Shown here in pieces: positions 1 through 64,000 of a DNA stretch of 64,000 bases. Position numbers and translations under genes: made by a program. Every line of letters begins with the position of its first letter. Positions within the stretch are counted from its first letter, which is position 1. A model generated the notes under the pieces. The model saw nothing but the letters and a program-made list of their open reading frames with translations, was not told where the DNA came from and did not search any database. The stretch is from Solirubrobacteraceae bacterium (GTDB lineage Bacteria > Actinomycetota > Thermoleophilia > Solirubrobacterales > Solirubrobacteraceae), in contig JADGPP010000004.1 in assembly GCA_017882375.1 (NCBI GenBank), positions 1 to 64,000 on the forward strand. The letters run 5' to 3'.

Positions 1-435
1 GGCGAATGGGACAGCTACTGCTGCGCGTGGGACGACTCGGTGCCGCTCGGCGCCGATGGCTCGCCGGCGCTGCTGCTCGGCTTCCCGGGCGGTCAGCCGG
101 GCGCGACGGGGCTGACCGGCCAGGCGCACGGCGCCGCGCCATCCGCCGACGTCGCGACGTTCCTCAAGCAGATCGAGCCGGTGTACCCGGGCACCAGCGC
201 CGCATACACCGGCCGGGCCTATGAGGATCACTGGGCGCTCGATCGGTGGGCGCGCGGCGCCTACTCCTACTGCCGCGTCGGCCAGGCGGCGACGTTCGGC
301 CACCTCGCGGGCCTCCCGGAGGGCCGGATCCACTTCGCCGGCGAGCACACATCGATCCAGCATCAGGGTTTTCTCGACGGCGCCGTGCAGACGGGCGAGC
401 GGGCGGCGCGCCAGCTGCTCAAAGCGCTGCGGTAG
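1..435 (+). CDS. FAD-dependent (flavin mono)amine oxidase, C-terminal part, truncated by window start
   Basis: Frame 1 open from base 1; C-terminus ...GRIHFAGEHTSIQHQGFLDGAVQTGERAA is the typical amine oxidase FAD-binding C-terminal motif. Confidence 0.85.
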   Translation, partial: GEWDSYCCAWDDSVPLGADGSPALLLGFPGGQPGATGLTGQAHGAAPSADVATFLKQIEPVYPGTSAAYTGRAYEDHWALDRWARGAYSYCRVGQAATFGHLAGLPEGRIHFAGEHTSIQHQGFLDGAVQTGERAARQLLKALR

Positions 436-562
436 CGGCCTGTTCGACGGCCGCAAGGGACGCGATCGGCCGTCCGCTGGACGTGCATCTCGCGCGGGTA
501 AGTAGTAAACTCGGATATGCAGCGAGTCGGATGCTTGTAAAGCGAACCGACAGAGGAGAACC

Positions 563-1363
563 ATGACGCCGATCGAAATGGCGCTCCCAACGGCAACACG
601 CGGACCAGGAACAGCCGCTGGCCCGGTCACCGAGGCGCAGCTGTTCGCGCGCCACATCGAGGGCGATCAGGCTGCGCGCGAGGCGCTCGTGCGCCGCTTC
701 ATACCGCTCGCTCGCAGCCTTGCACGGCGCTATGACCGCTCGTCAGAGCCCTTCGAGGACCTGCTTCAGGTCGCCTCGCTGGGCCTGTTGAAGGCGCTCG
801 ACCGTTTCGACCCGACGCTCGGGCACCCGTTCGCGTCGTTTGCCGTGCCGACGATCCTCGGTGAGATGCGCAGGCACTTCCGCGACGCCGGCTGGTCGGT
901 GCACGTGCCGCGCGGCGCGCAGGAACGCGCGCTGAAGGTGCGCGACGCGCAGGAGCGACTGGCCAACGGGCGCGGGCGCGGGCGCGCGGCGACGGTCAAC
1001 GAGCTCGCCGAGTATCTGGAGTTGAGCATCGAGCAGATCATCGACGCGCTGCAGGCGATCCAGGCCTACGAGTCGCTGTCGCTCGACGCTCCGCGCCCCG
1101 GTGCGACGGCCGACGAAGCGACGTCCTACGGCGACGCGATGGGCGAGGAGGACGCGCGCTACGAGCTCGTCGAGCTCGACGCGACGGTGAGCGCCGTCCT
1201 CGGGCGGATCCCGCAGCGTGAGCGCGACATCCTGCGCATGCGCTTCGTCGAGGATCTGACCCAGACGGAGATCGCCGAACGCGTGGGCATCTCGCAGATG
1301 CAGGTGTCGCGCCTGCTGCGCCGCTCGCTCGACCAGCTTCGGGCACTGACTGCCACAGGCTGA
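563..1363 (+). CDS. RNA polymerase sigma factor, SigB/SigF/SigG (sigma-70 group 3) family
   Basis: Region 2 FEDLLQVASLGLLKALDRFDP..FASFAVPTILGEMRRHFRD; region 4 RERDILRMRFVEDLTQTEIAERVGISQMQVSRLLRRSL. Confidence 0.95.
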   Translation: MTPIEMALPTATRGPGTAAGPVTEAQLFARHIEGDQAAREALVRRFIPLARSLARRYDRSSEPFEDLLQVASLGLLKALDRFDPTLGHPFASFAVPTILGEMRRHFRDAGWSVHVPRGAQERALKVRDAQERLANGRGRGRAATVNELAEYLELSIEQIIDALQAIQAYESLSLDAPRPGATADEATSYGDAMGEEDARYELVELDATVSAVLGRIPQRERDILRMRFVEDLTQTEIAERVGISQMQVSRLLRRSLDQLRALTATG

Positions 1364-1452
1364 CGCGGCGCCGAGGACGCCGTCGCAGCTGCAGTCGCCG
1401 AGCGGGACGAAAATGGGAACAAGCGGCGGTCGCCCAAGATGATCGCGGCACG

Positions 1453-2295
1453 GTGATGGACGAGCAGCCGAATGTCTGCCTGACGCTCTCAAACCAGCCC
1501 GACAACGTGCTGCTGGTGCGCGAGACGTTGAGCGGTATGGCCGAAACCGTCGGCGTCGACGGGGTCGACCTCAACGACATTCGCACGGCGGTGACCGAGG
1601 CGTGCAACAACGTCGTGCTGCATGCCTACGAGGGTGAGGAAGGCCCGCTGCAGGTGGAGCTGTTCGTTAGCGCCGACACCGTCGAAGTCGTCGTGCGCGA
1701 CCACGGCACTGGGATCAAGCCGCACATCCGCTCCGACGAGGAGGCGGCGTTGGGCATCGGCCTGTCGATCATCCAGGCGCTCGCGCCGAGGGTCGAGTTC
1801 AAGGACGTCGACGGCGGCGGCACGGAGGTTCGCATGGAGTTCGCCACGCCGAGCGTCCAGTCGCTGGACTCGCTCGTGCGCAACGGCTTTCAGGCGCCGA
1901 GCCTGGAGCAGTCACAGCTGGCGACGACGACCGGGCTGGCCGTCGCTCCGGACACGCTCGCGCGCGGGGTGCTGCCGCGCGTGATGTGCGTGCTCGCGGC
2001 GCGCGCACACTTCACGACCGATCGCATCTCCGACACCGAAATGGTCGCCGATGCGCTCGTCTCCGAGGCGTTCGCGCCGAGCACCGGCGATCACCTCAAC
2101 GTGTCGGTGACCGTCGCGCCGCGCAGCCTGCAGCTGCGCGTCGGCCCGCTGTACAGCGGCGGCGCCGAGCGCTTGATCGCGAGCTCTCCGGCGCAGGGCG
2201 TCGGACCGGTCATCGAGAGGCTCACCGACGATCGCCGCATCGCCACAGATGGCGCGTCGGAGATGCTCGAGCTGCGCCTGCTCGACAAGCGCTGA
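1453..2295 (+). CDS. Anti-sigma regulatory factor (RsbW-like GHKL ATPase) with a second degenerate GHKL-like half
   Basis: RTAVTEACNNVVLHAYE (N box), VRDHGTGI (G1), ALGIGLSIIQALAP (G2), GGTEVRMEF; C-terminal half has a similar but motif-poor pattern. Confidence 0.85.
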   Translation: MMDEQPNVCLTLSNQPDNVLLVRETLSGMAETVGVDGVDLNDIRTAVTEACNNVVLHAYEGEEGPLQVELFVSADTVEVVVRDHGTGIKPHIRSDEEAALGIGLSIIQALAPRVEFKDVDGGGTEVRMEFATPSVQSLDSLVRNGFQAPSLEQSQLATTTGLAVAPDTLARGVLPRVMCVLAARAHFTTDRISDTEMVADALVSEAFAPSTGDHLNVSVTVAPRSLQLRVGPLYSGGAERLIASSPAQGVGPVIERLTDDRRIATDGASEMLELRLLDKR

Positions 2296-2368
2296 CACAG
2301 ACGCCGCAGCGACGGCCGTTCGCGCCGAGACGGCTGGGAGGCGATCGCCCGCATGCGGGCAAGAAAAG

Positions 2369-2403
2369 AGGCGGTGACCGCTGGGGGGTAGCGGTCACCG
2401 CCT
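2369..2403 (-). terminator. Perfect 14-bp-stem hairpin; U-rich tail only on the minus strand
   Basis: aggcggtgaccgct-ggggggt-agcggtcaccgcct; minus-strand continuation cttttctt. Confidence 0.55.
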
Positions 2404-2644
2404 GAGGGAGGACAACTCCACACGTGCTAATTCCCCCTCCGCGCCGGCCTAAACATCTTTCTTCTAAAGAGATCAAGGAAGCGAAAACACCCGTCCAGGC
2501 GGGTCGCCTACCGGTGCGGCGCGTGCGGCGCGCTGCCGACTGACAGATTGATTGATCGGCTTCTTCGTCGGCGGCATGCCCGACGGTGGTCGGCGGCGGT
2601 GGTACGGGCGCTAGCAAGGCGCAACCGGACGAGTCTGGACGAGC

Positions 2645-3634
2645 ATGGTCGGTCAGAAGATGCGCACACGGTCCCCTGAGGGAGCTGTCAAGGTGGCTCT
2701 CGTGGAGGACTCCTTCCGTCACGAGGCGCTGTTCTACAACGGTGAGGATGGGTTCCTGCGCGGAACCCTGCCGTTCGTCAAAGAGGCGCTCGATGCCGGC
2801 GAGCCCGTGCTCGTGGCAGTCCGCGACGAGCGCGCGACGGTGCTCAAGCGCGCGCTCGGGGACGCCGCCGGGCAGGTGCGCTTCGTCGACATGCACGAGT
2901 TCGGGCGCAATCCCGCGCGGGCGATCCCGGCATGGCGCGAATTCCTGGCCGAGCACGCAGGCCAGGGCCCGGTGCGCGGTATCGGCGAACCCGCCTGGCC
3001 GGGACGCAGCGACGCGGAGCTCGACGAGTGCCAGCGCCACGAGTCGCTGCTGAACGTCGCCTTCGCCTACGGCCCGGCTTGGACGCTGCTGTGCCCGTAT
3101 GACCTCGACGAGCTGGACCCGCAGCAGATCAAGGCCGCGCGCGTGACGCATCCGACGCTGACGCACGAAGGCATCAGCCGCCGCAGCGACAGCTTTCTGG
3201 CGCTGCACCGCGCGCCGAGCGCCTTCACCGGAGCGCTGCCCGAGCCGCCGGCGGATCGCGACGAGCTGTCGTTCGCCTTTCGCGATCTGGGGGCGGTGCG
3301 CAGTCTCGTGTCGGCGCGCGCCGCGCGGGCCGGACTCGACATGCAAGCGCGCGAAGATCTCGTGCTGGCGGTCAACGAGCTGGCGACCAACAGCGTGCAG
3401 CACGGCGGCGGCGGCGGGACGCTGCGCATCTGGAGCGAGCACGGAGAGCTCGTCTTCGACGTGCGCGACCGCGGCTACATCGACGACCCGCTGGCCGGGC
3501 GCATCGCTCCGCCGCTTGACCAGTACGGGGGGCGCGGGCTGTGGCTGGTCAACCACCTGTGCGACCTCGTGCAGATTCGCTCCACGCCCAACGGCACCGT
3601 GGTGCGCGTGCGCATGGGCGTCGACGCCGACTAG
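2645..3634 (+). CDS. MEDS-domain sensor fused to RsbW-like ATPase (anti-sigma factor)
   Basis: N-term VEDSFRHEALFYNGEDGFLRGTLPFVKEALDAGEPVLVAV (MEDS); C-term LAVNELATNSVQHGGGGG...DVRDRGYIDDP...GGRGLWLVNHLCD. Confidence 0.88.
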   Translation: MVGQKMRTRSPEGAVKVALVEDSFRHEALFYNGEDGFLRGTLPFVKEALDAGEPVLVAVRDERATVLKRALGDAAGQVRFVDMHEFGRNPARAIPAWREFLAEHAGQGPVRGIGEPAWPGRSDAELDECQRHESLLNVAFAYGPAWTLLCPYDLDELDPQQIKAARVTHPTLTHEGISRRSDSFLALHRAPSAFTGALPEPPADRDELSFAFRDLGAVRSLVSARAARAGLDMQAREDLVLAVNELATNSVQHGGGGGTLRIWSEHGELVFDVRDRGYIDDPLAGRIAPPLDQYGGRGLWLVNHLCDLVQIRSTPNGTVVRVRMGVDAD

Positions 3635-3786
3635 CCCCTCCCGGCGACTACCGCCTCTTCGCGTCGGCTGCCCCTGGAAGCTGCGCTTCGCTCGTGCTCG
3701 AGCGGCCTTCCACGCCGATGAGCGCCCCGGCGAGCGAGCCGCCGGACACGCCGTGGTGGGCAAATGGCGTGCGATACGCTTTCGCT

Positions 3787-4131
3787 GTGAGCGCTCAGGA
3801 GCACCTGCGGGTGGATGCACGCAGCGAGCAGGATCGGATCGTGCTGCACCTCAAGGGCGAACTCGACCTCGCCAGCTCGCCGATCTTCGAGCGCGCGCTC
3901 GAGGACCCGGCGCTGGCGGATGCGCCGCTGGTCGTGCTCGACCTCGACGACCTGAAGTTCGTCGACTCCACCGGGCTGCGGATCATCCTGCTGGCGCACC
4001 AGGGCGCGCGCGGGCGCGGGCAGGAGTTCGCGATCACGCAGGGCTCGCCGCAGGTGCAGCGTCTGCTGAGCATCACCAGCGTCGCCGAGCACATGCACGT
4101 GATCGCCTCGCCCGACGACATGCTCGTCTGA
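3787..4131 (+). CDS. STAS-domain anti-sigma factor antagonist (GTG start)
   Basis: IVLHLKGELDLASSPIFERAL...LVVLDLDDLKFVDSTGLRIIL, with phosphorylatable Ser in the DSTGL motif. Confidence 0.93.
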   Translation: MSAQEHLRVDARSEQDRIVLHLKGELDLASSPIFERALEDPALADAPLVVLDLDDLKFVDSTGLRIILLAHQGARGRGQEFAITQGSPQVQRLLSITSVAEHMHVIASPDDMLV

Positions 4132-4202
4132 AGCTCGCGCAGCGCCGGCGGCGCGCGACCGGGCCGGTCTGAGCCCTCCGCCGGGGTGAATACGCTCACG
4201 CC

Positions 4203-5753
4203 ATGAAGCCCGGAGCGCGCTTGGCCGTGATCGATCTCGGCTCCAACTCGTTTCGCCTGGTCGTGTTCACGGCCGGCGACGGCTGGTGGAAGCGCACCGA
4301 CGAGATCTATGAGCCGGTGCGCATCGGCGAGGGCCTGGTCGCCAGCGGAAAGCTCGGGCGCGAGCCGATGGCGCGCGCGATGGCCACGCTCGACGTGTTC
4401 GCGCAGTTCGCGCACGCCAGCGGCCTGCAGCCGGACTCGATCGACGCCGTAGCGACCAGCGCGATCCGCGACGCCCAGAACGCCGAGGCGTTCCTGGACC
4501 GGGCACGCGAGCGCTCGCGACTGCCGATCCGCGTGCTCTCGCGCGAGGCCGAGGCGCGCTACGGCTACCTCGCCTCGGTCAACTCGACGACGCTCAGCGA
4601 CGGCTGCGTGCTCGACCTCGGTGGCGGCTCGATGCAGCTCGTGCGCGTGGGCGATCGCCTGGCGCGTGAGACCGGCTCCTGGCGCGTCGGCACGGTGCGC
4701 ATGAGCGAGCGCTTCCTGCCCGCCAACGGGCCAGCCAAGCGCCGTCAGCTGGAGGCGCTGCGCGAGCACGTCGCCGAGCAGCTCGCCCAGGCCGCTTGGC
4801 TGAGCGATGCCAAGGCGGCCGCCGGCGGCGGGCGGCTCGTCGGCATCGGCGGGACCGTGCGAAATCTTGCGTCCGCCGCCCAGCGCGCCGCCGGGCTGCC
4901 GACGTTCGGCGTGCAGGGGATGCTGCTTGAGCGCGACGCGCTCGACGAGCTCGTCGAGCGCCTGGCGGCGCTTGCGGCCGCCGAGCGCGCGAGCGTCCCG
5001 GGGATCAAGCCGGCTCGCGCCGATCTGATCCTGGCCGGCGCGGTGGTCGTGCAGGGAGTGCTGCAGGCCGGCGGCTTCGACGCCCTTGAGGCCACCGAGG
5101 CCGGGCTGCGCGAGGGCGTGTTCTTCGAGCGGCTGCTCGGCGCCGACGCGACCGGCGAGCGACCGCCGCTGTTTGACGACGTGCGCCGCGCGAGCGTGCT
5201 GAACCTCGCCGGTCAGTACGACTTCGACTCCGCGCACACGCGCCACGTGGCGAAGCTCGCGCTGGGCATGTTCGACGAGCTGGCGCGCCTGGGGCTGCAC
5301 GACGGCGACGCGCGCGAGCGCGAGCTGCTGTGGGCGGCGAGCATGCTGCACGACATCGGCATGTCGGTCGACTACGACGACCACCACAAGCACTCGCGCT
5401 ACCTGATCCTCAGTGCCGGCCTGCCCGGCTTCACCCCGGTGGAGGTGGCGATCATCGCGCAGGCCGCGCGCTATCACCGCAAGGGAATGCCCGACCCGGG
5501 ACCGATGCGCGCGCTGTTCGGCGACGGCGACTGCGAGCGACTGGATCGCTGCGCCGTGCTGCTGCGCCTCGCCGAGGATCTCGAGCGCTCACGCGACCAG
5601 CTCGTGCGCGGCACGAGCATCGCGGTCACCGACAGCGAGGTCGAGCTGCGCCTGATCGCCGACGTCGAGCCGCTCGTCCCGCGCTGGGCGGCCAACCGCG
5701 AGACCGAGCTCTTCGCACGCGCCTTTCACCGCGAGCTGGCCGTCGCGGCCTGA
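4203..5753 (+). CDS. Ppx/GppA family exopolyphosphatase/phosphatase with C-terminal HD-like domain
   Basis: AVIDLGSNSFRLVVF..., VLDLGGGSMQLV..., HDIGMSVDYDDHHKHSRYLI. Confidence 0.93.
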   Translation: MKPGARLAVIDLGSNSFRLVVFTAGDGWWKRTDEIYEPVRIGEGLVASGKLGREPMARAMATLDVFAQFAHASGLQPDSIDAVATSAIRDAQNAEAFLDRARERSRLPIRVLSREAEARYGYLASVNSTTLSDGCVLDLGGGSMQLVRVGDRLARETGSWRVGTVRMSERFLPANGPAKRRQLEALREHVAEQLAQAAWLSDAKAAAGGGRLVGIGGTVRNLASAAQRAAGLPTFGVQGMLLERDALDELVERLAALAAAERASVPGIKPARADLILAGAVVVQGVLQAGGFDALEATEAGLREGVFFERLLGADATGERPPLFDDVRRASVLNLAGQYDFDSAHTRHVAKLALGMFDELARLGLHDGDARERELLWAASMLHDIGMSVDYDDHHKHSRYLILSAGLPGFTPVEVAIIAQAARYHRKGMPDPGPMRALFGDGDCERLDRCAVLLRLAEDLERSRDQLVRGTSIAVTDSEVELRLIADVEPLVPRWAANRETELFARAFHRELAVAA

Positions 5754-5759
5754 GCGGAG

Positions 5760-5827
5760 GGCTCGCGCGGCGGTCGCCGGGGCACCGGGCGGGGGCTCGC
5801 TCGGCGGTCGCCGGGGCACCGGGCGGG
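5760..5827. repeat. 34-bp tandem direct repeat, two copies
   Basis: ggctcgcgcggcggtcgccggggcaccgggcggg followed by ggctcgctcggcggtcgccggggcaccgggcggg (one mismatch); a third copy begins at 5828. Confidence 0.9.
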
Positions 5828-5860
5828 GGCTCGTTGGTCGAGACCTCGGTCGGCGAACGC

Positions 5861-7912
5861 TCAGGCGGTGGCCATCGCGGCCTGGCGCCCGGCGCAGTCG
5901 AACAGGGTCAGGCCCATGGGCGCGAGCGGGCGCGGCAGCCACGCGCGCGCGGTGACGACGCGGCACGCTCGCTGTACGGCGACGGTCGCGCCGTTGCCCC
6001 CGCGCGTGGAGAACTCGCCGCCGAGCACCACGTAGCGTGCCCGCCCGTCGGCGACCAGGCGCGCCAGGCCGGCGCCGTCGAGCACCGGGTCGGTGCCGCT
6101 GAAGCCGCCCAGCGCTCCCGCCTGGCCGCCGAGCAGGATCATCGGCGAGACGGCATTCGACGCGTCGCCGAGCACCGTCCAGCGCGTGCCCGGTCGGTGG
6201 CCGTCGACGTAGCGCAGCAGCGCGCGGTCGACGGCCACGTGCTTGGCGTCGACGCCGTATCCCCCCGGCCCGGCGGCCTGGCGCGGGCCGGCCGCGGGGA
6301 ACGTCGACTGCACGGGCGCCAGCCAGTTGGTCGCCGAGTAGACCGTCGGCGCGATCAGCAGCGCGCCGAGCAGCAGCGCGATCGCCAGCGGTGCGGCGCG
6401 ACGCAGCATCAGCACGGCGAGGGCGGTGGCGAGCAGGCCGGCGGCAGTCAACGCGATCAGCGGCGCGGTGAACCACGGCAGGTAGTGGACCTTGTGCAGC
6501 AGCGACAGCTGCACGGCGGCCGTCGCCGCGGCTCCGCACGCCGGCAGCAGCAGTCGCCAGTCCCCGCGCTTGGCGAACTCGGCGAAGGCGAACGCGCCGG
6601 CGCCGACCATCGCCGCGACGCCGGGGCCGAGCGCGGAGATGTAGTACGGGTGGACGATGCCCTTGGAGAGGCTGAGCACCGCCGCCTCGACGACGAGCCA
6701 GCCGCCGAAGCAGAGCAGCAGCGCCAGCCGCGGATCCCGGCGCCGGCGATTGGCGCCGAGCAGCAGCAGGGCAAAGGCCACCAGGCCGGCGATCGCGAAC
6801 GGCAGCATCCACGCCCCCTGGTCGTCCAGGCCCTTGCCGAACAGCCGCAAGGGCCCGGTGTGGCCGCCGAAGGCGATCGGGTTGCGCGCGCGGCCGTTGG
6901 GCAGGATTTCCGTCCTTTCCGGGCCTGCGGGCGCCGTGTGCGTCTTGGTCGCTTCGCTCGGCCGGCCGCGGGCCGGCGAGACCTTGCGCGCCACGCCGCC
7001 GGTGCCCACGGGAATCTGCCCCGGGCCGCCGGTCTGGCCCCCGACGCGCCCGAAGCCGTTGTAGCTGAACGTCAGCCCGAGCTCGGTGTTGTTCGTCGAG
7101 CTGCCGACGTATGGCCGCTTGGACGCCGGTGTCGCTTCCACGACGGCCATCCACGCGAAGGACACGACGAGCATCGCGACGCCGGCCGCGAGCAGCTGGG
7201 TCAGCCGCCGGCCGAGCGTGCCCTGGCCGCACACGAGCACGCCGAGCGCGATCCCCGGGACGACGAGATATGCGGCGAGCGTCTTCGTGTTGAAGGCCAG
7301 CCCGACGAGCACGCCGCTGTAGATCAGCGTGCGCCAGCGGCCGGTCTCGGTAGCGCGCACGCCGGCGTCGCAGGCGAGGATCATCAGCACGATCAGCAGC
7401 GTGTCGACGTTCGTCGTGCGCGACACGGCGACGAATGACGGGAACACCGCGAGCGCCAGCGCGCCGGCCACTCCCGCCCAGCCGCCGAGTCGCCGCGCGA
7501 GCGCGCGGTAGAGCAGCAGCGCCGCGAGCATCCCGAGGATCGCCTCGGGTAGCAGCAGGCTGAGCGGCGAGAAGCCGAACAGCTTGGCGCTGCCCGCCTG
7601 CAGCCACAGGCCGAGCGGCGGCTTGTCGACCGTCACCAGGCCGCCCGGGTCGAAGGACACGAAGAAGAAGTTGTGCAGCGAGCGCAGCATCGACTTGTCG
7701 CCCGCCGAGTAGAAGATGTTGCCGTAGCCGTTCTGGCTGAGCCGGTGCAGGTTCAGCACGCCCGACAGCGCGAGCACGGCGGCCAGCGCCAGGTGATAAA
7801 GCGCCGGGCGCCGCAGCCAGGCAGGCGTGCGGGCGCCGTCCGCGGTCGGCTCGGCCGCCGTGCTCTGGCTGTCGCTGCTCGGCGGTGTGGCCGTCCGCCG
7901 CGGGTCGCTCAT
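5861..7912 (-). CDS. Glycosyltransferase family 39 (ArnT/PMT-like) multi-TM mannosyltransferase
   Basis: MSDPRR... start at 7912; NLHRLSQNGYGNIFYSAGDKSMLRSLHNFFFVSFDPGGLVTVDKPPLGLWLQ is a typical actinobacterial GT39 motif; many TM segments. Confidence 0.88.
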   Translation of the reverse strand: MSDPRRTATPPSSDSQSTAAEPTADGARTPAWLRRPALYHLALAAVLALSGVLNLHRLSQNGYGNIFYSAGDKSMLRSLHNFFFVSFDPGGLVTVDKPPLGLWLQAGSAKLFGFSPLSLLLPEAILGMLAALLLYRALARRLGGWAGVAGALALAVFPSFVAVSRTTNVDTLLIVLMILACDAGVRATETGRWRTLIYSGVLVGLAFNTKTLAAYLVVPGIALGVLVCGQGTLGRRLTQLLAAGVAMLVVSFAWMAVVEATPASKRPYVGSSTNNTELGLTFSYNGFGRVGGQTGGPGQIPVGTGGVARKVSPARGRPSEATKTHTAPAGPERTEILPNGRARNPIAFGGHTGPLRLFGKGLDDQGAWMLPFAIAGLVAFALLLLGANRRRRDPRLALLLCFGGWLVVEAAVLSLSKGIVHPYYISALGPGVAAMVGAGAFAFAEFAKRGDWRLLLPACGAAATAAVQLSLLHKVHYLPWFTAPLIALTAAGLLATALAVLMLRRAAPLAIALLLGALLIAPTVYSATNWLAPVQSTFPAAGPRQAAGPGGYGVDAKHVAVDRALLRYVDGHRPGTRWTVLGDASNAVSPMILLGGQAGALGGFSGTDPVLDGAGLARLVADGRARYVVLGGEFSTRGGNGATVAVQRACRVVTARAWLPRPLAPMGLTLFDCAGRQAAMATA

Positions 7913-9009
7913 GTGGCGAGCGACGAGAGCAGGCGATCGAGGTCGCTCTCGTCGTTCCACGCTCCCACCGACGCGCGCAGCCAGGGTCGCCCGGGGATGT
8001 TGCGCACGACGCAGCCGCGCTCGGCCAGCAGCTCGCGCTCGGCCTCGGCATCGTCGCTGGCGAAGGAGACGAGCGTGGTGTCGTCGCGCGGCGCGACCTC
8101 GCGCCCGCGCTCGGCGAGCTGCCCGGCGAGGCCGGCCGCGAGCGAGCGGGCGCGCTCGTGCACCGCCTGCCAGCCGGCCGACTCCAGCAGCTCGACGGCG
8201 GACAGCGCGCACGCGACCGCCTCGGCGCTCAGCGACAGCGTGTCAAAGCGCCGCGCGTCCTCGTGCAGGCGCGCGTCGATCCCGCTGTTGGGGTCCTGCA
8301 AATTGGCATAACCACGTCGTGAGACCTCCAGGCGCTCGCTCAGCTCTGGGCTGACGTAGAGCATCCCCAGGCCGTCGGGGCCGCACAGCCACTTCTGCCC
8401 AGCGCCGGCATAGGCGTCGCAACCGAGCGCGCGCACGTCGACGGGGACCGCGCCGACGCCCTGCGCGCCGTCGAGCAGCACCGGGACGTCGACCTGCGTG
8501 AGCTCGGACGGCGCGAGCAGGCCGCTCATCCAGCCGACGTGCGAGCAGGCGACCAGGCGCGTGCGCGGCCCGACGGCCGCGGCGACGTCGGGCATCGGGA
8601 CTTCACGGATCGAGGCGCCGCGCAGCTCGCGCGCCGCGCCGAGCGCGCCGAGCAGGCCGGGGTGCTCCTCGTCGCTGGTGACGATCTCGTCGCCCTCGCT
8701 CAGCGCCAGGCCGGCGATCGTCTGCGCCATGCCGTCGCTCGTGCACGTCGTCAGCGCGACGTCGTCGGGATCGGCGCCGAGCGCGCCGGCATAGGCCACG
8801 CGCAGCTGTCCGTTGAGCTCCTTGCGGCGCTCGAAGTGCGCGAACGTGCGCCCGTCGGCTGCCTCGCGCTCCAGCTCGCCGGCGGCCGCCTGCACGGCGC
8901 CGTCGGGCAGCGGTCCGTCGGTGCCCGCGTTGAGATATGCGCGCGTTCGCAGCACGGGAAACTCGGCGCGCAGCCCAAGGACGTCCACAAACCGCGAGAA
9001 TACCCGCAT
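7909..9009 (-). CDS. Aminotransferase class V / cysteine-desulfurase-like PLP enzyme
   Basis: AYLNAGTDGPLP, TTCTSDGMAQTIAGLALSEGDEIVTSDEEHPG, DGAQGVGAVPVDVRALGCDAYAGAGQKWLCGPDGLGMLYV. Confidence 0.92.
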   Translation of the reverse strand: MRVFSRFVDVLGLRAEFPVLRTRAYLNAGTDGPLPDGAVQAAAGELEREAADGRTFAHFERRKELNGQLRVAYAGALGADPDDVALTTCTSDGMAQTIAGLALSEGDEIVTSDEEHPGLLGALGAARELRGASIREVPMPDVAAAVGPRTRLVACSHVGWMSGLLAPSELTQVDVPVLLDGAQGVGAVPVDVRALGCDAYAGAGQKWLCGPDGLGMLYVSPELSERLEVSRRGYANLQDPNSGIDARLHEDARRFDTLSLSAEAVACALSAVELLESAGWQAVHERARSLAAGLAGQLAERGREVAPRDDTTLVSFASDDAEAERELLAERGCVVRNIPGRPWLRASVGAWNDESDLDRLLSSLAT

Positions 9010-11041
9010 GGCCAGCGCACCCCGTCAGTCACCGTTGTGGGAGCCCACGCAGGCCGATCTGCAGCGCGCGGAGATGACGCGCTTCATGCGCTGGGCGGCC
9101 GAGCGCCGCGGGCACGACTTCGACGACTACGAGGATATGTGGCGCTGGTCGGTGGAGGAGCTCGAGGACTTCTGGGCGAGCATCTGGGAGTTCTGCGAAG
9201 TTCGCAGCTCAAAGACCTACGAGCAGCCGCTGGCCGAGCGGCGCATGCCCGGCGCGCAGTGGTTCACCGGCGCAGAGCTCAACTACGCCGAGAACCTGCT
9301 CGCCCCGCTGCGCCACGAGCACGCCGACGGCGGCTCGGATCGCTCTGACACGGTTGCCGTCGTGCACAGCTCCGAGCTGCGCGACATGCGCGAGCTGACG
9401 TGGGGGGAGTTGACCGCGCAGGTCGCCGCCGTGGCGGGCGGATTGCGCGACCTCGGTATCGGGCGCGGCGATCGCGTCGTCGCCTACATGCCGAACATCC
9501 CCGAGACGCTCGTGGCCTTTCTCGCGACTGCCTCAATCGGCGCGATCTGGTCCAGCGCCGCGCCGGAGTTCGGCGCGCGCAGCGTGGTCGACCGCTTCGC
9601 GCAGATCGAGCCGAAGGTGCTGCTGAGCGTCGACGGCTACCGTCACGGCGGCAAGGACTTCGACCGCAGCGCCGTCGTGCAGAGCATCCTCGACGAGTTG
9701 CCGACGGTGGCGCACACGGTCCTGCTTGGTTACCTCAGCGAGGACGCAGAGCTCGACGGCGCGCTCGGCTGGGAGGACCTGAAGCGCAGGGGGGAGGGCA
9801 GCGAGCTGGTGTTCGAGCAGGTGCCCTTCGAGCACCCGCTCTGGGTGCTTTACTCCTCCGGCACGACCGGACTGCCCAAGGCGATCGTGCAGGGTCACGG
9901 CGGGATCCTCGTCGAGCAGCTGAAGAAGCGCATGCACCTGGACCTGCACCCCGGCGACCGCATGTTCTGGTTCACGACGACCGGCTGGATGATGTGGAAC
10001 TTCCTCGTCGGCGCCCTGCACTCAGACGCCGCGATCGTGCTCTACGACGGCAGTCCCGCGTACCCCGACCTCGGCGCTCTGTGGAGCCTTGCCGAGCGCG
10101 CGGGCATCACCTGCATGGGCGTCAGCGCCGGGCTGCTGGCCAGCTGCGAGAAGGCCGCAGTCGAGCCACGGCGCGACTACGACCTCAGCGCCCTGCGCGC
10201 GATCGGCTCGACCGGCTCGCCGCTGGCGCCGGAGAGCTTTCAGTGGGTCTACGAGCACGTCGGGCGCGACGTCTGGCTGTTCTCCACCAGCGGCGGCACC
10301 GACGTGTGCACGGCGTTCGTCGCCGGCTGCCCGCTGCGGCCGGTCTACGAGGGAGAGCTGCAGTGCCGCGCGCTGGGCTGTGCGGTGGAGTCCTGGGATG
10401 AGGCCGGCCACGCGCACGTCGATCGCGTCGGCGAGCTGGTGATCACCGAGCCGATGCCCTCGATGCCGCTGTTCTTCTGGGGCGACGAGGACGGAGAGCG
10501 CCTGCGCGAGAGCTACTTTGCGATGTATCCAGGGGTGTGGCGCCACGGCGACTGGATCCGCATCACGCCGCGCGGCGGCGCGGTGATCTACGGCCGCTCT
10601 GACTCGACGATCAACCGCCAGGGCGTGCGCATGGGCACGAGTGAGATCTACCGCGCCGCCAACGCGGTGGAGCAGGTGCTCGACGCGCTCGTCGTCGACA
10701 TCCCGGCTCGCCCCGGCGAGGAGGAGCTGCGCATGGTCCTGTTCGTCGTGCTCGCGCCCGGCACGACGCTCGACGACGAGCTGACAGCGCAGATCAAGCG
10801 CCGCATCCGCGAGGACTGCTCGCCGCGCCACGTGCCCAACGAGATCCGCCAGATCGAGGAGGTCCCGCGCACGCTCTCGGGCAAGGTGCTCGAGGTTCCC
10901 GTCAAGCGCATCCTCATGGGCACCGCCGTCGGCGAGGCCGCAAGCGTCGACTCGCTGGTCAACCCGCGCGCGCTGGACTACTTCGTCGAAATGGCGCACG
11001 AGCTGCAACTGCAGTCCGCCGACGCAGCCGGCCCGCGCTGA
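9008..11041 (+). CDS. Acetoacetate-CoA ligase (acetoacetyl-CoA synthetase)
   Basis: PLWEPT...MTRFMRW, LPGAQWFTGAELNYAENLL, WVLYSSGTTGLPKAIVQGHGG, SDSTINRQGVRMGTSEIYR, PRTLSGKVLEVPVKRIL. Confidence 0.95.
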   Translation: MASAPRQSPLWEPTQADLQRAEMTRFMRWAAERRGHDFDDYEDMWRWSVEELEDFWASIWEFCEVRSSKTYEQPLAERRMPGAQWFTGAELNYAENLLAPLRHEHADGGSDRSDTVAVVHSSELRDMRELTWGELTAQVAAVAGGLRDLGIGRGDRVVAYMPNIPETLVAFLATASIGAIWSSAAPEFGARSVVDRFAQIEPKVLLSVDGYRHGGKDFDRSAVVQSILDELPTVAHTVLLGYLSEDAELDGALGWEDLKRRGEGSELVFEQVPFEHPLWVLYSSGTTGLPKAIVQGHGGILVEQLKKRMHLDLHPGDRMFWFTTTGWMMWNFLVGALHSDAAIVLYDGSPAYPDLGALWSLAERAGITCMGVSAGLLASCEKAAVEPRRDYDLSALRAIGSTGSPLAPESFQWVYEHVGRDVWLFSTSGGTDVCTAFVAGCPLRPVYEGELQCRALGCAVESWDEAGHAHVDRVGELVITEPMPSMPLFFWGDEDGERLRESYFAMYPGVWRHGDWIRITPRGGAVIYGRSDSTINRQGVRMGTSEIYRAANAVEQVLDALVVDIPARPGEEELRMVLFVVLAPGTTLDDELTAQIKRRIREDCSPRHVPNEIRQIEEVPRTLSGKVLEVPVKRILMGTAVGEAASVDSLVNPRALDYFVEMAHELQLQSADAAGPR

Positions 11042-11130
11042 GCGACCGCACGACCGCGCGGCCATCGCCGGTCCGCGCCAGACGGAGACTCCGCCGCCTC
11101 GCCCGCGGCGCGGGCGCGACAGGCCGACCT

Positions 11131-12288
<1,158 letters not shown>

Positions 12289-12327
12289 GGCGCGGACCCT
12301 ATCTCGCGCGCCGTGCCCGCGGCCTCC

Positions 12328-13617
12328 TCAGCGGAAGCGCGGCTTGGCCAGCAGCAACTGCACGTCCTGGATGCGCCGCTCGCGAAAGCCGCCCTCGCAG
12401 TAGCTCAGGTACAGCTCCCACAGCCGGCGGAAGCGCTCGTCGTAGCCGAGCGCGGAGAGGCGCTCGCTCGCCGCGAGGAAGCGCTCGCGCCAGCGCTCCA
12501 GCGTCAGCGCGTAGTGCGCGGTGATGTCGTCGACGTGCGCCTGGCGAAAGTCGGTCACGCGCGCGACCGTGCGCCCGATCACCTCCAGCGACGGCAGGCA
12601 GCCGCCGGGGAAGACGTGCGTGTTCATGAAGCTCTTGCCGGCCTTCTCGACCTCATAGGCCTCGTCCTCGATCACGATCGCCTGCAGCAGCATCGCGCCG
12701 TCGTCCTTGACCAGCTCCGAGCAGCGCTTGAAGAAGGTCGGGAAGTACTGCCAGCCGACCGCCTCGATCATCTCGATCGACACGAGCTTGTCGTAGGGGC
12801 CCTGTTGGCCGATCTCCGATCGGTCGCGGTAGTCCTGGAAGAGGACGGTCACGCGGTCCTGCAGGCCGGCCTCGCGCACGCGCTCGGTCGCGTACGCATG
12901 CTGCTCGGCGGAGATCGTCGTGGTCGTCACGCGACAGCCGTGGCGCTCGGCCGCGTACAGCGCGAAGCCGCCCCAGCCGGTGCCGATCTCCAGCACGTGA
13001 TCCTCGGGGCCGAGCTCGAGCTTGCTGCACACGCGCGCCAGCTTGGCCAGCGACGCCTGTTCGAGCGTGTCCTGCGGCGACTCGAAGACCGCGCACGAGT
13101 ACATCATCGTCGGATCGAGAAACTGCGAGAACAGCTCGTTGCCGAGGTCGTAGTGCGCCGAGATGCGCTCGCGCGAGCGCCCCGGCGTGTTGCGCGCCAG
13201 CCAGCGCGCCCAGCGCTGCACGGGGATCAGCACCGGCGCGAGCACGCGCCGCAGGCGATCCAGGGTGGCGACGTTGCGCGCGGCGATGCGCGTCAGCGCG
13301 ACCAGGTCCTCGCAGTCCCACAGGCCGTCGACGTAGGACTCGCCGAGGCCGACGCTGCCGCGCAGCAGCTGGCGGTAGAAGCGCGCCGAGCGCACGCGCA
13401 GCACCGCCGACAGCGGGCTTCGCGCCAAGCGCTCGCCGAAGACCAGCCGGCGCGAGCCCTCGACGACGATCAGCTCACCGCCGCGCGCCCGCGACAGCAG
13501 GCGCAACGCCAGCCAGCGTGCCACGCGGTCGATCGGCGAGTAGCCGCCGCCCTGCGGCCGGCCGCAGTCGCTGTGCGCGGGGGAGAGCGCAGCGGCGGGG
13601 TGCTGCGCGGCGCTCAT
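12328..13617 (-). CDS. Cyclopropane-fatty-acyl-phospholipid synthase family SAM methyltransferase
   Basis: ISAHYDLGNELFSQFLDPTMMYSCAVF, VLEIGTGWGGFALYAAERHGCRVTTTTISAEQHAYA. Confidence 0.94.
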   Translation of the reverse strand: MSAAQHPAAALSPAHSDCGRPQGGGYSPIDRVARWLALRLLSRARGGELIVVEGSRRLVFGERLARSPLSAVLRVRSARFYRQLLRGSVGLGESYVDGLWDCEDLVALTRIAARNVATLDRLRRVLAPVLIPVQRWARWLARNTPGRSRERISAHYDLGNELFSQFLDPTMMYSCAVFESPQDTLEQASLAKLARVCSKLELGPEDHVLEIGTGWGGFALYAAERHGCRVTTTTISAEQHAYATERVREAGLQDRVTVLFQDYRDRSEIGQQGPYDKLVSIEMIEAVGWQYFPTFFKRCSELVKDDGAMLLQAIVIEDEAYEVEKAGKSFMNTHVFPGGCLPSLEVIGRTVARVTDFRQAHVDDITAHYALTLERWRERFLAASERLSALGYDERFRRLWELYLSYCEGGFRERRIQDVQLLLAKPRFR

Positions 13618-14510
13618 AGGACAACCTCTCGCTCTGCGCGTCGCTCGGTGGTGCTCGCGCCATCGTCGGCGCCCGCCGCGCCGGCGCCGGGGCACCTGCC
13701 GGGGTGCGCGTGATAGCTGGCGCCGCGCAGGCGCAGCCGCAGCGCATGCGCATAGATCCGCGCGCTCAAGCGCATCGTCAGAGCCGGATAGCGCAACAGC
13801 GCGCGACGCAGCTCGCCGGGGGTCATCTCGTGGCGGCGCAGCGAGAGCGTCGCGTCAAACGCCCGCTCACCGCCGCCGCGCGTCGATTCGATGTGCACCG
13901 ACAGGCGCTCGCCCGGCTCGCTCAGGCGCCAGTCATAGGTGTGGTCCATGCCCATCAGCGGCGACACGTGCAGTGCCTTGGCAAAGCGCCCGTGCAGAAC
14001 CGCCGTCGTGCCGTGGTCGCTGCGCTCGTCGACCGGCATGACATAGGCGTGGCGCTCGCCCCACGGGGTGTTCGTGACGTGCGCGATCACTGCCCTGACT
14101 CGCTCGCCGACGGCGTCGTAGCAGTAGTAGAAGCTCACCGGGTTGAAGCAGTGGCCGAGGTAGCGCAGGTGCGTGAGCAGCCGGATCGGACCGTCGGCGG
14201 CGATGCCGGTGCTCTGCATGACGACGTCGGCGACGGCCGCGCGCAGCGACGTCGCCGGGTCGCCGAGGTAGTCGGCGCGGCGAAACCACGCGACGGCCGG
14301 GCGCCGCGCCGACCACAGCAGGTTCGCGTCGAACAGCCCCGGCAGCTCGTCGATGTCCAGGTAGGCCATGAACAGCGGGAAGCGAAACTCGTCGGGCGGC
14401 GCGCTGCGGCGGTGACGGACCGACCCCGCATACAGGCACGAGGCCCGCGGGACCGGTGTCACGGCACCGGCGACCGCGCGGGCGCCGAGCGCGGCGGGCG
14501 CGGTGCTCAC
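13614..14510 (-). CDS. DUF1365 family protein (GTG start, 4-bp overlaps with both neighbours)
   Basis: SCLYAGSVRHRRSAPPDEFRFPLFMAYLDIDELPGLF...LTHLRYLGHCFNPVSFYYCYD. Confidence 0.92.
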   Translation of the reverse strand: MSTAPAALGARAVAGAVTPVPRASCLYAGSVRHRRSAPPDEFRFPLFMAYLDIDELPGLFDANLLWSARRPAVAWFRRADYLGDPATSLRAAVADVVMQSTGIAADGPIRLLTHLRYLGHCFNPVSFYYCYDAVGERVRAVIAHVTNTPWGERHAYVMPVDERSDHGTTAVLHGRFAKALHVSPLMGMDHTYDWRLSEPGERLSVHIESTRGGGERAFDATLSLRRHEMTPGELRRALLRYPALTMRLSARIYAHALRLRLRGASYHAHPGRCPGAGAAGADDGASTTERRAEREVVL

Positions 14511-15751
14511 AGGCTCACCCCGAACGGCTCGCACGCGCGCAGCGCGCTGACGACGCCGTCCTCGTGAAAGCCCCAGCCCCAGTAGGCGCCGCAGTAGTGC
14601 GTGCGCCCGCACAGGCCGCTGATCGTCGAGTGCTCGGACTGCGCGGCGACGCCGCTTGGCGTGTACATCGGGTGGGCGTAGGGGATCTTGCGGATGATCT
14701 TCGCCGGGTCGATTGCCTCCGTGCGGTTCAGTGTGACGCAGAAGTCCTCCTCGGCGGCCAGCCGCTGCAGGTGGTTCATGTAGTAGGTCACCGTGCTCAG
14801 CGGCTTGGGCTCGCGCAGCAGGTGGAAGTTCCACGCCGAGCGTGCGGCGCGCCGGCGCGGCAGCAGCGTGCTGTCGGTGTGCAGTACGGCCTCGTTGGGC
14901 TGATAGTCGATCGCGCCGAGCAGCTCGCGCTCGCGCTCGGAGGGGTCGCGCAGCATCCCCAGCGCCTGGTCGGAATGGGTGGCGATGATCACCTGGTCAT
15001 ATGTCCCGGCGCCGGCGCCGGCGGCGAGGATCTCCACGTGGTCGTCATGGCGCGTGACCGAGCTGACCGGAGCGCGCAGGCGGATGCGGTCGCGAAACGG
15101 CGCCGTCAGCGCCTCGACGTAGCGCGCCGAGCCGCCCGTGATGGTCGACCACTGCGGCCGGTCGCGAAAGCCGAGCATCCCGTGGTTGGCGAAGAACTCG
15201 GCGATGAAGCGCGCCGGGAAGGAGCCGGCCCTGCGCGGGTCGGCCGACCACACCGCCGACATCTGCGGAACGATCAGGCGCTCGACGAACGCACGCGAGA
15301 AGCGCTGGCGCGAGAGGAAGTCGTGCATCGACTCGCCGCTCTCCTCGTGCTCGAGCAGGGCGCGCAGCGCCCGGTTGAAGCGCAGCAGGTCGACGATCAT
15401 CCGTGCAAAGCGCGGGCTGGCGAAGTTGCCGGGCTGGCAGAACAGTCCCCGCGGCGTGCCACTGAACTCGAAGTCGCGCTCCTCGCCCTTGACCGAGAAG
15501 CTCATGTGCGTCGGCTGGCGCGCGACGCCGAGGCGGTCGAGCAGGCAAGTGAAGTTGGGGTAGTTGCGGTCGTTCATCACGATGAACCCCGTATCGACGT
15601 GATGTGTCTGATGAGCGGTGTCAACGCGGATCGTGTTCGTGTGCCCGCCCGCGTAGGAGTTGGCCTCGTAGACGACGATCTCGTGCTCGCGGTGCAGCAG
15701 ATGCGCGGCGACGAGCCCGGAGACGCCCGCGCCGACGATCGCGATCCTCAC
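14507..15751 (-). CDS. NAD/FAD-dependent oxidoreductase (COG2907-type)
   Basis: MRIAIVGAGVSGLVAAHLLHREHEIVVYEANSYAGGHTNTI dinucleotide-binding motif. Confidence 0.94.
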   Translation of the reverse strand: MRIAIVGAGVSGLVAAHLLHREHEIVVYEANSYAGGHTNTIRVDTAHQTHHVDTGFIVMNDRNYPNFTCLLDRLGVARQPTHMSFSVKGEERDFEFSGTPRGLFCQPGNFASPRFARMIVDLLRFNRALRALLEHEESGESMHDFLSRQRFSRAFVERLIVPQMSAVWSADPRRAGSFPARFIAEFFANHGMLGFRDRPQWSTITGGSARYVEALTAPFRDRIRLRAPVSSVTRHDDHVEILAAGAGAGTYDQVIIATHSDQALGMLRDPSERERELLGAIDYQPNEAVLHTDSTLLPRRRAARSAWNFHLLREPKPLSTVTYYMNHLQRLAAEEDFCVTLNRTEAIDPAKIIRKIPYAHPMYTPSGVAAQSEHSTISGLCGRTHYCGAYWGWGFHEDGVVSALRACEPFGVSL

Positions 15752-15940
15752 CGGGCCGCCCTCCCGCCTGCCGTCGCGATGTCCGTTGGAGGCTGCATCT
15801 CGTAGGTCAATCTACGCCGCAGCGCCCCTTGCGGATCACCGCCGCGGCACGTAGATCCGGATCGCTCGGCCGAACGTCGATGCACGGTCGTTTCGCTCGC
15901 TGGCAGGAGTGAGTGCCCGCGGCGTCGAACAAGAGCGCCG

Positions 15941-16846
15941 ATGAAGCGTGTTGCCACACCTCCCACCGATCGTCAGGCTCCCGGCAGCTCTCCGCTCGGC
16001 GGCACAAGCGAGCACCAGAGCCTCTCCAAGTACATCCGCGCACGCTTCGACGAGTGCTCGCGCTCGCAGAAGGACGTCGCTCAGTACATCGTCGACCACC
16101 TCGACGAGGCGGCCTTTCAGACCGCCGAGGAGCTCGCGCGCCGCGCCAACACCTCCAGCTCGACCGTCGTGCGCTTCTCTCAGGCGCTCGGCTTCGAGGG
16201 CTTTCCCGAGTTGCAGGCAGCCGCGCGCGAGGAATATCGCCGCGTGCACGCCAACTCCGCCGAGCCCGGCACGTCGTCGCCGTCGACGCCGCTGTTCTCG
16301 CTCGATCAGAACGAGTTCGAGACGGCCCTGGCGGCAGACCACCTGAACGTCGAGGAGACCGCGCGCAAGGTCTCGCGCAGCTCCGTCGAGGCGCTGATCG
16401 AGGCGATCGTCTCGGCCGAGAAGGTGCTCGTCGCGGGCACCGACCAGATGGCCTTCTTCGCCAGCTACCTGCGCCACCTGCTGATGCTGCTCGACCTGCG
16501 CGTCGACGTCGTCGCCAGCCCCTCCCAGGAGGCGCTCAGCCGCCTCGGGCGCATCGAGCAGGGAACGCTCGTGATCGGCCTGTCGGCCGGTCGCCCGCAC
16601 CCGCTGGTGGTGCGCGCGATGAAGCTCGCCCGCCATCGCAAGGCAAAGACGGCGGCGATCACCGACGCGACACTCTCCGAGGTCGCAAAGCTCGCGCAGA
16701 TCAAGCTCTACTACTCCTCCAACAGCCCCGCCTACGTGCGCTCGCACACGGCGCTGCTCAGCCTCATCCAGGCCCTCGCCTACGGCGTCTACGCACAGGA
16801 CTCTGCGCAGTACGACGACCGCATCAAGGCCTTCCGCCTGAAGTAG
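15941..16846 (+). CDS. MurR/RpiR family transcriptional regulator
   Basis: QKDVAQYIVDHLDEAAFQTAEELARRANTSSSTVVRFSQALGFEGFPELQ HTH plus SIS domain. Confidence 0.9.
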   Translation: MKRVATPPTDRQAPGSSPLGGTSEHQSLSKYIRARFDECSRSQKDVAQYIVDHLDEAAFQTAEELARRANTSSSTVVRFSQALGFEGFPELQAAAREEYRRVHANSAEPGTSSPSTPLFSLDQNEFETALAADHLNVEETARKVSRSSVEALIEAIVSAEKVLVAGTDQMAFFASYLRHLLMLLDLRVDVVASPSQEALSRLGRIEQGTLVIGLSAGRPHPLVVRAMKLARHRKAKTAAITDATLSEVAKLAQIKLYYSSNSPAYVRSHTALLSLIQALAYGVYAQDSAQYDDRIKAFRLK

Positions 16847-16929
16847 GACGGGGCCTTGTGGCGCCGACTCGCTCAAGGGCCGTCGCTTCTTCGTTATGTA
16901 TGCAGGCGGCCAAACCGGATCACCCGCCG

Positions 16930-18120
16930 TCAGCGGCGATGACCGCGCGAGACGATGACAGCGACCGGAGCATGTGATGCCAGAACCAACCCGGCCCTAG
17001 TGCCAAGGCGGAGTACGCGCCCGCGCCGGTAGCGCCTGCTGCGGGCCGAACTCACCTTTCCGACGGCACAGTGATTGGCCAGCAGCCTGCGCTCGGCCGT
17101 TCCCAGCGCGGTTCCCGCCGAGACGTGCGGGACGGTGCACGGCGGACCAGTGGAGACAGTGATCGCTACGGCTGTACCGGAGGCGAGTTTGGTGCCCGGC
17201 GCGTGATTCAGCGCGATTACGTAGCCGGCGCGGACCTTGCGGCTTGCGACGCGCCTGATGCTGCCGACCGTGCAGCCGCCCGCTTTGATGGCTCGCTGAA
17301 TCGAGCCGAGTGTCGTTAGCGAGGTGAACGTCGGCACCACGCACGGCGGCGGCGGCGCGACAGCGGTGATCGCCGCGCTCGCCGTAATCTCGGGAGGGCT
17401 CTGGCTCGACGGGTACTGGACGTAGCCACAGGCGAGATACTGGCCAGAGCTTTTCAGCGTCTCGTTGGAGCTTTCCGCGAACGGCCCTCCCGTGACGGGC
17501 CAATTGTTGCTGTGCTGTGCGGGAAAGTCGACAAAGCTCACGCCTGAGGTGCTCGCCGCGGCGGACGCATTGGCAGGGCAGCCGCGTCCGGTGTCCGGGA
17601 GCACGAACACTTCGACCGAGCGCCGCACCTCGGCCTGCGCAGTGGTCACTATCTGGAAGTTCTGTTCCACGGCGACTGTCGCCGGCGCAGCGATCGACAG
17701 CGCCAGGTGTGGGGACCGAACGGTGAACGTGAGTGAGGTGTTCGCAACCACCATCCCGGCGTCTGTCAGCCACCCGCACAGAAGGTAGGAGCCGGCCGTG
17801 TCGAACGTCCGGTTGGTCGTCGTCGAAAACGAGCCTTCCACGACACCTTCGCCACCGAACACGACGGAGCTGCCCGCGCTTGCGTCGGCGCTGAAGTTCG
17901 CCCCGCAGCCCTGGCCGCCGGTCGGCTTCACGGTCACACCGAGCGAAGTCTGTTTGTCGGTCGACGTGCCCGAGGCGATCAGCTGCGTCGTGATTGACTC
18001 GGCCGGGTCGGCGCCGGTATTCAGCGTGAGCGTCGGCGCGGCGGCGGCGGTCGATGCCGCGAGCAGTCCAATGGTGATCGCAAGCGCCAGGCAGACGCTC
18101 ATCCATGACTTTCCAGACAT
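16930..18120 (-). CDS. Secreted protein with C-terminal PASTA-like repeats
   Basis: Signal peptide MSGKSWMSVCLALAITIGLLAASTAAAA; two C-terminal (V/T)VP...AxxxLxxxGCxVGxIRRxxSRKVRxGYVI...GTAVAITVSTG units. Confidence 0.8.
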   Translation of the reverse strand: MSGKSWMSVCLALAITIGLLAASTAAAAPTLTLNTGADPAESITTQLIASGTSTDKQTSLGVTVKPTGGQGCGANFSADASAGSSVVFGGEGVVEGSFSTTTNRTFDTAGSYLLCGWLTDAGMVVANTSLTFTVRSPHLALSIAAPATVAVEQNFQIVTTAQAEVRRSVEVFVLPDTGRGCPANASAAASTSGVSFVDFPAQHSNNWPVTGGPFAESSNETLKSSGQYLACGYVQYPSSQSPPEITASAAITAVAPPPPCVVPTFTSLTTLGSIQRAIKAGGCTVGSIRRVASRKVRAGYVIALNHAPGTKLASGTAVAITVSTGPPCTVPHVSAGTALGTAERRLLANHCAVGKVSSARSRRYRRGRVLRLGTRAGLVLASHAPVAVIVSRGHRR

Positions 18121-18294
18121 CTGGCCCCCTTGATCTCTTTGCAGACAACTTCGAACGCTGCCTCGCCGCGCCGTATCCGGGCTCGACGGACGGCGCCAGC
18201 ATAAACGAGTTCGAATTATCGATACAACGCTGACTTGGGCGATCGGCTCGGCGCGGGCCCCTGCAGCGCTGTGCGGCGCAGATAGACTTGGGTC

Positions 18295-19179
18295 ATGCGC
18301 GACGAGTCAACATTCGCGGTCAAGACAGGCTTGGCCGAGATGCTCAAGGGCGGGGTGATCATGGACGTGGTCAACGCCGCTCAGGCGACGGTCGCCGAGG
18401 AGGCTGGCGCCGTCGCGGTGATGGCGCTCGAGCGCGTTCCCGCCGACATCCGCCGCGATGGCGGTGTCGCGAGGATGTCCGATCCGGAGATGATCGCCGG
18501 CATTCAGGAGGCCGTGAGCATCCCCGTGATGGCCAAGGCGCGCATCGGGCACTTCCTCGAGGCGCAGGTGCTGCAGGCGCTGGAGGTCGACTACGTCGAC
18601 GAGTCCGAGGTGCTGACGCCGGCCGACGAGAGCAATCACATCGACAAGTGGGCGTTCAAGGTGCCGTTCGTCTGCGGCGCGACGAACCTCGGCGAGGCGC
18701 TGCGACGGATCGGCGAGGGTGCGGCGATGATCCGCTCCAAGGGCGAGGCCGGCACCGGCGACATCGTCGAGGCGGTCCGCCACATGCGCTCGATCACCGG
18801 CGAGATCCGTCGTCTGCAAACGCTGGCCGACGCTGAGCTCGCGACCGCCGCCAAGGAGCTCGCGGCGCCGCTTGACATCGTGCGCCTCCTCGCCGGCGAC
18901 GGCAAGCTGCCCGTCGTGCTGTTCTGCGCCGGCGGGATCGCCACGCCGGCCGACGCCGCGCTGATGATGGCGCTCGGCGCCGAAGGCGTGTTCGTCGGCT
19001 CGGGCATCTTCAAGTCCGACGACCCGCCGACGCGAGCGCGCGCGATCGTCGAGGCGACGACGCACTGGCAGGACCCCGAGCGCGTGGCCGCCGCCTCGCG
19101 CGGTCTCGGGCCGGCGATGGTCAGCCTGGAGAGCTCCAAGCTCGAGGGCGAGCAGCTCCTGGCCCAGCGTGGTTGGTAG
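18295..19179 (+). CDS. pdxS: Pyridoxal 5'-phosphate synthase lyase subunit PdxS
   Basis: [55 protein letters not shown]. Confidence 0.98.
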
Positions 19180-19248
19180 CAGCTGGGCTCGTTCGAGTGG
19201 ACGAGGACGGTCGAAGGTCGAGCGAGACAAGGACGCAGGGAGCGTGGC

Positions 19249-19872
19249 GTGCTAAGCACGCGAGCGACCGAGGACGCCGGCTCGCGAAGGCCATCGGGCG
19301 TCCTGATTGGCGTGCTTGCGCTGCAGGGCGACTTCGAGGCGCACGAGCGCGTGCTGCGGCGGCTCGGCGCGGGGGTGCGCGAGGTGCGCGTCATCGACGA
19401 TCTGGATGGGATCGCCGGTCTGGTCATCCCCGGCGGCGAGTCGACGACGATGATGTTCGGCGTGCAGCGCGAGGGCCTGGCCGAGCCGCTGCGCGAGCTG
19501 GTCGCCGGCGGGCTGCCCGTGCTGGGATCGTGCGCCGGGCTGATCATGCTCGACTGCGCGCACCTCGGGCTGATGGACATTCGCGCGCAGCGCAACGCCT
19601 TCGGGCGCCAGATCAAGAGCTTTGAGACAGACCTCGACGTGGCCGGCCTGCCTGGCGGACCGCTGCACGGCGTGTTCATCCGCGCTCCGTGGATCGCCGA
19701 GCACGGCGACGGCGTGGAGATCCTCGCGGAGGTCGACGGTCACCCGGTGGCCGCGCGCGAGGGTCGCCTGCTGGCGGTGGCGTTTCACACCGAGCTGACC
19801 GAGGACGATCGCCTGCACGTGCTGCTGCTGGAGTGGGCGCAGTCGGCTAGCGCGCAGGCGCCGCGCGGCTGA
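19249..19872 (+). CDS. pdxT: Pyridoxal 5'-phosphate synthase glutaminase subunit PdxT (exact start uncertain)
   Basis: IGVLALQGDFEAHERVLRRLGA, LVIPGGESTTM, LGSCAGLIML, VAFHTELTEDDRLH. Confidence 0.95.
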   Translation: MLSTRATEDAGSRRPSGVLIGVLALQGDFEAHERVLRRLGAGVREVRVIDDLDGIAGLVIPGGESTTMMFGVQREGLAEPLRELVAGGLPVLGSCAGLIMLDCAHLGLMDIRAQRNAFGRQIKSFETDLDVAGLPGGPLHGVFIRAPWIAEHGDGVEILAEVDGHPVAAREGRLLAVAFHTELTEDDRLHVLLLEWAQSASAQAPRG

Positions 19873-19941
19873 GCTGCTCGCCGCCGGTTGCGGCAGGGTC
19901 GGGCAGGAGATGGCGGCGCAGGAAGGCGAGCTTGACGCCGA

Positions 19942-20817
19942 TCAGCTCGCGTGCAAGGGCGAGCCCGGCGGCGCCGATCGCTGCAGCGCGTCCCAGCCCT
20001 GGTCGAGCTCGTTTTCGGCGTGCTCGGTGGCGAGACCGCCGCGCAGGCCGAACAGACGCTTGGCGCGCAGCAGGTACACGACGACGGCGAGGTTGATGAC
20101 GAACGCGATCACCTTGAAGACGGTCGCGCGGTTGGCGATCTCATAGATCTCCAGTGGCAGCAGCGAGGTGGTCACGATGAACGTCAGATACTCCGCCCAG
20201 CGCCGCTGAAGCCACAGGCCCACGCCCTCGATCCCCTCGACGACGCCGTACAGCAGCAGCACGCCGCCGACGAGGTGCAGGTGCGAGGAGGAGGTCGTGA
20301 AGGCGTTGTCGATGTCGTGCAGCAGACCGGTGCTGTGCGACTGGCTCGCCGCGACGCCTCCCTGCAGGTCGGCGATCACCTTGTAGAAGGTCTGTCGCAG
20401 CGTCGCGCGGTCGGCTGCGAACAGGAGCACGAGCAGCCCCAGCGCGCAGAGGACGACGAAGTGAAACCCGCGATCGAGCGCGATCAGTCGCAGCACGACC
20501 TTGTCGCGCAGCGGCTTGCCGCGCAACGGCAGCTCGATCTCCTCGCGTTCGGGCGGGTGCGCCCGCGCGGGATCGGCCGGGGGCGCCAGCGCCAGCCAGC
20601 TGTCACAGCGCAGGCAGCGATACCAGCGCGCCCCGGCGGCGTCCTGACGGGCGAACAGGGCGTCCTCGGGACGCAGCTCGGCGGCGTCGGTGCCGACGAG
20701 CTCGTGCCCGCGCACGCTGCAGATCGACAGCTCCCAGTGCAGGCGCGGGCGAAACCGCCGCGGCGGCTGCGTGCCGGGTGGCTCGCGGTTCACGCGGCTC
20801 ATCTTCGCATGCGCCAT
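19942..20817 (-). CDS. DUF2127-type membrane protein with N-terminal cysteine-containing region
   Basis: LRLIALDRGFHFVVLCALGLLVLL...LVGGVLLLYGVVEGIEGVGLWLQRRWAEYLTFIVTTSLLPLEIYE. Confidence 0.8.
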   Translation of the reverse strand: MAHAKMSRVNREPPGTQPPRRFRPRLHWELSICSVRGHELVGTDAAELRPEDALFARQDAAGARWYRCLRCDSWLALAPPADPARAHPPEREEIELPLRGKPLRDKVVLRLIALDRGFHFVVLCALGLLVLLFAADRATLRQTFYKVIADLQGGVAASQSHSTGLLHDIDNAFTTSSSHLHLVGGVLLLYGVVEGIEGVGLWLQRRWAEYLTFIVTTSLLPLEIYEIANRATVFKVIAFVINLAVVVYLLRAKRLFGLRGGLATEHAENELDQGWDALQRSAPPGSPLHAS

Positions 20818-20861
20818 ACGTGACGGGCAAGCGGCGGATCGACGCTGGCATACTCGCGCGC

Positions 20862-21320
20862 ATGCGCATCTCGATTGCCGCGGATGAGCTGACCGGTGTC
20901 GCCTCGGCGCTGGCAGCGCAGCTGCAGCGCCGCGGGCATGCGACGCTCGCGCACGGCGCGCTCGGCGCCGGCGAGCGCGCCGACTGGGCCTGGGCGGCCG
21001 AGGCGGCGGCGCGCGATGTCGCCGAGGGCCGCGCCGAGCAGGCGATCGTCTGCTGCTGGACGGGCACGGGCGCGTCGATCGCCGCGAACAAGGTCGACTC
21101 GATCCGCGCGGCGCTGTGCCTCGATGCGGCGACGGCCACGGGTGCGCGACGCTGGAACGACGCGAACGTGCTCGCGCTGAGCCTGCGCAGCACCTCCGAG
21201 GCCGAGCTCGCGGAGATCCTCGACGCCTGGTTCGCGGCCGAGCCGAGCGACGATGCCGAGGATCGCGCGAACGTCGCGCACCTCGCGGAGATCGAGGGCG
21301 CCGGAGGCGACCCTTTCTGA
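20862..21320 (+). CDS. RpiB/LacA/LacB family sugar-phosphate isomerase
   Basis: AIVCCWTGTGASIAANKVDSIRAALCLDA..ARRWNDANVLALSLRSTS. Confidence 0.85.
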   Translation: MRISIAADELTGVASALAAQLQRRGHATLAHGALGAGERADWAWAAEAAARDVAEGRAEQAIVCCWTGTGASIAANKVDSIRAALCLDAATATGARRWNDANVLALSLRSTSEAELAEILDAWFAAEPSDDAEDRANVAHLAEIEGAGGDPF

Positions 21321-21352
21321 CGGGCTCGCGTCCCCGGGCGCAGGCCGCGCGC

Positions 21353-22381
21353 CTAGGCCGGGCCGAAACGCACTACGCCGTCGTTCTCGCGCTCGACCAC
21401 GCTGCCCTCGGCGAGCAGCAGGTCGACGTGGCCGAGCACCTCCGACAGCGTCAGGTAGGCCTGCGTGACGGCGACGTTGCCCCACAGCTCGTGGGCGATC
21501 TCATGCGCCGTTCGCGGTTGCGCCTCGACCAGGCGGCGGATCTTCTCCGCGCGCCGGCGGTGCAGGCGCATGCGCTCGTCGATCAGCGCCGCGTGGTCGA
21601 CGATCGGCGGCCCATGACCGGGAAGCACGAGGGAGAGCTCCATCGCGCGCGTCTGCGCCAGCGACGCGATGTAGGTGACGAGCGCCTGCGGGCGCGGGCC
21701 TGTGTAGTCGGGCTCGGCGCCGAGCGGGCGCGCGAGCAACGGGTTGGAGGAGATGTGCTTGATCAGGTGGTCGGCCGCGAGCAGGATCGAGCGGGACTCG
21801 TCGTAGAAGACCGTGTCCGAGGGACTGTGGCCGGGCCTGTGCAGGACCTTCAGCGTGCGGTCGCGCAGGCGAAGCTCGCTGCCGTCGGCGAGCGGCCGCG
21901 TGACCTCGACGGCCGAGCCCCACGCGCGAAAGCCCGCCGACACGGCGCGCAGTGCGGTGACGACTTCCGGCGGGATGCCGTGGCGCAGCATGATTCCCTC
22001 GGCGAAGGAGTCGTCGGCGTCGGCCTGCTCGCCGTAGCGCGAGAGGTACGGCGCGAGCGCGTCCAGCGCGGCCACCTCGGCGCCCGAGCGACGGGCGAGG
22101 ATGCTCGCGAGCCCGAAGTGGTCGATGTGCTGATGGCTGACGACCAGCAGCTCGATGTCCTCGACCGCGTGCCCGCGCGCCGCGAGCGCCTGTTCGAGCT
22201 CGTCCAGCGCCTTGGCCGAGTTGGGGCCCGAGTCGATCAGCGTGAGCGGCGAGTCCTCGATCAGGTAGGCGTTGATGCGCCCGACGCGAAACGGCGTGGG
22301 AACGGCCAGGCGGTGGATCCCGGCCTCGGCGGCCAGCGCCAGCTGCTGACGCTCCTCGCGCTGGGCGTCCTCGTCGCTCAC
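21353..22381 (-). CDS. MBL-fold metallo-hydrolase (GTG start)
   Basis: LTLIDSGPNSAKALDELE, LLVVSHQHIDHFGLASIL, VLHRPGHSPSDTVFYDESRSILLAADHL. Confidence 0.9.
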   Translation of the reverse strand: MSDEDAQREERQQLALAAEAGIHRLAVPTPFRVGRINAYLIEDSPLTLIDSGPNSAKALDELEQALAARGHAVEDIELLVVSHQHIDHFGLASILARRSGAEVAALDALAPYLSRYGEQADADDSFAEGIMLRHGIPPEVVTALRAVSAGFRAWGSAVEVTRPLADGSELRLRDRTLKVLHRPGHSPSDTVFYDESRSILLAADHLIKHISSNPLLARPLGAEPDYTGPRPQALVTYIASLAQTRAMELSLVLPGHGPPIVDHAALIDERMRLHRRRAEKIRRLVEAQPRTAHEIAHELWGNVAVTQAYLTLSEVLGHVDLLLAEGSVVERENDGVVRFGPA

Positions 22382-23799
22382 GAGCGGATCAGCGCGAGGA
22401 CCTCGTCGCGGCGCCTGGCCATGTCCTGCGGCGAGCGCAGCGACTCCAGGCACAGGCGCAGCAGCGGCTCGGTGTTCGACGGGCGCACGTTGAAGTGCCA
22501 GTCCTCGTAGTCGATCGAGATCCCGTCGAGGCGTTTCTGCTCGGCGTCTGCATAGCGCTCGGCGATCTCCTCGATCTTCGCCAGCGGGTCTGAGACTTCG
22601 GAGTTGACCTCGCCGGAGATGAAGTAGCGCTCGTGGTAGGGCGCGAGCAGCTGCGACATCGACTTGCCCTCGCTGCAGAGCAGCTCGAGCACCATCAGCG
22701 CCGGGATCGTGCCCGAGTCGGCGCAGTAGAAGTCGCGGAAGTAGTAGTGCCCGGAGACCTCGCCGCCGAACAGCGAGCCCTCCTTGCGCATGCGCGTCTT
22801 GAAGAAGGCGTGCCCGACGCGGTTGATGAACGGCGTGCCGCCGGCCGCCGTGACCGTGTCGGGCACGGCGCGCGAGGCGCGCACGTCGTAGAGGATCGCC
22901 TCGCCGGGGCTCTTGCGCAGCAGCGACTCGGCGAGCAGTGCGGTGAGGAAGTCGCCGTCGACGAAGGCTCCCGTCTCGTCGATGAAGAAGCAGCGGTCGG
23001 CGTCGCCGTCCCAGGCGATTCCCAGGTCGGCGCCGGTCTCCAGCACGCGCTCGATGATCAGCTTGCGGTTCTCCGGCAGCAGCGGATTGGGCTCGTGGTC
23101 GGGGAAGTTGCCGTCGGGTGTCCAGTAGGTCTCGATCAGCTCCAACTCCAGGCTCTCCAGCAGCGGCCCGACCACCGGGCCGGCCATGCCGTTGCCGCCG
23201 TCGACGACGACCTTCAGCGGCCTCGGCGCGCAGCGCACGACGTCTGGGTCGATGAACTTCAGCGCCGCGGTCTGGAACTCCTGGAAGAGGTCGACCTCCT
23301 CGAGCGTTCCACGTTCAGAGCCCTCGCTCGCTGCGTCCTGCCCGGCGCCCGCGCCTTCGGCTTCGATCCGCCTGCGGATGTCCTGGATGCCCGAGTCGCC
23401 CGACAGCGCGATCGCGCCCTCGCGGACGAGCTTGGCCCCGGTGTAGGCCTTCGGGTTGTGCGAGGCGGTGCACATCAGCCCGCCGTCGAGCTCGCGCGAG
23501 CCGACGAGGAAGTAGAGCATCTCGCTGCCGACCTGCCCGGCGTCGATCACGCTCGCCCCGGCGCCGAGCAGCCCCTCGCGGTAGCGCGCCGAAAGCTCGG
23601 GCGCGCTCAGGCGCATGTCCCGACCGAGGCCGATGCGCAGCTGGGAGGCGGGCTTGCCGGCGAGACCCGCGAGCACGTGCGCGAACGCGCGGCCGATGCC
23701 CTCGGCGACGTCGCCGTCGATCTGCTCGCCGTACAGGCCGCGGATGTCATACGCCTTGAAGATCTCAGGTGTCGGGGAGGCGCCCATGCGGCCGTCCAT
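22378..23799 (-). CDS. manB: Phosphomannomutase/phosphoglucomutase
   Basis: IFKAYDIRGLYGEQIDGDVA, MCTASHNPKAYTGAKLV, GIAWDGDADRCFFIDE, GGEVSGHYYFRDFY. Confidence 0.95.
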   Translation of the reverse strand: MDGRMGASPTPEIFKAYDIRGLYGEQIDGDVAEGIGRAFAHVLAGLAGKPASQLRIGLGRDMRLSAPELSARYREGLLGAGASVIDAGQVGSEMLYFLVGSRELDGGLMCTASHNPKAYTGAKLVREGAIALSGDSGIQDIRRRIEAEGAGAGQDAASEGSERGTLEEVDLFQEFQTAALKFIDPDVVRCAPRPLKVVVDGGNGMAGPVVGPLLESLELELIETYWTPDGNFPDHEPNPLLPENRKLIIERVLETGADLGIAWDGDADRCFFIDETGAFVDGDFLTALLAESLLRKSPGEAILYDVRASRAVPDTVTAAGGTPFINRVGHAFFKTRMRKEGSLFGGEVSGHYYFRDFYCADSGTIPALMVLELLCSEGKSMSQLLAPYHERYFISGEVNSEVSDPLAKIEEIAERYADAEQKRLDGISIDYEDWHFNVRPSNTEPLLRLCLESLRSPQDMARRRDEVLALIRS

Positions 23800-23876
23800 C
23801 CTATGCGTCCGCGCGCACCGGCTCCGGTCTCGCTCCCGGGCGCCCCCACACGCGGGGGATTCGTAGACTCCGATGC

Positions 23877-24626
23877 ATGTCAGGACATTCCAAGTGGGCG
23901 AGCATCAAGCACAAGAAGGCGATCGTGGACTCGCGTCGCGGCAAGCACTTCTCCAAGCTCACGCGCGCGATCATGGTGGCCGCGCGCGACGGCGGCGGGG
24001 ATCCGGTCGGCAATCCGTCGCTCGAGCTGGCGATTCGCAAGGCCAGGGAAGCGTCGATGCCCAAGGACAACATCGAGCGCGCGATCGCCAAGGGAACCGG
24101 CGAGGGCGGCGAGGCCGACGCGATCGAGACGGTGCTGTACGAGGGCTACGGCCCGGGCGGCGTGGCGCTGCTCGTGGAGGCGATGACCGAGAACCGCAAC
24201 CGCACGGGCGCCGACGTCCGCCACGCCTTCTCAAAGCACGGCGGCAGCCTCGGCGAGCCGGGCTCGGTGGCCTACCTATTCGACAAGAAGGGCTCGATCG
24301 TCGTCGACGCGACGCGCTACTCCGAAGACGACCTGCTGCCCGCCGTGGAGGCCGGCGCGGAGGACATCGCGGCCGACGACGACGTGTTCGAGGTGATCTC
24401 CGAGCCGGCCGAGTTCACCGCCGTGCGCCATGCGCTGGAGCAGGCGGGCGTCGAGATGGACAGCGCCGAGATGGCCTACCGGCCCTCCAGCCTGGTGCCG
24501 GTCGACGAGAGTCACGCCGGCGCGCTGATGCGCCTGATCGAGTCGCTGGAAGAGAGCGACGACGTCGAAGCCGTGCACGCCAACTTCGATGCGCCCGCCG
24601 ACGTCCTGGAACGGGTGGCGGGCTAG
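23877..24626 (+). CDS. YebC/PmpR family DNA-binding regulatory protein
   Basis: MSGHSKWASIKHKKAIVDSRRGKHFSKLTRAIMVAARDGGGDP. Confidence 0.97.
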   Translation: MSGHSKWASIKHKKAIVDSRRGKHFSKLTRAIMVAARDGGGDPVGNPSLELAIRKAREASMPKDNIERAIAKGTGEGGEADAIETVLYEGYGPGGVALLVEAMTENRNRTGADVRHAFSKHGGSLGEPGSVAYLFDKKGSIVVDATRYSEDDLLPAVEAGAEDIAADDDVFEVISEPAEFTAVRHALEQAGVEMDSAEMAYRPSSLVPVDESHAGALMRLIESLEESDDVEAVHANFDAPADVLERVAG

Positions 24627-25753
24627 CTTTCGCTCTCGGGCGCCTGACGCCGCGCGCGAAACAGCGACACCGGGTCGCGGATGCCGCGCAGGCGCCGTTC
24701 GCCGGCGAACGACCAGTCATAGGGGCCGTCGATCGACTCGCGCAGCTCGCGCTCGACGAGCAGGCTCCCCGGCCGAGCGACGGCCGTGATGCGGCTGGCG
24801 AGGTTCACGGGGCGCCCGAACCAGTCGCCGGCGCGCGGGAGGGCCTGTCCGATCGCCGCGCCGGCGCGCAGCTGGGGGAACTCCTCGCCCTCTGCTTCGG
24901 CGGCGTCGATCAGGCTCAGCGTGGCGCCAAGCAGCGGCTCGGGCTCGGGCGAGGCGAGCATCGCCGCGTCGCCGATCGTCTTGACCAGCCGAACGGGCGG
25001 CTCGGCGACGTCGCCGGCCAGGGCTTCCAGGCGCACCGCCAGGCGACCGAGCTCGTCGGGCGCCACTTCCTCGCCCAGGCGGGTGAAGCCGACGAGATCG
25101 GCGAAGCAGATGGATACCTCGCGCGAGCCGGGCAGCTGCCCGCCACTTCGCTCCAGCGCGCTGACGACGGTGCTCTGCGTGGCGTGTTTGAGGTGCAGTG
25201 TGAGCACGCTGTCGACCAGCGGGTTGACCAGCGGGTACAGCGCGCCGGCGGCCTGCGCGTAGCGGTTGGCGAGCTCGGGCTCGCTCATGCCCGGCTGGAG
25301 CACGAGTTTCAGCGGCAGGGCGCGCAGCGCTTCGGCCACCTGGGAGAGGCCGCGGCCGAGCACGCGCATCAGGTCGAGCAGATCGTCGTCGGAGATCCCT
25401 GCGTCACGTGCGACGTGAGTCATCCGCGCGGACTCCAGCTCGGCTTCGGTGTACACGGCGTCGTCCTGCTCGGGGATCGGCAGTCCCATCGCTCTGCGCG
25501 CCGCGATCAGGAAGCTCTCCTCGACTCCGCTCATCTCGGCCACTTCACCCGAGGTGTAGCGCTCGCTGCCGACGATCACGCGGTCGGCTGGCAGGTACAC
25601 GATCGAGCCCGCGGCGGTGCTGCGGCGCAGCTCGGCCAGCGGCACGCCGTCGTCGGCGAGCTGTTGCAGCAGCGCCAGGCGCTCTGTCCGCTGCGCGCCG
25701 TCGACCCCGTCGAGCAGGCCCTCTGCGGCGAAGTCGATCCGCTCGGCGCTCAT
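24623..25753 (-). CDS. Class III adenylate cyclase with Rv1264-like N-terminal regulatory domain
   Basis: CFADLVGFTRLGEEVAPDELGRLA, VKTIGDAAML, RAGDWFGRPVNLASRITAVARPGSLLV; N-terminal helical regulatory region resembles mycobacterial Rv1264. Confidence 0.9.
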   Translation of the reverse strand: MSAERIDFAAEGLLDGVDGAQRTERLALLQQLADDGVPLAELRRSTAAGSIVYLPADRVIVGSERYTSGEVAEMSGVEESFLIAARRAMGLPIPEQDDAVYTEAELESARMTHVARDAGISDDDLLDLMRVLGRGLSQVAEALRALPLKLVLQPGMSEPELANRYAQAAGALYPLVNPLVDSVLTLHLKHATQSTVVSALERSGGQLPGSREVSICFADLVGFTRLGEEVAPDELGRLAVRLEALAGDVAEPPVRLVKTIGDAAMLASPEPEPLLGATLSLIDAAEAEGEEFPQLRAGAAIGQALPRAGDWFGRPVNLASRITAVARPGSLLVERELRESIDGPYDWSFAGERRLRGIRDPVSLFRARRQAPESES

Positions 25754-25809
25754 CTAACGCGCAGCGTACGCCAGGCAGGCGTCCGGTGGCGGGCGCAGAA
25801 TCACCGACC

Positions 25810-26310
25810 ATGATCGTTCTCGGAATCGACCCCGGCCTGGCCAACACCGGCTATGGCGTGGTGGCGCTGCGCGGCGGCCGCCTCGCGGCGCTCGACGGGG
25901 GCGTGATCCAGACGCGCGCCGAGAGCCCGCGCGAGCAGCGCCTGGCGGACATCCACGAGGAGGTCGATCGGTTGATCTGTACGCACGAACCCGATGCGGT
26001 GGCGCTGGAGGAGCTGTACTTCGGCCAGAACGTGCGCACGGCTTTCGCCGTCGGCCACGCCCGCGGCGTCGTGATGCTCGCGGCCGGCCAGCGCAGGCTG
26101 CCCTGCAGCGGCTACACGCCCCAGCAGGTCAAGGGCGCGGTCTGTGGCAACGGCCGCGCAGCCAAGGACCAGGTCTCGCGAATGGTGCAGACGCTGCTCT
26201 CACTTGAGCACGAGCCGCGACCCGACCACGCCGCCGACGCGCTTGCGGTGGCGATCTGCCACGCCAACTGCGCGCCGCTGACGCGGGCGCTCGCGAAGGC
26301 CGGCGCATGA
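25810..26310 (+). CDS. ruvC: Holliday junction endonuclease RuvC
   Basis: VLGIDPGLANTGYGVV, LEELYFGQNVRTAFAVGHARGVV, HAADALAVAICH. Confidence 0.96.
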   Translation: MIVLGIDPGLANTGYGVVALRGGRLAALDGGVIQTRAESPREQRLADIHEEVDRLICTHEPDAVALEELYFGQNVRTAFAVGHARGVVMLAAGQRRLPCSGYTPQQVKGAVCGNGRAAKDQVSRMVQTLLSLEHEPRPDHAADALAVAICHANCAPLTRALAKAGA

Positions 26311-26927
26311 TCTCGCTGCTGCGCGGAGAGGTGGCCGTGCGCCGCGCCGATCACGTCGTGATCCTGTGCGACAGCGTCGGCTATCGCGCGGCCGTCTCGG
26401 CCGAGACGCTGCGCCACGTGCCGCCGGTCGGCGAGCAGGTGACGCTGCATGCGCACCTGATCGTCCGCGACGACGCGCTGGCGCTGTACGGCTTTGCAGC
26501 CGAACAGGAGCGCGACCTGTTCCTGATGCTTCTCTCCGTGCAGGCCGTGGGGCCGAAGGTGGCGCTCGCGGTCCTCTCCGGCGGCCCGCCGCGCGAGCTG
26601 ATCATGGCGATCGCCGCCGGCGATGCGGCGCGCTTTCAGGCCGTGCCGGGAATCGGCAAGCGCACGGCCGAGCGGATCATCGTCGAGCTGCGCGAGAAGG
26701 TTGTCGTTCGCAGCGATGGCGAGGCCGCCGACGAGTCGATCCTCGCTTCGCGCGGATCGCACGGCGATGACGCCGCTGCGGGCACGGGTCGCGGCCTGGC
26801 GCGCGCCGGGCTGATCGAGCTCGGCTACACGCCGGGCGAAGTCGACGGGCTGCTGATGGATGCCGAGGGCGAGAGCGCCGAGGAGCTGATCGCGCACGCG
26901 CTGCGCCTGGCGCGATCGGGATCATGA
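26307..26927 (+). CDS. ruvA: Holliday junction helicase subunit RuvA
   Basis: [19 protein letters not shown]...[18 protein letters not shown]...[19 protein letters not shown]. Confidence 0.96.
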
Positions 26928-27967
26928 GCAGCGACACCACAGCGGTGCCCGAGACGGCGCGCATCCAGACCCCGTATCTCGTCCCCGAGGACGAGCTCGA
27001 CCGCTCGCTGCGTCCCCGGCGCCTGGGTGACTTCGTCGGCCAGGAGTCCTTGCGCGAGCAGCTCGCCGTCGCGATCGAGGCCGCCAGCGCGCGCGGCGAT
27101 GCGCTCGATCACGTGCTGCTCGCCGGCCCCCCCGGGCTGGGCAAGACCTCGCTCGCGCAGATCGTCGCCGCCGAGCTGGAAGTGCCGTTCGTGCAGACGG
27201 CCGGGCCGGCGCTGGAGCGAAAGGGAGACATCGCTGCATTCCTGACCGCGCTGGAGCCGCGCAGCGTGTTCTTCGTCGACGAGATCCACCGGCTGCCGCG
27301 GACGCTGGAGGAGACGTTCTACCCGGCGATGGAGGATCACCGCCTGCCGATCACCGTCGGTCAGGGGGCCGGCGCGCGCGTGGTCACGCTCGAGCTGCCG
27401 CCGTTCACGCTCGTCGGCGCGACGACGCGCACGGGGCTGCTGACGACGCCGCTGCGCGATCGCTTCGGCATCCAGGCGCGCCTGGAGCCCTATGCCGTGG
27501 ACGACCTCGCGCAGATCGTGCGCCGCTCGGCGGGGATCCTGGAGATCGGCCTCGACGACGAGGGCGCCGTGGCGATCGCGGCGCGCAGCAGGGGAACTCC
27601 ACGCGTGGCCAATCGACTGCTCAAGCGGGTGCGCGATTTCGCCGAGGTGCGCATGCAGGGCGTCGTCACCGCGCCGGCGGCACAGGCGGCGCTGGAGATG
27701 CTGGAGGTCGACGAGCTCGGGCTCGACCGCCTGGATCGTGCGATCCTGCGCGCGATCTGTGTCAAATTCGAGGGTGGGCCCGTCGGGCTGTCGACACTCG
27801 CGGTGGCAGTCGGCGAGGAGCAGGACACGATCGAGGACGTCTATGAGCCCTACCTGCTGAAGGAGGGGCTGATCAAGCGCACGCCGCGCGGTCGCGCGGC
27901 AACGGCGGCGGCGTTCGCGCACATGGGCCTGCAAGCTCCGGCGCCGGGAGACCAGGCGCTGTTCTGA
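26924..27967 (+). CDS. ruvB: Holliday junction helicase RuvB
   Basis: [63 protein letters not shown]. Confidence 0.98.
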
Positions 27968-28058
27968 GCGAGCCGAGGCTGCGCGATCGCCCCCCGGCGT
28001 GCGCTGCCGGGATCATCGGGGGCCCCGCTGGCTCTGCTTGCGTAGTCTGTATCCATCC

Positions 28059-28508
28059 ATGGCACACCCGTTCATCTGTCCCAACTGCGGTCACCGCACC
28101 ACCGAGGTCGACCGCAACATCGGCTTCACGCGCCAGCCCAAGGGCTGCTCGAAGTGCGGCTTCGCGTTCCTGTTCGAACTGCTCGACGACTACTACCCGG
28201 CGCCGGATGCGGCCTTTTTCGTGTGCGACGGGGAGGGCCGCGTGATCGGCTGCGGCAGGAACTCCTTCGCGTTCACGGGGCTGGAGGAGGAAGACGTGAT
28301 CGGCCAGCGCGTCGAGCAGGTGCTCGGCCTGAGCTTCCACAACGGCGAGAACCCGGTGGCGACCGTGCTCGAGTGGGGCGTGCGCAAACTCGAGGTCCCG
28401 GTGCAGGTCTCAGGCGAACGCGACAACGCGGCCAGCGCGAAGGCCGACATGTTCCCGGCCTACGACGACGACGGCGGGCTGTTGCTCGTGCTCACGCCCG
28501 ACAAGTAG
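28059..28508 (+). CDS. Zinc-ribbon plus PAS domain small protein
   Basis: FICPNCGHRTTEV...KGCSKCGFAFLFEL followed by PAS-like AAFFVCDGEGRVIGCGRNSFAFTGLEEEDVIGQRVEQVLGL. Confidence 0.8.
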   Translation: MAHPFICPNCGHRTTEVDRNIGFTRQPKGCSKCGFAFLFELLDDYYPAPDAAFFVCDGEGRVIGCGRNSFAFTGLEEEDVIGQRVEQVLGLSFHNGENPVATVLEWGVRKLEVPVQVSGERDNAASAKADMFPAYDDDGGLLLVLTPDK

Positions 28509-28531
28509 TCTGAGCTGGCCATGGGTGCGCA

Positions 28532-31500
28532 ATGACCGACCGCCGCCGCAACGCGCTGATCCTGTTGATCGTCGCCGGCCTGATCGCCGCGTCGGTCGCG
28601 GTGCTCGCAACCAAAAAGACGCGACTCGGCCTCGATCTGAAGGGTGGCGTGCAGCTCGTCTACCAGGCCAAGCCCACGGCGCAGTCGAAAGTCGATGCCG
28701 AATCGCTGAACCGGGCGATCGACATCATGCGCAAGCGCGTCGACCAGCTGGGCGTCGCCCAGCCGGAAATCCAGCGCTCCGGGGCCAACGAAATCAATGT
28801 CGCGCTGCCCGACGTGACCAATGCCGAACGCGCAGAACAGGAGGTCGGCAAGACCGCCCAGCTGTTCTTCTACGACTGGGAGCCGAATGTCATCGGCGTC
28901 GAAGGCAAGCCGTCGCCGAGCGTGGCGACCGTCACCGGTGGCGCGCAGGCGGGGGCGGCGCAATTCGGCCTGACCGAGTACCAGGCGATCCTGCGCGCGC
29001 AGAAGCGCCCGGCCGAACTGCGCAAGACCGACACGACGTGGAGCAAAGGCTGCACGCCGCAGCAGATCGGCAGCTGCATCTACGGCAGCTGGTACCTGAT
29101 CGAACCCAAGCACGAAAAGGTGCTGCGCGGGCCCGAGGAAACCGAAAAGAACCTGTTCGCCGACAGCAAGCTCGCCAAGGGCCCGCCGTACAAGGCGCTT
29201 CGCGTGAGCCCGGGCACGGTGCTGGTGCGCGCGCGCGCGCTGGAAAGCGCCTCGGGCAAGGTCACGCAGAAAAGCCCCAACAGCTGGTACGTGATCAAGG
29301 ACGCTCCGGTGCTGACCGGCGCCGACGTGAAGAACCCGACGCAGAGCTTTGACGAAGGCGCGGGCGGGACCGGTGCGCCGAACGTCACCTTCGGGTTCAC
29401 CGGGCACGGTCAGAACGTCTTCCAGCACGTCACCAAGGAAATCGCCCACCGCGGCCAGGAAGCACAGCTTCCGGGCGTGGGCAAGGAAGCCGCGCAACAG
29501 CACTTCGCCGTCGTCCTGGACGAACAGCTGATCACGACGCCGTCGATCGACTACACCAAGTACCCCGAAGGCATCGACGCCGCCACCGGCTCGCAGATCT
29601 CCGGCGGCTTCACGATCACCTCCGCGCAGGAACTGGCGCAGGAGCTGCAGTCGGGCGCGCTGCCGATCAAGCTCGAACCGATCTCCAACTCGCAGATCTC
29701 GGCGACGCTCGGGAAAACCGCGCTCAACCAGGGCCTGATCGCGGGCCTCGCCGGCTTCGCGATCGTGTGCCTGTTCCTGCTGCTCTTCTACCGCGTGCTG
29801 GGCGCGATCGCGATGGGCGGGCTGATCATCTACGGAATCTACTTCTTCGCGCTGATCAAGCTGATCCCGATCACGCTGACGCTACCTGGCATCGCGGGGC
29901 TGATCCTGACGATCGGCGTGGCCGCCGACGCCAACATCGTGATCTTCGAGCGCGTCAAGGAGGAGATCCGCGGGGGAAGATCGATCATCTCCGGCATCGC
30001 CACCGGCTACAAACGCGGCTTCGCGGCGATCGTCGACGCCAACGTCGTGACGTTCATGACCGCCTTCATCCTGTTTGCGCTGGCGACCGCGGAAGTCAAG
30101 GGCTTCGCGTTCACGCTGGGCATCGGCACGCTGGTGTCGCTGTTCACGGCCGTGCTCGCGACGCAGGCGGCGCTCGGCGCGATGGGACGCTCGAAACTGG
30201 TCTCCCACCCCGCGGCGCTCGGCGCGGCGCGGCGCGGCAAAGGCTGGACGTTCGACTTCATGGGCGCCTCGAAGTGGTTTTTCTCGCTGTCGGGGACGAT
30301 CCTCTTGATCGGCGCGATCGCGATCGGCGGCAAGGGGTTGAACTTCGGCATCGACTTCAAGTCGGGCACGCGCATCCAGACGGCGTTCGTCAAGCCCGTC
30401 TCGGTCAATCAGGTTTCTTCGGTGATGGCCGCGGCCGGCTACGGCAACGCCGAGGTGCAGAAGTACTCCAACAAGAGCATCGGCGGCACCGGATATCAGA
30501 TCTCGACCAAGACGTTGGGCCCCGGCGGGCTGAAAAATGTCAGGACGGCGCTGGAATCCAAGCTAGGCACGAAGAACGGCACGAAGAACTTCTCCTCGAC
30601 GTCGATCGGGCCGACGTTCGGCAAAACGGTCGCCAACAGCGCGATCATCGCGATCATCGCCTCGCTGCTGGTGATCTCGGCGTACATCGCGCTGCGCTTC
30701 GAGTGGAAGTACGCGGTCCCGGTGCTGATCGCGCTGATGCACGACCTGCTGATCACGGCGGGCGTCTATTCGCTGACCGGACGTGAAGTGACGACCTCGA
30801 CGGTCGCCGCGCTGCTGACGATCCTCGGCTACTCGCTCTACGACACGATCATCGTGTTCGATCGTGTGCGCGAGAACGTGCCGCGAATGCCGCGCGCGGC
30901 GTTCTCGCAGATCGTCAACCGCTCGATGTCCGAGGTGCTGACGCGATCGATGGCGACGAGCTTCTGCACGCTGCTGCCGGTGATCGCGCTGCTGCTGTTC
31001 GGCGGCGAAACGCTGAAGAACTTCGCGTTCGCGTTGATGGTCGGCATCGCCTCGGGCGCCTACTCCTCGATCTTCATCGCCTCGCCGGTGCTCACGCACT
31101 GGAAGGAGCGCGAGGGCAGCTACCGCAACCGCCGCTCGCGGATCGTGCGCGAACTCGGCGCGGTGCCGGCGTACGCGACGACGATCGCCGGCGAGCCGGC
31201 CGACATCGAGCCCGATCGCAAACGCAAGCGCTCGCGGCGCGGCACCCTGATCGCACCGGAGGAGCCGGGCGAGTCGATCTCGCGCGACGAGTTCCAGGAA
31301 CTCGTTCGCGACCTCGACGTCGAGGGCTCGCCGAGCCCCGCCGCGACCGGCGCTCGCAGGCCCTCCGGGTCCTCCGGCGCCGGCGTCGCTCAGCAGGCGC
31401 CTCGGGCCAAGCCCGAGCGAGCCGAGCCCAAGCCGCCCCAGCGCGACCCGACGGCCGACCTGACGCCCGAGGATCTCGTGCTCAAGGAAGACAAACCGGC

Positions 31501-31546
31501 GCAGAAACGCAAACGACCGCGCAACAAGCGCCACGGGAGGCGCTGA
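28532..31546 (+). CDS. secDF: Fused protein translocase SecDF
   Basis: LGLDLKGGVQLVYQAK, GFTITSAQELAQELQSGALPIKLEPIS, GVAADANIVIFERVKEEIRGG; SecF half NFGIDFKSGTRIQ..., GYSLYDTIIVFDRVREN. Confidence 0.96.
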   Translation: MTDRRRNALILLIVAGLIAASVAVLATKKTRLGLDLKGGVQLVYQAKPTAQSKVDAESLNRAIDIMRKRVDQLGVAQPEIQRSGANEINVALPDVTNAERAEQEVGKTAQLFFYDWEPNVIGVEGKPSPSVATVTGGAQAGAAQFGLTEYQAILRAQKRPAELRKTDTTWSKGCTPQQIGSCIYGSWYLIEPKHEKVLRGPEETEKNLFADSKLAKGPPYKALRVSPGTVLVRARALESASGKVTQKSPNSWYVIKDAPVLTGADVKNPTQSFDEGAGGTGAPNVTFGFTGHGQNVFQHVTKEIAHRGQEAQLPGVGKEAAQQHFAVVLDEQLITTPSIDYTKYPEGIDAATGSQISGGFTITSAQELAQELQSGALPIKLEPISNSQISATLGKTALNQGLIAGLAGFAIVCLFLLLFYRVLGAIAMGGLIIYGIYFFALIKLIPITLTLPGIAGLILTIGVAADANIVIFERVKEEIRGGRSIISGIATGYKRGFAAIVDANVVTFMTAFILFALATAEVKGFAFTLGIGTLVSLFTAVLATQAALGAMGRSKLVSHPAALGAARRGKGWTFDFMGASKWFFSLSGTILLIGAIAIGGKGLNFGIDFKSGTRIQTAFVKPVSVNQVSSVMAAAGYGNAEVQKYSNKSIGGTGYQISTKTLGPGGLKNVRTALESKLGTKNGTKNFSSTSIGPTFGKTVANSAIIAIIASLLVISAYIALRFEWKYAVPVLIALMHDLLITAGVYSLTGREVTTSTVAALLTILGYSLYDTIIVFDRVRENVPRMPRAAFSQIVNRSMSEVLTRSMATSFCTLLPVIALLLFGGETLKNFAFALMVGIASGAYSSIFIASPVLTHWKEREGSYRNRRSRIVRELGAVPAYATTIAGEPADIEPDRKRKRSRRGTLIAPEEPGESISRDEFQELVRDLDVEGSPSPAATGARRPSGSSGAGVAQQAPRAKPERAEPKPPQRDPTADLTPEDLVLKEDKPAQKRKRPRNKRHGRR

Positions 31547-31827
31547 TGGGACTGCTCGCCTGGGTGATGATGGGGCTGGCCATCTGGCACTTCACGATCT
31601 TCCTGCCCGACCGCTTCTGGGGCGGCATCGTCGGTGCGTTCGTCGGCTCGCTCGTCGGCGCGATCGTCGTCGGCCTGATCATCTACAGCGTGAAGGTCTC
31701 GACGCTGAAGGTTCCCGGGCAGAACGCGACCGACGTAAGCGTCGTGCTGTACGCGATCCCCGGCGCGCTGATCGGCATAGCGCTGGTGTACCTGGAGGGC
31801 ATGCGCCGCGAACGCCAGAGCAGCTAG
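31546..31827 (+). CDS. Small multi-TM membrane protein (GlsB/YeaQ-like)
   Basis: WGGIVGAFVGSLVGAIVVGLIIYS; start overlaps secDF stop. Confidence 0.65.
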   Translation: MGLLAWVMMGLAIWHFTIFLPDRFWGGIVGAFVGSLVGAIVVGLIIYSVKVSTLKVPGQNATDVSVVLYAIPGALIGIALVYLEGMRRERQSS

Positions 31828-31875
31828 AGCGCGGCGCGCGGTTCCGTCGCGCGGTGGCCGTAGTGTGACCGGGCG

Positions 31876-33633
31876 ATGCAGCGACCACGCTTTGAGATAG
31901 CGCCGTGCCCCAGCGAGGACGTCGCGCGCCTGCAGCGCGAGCTCGGCGTCAGCCGGGCGCTGGCGCAGGTGCTGGTGCGCCGGGGCCTTGAGGAGCCCGC
32001 GCGCGCACGCGCCTTCCTGGCGGCCGACGAGGAGCATCACCACGCGGCGTTCGCCGGCATCGGCGAGGCGGTGCAGATGATCCTCGAGCACGCCCGCGCG
32101 GGTCGCCGCATCACGATTCACGGCGACTACGACGTCGACGGCGTGTGCTCGACGGCGATCCTCGTGCGCGCGCTGCGGGCGATCGGCGCGGACGTCGACT
32201 CCTATCTGCCCGATCGCGCCAGCGACGGCTACGGCCTGGGCGCGGCGACGGTGCGGCGACTGGCGGCGCGGGGAACGCAGCTGCTGGTCAGCGTGGACTG
32301 CGCGATCACGGCCGTCGAGGAGGTCGAGCTCGCGCGCGAGCTGGGCATGGCAGTGCTCGTCACCGACCATCACTCCCCGCGCGCCGACGGGCGGCTGCCG
32401 CGAGCGCCGATCGTGCACCCCGCGCTGTGCGGCTACCCCTGCGTGGAGCTGTGCGCGACGGCCGTCGCCTACAAGCTCGCGCAGGCGCTGTTCGAGGCCG
32501 CCGGGCGCGACGTGGGCGAGCTCGAGCAGGACCTCGATCTCGTGGCGCTGGCGACGATCGCCGACGTGGTGGCGCTGACCGGCGAGAACCGCACGCTCGT
32601 GCGCCGTGGCCTGCGCGCGCTGGCGGCCACGCGCAAGCCCGGGCTGCGCGCGCTGATGGGCGCGGCGCGAGTCGACCCCAGCCACGTCAACGAGCGTTCG
32701 GTCGCATTTGCGCTGGCTCCGCGGATCAATGCCGCCGGGCGCATGTACCGCGCGGACGCCGGGCTGGAGCTGATCCTCACCGAGGACCCCGAGCGCGCGG
32801 CGCAGATCGCGGCCGAGCTGGATCGCGCCAACGCCGAGCGCCGCCAGGTCGAGACGCGCATCCGCTACGAGGCCGAAGCGCAGATCGCGCAGATGGGCGA
32901 GCGGGGGGCATACGTGCTGGCGGGGGAGGGCTGGCACGCGGGCGTGATCGGCATCGTCGCCGCGCGCCTGGTCGAGCGCCACAACAGGCCGGTCGTGCTG
33001 ATCGCGCTGGAGGGGGGCAGGGGCCGCGGATCGGGCCGCAGCATTGGCGCCTTTGACCTGCTCGCGGGGCTGAACGCGTGCAGCGAGCACCTGCTCGCTC
33101 ACGGCGGGCACCGCGCAGCGGCGGGCCTGGAGATCGACGGCGCATGTGTGCAGGCGTTCGCCGCGGCGATGAGCGCGCACGCCGAAGGTGTCCTTGAGCC
33201 GGGCGATCTGACTGCGGTCGAGCGCGTCGACGCGGTGGTCGGCGGCGACGAGCTGGGCATGGAGCTGGCCGAGGAGCTGCAGGCGCTCGCGCCGTTCGGC
33301 CGCGCCAACCCCGGCGTCTCGCTGATGGTCGCCGACGCGACCTTCCACGACGGCCGCGCGATGGGCGAAGGCAAGCACGTGCGCTTCACGGTGCAGTCGC
33401 GCGGCGCCCGGGCGCGGGCGGTCGCCTTCGGCACCGGCGGCACGCTCCCGGTGGAAGACGGGCAGCCCGTCGAAGCGACGTTCACGCTGGAGGTCAACGA
33501 GTGGCGCGGGGTCTCAGAGCCCCGCCTGGTGCTGCGTCAGGCGATCGCAGCGCCCAGCCCGATCGAGGCCGCGCGGCTGGGGCAGGCCGCCGATGAGAGC
33601 GAGGACGAGCTGGTTCTGTTCGCGCTGCCCTGA
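31876..33633 (+). CDS. recJ: Single-stranded-DNA-specific exonuclease RecJ
   Basis: ITIHGDYDVDGVCSTAILV, VLVTDHHSP, APRINAAGRMYRADAGLELIL, GGHRAAAGLEI. Confidence 0.95.
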   Translation: MQRPRFEIAPCPSEDVARLQRELGVSRALAQVLVRRGLEEPARARAFLAADEEHHHAAFAGIGEAVQMILEHARAGRRITIHGDYDVDGVCSTAILVRALRAIGADVDSYLPDRASDGYGLGAATVRRLAARGTQLLVSVDCAITAVEEVELARELGMAVLVTDHHSPRADGRLPRAPIVHPALCGYPCVELCATAVAYKLAQALFEAAGRDVGELEQDLDLVALATIADVVALTGENRTLVRRGLRALAATRKPGLRALMGAARVDPSHVNERSVAFALAPRINAAGRMYRADAGLELILTEDPERAAQIAAELDRANAERRQVETRIRYEAEAQIAQMGERGAYVLAGEGWHAGVIGIVAARLVERHNRPVVLIALEGGRGRGSGRSIGAFDLLAGLNACSEHLLAHGGHRAAAGLEIDGACVQAFAAAMSAHAEGVLEPGDLTAVERVDAVVGGDELGMELAEELQALAPFGRANPGVSLMVADATFHDGRAMGEGKHVRFTVQSRGARARAVAFGTGGTLPVEDGQPVEATFTLEVNEWRGVSEPRLVLRQAIAAPSPIEAARLGQAADESEDELVLFALP

Positions 33634-33667
33634 CCCGCTTCAATCCTGGTGGGCCGTCCCCTACCCT

Positions 33668-36085
33668 ATGAACATGGCGGTTGCCAAGGAGCCCAACATC
33701 CCGCAGAGCACAGACGTCGCCGAGGAGCCACGTCCCGAGCGCCTGCCCGAGCCCGGCATCCAGGGGCCCGGCGGCAGCGGACGTGCGGCGGGCGGCGATC
33801 TCGTCGGCGTCGAGGATCGCCGCCAGCAGCGCCGCTCGACGCGGCGCCTTGACCTCTCAGAGCCCGAGCGGCGGCTGCTCAACGACCTGTTCGCGATCGT
33901 CTCCGAGCACGCGGCGGACTCCGCGGTGGAGATCGACCGGGGGCGCGTGCAGGACGCGTTCGTGTTCGCCTGCGAGCACCACGCCGCGCAACGTCGCAAG
34001 TCGGGCGAGGACTTCATCGTGCACCCGGTCGGCGTCGCGCGGATCTGCGCGGGCATGCGCCTGGACACCGAGACGCTGTGCGCGGCGCTGCTGCACGACA
34101 CCGTCGAGGACACCTCGGCGTCGATCGAGGAGGTGCGCGAGCGCTTCGGCGAGGAGATCGCGGCGATCGTCGACGGCGTGACCAAGCTGACGGGCATCAC
34201 CTTCCAGTCCCACGACGAGGCGCAGGCTGAGAACTACCGCAAGATGATGGTCGCGATGGCCACCGACGTGCGGGTCATCCTGATCAAGCTCGCTGACCGC
34301 CTGCACAACATGCGCACGATCGAGGCGATGCCCAAGCAGAAGCAAATCGACAAGGCGCGTGAGACGCTGGAGATATACGCGCCGCTGGCTCATCGCCTGG
34401 GCATCCATGCGCTGAAGTGGGAGCTCGAGGACCTCGCGTTCGCGACGCTTCACCCGCGCAAGTACCAGGAGATCAAGGGGCTGGTCGCCCAGCAGCGCGA
34501 GGACCGCGAGGGCTACGTCAGCCAGGCGGGCGAATACCTGGCCCGCGAGCTGGGCGAGCTGGGCATCCAGGCGCAGATCGCCGGGCGCGCCAAGCACTTC
34601 TACTCGATCTACTCGAAGATGACCAAGAAGGGCCGCGAGTTCAACGAGATCTACGACCTCACGGCGATGCGCGTGATCGTCGACTCGGTCAAGGACTGCT
34701 ACGGCACCGTCGGCGTGATCCATTCGCTGTGGAAGCCCCTGCCGGGTCGCTTCAAGGACTTCATCGCGATGCCCAAGTTCAATATGTACCAGTCGTTGCA
34801 CACAACGGTGATCGGTCCCGAGGGACGGCCGCTGGAGATCCAGATCCGCACGCAGGAGATGCACGAGATGGCCGAGTTCGGCGTGGCTGCCCACTGGGTC
34901 TACAAGGTCGGCCCCAACGGCGACAAGCAGGGCGGCGACGGCAGCGGCGGCGACGCCAAGCTGAAGTGGCTGCGCTCGATGCTCGACTGGCAGAAGGAGC
35001 TGTCAGACCCGCGCGAGTTCATGGAGACGCTGCGCACCGACCTGTTCGAGGAAGAGGTGTTCGTCTTCACGCCCAAGGGTCAGGTCAAGTCGCTGGCGGC
35101 GGGAGCGACGCCGCTGGACTTCGCCTACGAGGTGCACACGGAGATCGGCCACCGCTGCGTGGGCGCGCGCGTCAACGGCAAGATCGTGCCGCTGCACTAC
35201 GAGCTGCGCTCGGGCGACATCGTGGAAATCCTCACGGCCAAGCGCGAGCGTGGACCGTCGCGCGACTGGCTGGCGATGGTCAAGACGACGCGCGCGCGCA
35301 ACAAGATCAAGGCGTGGTTCAAGGCCGAGTCGCGCCAGGACACCGAGCACACCGGGCGCGACCTGCTGCAGGAGCACCTGCGCAAACAGGGTCTGCCGGC
35401 ACAGAAGATCACCGGCTCGGCGATCCTCGCCGACGTGATCCGCGAGGTCGGCTACCGCAAGGCCGACGACTTCTACATCGCCCTCGGCGCCGCCAAGGTC
35501 TCGCCGAAGCTCGTCGTCAGCAAGGTGATGCAGCGTTTGAAGCAGGGCGAGGCCGCCGACGGCGACGACACCGCCGCCGACCTGCTGCGCGTCGGGCGCC
35601 AGCGCCGGCGTCCGACGAAGTCCTCCGAGCAGTACGGGATCAAGGTCGAGGGCGTCGAGGACGTGATGCTGCGCCTGGCCAAGTGCTGTCGCCCGGTTCC
35701 CGGCGATGAGATCGTCGGCTACATCTCACTCGGGCGCGGGATCACGATCCACCGCAAAGACTGCCCCAACGCGGCGCTGCTGGGCAAGGATCCCGAGCGC
35801 TTCACGAGCGTCTCCTGGGACGGCGACCAGTCGACCGCGTTCGTCGTGGAAATCCAGATCGACGCGTGGGATCGCCACCGGCTGCTGGAGGACCTCTCGC
35901 GGGTCTTCTCGGAGTCCGGCGCGAACATCCTCGAAGCGCGTTGCCTGTCCATGCCGCCGATGGTCAAGAACCGCTTCGTCGTCGAGGTCGCCGACACGCA
36001 CACGCTCAAGGGCGCGATCACGCGCATGCGCAACATCGACTCCGTGTTCGACGCCTATCGCGTCACGCCCGGCGGTGGCGCCTAG
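33668..36085 (+). CDS. rel: Bifunctional (p)ppGpp synthetase/hydrolase RelA/SpoT family
   Basis: HD HPVGVARICAGMRLDTETLCAALLHDTVEDT; synthetase EFNEIYDLTAMRVIV...YQSLHTTVIGPEGRPLEIQIRTQEMHEMAEFGVAAHW; TGS and ACT domains. Confidence 0.97.
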   Translation: MNMAVAKEPNIPQSTDVAEEPRPERLPEPGIQGPGGSGRAAGGDLVGVEDRRQQRRSTRRLDLSEPERRLLNDLFAIVSEHAADSAVEIDRGRVQDAFVFACEHHAAQRRKSGEDFIVHPVGVARICAGMRLDTETLCAALLHDTVEDTSASIEEVRERFGEEIAAIVDGVTKLTGITFQSHDEAQAENYRKMMVAMATDVRVILIKLADRLHNMRTIEAMPKQKQIDKARETLEIYAPLAHRLGIHALKWELEDLAFATLHPRKYQEIKGLVAQQREDREGYVSQAGEYLARELGELGIQAQIAGRAKHFYSIYSKMTKKGREFNEIYDLTAMRVIVDSVKDCYGTVGVIHSLWKPLPGRFKDFIAMPKFNMYQSLHTTVIGPEGRPLEIQIRTQEMHEMAEFGVAAHWVYKVGPNGDKQGGDGSGGDAKLKWLRSMLDWQKELSDPREFMETLRTDLFEEEVFVFTPKGQVKSLAAGATPLDFAYEVHTEIGHRCVGARVNGKIVPLHYELRSGDIVEILTAKRERGPSRDWLAMVKTTRARNKIKAWFKAESRQDTEHTGRDLLQEHLRKQGLPAQKITGSAILADVIREVGYRKADDFYIALGAAKVSPKLVVSKVMQRLKQGEAADGDDTAADLLRVGRQRRRPTKSSEQYGIKVEGVEDVMLRLAKCCRPVPGDEIVGYISLGRGITIHRKDCPNAALLGKDPERFTSVSWDGDQSTAFVVEIQIDAWDRHRLLEDLSRVFSESGANILEARCLSMPPMVKNRFVVEVADTHTLKGAITRMRNIDSVFDAYRVTPGGGA

Positions 36086-36095
36086 CCCTTCCTCT

Positions 36096-37091
36096 TCAGG
36101 CGACGACGTTGATCGCGCCCGGCAGCACCGAGTAGCGCGCCTCGTCGACGTCGCCGAGGAAGTCGCCGTCGACCTGCAGCGGCAGCTTGCGCCCGTCGGC
36201 GCTGCGCACGGTCAGCTGCGACAGCGGCTGCAGGGCGGTGATGTTGCGGTGCCCGACGACGCGCGCACGCGGCAGCATCGCGCGCAGGCCGATCAGCGAC
36301 ACGCCGAGCGGCGTGGCGCGGTGCAGCACGGCGCCGACCAGGCGTCCGGAGCTCAGCGACGCGCCCTCTGAGATCTCCACGGGGCGGTCGTGGAAGTAGG
36401 TGAACGGCGAGCCGTTCTGCACGATCGTCGTGACCGCCTGCAGCGTGCGCTGGCCGTCCTGCACGTGCATCCGCGGGGCCCGTATGAGATAGCGGCGTAC
36501 GAATGACGTGAGGGCCTTCCAGGCGAAGAAGTAGGGGCCGAAGCGCGCCTTCATATCCGGGCGCGCGTCGACGCCCTCGACGACGCTGGCATCGAGGCCC
36601 ACGCCCGAGTTGAACGTGAAGCAGCGCTCGTTGACGACGCCGAGGTCGATCCTGCGCACGCGCCAGTCGTCGGCCATCGCCAGTAGGTGCTCGGTCGCGT
36701 CGACGAGCTCTCCGGGAATGCCGAGCATCTTCGCGAACACGTTGGCCGAGCCGCCGGGAAGCGCGCACAGGGGCGTCTCGCAGCCACGCAGGCCGTTGGC
36801 GGCTTCGTTGACGGTGCCGTCGCCGCCGAGCGCGACGACGACGTCATAGCCGTCGCGCGCGAGTTCGCGACACAGCTCGGTGGCGTGCCCGCGTGCGCGG
36901 GTGTCGATCGCGTCGACCTCGAAGCGCCCTTGCAGCGCGTGCACGACGAGGTTGCGCAGGCGGTCGGAGACGGTCGCGGCGTGCGGGTTGACGATCAGCA
37001 GCATGCGCCGCTTGTGCGCCACGCCGGCGGGCTGGCGGTCCGCGCGGTCGTCGGCAAAGCGCTGTTCGTGCTCGCGCAGGGGGATACTCAT
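36096..37091 (-). CDS. Diacylglycerol kinase family lipid kinase (YegS/BmrU-like)
   Basis: LLIVNPHAAT...VVALGGDGTVNEAANGLRG...LCALPGGSANVFAKMLGIP. Confidence 0.95.
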   Translation of the reverse strand: MSIPLREHEQRFADDRADRQPAGVAHKRRMLLIVNPHAATVSDRLRNLVVHALQGRFEVDAIDTRARGHATELCRELARDGYDVVVALGGDGTVNEAANGLRGCETPLCALPGGSANVFAKMLGIPGELVDATEHLLAMADDWRVRRIDLGVVNERCFTFNSGVGLDASVVEGVDARPDMKARFGPYFFAWKALTSFVRRYLIRAPRMHVQDGQRTLQAVTTIVQNGSPFTYFHDRPVEISEGASLSSGRLVGAVLHRATPLGVSLIGLRAMLPRARVVGHRNITALQPLSQLTVRSADGRKLPLQVDGDFLGDVDEARYSVLPGAINVVA

Positions 37092-37213
37092 CTGCAGCGG
37101 CCTACACCGCTCGCGCGCGAGCGTTACCGTCCTGTGGCAAAGCGCGATGCTGGACGCAAAGCGGACTTGCCGTCGCCGCGATCGTTGCTAGACTTCGCGC
37201 CAGACATAGCTGG

Positions 37214-37306
37214 ACACATCCAGAGGGGTGAAGGGACTGGCCCTATGAAACCCCGGCAACCACCGTCACGTCACAGCGGGAAGGTGCCAATTCCAGAGAG
37301 ATGTGT
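37214..37306 (+). ncRNA. SAM-I (S-box) riboswitch aptamer upstream of thrC-like gene
   Basis: P1 acacatc(37214-37220)/gatgtgt(37300-37306); conserved core aggggtgaagggactggccctatgaaaccccggcaacc...ggtgccaattcc. Confidence 0.93.
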
Positions 37307-37311
37307 GGCGA

Positions 37312-37366
37312 GCCTTCGCGCTCTTCGCACAAGTGACACAGCGAAGACAAGAGCGAAGGGAGCCCA
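37312..37366 (+). promoter_or_regulatory. Candidate riboswitch expression platform: hairpin overlapping the thrC-like Shine-Dalgarno
   Basis: ccttcgcgctctt (37313-37325) can pair with aagagcgaagg (37349-37359), which overlaps SD gaaggg just upstream of ATG 37367. Confidence 0.6.
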
Positions 37367-38629
37367 ATGGCTGTCAGTCATCTTCAGTGCAAGGAGTGCA
37401 AGGCGCAGTACCCGCTGGAGGCCGTATACGTGTGCGAGACGTGCTTCGGCCCGCTTGAGGTCGTCTACGACCACAGCCGTACCAGCGGCGACGTCGGCGA
37501 GCTGCGCCGGCGCATCCAGGGCGGGCCGCAGAACATCTGGCGCTACGCCGATTTCCTGCCGCTCGCGGGCGGCCCTCCCGGGCCGTCGGGACGGCTGGCC
37601 TCGCGCGTCGGCCTGCCGGCCGGCTGCACGCCGCTGATCCGCGCCGACCGCCTGGCCGAGCGCCTGGGCCTGCGCGAGGTGTGGGTCAAGAACGACGCGG
37701 CCAACCCGACGCACTCGTTCAAGGACCGCGTCGTATCGGTCGCCGTCACGCGCGCTCGTGAGCTGGGCTTTGAGACAATCGCCTGCGCCTCCACGGGCAA
37801 CCTCGCAAACTCGGTGGCGGCCCACGGCGCGGCGCTCGGGCTGGACTCCTACGTCTTCATTCCCTCGAACCTTGAGGAGCAGAAGATCCTCGCGACGGGC
37901 GTCTACGGAGCCAAGGTCGTCGCCGTGGAGGGCAACTACGACGACGTCAACCGTCTGTGCACGGAGCTGTGCGCCGAACGCGACTGGGCGTTCGTGAACA
38001 TCAACCTGCGCCCGTACTACGCCGAGGGATCCAAGACGCTCGCCTTCGAGATCGCCGAGCAGCTGGGCTGGGAGCTGCCCGATCGTTGCGTCGTTCCGGT
38101 CGCCTCGGGCTCGCTGTTCACGAAGATCGCCCGCGGCTTTGAGGAATGGCGCGAGCTGGGCTTGCTCGAGGGCGAGCTGCCGAGCATGAACGGCGCCCAG
38201 GCCCAGGGCTGCTCACCGGTGGCCAGCGCCTTCGCCGACGGCCAGGACGTCTGCCGGCCGGTCAAGCCGGACACGATCGCCAAGTCGCTGGCGATCGGCA
38301 ACCCGGCCGACGGTCCCTACGCGCTGGACCTCGCCCGACGCACGGGCGGCGGCGTGGACGCGGTCACAGACGACGAGATCCGTGCGGGCATCAAGCTGCT
38401 GGCCGAGACGACCGGGGTCTTCACCGAGACCGCCGGCGGCGTCACGACCGCCGTGCTGGCAAAGCTCGCGGCGCGCGGGGATATCGACCCCGACGAGCGC
38501 GTCGTGCTGGTGATCACCGGCGAGGGCCTGAAGACGCTGGACGCCGTGCGCGGGACATTTGAGACGCACACGATCGCGCCCACGGTCGACGCGTTTGAGG
38601 CCGGGGTGCCGCAAACGGTCTCGGTCTGA
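37367..38629 (+). CDS. thrC: Threonine-synthase family PLP enzyme with N-terminal zinc ribbon
   Basis: LQCKECKAQYPLEAVYVCETCFGPLEVVYD; VKNDAANPTHSFKDRVVSVAV; STGNLANSVAAHGAALGL. Confidence 0.93.
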   Translation: MAVSHLQCKECKAQYPLEAVYVCETCFGPLEVVYDHSRTSGDVGELRRRIQGGPQNIWRYADFLPLAGGPPGPSGRLASRVGLPAGCTPLIRADRLAERLGLREVWVKNDAANPTHSFKDRVVSVAVTRARELGFETIACASTGNLANSVAAHGAALGLDSYVFIPSNLEEQKILATGVYGAKVVAVEGNYDDVNRLCTELCAERDWAFVNINLRPYYAEGSKTLAFEIAEQLGWELPDRCVVPVASGSLFTKIARGFEEWRELGLLEGELPSMNGAQAQGCSPVASAFADGQDVCRPVKPDTIAKSLAIGNPADGPYALDLARRTGGGVDAVTDDEIRAGIKLLAETTGVFTETAGGVTTAVLAKLAARGDIDPDERVVLVITGEGLKTLDAVRGTFETHTIAPTVDAFEAGVPQTVSV

Positions 38630-38904
38630 TGTCGGTGCTCGTGAAGATCCCGACGCAGCTGCGTGCCGCGGCGGGCGGCGAGGCCGAGACCCAGGTCGAC
38701 GGCGCGACCGTGCAGGAGGTGCTCGACGGGCTGTTCGAGCGCCACGACGAGCTGCGCGCGCGCCTGTACGACGACAAGGGCGGCCTGCGGCGCTTTGTCA
38801 ACGTGTACGTCGCCGGCGAAGACATTCGCTTCCTCGACGGGCTTGCCACGCCGGTCAAGGACGGATCGGAGCTGACGATCCTTCCCGCCGTAGCCGGCGG
38901 CTAG
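38629..38904 (+). CDS. CysO/MoaD/ThiS-type ubiquitin-like sulfur-carrier protein
   Basis: VLVKIPTQLRAAAGGE...RRFVNVYVAGEDIRFLDGLATPVKDGSELTILPAVAGG, C-terminal Gly-Gly; start overlaps stop of thrC-like gene (TGATG). Confidence 0.93.
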   Translation: MSVLVKIPTQLRAAAGGEAETQVDGATVQEVLDGLFERHDELRARLYDDKGGLRRFVNVYVAGEDIRFLDGLATPVKDGSELTILPAVAGG

Positions 38905-38910
38905 GGCGGC

Positions 38911-39141
38911 CTACTTCGCAGCGGCGGCGGCGTGGTGCGCTGGGCCCTTGGCTGACGCACTCGCGGGCGTGGAGCCGCTGATGCCGACCGTGGAGACGAG
39001 GCCGGCGGCGCACATCGCGGCGATTGTGAGCGCGCGCATGCGCTTGGGCATCAGCCAGCCGAAGTGGTGGCTCTGCAGCCAGGTTCTGAAGCCTGTGGCG
39101 GCCGAGGCCGCGACGATCGCGCATCCAGCACACATGCGCAA
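38911..39141 (-). CDS. Small hypothetical protein with hydrophobic segments
   Basis: 76-aa ORF with plausible TM stretch RALTIAAMCAAGLVSTVG; fits between neighbours without overlap. Confidence 0.4.
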   Translation of the reverse strand: MRMCAGCAIVAASAATGFRTWLQSHHFGWLMPKRMRALTIAAMCAAGLVSTVGISGSTPASASAKGPAHHAAAAAK

Positions 39142-39156
39142 AGCCTAGCGCTGAGC

Positions 39157-40065
39157 TCAGGTGCGCTCGGCAGTGCCGGCGCGCCCCTCCAGGCGCTGGC
39201 GCAGCTCGGGGCCGCGCCCGGCGGCGACGGCGCGTGCGGCGCGCGCCTCGGTGAGCTCCAGGCCTTGGGATTGGGCGTAGTCGAGCAGGTTCTGGCGCTC
39301 CTCGCTCTCGCGCGCGGCGCGCAGGAACAGCCAGCAGAACAGGCCGAGCGTGAGAAAGGACTCCTCGACCATCATGATCGCCCCGGCGATGTTCTGGTCG
39401 GCCAGCGGCGAGATGTGGTGGACCGCGTCGCCGCGGCTGTAGAAGGGGTAGAAGACGGTTCCCGACCAGAGGAAGATGTTGCCGAGCACGGTGCCGGCGA
39501 GACGCACGGCGACGATGTAGAACAGACGCCCGAGGTTGCCGAACCAGCCCGGCGTGGGCAGCGGCCCGACCAGGCACATCCACATGTTGATGCCGAAGCC
39601 GAGGAACATCGCGTGCTCGAGCGCGTGCACGCCGGTATGGCGCAGCGCGGCCTGGTAGAGCACGGGGATGTGCCAGACGTATAGGTCGATTGTCCACAGC
39701 GGGAAGGCGATCGCCGGGTGCGAAAGCGCGCGCAGGCGGTCGAACAGCTTGATCCGCAGGATCGGCCCGATCACCGGGCCGGTGAGGCCGAGCACGATCA
39801 GCAGCGCGGCGATGTCGCCGACCAGCAGGTGCTCGACCATGTGCATGTACAGCAGCTCCTGGCTGGCCGAGTCCAGCGCGGTCAGCGCGGTGGCGATCAC
39901 GACGAAGCCCGCGTAGAAGCAGGCCTGGCGCCAGCCGGGGACCGGGTGCTTGCTGCCAGCAAGCGCCTGCACGCGACGCGCGTAGAGCAGCGCCAGCAGA
40001 GCCAGCGGCCCGAGCTGCAGCGCGGCCTCGAGAACGGTTGAGACGGCGAGCGGGAGCGCGTGCAT
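39157..40065 (-). CDS. Cytochrome c oxidase assembly factor CtaG-like membrane protein
   Basis: LLYMHMVEHLLVGDIAALLIVLGLTGP, HALEHAMFLGFGINMW, multi-TM. Confidence 0.88.
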   Translation of the reverse strand: MHALPLAVSTVLEAALQLGPLALLALLYARRVQALAGSKHPVPGWRQACFYAGFVVIATALTALDSASQELLYMHMVEHLLVGDIAALLIVLGLTGPVIGPILRIKLFDRLRALSHPAIAFPLWTIDLYVWHIPVLYQAALRHTGVHALEHAMFLGFGINMWMCLVGPLPTPGWFGNLGRLFYIVAVRLAGTVLGNIFLWSGTVFYPFYSRGDAVHHISPLADQNIAGAIMMVEESFLTLGLFCWLFLRAARESEERQNLLDYAQSQGLELTEARAARAVAAGRGPELRQRLEGRAGTAERT

Positions 40066-40162
40066 GCAGGCTGCAGGGTACGCCAGCGTGGGTGCCGGCG
40101 GTGGCAGGCCGAGCGCTGCGCTTAAGCGTTTCTTCGGAGGTCTTCAGGAACACGTGAGTAGC

Positions 40163-40588
40163 ATGGGGTTGACTACGTCTATGAGTACGCAAACACCCAG
40201 TCGCTCCGCGACCGCCGAAGGCCACACCGAGCGCGTCGACGCGATCGCCTGTCTGGACGAGAGCGTTCGCCAGAAGGCGATAACCGAGCGTCCCAGCGGC
40301 CCCGGTCGTTTCCTTGAGGTCCAGGGCACGGGTGAGGCGCTGCTGATCCCGCTGGGCACCGGCGTGATGCACATCGGGCGTGGCCTGTCGGCCGACCTGC
40401 ACCTCGATGAGAAGTCGGTCTCGCGGCGCCACGCGATGCTCGTGCCGCGACCGACGGGGGCGCGCCTGCTCGACGACCGCAGCTCAAACGGCACGTTCGT
40501 CAACGGCCGGCGCATCGTCCAGGCCGACCTGCACAACGGCGACGTCGTCGTGCTCGGCCGCGTCGTGCTGCGCTACCTGGAGATCTGA
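40163..40588 (+). CDS. FHA-domain protein
   Basis: GVMHIGRGLSADLHLDEKSVSRRHAMLVPRPTGARLLDDRSSNGTFVNGRRI. Confidence 0.92.
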   Translation: MGLTTSMSTQTPSRSATAEGHTERVDAIACLDESVRQKAITERPSGPGRFLEVQGTGEALLIPLGTGVMHIGRGLSADLHLDEKSVSRRHAMLVPRPTGARLLDDRSSNGTFVNGRRIVQADLHNGDVVVLGRVVLRYLEI

Positions 40589-40594
40589 GCCGCG

Positions 40595-40617
40595 GCGCCG
40601 GGCGAAGGCCCGGGCGC
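40595..40617 (+). terminator. GC-rich hairpin after FHA gene, terminator-like without a clear U-tract
   Basis: gcgccgggc-gaag-gcccgggcgc, one bulged base. Confidence 0.35.
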
Positions 40618-40730
40618 GAACGCCGTGACCGGGTGCTCAGCTCCGGGCGCCTGGCGGTAACCGAACAGCTGATCTGAGCCTATACTGCGCGCTCGGCCGT
40701 CCGGTCACGTTCAACGAGCAGGGAGTTCAG

Positions 40731-41633
40731 ATGAGAAAGTTGGTCGTCGCACTGGCCGCGCCCGTTTTGGTCATCGTCGCGCTGACCGGGTGCGGCAGCA
40801 GCAGTTCCACCAGCAGCTCCGCGACGACCGGCTCGACCTCGACGACGCCTGCCGTCAACGCCTCGATCGCCAGGCAGGTGCCCGCGGCGATCAAATCGAA
40901 GGGGACTCTGTCGGTAGCCACCGAAGCGCAGTACGCCCCCGACGAGTTCGTCGCGCCCGACGGCCACACCGTCATCGGCATGGACGCGGACCTGATGCAC
41001 GCCGTCGGCGCCGTGATGGGGCTGAAGGCGAACCTGATCAACGCCGACTTCGAAACGATCATCCCGGGGCTCGCGGCCGGCAGGTACGACGTCGGCGCCT
41101 CGTCGTTCACCGACACCAAGGAACGCGAGAAGACGGTCGACTTCGTCGACTACTACACCGCGGGGATCTCCTTCTACGCCAAGTCCTCGGCCAACCCCGG
41201 GGTCAGCACCGTCGCTGATCTCTGCGGCAAGACCGTGTCGGTCGAGAAGGGCACCGTCGAGCAGGAAGAAGCGACCAAGCAGTCGGGCAAGTGCACCAAA
41301 GCAGGCAAGCAGGCGGTCAACGTGCTCGCGTTCCCCGGCCAGAACGCCGTCAACCTGGCGGTCGCCAGCGGGCGCGCGCAGCTCGGAATGGCCGACTCGA
41401 CGGTCGCCGACTACCAGGTCAAACAGTCCGGTGGCCAGTTCAAGCTGATCGGCAAGACCTATGAAGACGCCCCGTATGGGTTCGCGATCCCCAAGAAGAG
41501 CGGCATGACGGCGCCGATCCAGGCCGCGCTGAAGCAGCTCATCGCCGACGGCACGTACACGAAGATCATCACGAAATGGGGTCTTCAGTCGGGCGCGATC
41601 TCTTCGCCGAGCATCAACGGCGCAACCGGCTGA
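40731..41633 (+). CDS. Amino-acid-type ABC transporter substrate-binding lipoprotein
   Basis: Lipobox VLVIVALTGCGSSS; GTLSVATEAQYAPDEFVAPDGHTVIGMDADLMHAVGAVMGL. Confidence 0.95.
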   Translation: MRKLVVALAAPVLVIVALTGCGSSSSTSSSATTGSTSTTPAVNASIARQVPAAIKSKGTLSVATEAQYAPDEFVAPDGHTVIGMDADLMHAVGAVMGLKANLINADFETIIPGLAAGRYDVGASSFTDTKEREKTVDFVDYYTAGISFYAKSSANPGVSTVADLCGKTVSVEKGTVEQEEATKQSGKCTKAGKQAVNVLAFPGQNAVNLAVASGRAQLGMADSTVADYQVKQSGGQFKLIGKTYEDAPYGFAIPKKSGMTAPIQAALKQLIADGTYTKIITKWGLQSGAISSPSINGATG

Positions 41634-41655
41634 GCAAGTGATCGAGTAGCAGCGG

Positions 41656-42588
41656 GTGTCCTCGGGTGAGGCGATTCCCGAACAGGCCGGGCGGCCCGAG
41701 GACATAACGGCCGTCCCGGTCCGTCGCCCGGGGCGCTGGGTGCTGGCCGCGATCGTGCTCGTAGTGGCCGTCGCGATCGTCCGATCGGTCGTGACGAACC
41801 CGAACTTCCAGTGGGGCGTCGTCGGCGAATACCTGTTCGACGGGCGCATTCTGCACGGCCTGCGCGTGACGATCGAGCTGACGGTGATCGCGATGGGGAT
41901 CGGCATCCTGCTGGGCGTGCTGCTGGCGATCATGCGCCTGTCGCCCAACTGGCTCGTGTCCTCGGCCAGCTCGTTCTACATCTGGTTCTTCCGCGGCACA
42001 CCGGTGCTCGTGCAGCTGCTGTTCTGGTACAACATCGCGGCTCTGTACCCGAAGATCGGGCTGGGCATCCCGTTCGGGCCGGCCTTCATCCACGCCGACG
42101 CGAACACGCTGATCACACCGTTCGCCGCGGCGATCCTCGGGCTGGGGCTCAACGAGGGCGCCTACATGGCGGAGATCGTGCGCGCGGGGATCATCTCGGT
42201 CGATCCGGGCCAGGCCGACGCCGCGCAGTCGCTGGGCATGACGCGCCTGCAGACGATGCGCCGGATCGTGCTGCCCCAGGCGATGCGCGTGATCATCCCG
42301 CCGACGGGCAACGAGACGATCTCGATGCTCAAGACGTCCTCGCTGGCGAGTGTGATCGTGGTGACCGAGCTGCTCTACGCCTCACAGCTGATCTACTCGG
42401 TGAACTTCAAGACGATTCCGCTGCTGATCGCCGCGAGCTTCTGGTACATCGTCTGCACGAGCGTGCTGTACGTCGGGCAGTACTACCTCGAGCGCTACTA
42501 CGGCCGCGGCGCGCGCGATCGTGGCGCGACACCGCTTCAGCGCATCCGCGCAGGGCTGCTGTCCGTCCGCCACCAGCCCTCGCAATGA
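41656..42588 (+). CDS. Amino-acid ABC transporter permease
   Basis: [31 protein letters not shown]...[16 protein letters not shown]...[33 protein letters not shown]. Confidence 0.95.
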
Positions 42589-43349
42589 CGCCGCCGATGG
42601 TCAAGGCCGAGGCCGTGCACAAGCGCTTCGGGCGCCTGGAAGTGCTCAAGGGTGTCTCGCTGGAGGTGGCGGCGGGGGAGGTGATGTGCCTGCTGGGGCC
42701 ATCGGGCTCGGGCAAGTCGACGCTGTTGCGCTGCATCAACCACCTGGAGAAGATCAACTCCGGGCGCCTATCGGTCGACGGCGAGCTCGTCGGCTATCGC
42801 CAGGTCGGCGAGAAGCTGCACGAGCTGCGCGAAGGCGAAGTCGCGCGCAAGCGCTCGCAGATCGGCATGGTCTTTCAGCACTTCAACCTGTTCCCGCACA
42901 TGACCGCGCTGGACAACGTCACCTGTGCGCCGATGCGCGTCAAGAACGAGTCCCGCGACGGGGCTGAGGCGCGCGCGCGAGAGCTGCTGGACCAGGTCGG
43001 CCTCGGCGACAAGGTCGACGCCTACCCCTCACAGCTCTCCGGCGGCCAGCAGCAGCGCGTGGCGATCGCCCGCGCACTGGCGATGGAGCCGAAGCTGATG
43101 CTCTTCGACGAGCCCACCTCGGCGCTTGACCCCGAGCTGGTCGGCGACGTGCTGGCGGCGATGCAGCAGCTGGCGCGCGACGGCATGACGATGATCGTGG
43201 TCACGCACGAGATGGGCTTTGCCCGCGAAGTAGCCGACACAGTCGTGTTCATGGACGCCGGCGTCGTCGTCGAGTCGGGCAAGCCGGCGGACGTGCTGAG
43301 CGATCCCCGACACGAGCGCACGCGCGCATTCCTCTCGAAGGTGCTCTAG
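42585..43349 (+). CDS. Amino-acid ABC transporter ATP-binding protein
   Basis: Walker [15 protein letters not shown], signature [15 protein letters not shown], Walker [15 protein letters not shown]. Confidence 0.97.
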
Positions 43350-43370
43350 CTCGTCGCCGGCACAGGCGAG

Positions 43371-43895
43371 TCAGCTGCTCTGAGCCGCCGCGAGCTCCTT
43401 GCTCATCAGCGCTACCGTCTTGACCGATCCGTGCGCCAGCCGGCCGACCTCGTGGTAGCCGCGCGCGGCGTGAAACGCCAGCGAGGCGTCGTTGCGCGGC
43501 TCGATGTTGACGTCGCAGACCATCCGCTGCAACGGCGCGGCCACCGTCTCCATCGCGTCGTACAGCCGGGCACCGATGCCCTGGCGCCGGGCATCTGCGG
43601 CGACGGCGATCCTGTCTAGGTAGAGGAAGCGCTCGTAGTGCTCGCCGAACCGAGTGTAGTTGGCGCTGTCGTAGTCGGTCCCCGAGGCGACGGCGATCGC
43701 GAAGGCGACCACCTCGCCGTCGCTGTCGGCGACGAGGCAGCGGTGCGCGAGCGCGAGGATAAAGCGCAGGCGCTGCTCGTCCAGCGGGCTGAGCTCCGCC
43801 ACAGAGGCGGCGTTGAGCTCCAGCAACCGCGGCCAATCCTCCTGCGTGGCGTCGCGCAACTGCATCGACGGGCCGGCCATCGTGCTCCCTTCCAA
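43371..43895 (-). CDS. GNAT family N-acetyltransferase
   Basis: LRDATQEDWPRLLELNAASVAELSP...FLYLDRIAVAADARRQGIGARLYDAMETVA. Confidence 0.9.
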   Translation of the reverse strand: MEGSTMAGPSMQLRDATQEDWPRLLELNAASVAELSPLDEQRLRFILALAHRCLVADSDGEVVAFAIAVASGTDYDSANYTRFGEHYERFLYLDRIAVAADARRQGIGARLYDAMETVAAPLQRMVCDVNIEPRNDASLAFHAARGYHEVGRLAHGSVKTVALMSKELAAAQSS

Positions 43896-43964
43896 CGGGG
43901 TTCGGGTGCGCCCACCATATGCCCGGCGATGGGGGAGGGGGGCCTGGGCGGGAACGACTGAGGC

Positions 43965-45116
43965 CTAGTGCTGGATCGGCGCGCCGAGCAGGCCGGCCAC
44001 CGCGCCGATCGTACCGGCGCCGAGCAGCGTCAGGACGACGCCACGGCGCAGCAGCAGCAACGCGATCGCAGCTGCGGCGAGCACCACGTACTGCCAGCTC
44101 TCGCCAAGGGCGCCGGTGAGCGGGATCGCCGAGCCGATGATCGCCCCGGCTGCCGCCGGCGCTGCCCCGGCGAGGAAGGCGACTACACGCTGATTCACGA
44201 GCAGCCGCTCGAAGCGGTTGGCGCCGAGAAGGATGAACGAGAACGAGGGAGCGAACGCCACGAGCGAGGCCAAGAGCGCCGCCGGGACGCCGCCGGCCGC
44301 GTACCCGACGGCCGTGACGGTGTGGGTGACCGGGCCCGGGGTGACCTGGCCGAGCGCGACGGCGTTGAGAAACTGCCCGTGAGTCATCCAGTGATACGTG
44401 CTCACGGCGTCCGTCTGCATCAGCGGGACGATCACGAAGCCGCCGCCGAAGGCCAGCGCTCCGACCTTCAGGGAGGTCCAGACCAGCGCGCCGGTCCCGC
44501 CGGGATCGGCCACGGCGGCGAGCAGCGGCCAGCTGTGCAGGCCCGCGATGTCTCGCGCCAAGCCGCGCCATGCCAGCTCGATCGCGCCGCAGGCCAGCAG
44601 TACGAGCACGAGCCAGGAGCCGGCCGTCGCAGCGGCGAGAGCGCCAACGAGGGCGTACGCCGAGATGCGCATTCGAGCGTCGCTGCTCCTTCGCCAGAGC
44701 GGCAGCGCCACGCCGAGCCCGGCGCCGATCGCCACCGGCGCGACGGCCGCGCCGGCGCCCATGCCGGCGCCGCGTATCCACGCCGGCGGCGAGTTGGCGA
44801 GGAACAGCGCGGAGAGCGCGAGGATCAACACGAGGCCGGGGAGGACGAAGCCGAGGCCGCCGACGACCGCGCCCTTGGTTCCGCGCAGCCGCCAGGCGAG
44901 GTAGATCGCAAGCTGCGTCGAGGCCGGCCCGGGCAGCAGGTTGGTCGCCGCGATCGCCCGCTCGAACTGCTCGTCGCTCAGCCAGCCCTGCTCTGTCACG
45001 CAAAGCTGGCGAAACAGCGCGATGTGCGCGGGCGGTCCGCCGAACCCGATACAGCCGATCCGGCCCCACTCGCGAGCGATCTCGGCGAGTGGACGCTGCG
45101 AGGGCGTCGAGCTCAT
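43965..45116 (-). CDS. chrA: Chromate transporter ChrA family, two-domain
   Basis: EWGRIGCIGFGGPPAHIALFRQLCV...AIAATNLLPGPASTQLAIYLAWRLRG; second half FGGGFVIVPLMQ...LGQVTPGPVTHT. Confidence 0.93.
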   Translation of the reverse strand: MSSTPSQRPLAEIAREWGRIGCIGFGGPPAHIALFRQLCVTEQGWLSDEQFERAIAATNLLPGPASTQLAIYLAWRLRGTKGAVVGGLGFVLPGLVLILALSALFLANSPPAWIRGAGMGAGAAVAPVAIGAGLGVALPLWRRSSDARMRISAYALVGALAAATAGSWLVLVLLACGAIELAWRGLARDIAGLHSWPLLAAVADPGGTGALVWTSLKVGALAFGGGFVIVPLMQTDAVSTYHWMTHGQFLNAVALGQVTPGPVTHTVTAVGYAAGGVPAALLASLVAFAPSFSFILLGANRFERLLVNQRVVAFLAGAAPAAAGAIIGSAIPLTGALGESWQYVVLAAAAIALLLLRRGVVLTLLGAGTIGAVAGLLGAPIQH

Positions 45117-45166
45117 CGCGGCAGCGTAGTCGTCAATCGCACAGGGCCTGGCTGGGACTGAGGATT

Positions 45167-45192
45167 GCGAGCGCGATCGCGATCGCGCTCGC
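45167..45192. promoter_or_regulatory. Perfect 26-bp palindrome in a divergent intergenic region
   Basis: gcgagcgcgatcgcgatcgcgctcgc is its own reverse complement. Confidence 0.6.
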
Positions 45193-45234
45193 GTCAGGTA
45201 GGTTCAACTCACCCAAGAACGAGAGGAGCAACTC

Positions 45235-45516
45235 ATGGCATACCTGATCACGCACTTCTGGCCGGGGGCTACCGAGGACCAGTACAACGCGACCGTCGCT
45301 GTGGTGCACCCCCCTGGAGGTCTGCCCGAGGGCCAGGTCTACCACGCAGCCGGTCCGACCGACGGCGGCATCCTGATCACAGCCGTCTGGGACTCCAAGG
45401 AGCAGGCCGAGAGCTTCGTTCACGACAAGCTGATCGCGAGCATGCCGATCGCGGGGGGCTTTGAGGGTCAGCCCGAAGAGCGCAGCGCCGAGATCGCGAA
45501 TCTCCTGACGGCGTAA
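45235..45516 (+). CDS. Small conserved hypothetical protein, dimeric alpha/beta-barrel-like
   Basis: MAYLITHFWPGATEDQYNATVAVVHPPGGLPEGQVYHAAGPTDGGILITAVWDSKEQAESF; RBS gagagg upstream. Confidence 0.75.
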   Translation: MAYLITHFWPGATEDQYNATVAVVHPPGGLPEGQVYHAAGPTDGGILITAVWDSKEQAESFVHDKLIASMPIAGGFEGQPEERSAEIANLLTA

Positions 45517-45540
45517 GCGGCGCGTACGGCCGAGCTGGGT

Positions 45541-45739
45541 GGTCGTTCTCTTGTTCCTCAACCTCTCTGCGCGCGCCACTCCTCGACGCCGACGCCGAGG
45601 AGTGGCTGGGACCGGCCGTCGCGCGCGCGGGACTACGCCCGGAAGAAGTCGTGGTCGAGGTCACCGAGCGCTTCGGCGGGCGTGCGGCGGCGGTTCTCAA
45701 GCGCTTGAAGCGGAGCGACCGACTGAAGACTCATGTGCG
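45541..45739 (+). pseudogene. Frameshifted EAL-domain fragment
   Basis: LFLNLS then, in another frame, APLLDADAEEWLGPAVARAGLRPEEVVVEVTERFGG, matching the EAL pattern FLNLSP..LL....L...GL.PE.VV.E.TE. Confidence 0.5.
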
Positions 45740-45779
45740 CCCGGCAAGATTCGAACTTGCGACCTCTCGCTCCGGAGGC
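45737..45779 (-). repeat. Displaced 3' tRNA-Arg fragment, outer att site
   Basis: 43-bp exact match to 53798-53840 (gcgcccggcaagattcgaacttgcgacctctcgctccggaggc). Confidence 0.9.
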
Positions 45780-46000
45780 ACGGGGCCGAGAGCGCCCGAA
45801 CGGCGCAATCCCGCATGGGGATCGGGATTGCCGTATGACGTCGGTGGCGCGAGACTCTCGGCGGATTGCAGCGATTTGCGGACGATTCAGGGCGAAGTGG
45901 CAGCGCTGCCATTTCGACGTCGTGGCCAGCCATCGCTTAGCGGCGTCGCGGTTGGGCTGGCGTGGGGTCCCATCCGAGCGGAAGGCCATCCTGACTCGCT

Positions 46001-46315
46001 GTGGAGGATGAGCCAACCGTCGGCGAGACGACCGATCCTGAGTCCAGAGGGGTTGTTCTGCTCGATGCCGTCTGGCGCGGGAAGATCGTCCGCGACCATC
46101 CCGAGGTCGCGTCTTACCTGCGCGAGATCCTGCGGGCCGTCGCCGCGCCTGATCATGTCGGCCCCGATCCGACCTTCAAAGCGCGCACCCGCTATTACGC
46201 TCGTGGCGTCGGGCCGAGCCGCTGGCTGATGGTGGTCGTAAGCTATGAGCAGACGCCAGCGCGGATCGTGTCGGCGTTCGCCAACCGGAAGGACCCCAGA
46301 TCATGGAGCGCGTGA
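46001..46315 (+). CDS. DUF4258/RelE-like putative toxin
   Basis: VVLLDAVWRGKIVRDHPEVASYLREILRAVAAPDHVGPDPTFKARTRYYARG...WLMVVVSYEQTPARIVSAFANRKDP; coupled to a DUF2283 gene. Confidence 0.65.
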   Translation: MEDEPTVGETTDPESRGVVLLDAVWRGKIVRDHPEVASYLREILRAVAAPDHVGPDPTFKARTRYYARGVGPSRWLMVVVSYEQTPARIVSAFANRKDPRSWSA

Positions 46316-46590
46316 ACATCACGATCGGGCCCCTGAGCTTCGATCACGCCGACTACGACTCTGATAACGACGTGCTCTATCTGCACGTCGGCGAGCCGCA
46401 GCCAGGGGAGGGCGAGGAGACGCCCGAGGGCCATGTCGTTCGCTACGCCCCCGGAACGAGCCGCATCGTTGGCCTTACTGTTCTGGGAGCCCGCGAGATC
46501 CTTGACCGTTACGGACATCTGGCGGTCACGGTGCCGGAGACCGTGGAGACGACCGCTGAGCAGCTAGCTCCCGCGCTCGCTGCGGTCTAA
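46303..46590 (+). CDS. DUF2283 family protein, putative antitoxin
   Basis: FDHADYDSDNDVLYLHVGEP...IVGLTVLGAREILDRYGHLAVTVP; overlaps upstream gene by 13 bp. Confidence 0.8.
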   Translation: MERVNITIGPLSFDHADYDSDNDVLYLHVGEPQPGEGEETPEGHVVRYAPGTSRIVGLTVLGAREILDRYGHLAVTVPETVETTAEQLAPALAAV

Positions 46591-46697
46591 ACGCACTCTC
46601 CGTCGCTCTCGCCTGGACATCACGGGCCGGGTGCTCACAGCACGCGATTCGATTCCCCGGAACCCCGGCGTCCTCCGGAACGCATAGCGTCTCGTTC

Positions 46698-46910
46698 ATG
46701 GCAGGAGCCGAGTTCGTTCGAGCCGACCTTCACGTCCACACGTTTCGGGACGGGGATCGCGAGCCGAGCCCCGATTTGGACGAGATGGGGCACATCGACC
46801 CCGCGCTCGCACTGCGCGTGTATCGGCAGGCGATGCGGAGAGGGGATGGAGAGAAGGTGGCCCTGAAGGCGCTGGTGGAAGGTCTGCAACCCGGCAGGCA
46901 TCATGTGTAG
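46698..46910 (+). pseudogene. Chimeric remnant: PHP-like N-terminus fused to tyrosine integrase C-terminus
   Basis: LDEMGHIDPALALRVYRQAMRRGDGEKVALKALVEG (46779-46910) matches the intact integrase C-terminus MDEMGHTDPELALRVYRQAMRRGEHEKAQLRALVEG; N-term ADLHVHTFRD. Confidence 0.75.
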
Positions 46911-48213
46911 CGACGGAGCGGTCCGGTAGCGCCATCATCGGGGACGCTGCGGATTGTTGATGTCGTGCGGAGTCTTGATCGCGAGGCATTCCTCCGCACA
47001 CCCGCATATGTGTCCAGTGGCATGGTCCCGAAGGGGGGTTCGTTTCCTTCCTCCTCTTCCTGGATGAAGGCTTCGGCTTCCGGGACCGTATCCAAGCGCA
47101 CCAAGTCGCCACCGTCGTCTAGGTACTCCGAGGCCGCCGCGCAAGCCATCGCCACGATCGAGTCTCGCACTGACTCCATTGTCTGAAAGCTGTAGAGCGT
47201 GTCATCGAGAAATCGCCCCGAGATGTGCATCTCTCCGGCCGCGATCTTGACAACAAACCCGACGACCTGTTCTCCGCGTGTCCGCAGTTCTGTGATTTCG
47301 CCGAAGCCCGCTGAATCGCAGCCAACGAACCCATGCAGATCGATGAGATGGATCAATACGACATCGCCCTCGATCAGCGCCAAGCGCTGAGCCTGTGCCA
47401 GGGGCCACACATGCGGCGGCGGCAACAGAGGGTTTGGCCTCTCGAGCAGGCGCAGATGCACGCCTATTCCGAGATGCCCTGGTCCGCGCGTGTGTGCCCG
47501 CATCACGTCGAGCGCGTCTTGGGCCGAGGTCGGGAGCGCCTCGTCGCCATCGCCCTGGATCGCGACCACAAGATCTGTCGGGCTCGCCACGACGACGCCC
47601 TCGCCTTGCTCTTGAAGCTCGGTGATCCCTTGCGTCCATGCTCGATGTAGTGAGGATGGCCGCCCGACTCGATCAGGCGCGGGCGCTCGGGATCGGTGCA
47701 GATGATCACGTCCGACACTCGCACGCAAGACGTCAGATCCGCGACGAGCGCGGGTTCTCCCGCTTCGCAGACCCTTTGCGCGATGGCCAGCGTCGCCGTG
47801 AACCCGGCCTGATTGTGCAGCGCGGGTGGGGCTGCCATGTTCTTCGCGAGCTGGCGGATCGCGTAAGGGTGGAGAAGCCTCCACGCGAGAGCGTCACCGA
47901 AGAGGCGCAAGAGTCTCAGATGCTCGCGCTCAGGCGACTCCCGATCCGCGAACGCAGTCGGCTCCACGGCCACTATCTCATCGGCTAGGCGGCGCTGAAA
48001 CGCCCACAGGGCGTTGGCGTCATCGATCGCGTCAAAGGCGACTAGCAGCTCCTCGCGGACACCGCGCAACTCGGCTCCTCGGGTCTCGTTTGGCACAGAA
48101 AGCACGGTACGGTACTGCTGTCCGGCCCCAGTGGCCGCTGAAGCGTCCGTACTGGCAGTCGGTGGCAGACGAGTGCTCAGACGACAGATTTTGGCGGCGC
48201 GCGCCCGATCCAA
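46901..48213 (-). pseudogene. Frameshifted uncharacterised gene spanning two ORFs
   Basis: Frame of 47503..48213 (ELLVAFDAIDDANALWAFQRRLADEIVAVEPT...DLTSCVRVSDVIICTDPERPRLIESGGHPHYIEHGRK) continues in frame of 46901..47884 (ITELQEQGEGVVVASPTDLVVAIQGD...), switch near 47630. Confidence 0.65.
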
Positions 48214-48252
48214 CCGATCTCAAAACCCGCCAGTGAGCAGCCATTTACTCGA

Positions 48253-48297
48253 CGCGCCCGGCAAGATTCAAACTTGCGACCTCTCGCTCCGGAGGCG
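48253..48297 (-). repeat. Second displaced 3' tRNA-Arg fragment, internal att site
   Basis: 45-bp match to 53797-53841 with one mismatch (48270). Confidence 0.9.
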
Positions 48298-48305
48298 CTG
48301 GGTTC

Positions 48306-48346
48306 ATAGGCCGGAATCCCGCACCAGCATTGGGATTTCGGCCTAT
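48306..48346. repeat. 41-nt hairpin adjacent to internal att site
   Basis: ataggccggaatccc-gcaccagcatt-gggatttcggcctat, 14 Watson-Crick pairs plus one G-T. Confidence 0.8.
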
Positions 48347-48401
48347 TCGCCGCTGATCGTGGGCATCCGTCGTGTCCAGTGTTTCCGGACGATTTGGGAG
48401 G

Positions 48402-48426
48402 GTTTTGGCCAACGGTTGGCCAAAAC
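48402..48426. promoter_or_regulatory. Inverted repeat upstream of HicB-like gene, candidate operator
   Basis: gttttggccaac-g-gttggccaaaac, perfect 12-bp arms, about 15 bp before ATG 48441. Confidence 0.6.
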
Positions 48427-48440
48427 TCTGCCCTGACCCG

Positions 48441-48704
48441 ATGCCTATGATGAAGGTGATGCCTGAGCCTCAGAATCCGCATGTCAGCGTCCGCCACGAG
48501 GACGACGCGTTCTGGGCGACCGTGGAGCAGTTCCCCGGTGTGCTCGCGACGGGTGATGACCTCGACGAGCTGCGGGAGAGCCTGCAGGAAGGGATCGCGC
48601 TGTTGCTCGCGCGTCCGGGCGAGGAGCCTCCGGCGATGAGGTTGGGAGCGTTGCAGCTGGAGCCCGTCGCGATGAGCGCTGGCGCCGAGCTCGTCTACGC
48701 CTGA
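48441..48704 (+). CDS. HicB-like (type II TA antitoxin family) protein
   Basis: PHVSVRHEDDAFWATVEQFPGVLATGDDLDELRESLQEGIALLL. Confidence 0.75.
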   Translation: MPMMKVMPEPQNPHVSVRHEDDAFWATVEQFPGVLATGDDLDELRESLQEGIALLLARPGEEPPAMRLGALQLEPVAMSAGAELVYA

Positions 48705-48810
48705 CGTTTCTGCCGTGTCGGCCGCGTTGCCGCTCCACGTCTACGGCAGCACCGAGGGGTGGGGCTTGGGTGGCGCGGACGCTTGCCGGGACGGGACCTA
48801 GTATTGGCGT

Positions 48811-49092
48811 ATGAAGGAGGTGCCGATGGATCTGCCTGGTGCGGAGCTGGTGCGTGCGGGCCTTGACGATCTCGCCGCGGGAAGGGAGACCGAGGCGGGG
48901 CTGCTGGTGGCGGTTGCGGCACCGAGGCTGCGTGCGCTTGGCTACACCGTGCCCGCAGGTGGGGGGGAGGAGCCCTCGCACCGGCTGTATGAGCTGCTGG
49001 CCGGCGAGGAGGGAGCGCACAGTCGCTACAACGCGCTGATCGGCCGGGCGGTGAGCTTCGCGCGGGCGGCAGAGCATGCGTCCTCCCGTTGA
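48811..49092 (+). CDS. Uncharacterised small partner of downstream nucleotidyltransferase
   Basis: 93 aa, preceded by RBS-like sequence, overlaps the NTase gene by 17 bp. Confidence 0.6.
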   Translation: MKEVPMDLPGAELVRAGLDDLAAGRETEAGLLVAVAAPRLRALGYTVPAGGGEEPSHRLYELLAGEEGAHSRYNALIGRAVSFARAAEHASSR

Positions 49093-49606
49093 CGAGCAGC
49101 GGATCCGGCAGCTGGCGGACGAGCTCGCGAGCGTTGCGCACGCCCCGGTACGCGTCTATCTGACGGGTGGCTCGACGGCTGTAATCGAGGGGTGGCGGGC
49201 CTCCACGATCGATGTGGATCTGCGGTTCGAACCGGAGGGCGATGAGCTGCTCCGCGCGCTCCCAACGGTGAAGGAGCGGCTGGGGATCAACATCGAGCTG
49301 GCCTCCCCCCCGGATTTCATCCCGGAGCTCCCGGGATGGCGGGACCGCAGCCCGTTCCTGTTCCGCTCCGGGCACATCCAGGTGCATCATTTCGACCTGT
49401 ACTCCCAGGCGCTGTCGAAGATCGAGCGCGGCTTCGCCCAGGACCTCACCGACGTGCAGGCGATGATCTCCGACGGGCTGGTGGACCCCGTCAGGCTGCG
49501 CGGCTTCTACCAGCAGATCGAGCCGGAGCTGTTCCGCTACCCAGCGATCGACCCACCCGCGTTTCGCAGCAGAGTCGAGAGCGCGCTCGCCGACAGTCCG
49601 GGATGA
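49076..49606 (+). CDS. Nucleotidyltransferase-fold protein (DUF6036/AbiEii-like), TA-type
   Basis: VRVYLTGGSTAVIEGWRASTIDVDLRFEPEGDELLRALPTVKERLGINIELASPPDFIPELPGW; GGS...DxD motif. Confidence 0.8.
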   Translation: MRPPVDEQRIRQLADELASVAHAPVRVYLTGGSTAVIEGWRASTIDVDLRFEPEGDELLRALPTVKERLGINIELASPPDFIPELPGWRDRSPFLFRSGHIQVHHFDLYSQALSKIERGFAQDLTDVQAMISDGLVDPVRLRGFYQQIEPELFRYPAIDPPAFRSRVESALADSPG

Positions 49607-49632
49607 AGCTCGCGCGGACCGCCCGCTCCCGC

Positions 49633-49734
49633 GCTCGCCCGTCCGGGCGAGGAGCCACCGGGGGTGACGCTGGGAGCGTTGCACCTGGAGCCCGTCGCGA
49701 TGAGCGCTGGCGCCGAGCTCATCTACGCCTGACG
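49633..49734 (+). repeat. Partial duplicate of the 3' end of the HicB-like gene
   Basis: Close match to 48605-48706, including tggagcccgtcgcgatgagcgctggcgccgagctc(a/g)tctacgcctgacg. Confidence 0.9.
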
Positions 49735-49851
49735 GACGCACAGAGCGGCGAGCAGACCGTCCGGCGCTGACGGTGCGGGGTCAATCGGCGCGCCGCGCAG
49801 CCGTCGGTCAGTTCTTCCGTGCGATCTTGGACAGCGCATTACAGTGCGCCG

Positions 49852-50466
49852 ATGGTCCACGATTGCGAGGCGGAGGTTTGGCGGACCAAGGACGGGCGCG
49901 CGTGGCGTATCGGATGCCGCGCAGAGATTGCCTGGATTGACGAGAACACGCCCAGCGGGTTAGCGATCACGTCTGCGATTCCCCCGGTGTTCGAGGCCTA
50001 CGCCACCCTTGAGTTCCCTGGCAGCGGTGACCACGACTCCTCGTCGGAGCGCGAGGATCCCGACCGCCACAACGCCAGCGTGCTGAGCGTGCTCAGCGAG
50101 CACACGGCGGCGCAGCCGTGGTGGCTGGGCTATCTCGAGATAGGCGACGATACGGACGTTGTTTTCCGTGATGCGCCCAAGGTGAGGACGCGCATTGGAT
50201 GGGAGTACGTCCTGATCGAGGCGGGCCCTGAGCAGGCAGGTGTATGGCGCGAGGACGCGGACTGGAAGGGTGTTCTGCCAGACCTGATGTTCCCCGCCGA
50301 TCACTCGTGGCTCGTCTCGACCCTGTGGGACGACGACTGGACGTGCATTGGCGGGTCGAGGGAGCTGGTCGATGCGTTCCTGGCCCATCCCGACCTGAGA
50401 CACAGGGTTCGTGAGGTCGATCCATCGGACAGCGACGCGACCCCGCCCGGGCATACCGCAATATGA
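49852..50466 (+). CDS. Hypothetical protein
   Basis: 205-codon ORF with unbiased acidic/aromatic composition (MVHDCEAEVWRTKDGRAWRIGCRAEIAWIDENTPSG...). Confidence 0.65.
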   Translation: MVHDCEAEVWRTKDGRAWRIGCRAEIAWIDENTPSGLAITSAIPPVFEAYATLEFPGSGDHDSSSEREDPDRHNASVLSVLSEHTAAQPWWLGYLEIGDDTDVVFRDAPKVRTRIGWEYVLIEAGPEQAGVWREDADWKGVLPDLMFPADHSWLVSTLWDDDWTCIGGSRELVDAFLAHPDLRHRVREVDPSDSDATPPGHTAI

Positions 50467-50549
50467 CCGGTGCGGCGCGCTGACACCGCCCAAAGCACGG
50501 GTTTTTGGCGCGGCATGCCCGGCTGGTGTTAGGCGCCCATAATCCCGAT

Positions 50550-50765
50550 ATGGCGCGCCACACGCGACAGATCATCGGCGGCGCTGTCGCGTTCGTGGGC
50601 GGGATCATTCTGGGTCGCGCCAACGTCGCGCACGGCTCAGTCCATGACGCGCTCTTTGTGATCTCGTGGGCCGTCTATCTGTCCGGCATCGTGCTCTTCA
50701 TTGTCGGCCTAGTGGTTCATCCGGATAGTTCGTTGGCTTATGCCTCGAGTACCTTGCCGGTGTAG
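50550..50765 (+). CDS. Small two-TM membrane protein
   Basis: MARHTRQIIGGAVAFVGGIILGRANVAHGSVHDALFVISWAVYLSGIVLFIVGLVVHPDS; 3' end runs into the IS remnant. Confidence 0.55.
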   Translation: MARHTRQIIGGAVAFVGGIILGRANVAHGSVHDALFVISWAVYLSGIVLFIVGLVVHPDSSLAYASSTLPV

Positions 50766-50848
50766 GTCCACTTGAAGGGTTTGGCGGTTTGGTTGTAGGT
50801 CTCGATGAAGGCGAGCATCTGCTCGGCGAGATCGTCTTCGCTGGTGAA
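50738..50848 (-). pseudogene. IS630-family transposase C-terminal remnant
   Basis: FTSEDDLAEQMLAFIETYNQTAKPFKWTYTGKVLEA. Confidence 0.8.
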
Positions 50849-51040
50849 GGTTCCGGCTCCGCTCGATCGTCCTCGCCGATCTCGATGCGCTTCGCCACAG
50901 CAGGCATACCAAACCCCGATCATCGCTGGACACCACCAGCAACCAGGTTCAGCAAAACCTACAAGACCCCTGCAACCACACGCGAATTAAGCGGATGATC
51001 TACTATAGTAGGTGTTCAGCCTGCACGCCGGTGGTCGCCA

Positions 51041-51739
51041 TCACAGCCCGAGGACCAGGTCGCGTACGGCCGCCGGCTGGGAGAGGAACGGGTGGTGGGC
51101 GGCGTCGAGTTCCACGACGCTGCCCGCGCGACCGGCGAACTCGCGTTGCAGCTCGGCGGGGGTGCCTCTGTCTTCGACGCAGACGATGTACGTCGAGGCT
51201 GTGTGCTGCCAGGCCGCTGACTGCACCGGCTGCTCGAGCACGTGCAAGCTCTGCCGGGCCGTCTTGTGCGTGGCCTCTCGCTGGATCTCCAGATCGCAGT
51301 CCTGCAGAAACGTCTCGGCCAGGGCGTCCGGCCGGACGGTGAACGTGCCGGCCTCGGGATCGATGGCGAGAAACGGGGCGGGCTCCTCCCCGCCGAACGA
51401 GGACAGGCTCTGCCCCAACTCCGGCAGGTAGCTGGACACAAGCAGCAGATGGTGCACGGTGCCGATGCCCGCAGCTGCCTCCGCGGTGACGATCCCGCCG
51501 TAACTATGGGCGACCACGACGGTTGGCTCGTCACTCGCAGTCAATACTTGCCGGACCGCAGCGACATCCTCGGCCAATCCAGGTCCTCCCGCACCCGTCG
51601 GCTCACCCGTCTCGCCGCAGCTCGGCAGGGCGGGCGCCTCGCTGGCGACGCCCCGCTCGGCCAGCAGCTCACCAGTTCGATGCCACCACCACGATCCGTC
51701 CTTGACGCATGCCCCATGCACGAAAACGACCCTCATCAT
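51041..51739 (-). CDS. Alpha/beta-fold hydrolase
   Basis: VVFVHGACVKDGSWWW, VVVAHSYGGIVTAEAAAG, DAAHHPFLSQP. Confidence 0.92.
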   Translation of the reverse strand: MMRVVFVHGACVKDGSWWWHRTGELLAERGVASEAPALPSCGETGEPTGAGGPGLAEDVAAVRQVLTASDEPTVVVAHSYGGIVTAEAAAGIGTVHHLLLVSSYLPELGQSLSSFGGEEPAPFLAIDPEAGTFTVRPDALAETFLQDCDLEIQREATHKTARQSLHVLEQPVQSAAWQHTASTYIVCVEDRGTPAELQREFAGRAGSVVELDAAHHPFLSQPAAVRDLVLGL

Positions 51740-51811
51740 GACCTCCTCGGTTGTTCCGATGTGCCGTCAGCAATAGTAGACGTACTCTTCGTTACGTGAA
51801 AAGATGACGCG

Positions 51812-52372
51812 ATGGGTAGGCACCGGCAACCGCAGATAAGGCAGCGGCTTCTCGACGCATGCACCGACTACGCGCTCGAGCACGGGCTCCCCGACCGGCT
51901 CGAGCCCCTGGCGACCGCCGCAGGCACCTCGAGCCGGATGCTGATTTACCACTTCGGGACGCGTGATGGACTGCTCCGCGAGATCCTCGGACAGGCCCGG
52001 CAACGCCAGGTCGAGGCCTTCACCGACCTCATACGCCTGCGACCCGAAGAGGCATACCCGGTGACTCTGGCCCGCGCGTGGTCCGCGATCTCCGGGCCCC
52101 CGGGCGAGCCCTACCTCCGTATGTTCACCCGGCTGCACGACACTGCGGGAGAACCACTCTGGCCCGGCTTCCGACGGACCGCGACCACCGACTGGCTCGC
52201 ACCGCTCGAGGACGGCCTGCGCAGCCTCGGGCGACCCGAGCTGGCCACCGTCGTACTCGCCGTCATCCGTGGCCTCCTCATGGACCTCGACGCAACCGGC
52301 GATACCGCACGCACGAACCAGGCCTTCGACGACTTCCTCACCACGATCGACAGCCCCCTCCGCTCCCAGTGA
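51812..52372 (+). CDS. TetR family transcriptional regulator
   Basis: RQRLLDACTDYALEHGLPDRLEPLATAAGTSSRMLIYHFGTRDGLLREIL. Confidence 0.92.
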   Translation: MGRHRQPQIRQRLLDACTDYALEHGLPDRLEPLATAAGTSSRMLIYHFGTRDGLLREILGQARQRQVEAFTDLIRLRPEEAYPVTLARAWSAISGPPGEPYLRMFTRLHDTAGEPLWPGFRRTATTDWLAPLEDGLRSLGRPELATVVLAVIRGLLMDLDATGDTARTNQAFDDFLTTIDSPLRSQ

Positions 52373-52695
52373 GGCCCGACAGTAGTCGCGGCGCATCCAG
52401 CGTCCTGCTTTCCGATGGAAGAGGAGCGTCGGCGGCGACATGCCCGGAGTCTTGGATCGCGCGGAAAGCAGACCCTCCCGACGTAGCCAGCGAGACGCCC
52501 GAGATGGACGAGGAGGAGCAGTCTCGGATGGCTCTACGCAGACGCCTCCTTCGTCGACAAAGCAGGTGCCCGCGCGCAAATATCCAAGGCCGCAAATGGA
52601 CAAGCCACTTCAGGAGCGCTGCGCTAGCGGCCTGAAAGGTAGCCGGGGCCGGGCGCGATGAGCGCGATCGTGACCGCGAACGCGGCCCGTCGCTA

Positions 52696-53796
52696 TCAGG
52701 CCCGCTTTACCGGCGCCTCTGGGCGCGAGGCCTCGATCGACTCGCCCTCGACCAGCGCTCGCAGCTGCGCCTTCTCATGCTCACCGCGGCGCATCGCCTG
52801 ACGGTAGACGCGCAGCGCGAGCTCCGGGTCGGTGTGGCCCATTTCGTCCATGACCGTGCCGGGGTCCTCCCCGAGCGCGTACAGCAGCGAGCAGAAGGTG
52901 CGGCGCAGCGAGTGCGGCGTGATGCCCCCCGGGAGGGGAGGCAGGCCCTCCGCTTCCAGCCGTGCGTTCGCGCGGGCGAGAGCGCCCGACCCGGGCTTCT
53001 CCTGCCCGTCCTTCACGCTCGCCGGTCGGCCGAGCACCCGACTCCGGAAGTTGTCCGGGCTCATGCGCCCACCGCTGCGTGTGGCGAATACATAGCTCGC
53101 CTGCGCGGCGTCCTGATGGCGACCACGGAGTGCGAGCAGCTCGTCTCGAAGCGCGCCGCGGATCTTGACCTTTCGTCGCCCAGCGTCCGTCTTCGCCTCG
53201 CCTACCGCGAGCCAGCCACCGGCGAGGTCAACGTCGCGCCAGCGAAGCGCGCAGAGCTCCCCGATCCGCAGCCCGGCGAACACGAGCACGGCGATCATTG
53301 CCCGGCGCTCGATGTGCCTCCGGTCTTTCGGAGCTTTGCGGTCGAGCTCGCCGGCGGCGTCCAGCAGCGCGGTGATCTGCCCGGCGCCGTCGAGATAGGA
53401 GCGGGCCGGGGCCCGTTCGCGGACACGGAGGTCCCTGTCACGGGCCGAGTTGTGGTCGATCAGCTTGCGTTTCACCGCGCGCTCGAGGATCGCTCCGAGC
53501 AGGGTGAGAGTCATGTTGATCGACCGTGCTGAGAGCGACTCGCCCTTGCCGATTTCCTTGCCCTTGTCGTAGATCACGCCCGCGCGCTTGCCGGCGATGT
53601 AGCGCTCGATCGTGGCGAAGGTGATCGCGTCGAGGCGCAGCTCGTTGAGGTAGGGAGCGAGGTGGACGGTCAGCCGCCACCAGTAGTCCGCCTGGGTGCT
53701 CTCGGCGAGCTGATCCTTGGTGAGCGTCCACCATTCGAGCCCGAACTCGCCGAACGTCGGCACGCTCTCGGGCTGCGGTACCTCGCCCACCTGGAG

Positions 53797-53808
<12 letters not shown>
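52696..53808 (-). CDS. int: Tyrosine recombinase/integrase (exact start uncertain, ORF start overlaps tRNA 3' end)
   Basis: SAM-like N-domain; catalytic LVFAGLRIGELCALRWRDVDL...TPHSLRRTFCSLLYALGEDPGTVMDEMGHTDPELALRVYRQ. Confidence 0.96.
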
Positions 53809-53869
<61 letters not shown>

Positions 53870-54138
53870 AGACGACGCGCGCGGGCGCGCCTCGGCTGTG
53901 GCGAGAGCTTACCGCCGCGCAGAGCCGGTCAGGATGCTGCGAGGGGGCCTTCGACGGCGCAGGCAAGCCGCGGACGGCGGGGCGAGACAGCCCGCCGTCA
54001 GGCGGCGAGCTCGCAGAGCTCTTCCAGCTCGATCAGCGCCCGGTCTTCGTCGGCGATGCACCCCGGACAGGCGACGCCCAGGTAATCGCCCTCGCGCGTC
54101 ACGAGCATCCCGGCCCCGCGCGCCGCTACCGTAGCCCC

Positions 54139-55134
54139 ATGGATCTGTCCCTGTTCTTCGCGGGCACAGGCGGGTCGGTGCCGGGTGCGCGACGCGGGCT
54201 GCCCGCGATCCTGCTGCGCCGCGGCGGCGACCGGCTGCTGTTCGACTGCGGCGAAGGCACGCAGCGCCAGCTCGTGCGCTCGGTCGGGCTCGTCGACATG
54301 GAATGCGTGTTCATCACCCACTTCCACGCCGACCACTGGCTCGGGCTGCCCGGGATGCTCAAGTCCTTCGCGCTGCGCGAACGCGACCAGCTGCTGACCG
54401 TCTACGGCCCGCGCGGACTGAACGAACTGATGGGCCTGATGCGCAGCATCTACGGCCGGCTGCCGTATGAGCTGAGCATCGTCGAGCTCGAGCCCGCGCA
54501 GACCGTGCAGCGCGACGGCTATCTGGTCGCCGCCGTGCCGGTCAGCCACCGCGCTCCGTCCTCGTTCGGCTACGCGATCGTCGAGCAGCCGCGCCCCGGG
54601 CACCTCGACGCGCAGCTGGCCGAGCAGCTCGGCGTCAAGCCCGGGCCCGACTTCGGGCGCCTGCAGCGCGGCGAGAGTGTCGACGGCGTCAGCCCCCAGC
54701 AGGTCATGGGTCCCGAGCGCGAGGGCCGCAAGGTCGTCCTCTCCGGCGACACCGAGCCGTGTGAGGCGCTGGCGATCGCCGCGCACGAAGCCGACGTGCT
54801 CGTGCACGAGGCGACGTTCACCGAGGAGGAGGCTGACCGCGCGCGCCTGACCGCCCACAGCACCGCCAGGCAGGCCGCCGAACTGGCGCGCGACGCCGAG
54901 GTGCGGCTGCTCGCGCTCACGCACATGTCCACGCGCTACGCCGGCGGGCAGCTGCGCGACGAGGCGCGCGCTGTGTTCGCCGCCACCGAGGCGCCGCGCG
55001 ACTTCGACACGATCGAGGTGCCGTTTCCCGAGCGCGGTCCCGCCACGCTGTTGCGCTGGTCTGAGCGCCAGGCGCGCGAGCGGGCCGCCACCGGGGAGGC
55101 CGACGAGCCCGCCGAGACCGTCGCAATGCCCTGA
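54139..55134 (+). CDS. rnz: Ribonuclease Z (MBL fold)
   Basis: MDLSLFFAGTGGSVPGARRGLPAILLRRGGDRLLFDCGEGTQRQL...FITHFHADHWLGLPGML. Confidence 0.95.
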   Translation: MDLSLFFAGTGGSVPGARRGLPAILLRRGGDRLLFDCGEGTQRQLVRSVGLVDMECVFITHFHADHWLGLPGMLKSFALRERDQLLTVYGPRGLNELMGLMRSIYGRLPYELSIVELEPAQTVQRDGYLVAAVPVSHRAPSSFGYAIVEQPRPGHLDAQLAEQLGVKPGPDFGRLQRGESVDGVSPQQVMGPEREGRKVVLSGDTEPCEALAIAAHEADVLVHEATFTEEEADRARLTAHSTARQAAELARDAEVRLLALTHMSTRYAGGQLRDEARAVFAATEAPRDFDTIEVPFPERGPATLLRWSERQARERAATGEADEPAETVAMP

Positions 55135-55149
55135 TACATTGGCGAAGAT

Positions 55150-55183
55150 CCTTTAACCCGGTCCTGTGAGGCCAGGAAGGAAG
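55150..55183 (+). promoter_or_regulatory. Candidate PyrR-binding RNA loop overlapping the pyrR ribosome-binding site
   Basis: cctttaacccGGTCCTGTGAGGCCaggaaggaag: UCCnGnGAGG PyrR-loop consensus, SD aggaagg, ATG at 55186. Confidence 0.75.
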
Positions 55184-55185
55184 AG

Positions 55186-55743
55186 ATGGACTCCAGCAGC
55201 GAGAAGGTCGTCCTCCGCGAGGGGGACGTTCAGCGAGCGCTCACGCGCATCGCTCACGAGATCGCCGAGCGCAACCCGCCAGATCGCGCGCTTGCCATCG
55301 TCGGCATCCATCGTCGCGGAGCTTTCCTCGCACACCGCCTGAGGGATCTGCTCGAGGGCCTGCACGATGCCGCGATCCCGCTCGGGGACTTGGATATCGG
55401 CTTCTACCGCGACGACGTCGCCAGCCGTCCCGACGCGCCCGTCGTGCACGCCTCGCACATCGACTTCGACGTAACCGGGCGCACCGTCGTGATCGTCGAC
55501 GACGTGCTCTTCACCGGGCGCACCGTGCGCGCCGCGATCGAGGCGCTGTTCGACTACGGCCGCCCCGAGCGCGTGCAGCTCGCCGTGCTCGCCGACCGCG
55601 GCCATCGCGAGCTGCCGATCCGCCCCGACTACGTCGGCAAGAACCTGCCCACCTCGCGCGCCGAGCACGTGCACGTCCGCGTCCGCGAGCTCGACGGACT
55701 CGACGAGGTCGCGATTGCCCCCGCGGCGTTGGAGGTCGCATGA
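55186..55743 (+). CDS. pyrR: Bifunctional pyr operon regulator/uracil phosphoribosyltransferase PyrR
   Basis: RALTRIAHEIAERN, GIHRRGAFLAHRL, VVIVDDVLFTGRTVRAAIEALFDYGRP. Confidence 0.97.
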   Translation: MDSSSEKVVLREGDVQRALTRIAHEIAERNPPDRALAIVGIHRRGAFLAHRLRDLLEGLHDAAIPLGDLDIGFYRDDVASRPDAPVVHASHIDFDVTGRTVVIVDDVLFTGRTVRAAIEALFDYGRPERVQLAVLADRGHRELPIRPDYVGKNLPTSRAEHVHVRVRELDGLDEVAIAPAALEVA

Positions 55744-56717
55744 CCATGCAGCACCTTCTCTCGATCGAGGACCTCGACCGCGCCGGCATCGAGCGGATCG
55801 TCGAGCAGGCTGCGCGCTTCGCCGAGGTCTCAGACCGCGAGATCAAGAAGGTCCCCGCGCTGCGCGGGCGGATGGTGCTCAACCTCTTCTACGAGGCCTC
55901 CACGCGCACGCGCAGCTCCTTCGAGCTCGCCGCCAAGCGGCTGTCCGCCGACGTCGTCAACTTCGCCGCCAGCGGATCAAGCGTCGAGAAGGGCGAGTCG
56001 CTGAAGGACACCGTGCTGACGCTCAGCGCGCACAAGCCCGATGCGATCGTCCTGCGCACGCCGTGGGCCGGCGCCGCCGAGCTCGTCTCCAAATGGTGCA
56101 GCGCCGCGATCGTCAACGCCGGCGACGGCAAGCGCGAGCACCCCACGCAGGCGCTGCTCGACGTCTACACGCTGCGCAGCCGCCTCGGCGAGCTCGACGG
56201 CGCGTCGATCTGGATCATCGGCGACGTCGCGCACTCGCGCGTCGCGCGCTCGAACATCATCGCCTTCCAGCGCATGGGCGCCAAGGTAACCGTCGCCGGG
56301 CCGCCGACGCTGATCCCGCGCGGGATCGAGGCGCTCGGCTGCGACGTGCGCTTCACGCTCGACGAGCTGCCCTCCGCCGACGTCGTCTACACGCTGCGCA
56401 TGCAGCGCGAGCGCATGAGCGAGACGTGGGTGCCCTCGCTGCGCGAGTACGCCTCCTGGTATCAGGTCAACGGCAAGCGCCTGTCGCCGCGCCAGGTGCT
56501 GATGCACCCCGGGCCGGTCAATCGCGGCGTGGAGCTCTCCGGCGAGGTCGTCGACTCGCCCCAGGCCGTCATCACCGCGCAGGTCGAGGCCGGCGTCGTC
56601 GTGCGCATGGCCGTCCTCTACGAGCTGCTCGCCGGAGCCAGCGCACCCTCGACCTCGCCCTCGTCGGGGCGGCCCGAGGCCGCCGGCGCGGCGATCGGCG
56701 AGCGCCAGCCCGCGTGA
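55740..56717 (+). CDS. pyrB: Aspartate carbamoyltransferase catalytic subunit
   Basis: LFYEASTRTRSSFELAAKRLSADVVNF, HPTQALLDVYTL, MHPGPVNRGVE. Confidence 0.98.
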   Translation: MTMQHLLSIEDLDRAGIERIVEQAARFAEVSDREIKKVPALRGRMVLNLFYEASTRTRSSFELAAKRLSADVVNFAASGSSVEKGESLKDTVLTLSAHKPDAIVLRTPWAGAAELVSKWCSAAIVNAGDGKREHPTQALLDVYTLRSRLGELDGASIWIIGDVAHSRVARSNIIAFQRMGAKVTVAGPPTLIPRGIEALGCDVRFTLDELPSADVVYTLRMQRERMSETWVPSLREYASWYQVNGKRLSPRQVLMHPGPVNRGVELSGEVVDSPQAVITAQVEAGVVVRMAVLYELLAGASAPSTSPSSGRPEAAGAAIGERQPA

Positions 56718-58060
56718 TGGCCGCCAACCCGCTCGTACACGGCCCGCAGCAGCCGGCCGACATGCTCCTGCGCGACGTCCACGTGCTCGATCCGCGCGCG
56801 GGCGTCGACGGCCGCCACGACGTGCGCGTGCGCGCCGGGGAGATCGCCGAGATCGCCCCGCCCGGCACGCTCGCCCACCAGCCCGACGAGGAGTTGCTGG
56901 AGGGCCAGGGGCGCCGCCTGCTGCCGGCCTTCTTCGACCCGCACGTGCACATGCGCACACCAGGCCACGAGCACAAGGAGGACCTCGACAGCGGCACGCG
57001 CGCCGCCGCCGCCGGCGGCTACGCGGCAGTCCTCGCGATGCCCAACACCGACCCCGTCCTGGACTCCGCGCCGCTGCTTCGCTCACTGCGCGACACAGCC
57101 GCGCGCGAAGCGCGCATATCAATCGGTTTTCTGCCCTGCATCACACGCGGCCTGCAGGGTGAGCAGCTCACCGAGATGGCCGAGCTGCGCCAGGAGGGGG
57201 CCGTCGGCTTCACCGACGACGGCATGCCCGTGCAGAGCGCCGGAATGCTGCGCAAGGCGCTTCAGTACCAGCGTCTGTGCGGCGGCGTGATCGCCCTGCA
57301 CGAGGAGGACCCGACGCTCTCGCGCGGGGGATGCGTGCACGAGGGAGTCGTCAGCGCCGCGCTGGGCATCGGCGGAATCCCCACGATCAGCGAGTCGACG
57401 ATGGTCGCCCGCGACGCCGCGCTGGCCGGCTACGAGGATGCGCGCGTGCACTTCCAGCACCTCAGCTGCGTCGCCTCCGTCGACGCCGTCGCCCACGCCA
57501 AGGCGCAGGGCTGGCGCGTCAGCACCGAGGTCTCGCCGCACCATCTGCTGCTCACCGAGCAGGACGTGCGCTCGATGGACACGCGCATGAAGATGAACCC
57601 TCCGCTGGCCACCGAGGCCGACCGCCAGGCGCTGATCGAGGGCTTGCGCTCGGGCACGATCGACTGCGTCGCCACCGATCACGCGCCGCACGCGCGCGAG
57701 GAGAAGGAGGTGCCATTCGAGCAGGCGCCGATGGGCACGACCGGCCTGGAGACCGCCTTCGCCGCGCTCTACACGGGTCTCGTGCTGCCCGGCGTCCTCG
57801 ACCTGAAGCTGCTTGTCGAGCGGATGACCGCCGGCGCGCAGCTGTTCGAGCTGCCCACGCCGCACGTCGTCCCCGGCGAGCTCGCCAACCTCACGCTCGT
57901 CGACCTCGACGCCGAGTGGGTCGCCGGCGAGCGCGGCTGGGAGAGCCGCTCGGAGAACTGCTGCTTTGCCGGGCGCAAGCTGCACGGCCGCGTGCTGCTC
58001 ACGCTCTCCGGCGGCGCCGTCGTCTATCGCGAGCGCGCCTTCTCGGTGGTCGGCGCCTGA
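56717..58060 (+). CDS. pyrC: Dihydroorotase
   Basis: LLPAFFDPHVHMRTPGHEHKEDLDSGTRAAAAGGYAAVLAMPNTDP, DCVATDHAPHAREEKE. Confidence 0.97.
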   Translation: MAANPLVHGPQQPADMLLRDVHVLDPRAGVDGRHDVRVRAGEIAEIAPPGTLAHQPDEELLEGQGRRLLPAFFDPHVHMRTPGHEHKEDLDSGTRAAAAGGYAAVLAMPNTDPVLDSAPLLRSLRDTAAREARISIGFLPCITRGLQGEQLTEMAELRQEGAVGFTDDGMPVQSAGMLRKALQYQRLCGGVIALHEEDPTLSRGGCVHEGVVSAALGIGGIPTISESTMVARDAALAGYEDARVHFQHLSCVASVDAVAHAKAQGWRVSTEVSPHHLLLTEQDVRSMDTRMKMNPPLATEADRQALIEGLRSGTIDCVATDHAPHAREEKEVPFEQAPMGTTGLETAFAALYTGLVLPGVLDLKLLVERMTAGAQLFELPTPHVVPGELANLTLVDLDAEWVAGERGWESRSENCCFAGRKLHGRVLLTLSGGAVVYRERAFSVVGA

Positions 58061-58599
58061 TGGCCCTGCTGCACCGCGATCGCGCCGCGCTCGTCGTCGT
58101 CGACGTGCAGGAGGGCTTTCGCCCCTATGAGTCCTTCGCCGGCGTCGCCGCGTCCTGCGCCAAGCTGCTCGCCGCCGCGCGCGTTCTCGACGTCCCCGCG
58201 CTCGTCTCAGAGCAGTACCCCAAAGGCCTCGGCCACTCCGCGCCCGAGCTGGGACTCGAGGACGAGCCGCGCATCGAGAAGACCGTCTTCTCCGCCGTGC
58301 GCGCCGACGGCTTTGACCGATCGAAGATCGGCCAACACGAGCGCGACCAGGTCGTCGTCTGCGGCATCGAGGCGCACGTGTGCGTCTCACAGACCGTCCA
58401 CGACCTGCTCGACCGCGGCGTCGAAGTCCACGTGCCCGCCGACGCCGTCGGCTCGCGCCACCGAATCGACTACGACCGCGGCCTGGAGCGCCTGCAGCGC
58501 GCCGGAGCCGTCGTCGGCACCGTCGAGGGCTCGCTGTTCGAGCTCTTGGAGCGCGCCGGCACACCCGAGTTCAAGGCCATCCAGAAGCTGATTCTGTGA
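58060..58599 (+). CDS. Isochorismatase-family cysteine hydrolase inside the pyr operon
   Basis: AALVVVDVQEGFRPYE, SEQYPKGLG, VVVCGIEAHVCVSQTVHDLLDRG. Confidence 0.94.
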   Translation: MALLHRDRAALVVVDVQEGFRPYESFAGVAASCAKLLAAARVLDVPALVSEQYPKGLGHSAPELGLEDEPRIEKTVFSAVRADGFDRSKIGQHERDQVVVCGIEAHVCVSQTVHDLLDRGVEVHVPADAVGSRHRIDYDRGLERLQRAGAVVGTVEGSLFELLERAGTPEFKAIQKLIL

Positions 58600-58624
58600 G
58601 CGAGCGCACGGGGCAGCAGAACGC

Positions 58625-59758
58625 GTGAGCCAGCGGCGCGACGGATACGTGCTGCTGGAGGACGGCACGCGCTTTGACGGCGAGCTGTGCGGCGCCGACG
58701 GGCCGGCACTCGGCGAGGTCGTGTTCACGACCGGCATGTCCGGCTATCAGGAGTCGATGACCGACCCGTCGTTCGCCGGGCAGCTGATCGCCTTCACATA
58801 CCCGCACATCGGCAACTACGGCGCCAGCGCCGCCGCGATGGAGTCCGATCGCCCGTGGGCGCGTGCGGCGATCATGCGCGAGGCCGGCAACCGCGAGGAC
58901 GCGCCGACCGCCGAGCACGGCTGGCTGGACTGGCTGACCGACTGCGGCGTGGTCGCGATCTCCGGCGTCGACACGCGCTCGCTCGTGCGCCACATCCGCG
59001 ACGCCGGCGCGATGCGCGGGGGAGTGTTCGCCGCGAGCATCGCCGAGCGCGACGCGGCCGAGCAGATCCAGGCCGAGCCGCCGATGGCCGGGCAGGATCT
59101 CGCCGCCGTCGTCACGCCCAGCCAGGTCAGCCACCACGGCCAGGGCGGCGACGGCCCGCGCATCGCCGTGATCGACACCGGCATCAAGGGCTCGATGGTG
59201 CGCGAGCTGGTCGCGCGCGGCGCGCACGTGTCGCTGCACCCGTGCGCCTCCAGCGCCGAGCAGCTGCTCGACGACGACCCCGACGCGATCTTCCTCGCCA
59301 ACGGCCCCGGCGACCCGGCGGCGCTGGACTACATCGTGCAGACGCTGCGCCGGCTGATCGGCGTAAAGCCCGTGTGGGGGATCTGCCTCGGCCACCAGCT
59401 GCTCTGCCGCGCGGTTGGATTGGAGACCTTCAAGCTGCCGTTCGGCCACCGCGGCGCCAACCATCCGGTCAAGGATCTGCAGACCGGCAAGGTGGAGATC
59501 ACCTCGCAGAACCACGGCTTCGCCGCCGTCGGCCCCGGCGGCGCGCGCACGATCGACTCCGACGAGCCCGTGCGCTGGGAGACCGACTTCGGCGCCGCGG
59601 CGCTGTCGCACGTCAACCTCTACGACCGCACCGTCGAGGGCCTGGAGCTGCTCGACGTGCCCGGCGGGACCGTGCAGTACCACCCCGAGGCAGGACCCGG
59701 CCCGCACGACAGCCTGTACCTGTTCGACCGCTTTCTCCAGCGCATCGCCGCCGCCTGA
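58625..59758 (+). CDS. carA: Carbamoyl-phosphate synthase small subunit
   Basis: [22 protein letters not shown]-like segment, [34 protein letters not shown]. Confidence 0.97.
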
Positions 59759-62700
59759 TGCCCAGGCGCGCGGACATCCACAAGATCCTGATCCTCGGCT
59801 CCGGGCCGATCGTGATCGGGCAGGCCGCCGAGTTCGACTACTCCGGCGTGCAGGCCTGCAAGGTGCTGCGCGAGGAGGGCTTCCAGGTCGTGCTCGTCAA
59901 CTCCAACCCGGCGACGATCATGACCGATCCAGAGTTCGCCGAGGCGACCTACATCGAGCCGCTGCTGCCGGGCCCGGTCACGCAGGTGATCGAGCGCGAG
60001 CGCCCCGACGCGCTGCTGGGCACGCTCGGCGGGCAGACGGCGCTGAACCTGGCAAAGGCGCTGCACGACGACGGCACGCTGGAGCGCTTCGGCGTCGAGC
60101 TGATCGGCGCCAACTACGAGGCGATCGCCTGCGCCGAGGACCGCGAGCTGTTCGGCCAGGCGATGGCGCGCGCCGGGCTGCGCATGCCCAAGAGCGCGAT
60201 CGCCACGAGCATCGAGCAGGCCCAGACCCAGCTGGCCGGGCTCGGCCTGCCGTGCGTCGTGCGCCCGGCGTTCACGCTCGGCGGGCGCGGCGGCGGCATC
60301 GCGCGCAGCGCCGAGGACTTCCAACGGATCGTCGCGGCAGGAATCGAGGCCTCGCCGATCGGCCAGGTGCTGCTCGACGAGTCGGTGATCGGCTGGGGCG
60401 AGTTCGAGCTGGAGGTGATGCGCGACAGCGCCGACAACGTCGTGATCGTCTGCTCGATCGAGAACGTCGACCCGATGGGCGTGCACACCGGCGACTCGGT
60501 CACCGTCGCTCCGCAGCAGACGCTCACCGACCACCTCTACCAGCAGCTGCGCGACCAGGCGATCACCGTGATCCGCGCCGTCGGCGTGGAGACCGGCGGC
60601 TCCAACGTGCAGTTCGCCGTCAATCCCGAGACCGAGGAGATCCTCGTGATCGAGATGAACCCGCGCGTCTCGCGCTCCTCGGCGCTGGCCTCCAAGGCGA
60701 CCGGCTTTCCGATCGCCAAGATCGCCGCGCGCCTGGCCGTCGGCTACCTGCTGGAGGAGATCGACAACGACATCACCGGCGTCACGCCCGCGTGCTTTGA
60801 GCCGACGATCGACTACGTCGTCGTCAAGTGGCCGCGCTTCGCCTTTGAGAAGTTCCCCGGATCGGACGCCACGCTGTCGACGCACATGAAGTCCGTCGGC
60901 GAGACGATGGCCTTCGGGCGCACCTTCCAGCAGGCCTTCGCCAAGGCGCTGCGCTCGCGCGAGCTCGACAAGCCGCCGGTGCTGGGCGAGCTGGACGAGC
61001 AGGAGCTGCTCGCGCGCCTGCAGGTCCCGCTGCCCGACCGGTATGAGGTCGTGCTCGAGCTGCTCGGCCGCGGCGCGAGCATCGAGGCCGTGCACGAGCC
61101 CACGCGCATCGACCCGTGGTTCCTGGCCGAGCTGCGCGCGCTTGCGCTCGACCCCGAGGGCCCGTTCGCCGGCGAGCGCTCGTTCATGTCCGTCGACACC
61201 TGCGCCGCCGAGTTCCCCGCGCGCACGCCCTACTACTACTCCGGCTGGGAGCGCCCGGGTTCCGGCGGGGTCCGCCACGAGGTGCGCCGCGAGGGCGACT
61301 GCGGCGGCGCCTCGGGGCGCTCCTCGATCGTCATCCTCGGCTCCGGGCCCAACCGGATCGGGCAGGGAATCGAGTTTGATTACTGCTGCGTGCATGCCGC
61401 AATGACCGTGCGCGAGTCCGGCTGCGACGCGGTGATGATCAACTGCAACCCCGAGACCGTCTCCACCGACTACGACACCTCCGACCGTCTGTACTTCGAG
61501 CCGCTGACGCTGGCCGACGTGCTCGCCGTCGTCGAGGTCGAGAAGCCGCGCGGGCTGATCCTGCAGTTCGGCGGCCAGACGCCGCTGAAGCTCGCCGCCG
61601 GCCTCGAGGCGGCGGGGGTGCCGTTGCTGGGCACGAGCCCAGCGGCGATCGACTTGGCCGAGGACCGCGGGCGCTTCGGCGCGCTGCTCGAGAGCCTCGG
61701 CTACAAGGCACCACCGTATGCGAGTGCCCGCTCGGTCGCGAAGGCGCTCGACTCCGCGCTGGATGTCGGCTTTCCGCTACTCGTGCGACCGTCCTACGTG
61801 CTCGGCGGGCGCGCGATGGAGATCGTCTACTCCTCTCAAGGTCTTGCGGACTACTTGGAGCGACAAGGTGTGCGCGCCGTCGAGGACCTGCCCGGGCAGC
61901 AGGCCGAGATCTTCCTCGACCGCTTCCTGGAGAACGCCACCGAGGTCGACGTCGACGCGCTGTGCGACGGGCGCGAGGTGTGGATCGGCGGCATCATGCA
62001 GCACGTCGAGGAGGCCGGCGTGCACTCCGGCGACAGCGCCTGCGTGCTGCCGCCGCACTCGCTCGGCGAGGAGATGCTCGAGCAGATGCGCGCCGCCACG
62101 CGCGAGATCGCGCTGGCGATCGGCGTCGTCGGGCTGATCAACGTGCAGTACGCCGTGCACGCCGGCGAGCTGTACGTGATCGAGGCCAACCCGCGCGCAT
62201 CGCGCACGGTTCCCTTCGTCTCCAAGGCCGTCGGGCTGCCGCTGGCCAAGCTCGCCTGCCGGATCATGCTCGGCGAGTCGATCGCCGAGCTGGACCTGCC
62301 GCGTCAGCGCGAAGGCCTCGGCTTCGGCGACCACGTCTCGGTCAAGGAGGCCGTGCTGCCGTTCGACCGCTTCGAGGGCTCAGACGCGCTGCTCGGCCCG
62401 GAGATGCGCTCGACCGGCGAGGTGATGGGCATCGCGCGCGACTTCCCCACGGCGTTCGCCAAGGCCCAGGCGGCCGCCGGCGTGCCGCTGCCCAGCGAGG
62501 GGACCGCGTTCATCACCGTCACCGACTCCGACAAGGCAGGCGCCTTCGCCGTCGCGCAGATCCTGCACGACAACGGCTTTGCGATCGTCGCCACGCGCGG
62601 CACCGCCGAAGCGATCGAGCGCATGGGCGTGCCCGCGCAGCGGCTGAACAAGATCGGCGAGGGCTCGCCGCACGTGCTCGACTGGATCGAGCGCGGCGAC

Positions 62701-62922
62701 GTCGACCTCGTCGTCAACACGCCCACCGGCTACGGCGCGCGCACCGACGGCTACGAGATCCGCCGCGCGGCCGTGTCGCACGGGATTCCCTGCGTGACCA
62801 CGCTGGCCGCCGGCGTCTCTGCAGCACGCGCGATCGCCAGCGCGCGGCGCGACGGCGAGCCCGCCGTGCTCTGCCTGCAGGAGCTGCACGGCGTGCGCGC
62901 CGACGGGGTCCAGACGACGTGA
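59758..62922 (+). CDS. carB: Carbamoyl-phosphate synthase large subunit
   Basis: [33 protein letters not shown]; second half [24 protein letters not shown]. Confidence 0.98.
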
Positions 62923-63746
62923 GCCAGTGGAGCGCCGCGCCGGCGCCGTTTGCCCGCCGGCTGCTGACGGTGCTGGGCATCGACGAGCTCGGCGTCTACC
63001 GCGTGCTGCGCGTCGCCGACGTCGAGACGCCCGAGCCCCGTCCCGGACAGTTCGCGATGCTCGCCACCGCCGAGCGCTGGGGCGGGGGAGAGGACGAGCG
63101 GCCATACCTGCCGCGGGCCTTCTCGATCGCCCGCCGGCGCATCGGCGAGTCACACTTCCTGCTCGAGGACGTCGGCCCGGGCACGCGCCGTCTGTGCGAG
63201 CTGCGCGAGGGCGACGGGCTGTGGGCGCTCGGGCCGCTCGGCAGAGGCTTCCAACCGCCCAGGCCGCGCCATCGCGCGATCCTCGTCGGCGGCGGCGTCG
63301 GCATCGCCCCGCTGGCGATCCTCCAGGACGCGCTGGAGGCCGAGGCGGCCACCGACGTGACCGTGCTGCTCGGCTTTCGCGACGGCGCGCGCGCCCAGGG
63401 CGCCGCGCTGCTGCACGGCGCGCGCGTGGCCACCGACGACGGCTCGGTCGGCCATCACGGTCTGCTTACCGAGCTGCTCTCCCAGGAGCTCTACCGAGAC
63501 TCCCGCGCCGAGGTCTACGCCTGCGGGCCGGCGCCGATGCTCGAGGCCGTGCGCGCGATGTGCGCGACCCGCGACGTGCCCGCGCAGCTTGCCCTGGAGG
63601 CCGGCATGGCCTGCGGCTTCGGCGCCTGCTACGGCTGCGCGGTGCCCAAGCGCGGCGGTGGCTACCTGCGCGTGTGCGTCGACGGCCCGGTGATCGACGC
63701 CCGCGAGCTCGATTGCGTCTCAGAGCACGCCGGGGCCCCGTCGTGA
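62919..63746 (+). CDS. pyrK: Dihydroorotate dehydrogenase electron transfer subunit PyrK (GTG start)
   Basis: PGQFAMLAT...[13 protein letters not shown]...[19 protein letters not shown]...[17 protein letters not shown] Fe-S motif. Confidence 0.93.
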
Positions 63747-64000
63747 GCCACGGCGTGGAGTTCTGCGGGCTGTCGCTGGCCCATCCGGTGATCAACGGCT
63801 CGGGCACGTTCGATGCGATCGCCGCGCGCCGCGCGTTCGGCCCGGCGCTGGAGCGCGACTTCCCGTTCGCCGCATACGTGTCGAAGACGATCACGCTGGC
63901 CGCGCGCGCGGGCAACCCGGCTCCGCGCTTGTGGGAGGCGCCCGGCGGGCTGATCAACTCGATCGGGTTGCCGAACAACGGCCTGGATGGCTACATCGCC
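63743..64000 (+). CDS. pyrD: Dihydroorotate dehydrogenase, class 1B-like, truncated by window end
   Basis: GTG start in 4-bp overlap; VEFCGLSLAHPVINGSGTFD...YVSKTITLAARAGNPAPRLWEAPGGLINSIGLPNNGLDGYIA. Confidence 0.93.
   Translation, partial: MSHGVEFCGLSLAHPVINGSGTFDAIAARRAFGPALERDFPFAAYVSKTITLAARAGNPAPRLWEAPGGLINSIGLPNNGLDGYIA

What the first reader, a model, noticed from the sequence alone, without database searches (positions are those of the whole stretch)
37214..38904. SAM-I riboswitch controlling a threonine-synthase-like enzyme coupled to a CysO-type sulfur carrier
Seen: a near-consensus SAM-I aptamer, then a ThrC-family PLP enzyme, then a Gly-Gly-terminated CysO/MoaD-like protein whose ATG overlaps the ThrC stop (TGATG). 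Established: SAM-I RNAs usually repress methionine/sulfur genes, and M. tuberculosis CysM uses CysO thiocarboxylate with O-phosphoserine to make cysteine. ThrC enzymes act on O-phosphohomoserine, the one-carbon-longer analogue. Inference: the pair may make homocysteine from O-phosphohomoserine plus carrier thiocarboxylate. A weaker alternative is that SAM merely tunes the Thr/Met branch point while the carrier serves another enzyme. No E1-like activator or JAMM protease lies in this window.
Basis: partly seen in the sequence, partly recalled or inferred. Interest (0 to 1): 0.85.

Follow-up and report, generated by a model that had tools for sequence, protein, structure and literature searches.

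The report
SAM-riboswitch-controlled MetM/MetO homocysteine synthesis operon
This bacterium appears to make methionine's precursor homocysteine with a remodelled threonine-synthase-like enzyme fed sulfur by a small carrier protein and controlled by a SAM-sensing RNA; the route was described in Streptomyces in 2024, and here it looks like the only route in the genome.

Summary
A complete SAM-I aptamer (37213-37307, 76.7 bits) leads a two-gene operon: a ThrC-like PLP enzyme (37367-38629) and a Gly-Gly-ended ThiS/MoaD/CysO-like carrier (38629-38904). It is the MetM/MetO pathway shown biochemically in Streptomyces (Hasebe et al. 2024, Appl Environ Microbiol), where metM is also reported to have an upstream SAM riboswitch. 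Genome tests support it strongly. The canonical lysA-hom-thrC-thrB cluster is elsewhere. No MetB/MetY/MetZ/MetC-family enzyme, MetX or HcyA reaches its cut-off. One rhodanese-E1 plus JAMM protease, needed to load and mature carriers, lies with CysO/CysM on another contig. Across 120 genomes of the class, 62 of 63 MetM orthologues sit just behind a SAM-I aptamer (the exception is cut by a contig end), and only 2 genomes lack both MetM and a Cys/Met-metabolism PLP enzyme. In sister lineages the same riboswitch precedes MetY-like genes. MetM proteins differ from ThrC at invariant active-site positions. In vitro activity and SAM binding were not testable here. Verdict: a new member of a known kind.

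The parts
37213..37307 (+). SAM-I (S-box) riboswitch aptamer
   Evidence: Rfam RF00162, 76.7 bits, full-length match; 25 of the model's pairs form in this sequence
37308..37366 (+). Probable expression platform: GCCUUCGCG...GCGAAGG hairpin whose 3' arm holds the Shine-Dalgarno GAAGGGAG
   Evidence: Folded in the MFE and with the aptamer enforced; no intrinsic terminator found. Inferred translational control, not tested
37367..38629 (+). metM: threonine-synthase-like PLP enzyme, inferred homocysteine synthase (O-phosphohomoserine + MetO thiocarboxylate); N-terminal CxxC...CxxC; catalytic Lys119
38629..38904 (+). metO: sulfur carrier protein ending in Gly-Gly, translationally coupled to metM (TGATG)

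Best explanation
This is a MetM/MetO operon under a SAM-I riboswitch. MetO is adenylated at its C-terminal glycine by the genome's single rhodanese-E1 (MoeB/MoeZ-like) and converted to a thiocarboxylate. MetM binds O-phosphohomoserine (made by Hom and ThrB) on PLP, expels phosphate, and takes the carrier's sulfur at C-gamma to give homocysteine, which methionine synthase methylates. When SAM is plentiful, the riboswitch folds and shuts the operon, probably by hiding the ribosome-binding site. Shown here: anatomy, orthology, conservation, absence of alternatives, presence of accessory genes. Inferred: reaction, sulfur loading, regulation.
For: Aptamer and genes. Published precedent: MetM is a homocysteine synthase and metO a sulfur carrier in Streptomyces albulus, and metM has an upstream SAM riboswitch there (as cited in PMC12172450; the primary paper, Hasebe et al. 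2024, doi 10.1128/aem.01247-24, is not held, and its abstract is known to me from memory). The genome has a canonical ThrC in lysA-hom-thrC-thrB, so MetM is not needed for threonine. No Cys/Met-metabolism PLP enzyme over cut-off, while 14 of 14 control genomes have one; no MetX over cut-off; no HcyA; a methionine-synthase-type S-methyltransferase domain is present. Rhodanese-E1, CysO, CysM and JAMM lie clustered on C121. Class survey of the same 120 genomes (tabulated): 62 of 63 MetM orthologues have SAM-I 29-176 bases upstream; 27 genomes have MetM but no strong PF01053, 2 have neither, 54 have only PF01053, 37 have both (Fisher p = 3e-7, phylogeny not corrected); 8 SAM-I elements precede MetY-like PF01053 genes, i.e. 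the same switch controls the alternative enzyme. metO follows metM in 53 of 61 class loci. MetM forms a clade apart from ThrC (97/90 support) with clade-wide changes at active-site positions.
Against: No biochemistry on this pair. The S. albulus sequence was not in hand, so orthology to the tested enzyme rests on family and arrangement. A cyanobacterial MetM homologue (51.6% to S. albulus MetM) was reported with threonine synthase and deaminase activity and doubtful homocysteine activity (PMC12172450). 37 genomes hold both MetM and a strong PF01053 protein, so MetM is not always the sole route. The genome is a draft (95.9% complete), so a missing enzyme could lie in a gap. Six relatives (L170-L175) have SAM-I and MetM without a carrier gene next door.
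Confidence: 0.9

Rival explanations
1. The enzyme is a second threonine synthase (or threonine synthase/deaminase) whose output is tuned by SAM at the Thr/Met branch, and the carrier serves another enzyme such as CysM.
For: It passes the NCBIfam thrC cut-off. A cyanobacterial homologue has threonine synthase and deaminase activity in vitro (PMC12172450).
Against: Canonical ThrC sits with hom and thrB elsewhere. CysM has its own CysO in its own cluster. SAM repression of a threonine enzyme would be backwards. The family has lost ThrC-invariant residues. Without it the genome has no visible homocysteine synthase.
Confidence: 0.05
2. MetM makes homocysteine but uses free sulfide or another carrier in vivo; MetO is dispensable or shared with CysM.
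For: Six relatives have SAM-I and MetM with no adjacent carrier. MetO and CysO here are 49% identical and would have to share one E1.
Against: metO overlaps metM translationally here and adjoins it in 53 of 61 class loci and in 69 of 80 diverse loci within 150 bp. Carrier dependence is reported for the Streptomyces pair.
Confidence: 0.1
3. The pair makes another sulfur amino acid (for example cysteine from O-phosphoserine), as CysM/CysO does.
For: The carrier is CysO-like and both enzymes are fold-type II PLP proteins.
Against: A dedicated CysM-CysO-Mec-E1 cluster exists. The enzyme is nearest to ThrC and not to CysM. SAM-I control fits methionine.
Confidence: 0.03

Closest known systems
MetM/MetO pathway of Streptomyces (Hasebe et al. 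2024, doi 10.1128/aem.01247-24)
   Same: ThrC-like enzyme followed by a sulfur carrier gene; SAM riboswitch upstream; O-phosphohomoserine branch point; actinomycete relatives (Streptosporangium, Microbispora, Actinomadura) on the same side of the tree with the same SAM-I/metM/metO layout
   Different: Found in Solirubrobacterales; activity not tested here; the E1 is a rhodanese-MoeB form (PRK08762) apparently shared with CysO/CysM
HcyS/MetY protein-thiocarboxylate pathway of Wolinella (Krishnamoorthy and Begley 2011, cited in PMC5764234)
   Same: Homocysteine made with sulfur from a carrier thiocarboxylate
   Different: There the enzyme is MetY on O-acetylhomoserine (own knowledge); here a ThrC-type enzyme, no MetY over cut-off and no MetX over cut-off
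CysM/CysO/Mec of M. tuberculosis
   Same: Carrier close to CysO among characterised proteins; fold-type II PLP enzyme; E1 and JAMM accessory proteins
   Different: The enzyme is ThrC-type; this genome has a separate CysM/CysO/Mec cluster on contig C121
Canonical threonine synthase ThrC
   Same: Fold, PLP lysine in SFKDR, S-T-G-N loop
   Different: ThrC-invariant G64, M65, T88, S155, R160, N188 and P288 (Thermus numbering) are V, V, L, N, Y, S and T in nearly all of 141 MetM sequences; extra N-terminal CxxC...CxxC; SAM-I control

Membership tests
SAM-I riboswitch (RF00162) | Match to the covariance model above the gathering score | tested here: met
   76.7 bits against 44.4, full length
SAM-I riboswitch (RF00162) | Binds SAM and lowers expression | not testable with these tools
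   Needs in-line probing or a reporter; a hairpin holding the Shine-Dalgarno sequence is predicted
MetM/MetO homocysteine pathway | ThrC-homologous PLP enzyme in the MetM clade, apart from ThrC | tested here: met
   Tree: MetM-type rows split from ThrC with 97/90 support, actinomycete SAM-I/metMO loci on the same side
MetM/MetO homocysteine pathway | Carrier gene with C-terminal Gly-Gly directly downstream | tested here: met
   TGATG overlap, ends VAGG
MetM/MetO homocysteine pathway | E1 enzyme able to thiocarboxylate the carrier is encoded | tested here: met
   Rhodanese-ThiF protein on C121; its action on MetO not tested
MetM/MetO homocysteine pathway | SAM riboswitch upstream, as reported for S. 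albulus metM | tested here: met
MetM/MetO homocysteine pathway | Direct sequence orthology to S. albulus MetM | not tested
MetM/MetO homocysteine pathway | Converts O-phosphohomoserine plus MetO-COSH to homocysteine | not testable with these tools
   Needs an enzyme assay
Canonical threonine synthase (ThrC) | ThrC-invariant substrate-pocket residues (T88, S155, R160, N188 of the Thermus enzyme; role as phosphate contacts recalled, not checked) | tested here: not met
   L, N, Y and S in the window protein and in nearly all MetM
HcyS/MetY (Wolinella type) | MetY (PF01053) enzyme | tested here: not met
   No PF01053 protein over cut-off in the genome
CysM/CysO | O-phosphoserine-type cysteine synthase next to the carrier | tested here: not met
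   The neighbour is ThrC-type; CysM lies in the C121 cluster

The most novel reading that the evidence does not exclude
MetM/MetO is the missing homocysteine route in several lineages where none of the known pathways was found. Price et al. 2018 (PMC5764234) named Aquifex aeolicus and Acidimicrobium ferrooxidans as such cases; MetM-type proteins with the diagnostic residues occur in Aquificaceae and Acidimicrobiaceae loci and also in Nitrospirota, Nitrospinota and Verrucomicrobiota. In the class of the window, MetM and MetY-like enzymes are interchangeable clients of one SAM-I switch.
Probability: 0.6. Interest if true: 0.5.

Novelty: new member of a known kind. Interest (0 to 1): 0.35.

Why it matters
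It shows that a recently described methionine route is the only visible one in a soil actinobacterial lineage, under tight and almost universal SAM-I control there. It warns that many proteins annotated as threonine synthase are probably homocysteine synthases, which corrects predicted auxotrophies and metabolic models.

Tried and rejected
The primary MetM paper is not in the library; its content is taken from a citing paper and from memory. No Streptomyces MetM was found in the plasmid collection; the only record was a Nonomuraea entry at 54%. A literature search to verify the phosphate-contact residues of Thermus ThrC found nothing usable. Searches for prior literature on SAM-I with thrC in actinobacteria, and for further MetM papers, gave nothing more. 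The 2006 survey of ThiS/MoaD neighbourhoods mentions cysteine synthase but not threonine synthase. An automatic Shine-Dalgarno sequestration score over 59 leaders gave a mixed result: 37 of 59 have at least 4 of 6 SD bases paired to an upstream strand, 27 have a U-run of 5 or more, so the expression platform is not uniform, and the trimmed window leader itself scored poorly because the 5' arm was cut off. Structure prediction was not run, since the fold is not in doubt.

Full report
Observation. The window holds a full-length SAM-I aptamer at 37213-37307 (76.7 bits, cut-off 44.4), the only one in the genome, followed by a 420-residue threonine-synthase-like PLP protein (37367-38629) and a 91-residue ThiS/MoaD/CysO-like protein ending in LPAVAGG (38629-38904). 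Stop and start overlap as TGATG. All stated features are real.

What is known. A ThrC-like enzyme that makes homocysteine from O-phosphohomoserine with a thiocarboxylated sulfur carrier was reported in Streptomyces in 2024 as MetM, with the downstream gene metO (Hasebe, Adachi, Maruyama and Hamano, doi 10.1128/aem.01247-24). The paper is not held. A citing paper, PMC12172450, describes MetM as a novel homocysteine synthase that converts OPHS to homocysteine and prevents methionine auxotrophy in S. albulus, metO as a sulfur carrier family member, and states that S. albulus metM has an upstream SAM riboswitch. The dependence on MetO thiocarboxylate is from my memory of the abstract.

Own-genome test. 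The genome (3.57 Mb, 95.9% complete) carries a canonical lysA-hom-thrC-thrB cluster on C42, whose 361-residue ThrC is of the ordinary short form. No PF01053 protein (MetB, MetC, MetY, MetZ) reaches the cut-off, while all 14 control genomes have one. No MetX passes its cut-off (that control is weak, since no control genome passes either, but the genome's hits are short, best 33 bits) and there is no HcyA. A methionine-synthase-type S-methyltransferase domain is present. Contig C121 carries a rhodanese-E1 (NCBIfam PRK08762), a CysO-like carrier ending AGGR, a CysM-like enzyme and a JAMM protease in a row. A third ThiS-family protein is encoded on C1. So MetO would share the one E1 with CysO; the two carriers are 49% identical.

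Class survey. The same 120 genomes were searched for PF01053, RF00162 and MetM and tabulated. Of 63 MetM orthologues (E below 1e-120), 62 have a SAM-I aptamer 29-176 bases upstream on the same strand; the exception starts at base 2 of its contig. More distant paralogues, including one on C109 of this genome (46%), have none; one fragmentary orthologue (G083) does. For the co-occurrence table G083 was counted as MetM-positive: 27 genomes have MetM and no strong PF01053 hit, 37 have both, 54 have only PF01053 and 2 have neither (Fisher p = 3e-7; relatedness not corrected). Eight further SAM-I elements lie about 100-130 bases before full-length PF01053 genes, so the same switch governs the alternative enzyme. 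Other SAM-I elements precede genes that look like methionine synthase and MetK (by eye). In 61 class loci metO follows metM within 241 bases in 53; of the 8 others, one is cut by the contig end, one has no carrier found, and six belong to two families whose MetM is 54-58% identical. In 80 loci from named genomes, metO lies within 150 bases in 69 and 376-779 bases away in 7. A SAM-I motif is upstream in 45, including all 19 closest loci (L018-L035 and L037, mostly titled Solirubrobacterales or Thermoleophilaceae), with Rfam confirmation in 8 of 8 motif-positive loci checked and none in 4 motif-negative ones.

The enzyme. A tree of 55 proteins separates MetM-type proteins from structurally solved ThrC and the genome's own ThrC (97/90 support); the Arabidopsis and CysM rows are long branches. 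The alignment of 141 MetM sequences shows near-invariant changes at ThrC-invariant positions (Thermus numbering): G64V, M65V, T88L, S155N, N157R, R160Y, Q164S, N188S and P288T, with the PLP lysine and S-T-G-N loop kept. That T88, S155, R160 and N188 contact the substrate phosphate in ThrC is from memory and was not verified. Since MetM must still bind O-phosphohomoserine, invariant R215 (at N157) may take over; this is inference.

Mechanism. Hom and ThrB supply O-phosphohomoserine. MetM eliminates phosphate and adds sulfur at C-gamma instead of water at C-beta. The E1 loads MetO. Methionine synthase finishes the route. The leader places the Shine-Dalgarno GAAGGGAG in the 3' arm of a stable hairpin and has no intrinsic terminator, so translational shut-off on SAM binding is the likeliest mode; the folding did not show a clear SAM-free structure that frees the site, and the platforms of relatives are mixed.

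Verdict.

Noticed in passing
L099:2976-4343 (G000:C109, next to leuS): A third ThrC-like protein, 455 aa, 46% to MetM, with several MetM-type residues (V-V after KDR, R215, Y218) but no SAM-I and no carrier gene; function unknown.
   Followed up: partly
L170-L175: Two families of the class have SAM-I directly before a 54-58% MetM but no carrier gene within about 1.5 kb; followed by leuB-like, chorismate-mutase-like or other genes. The carrier may be elsewhere or the sulfur donor may differ.
   Followed up: partly
L063, L066, L069, L073 downstream of metM: In Verrucomicrobiota-type loci the carrier gene (500-780 bases downstream) is followed by a small protein resembling NIL-domain proteins (by eye); NIL proteins are linked to the other, HcyA-type homocysteine route.
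   Followed up: no
MetO C-termini in 61 class loci and 80 named loci: Most MetO proteins end exactly in GG, but a minority carry extra residues (R, C, RR, A, QA, SHD and others), which would need JAMM-type trimming; the CysO here ends AGGR.
   Followed up: partly
L152 (G061:C7): The MetO-like ORF behind metM reads on into a 389-aa epimerase-like protein and has lost the terminal GG; either a fusion, a frameshift or a sequencing error.
   Followed up: no
G015:C59, G109:C5 and C29, G106:C23, G003:C1, G069:C47, G103:C524, G112:C7: SAM-I aptamers 101-133 bases before MetY-like PF01053 genes: the same riboswitch class on the alternative homocysteine enzyme.
   Followed up: yes
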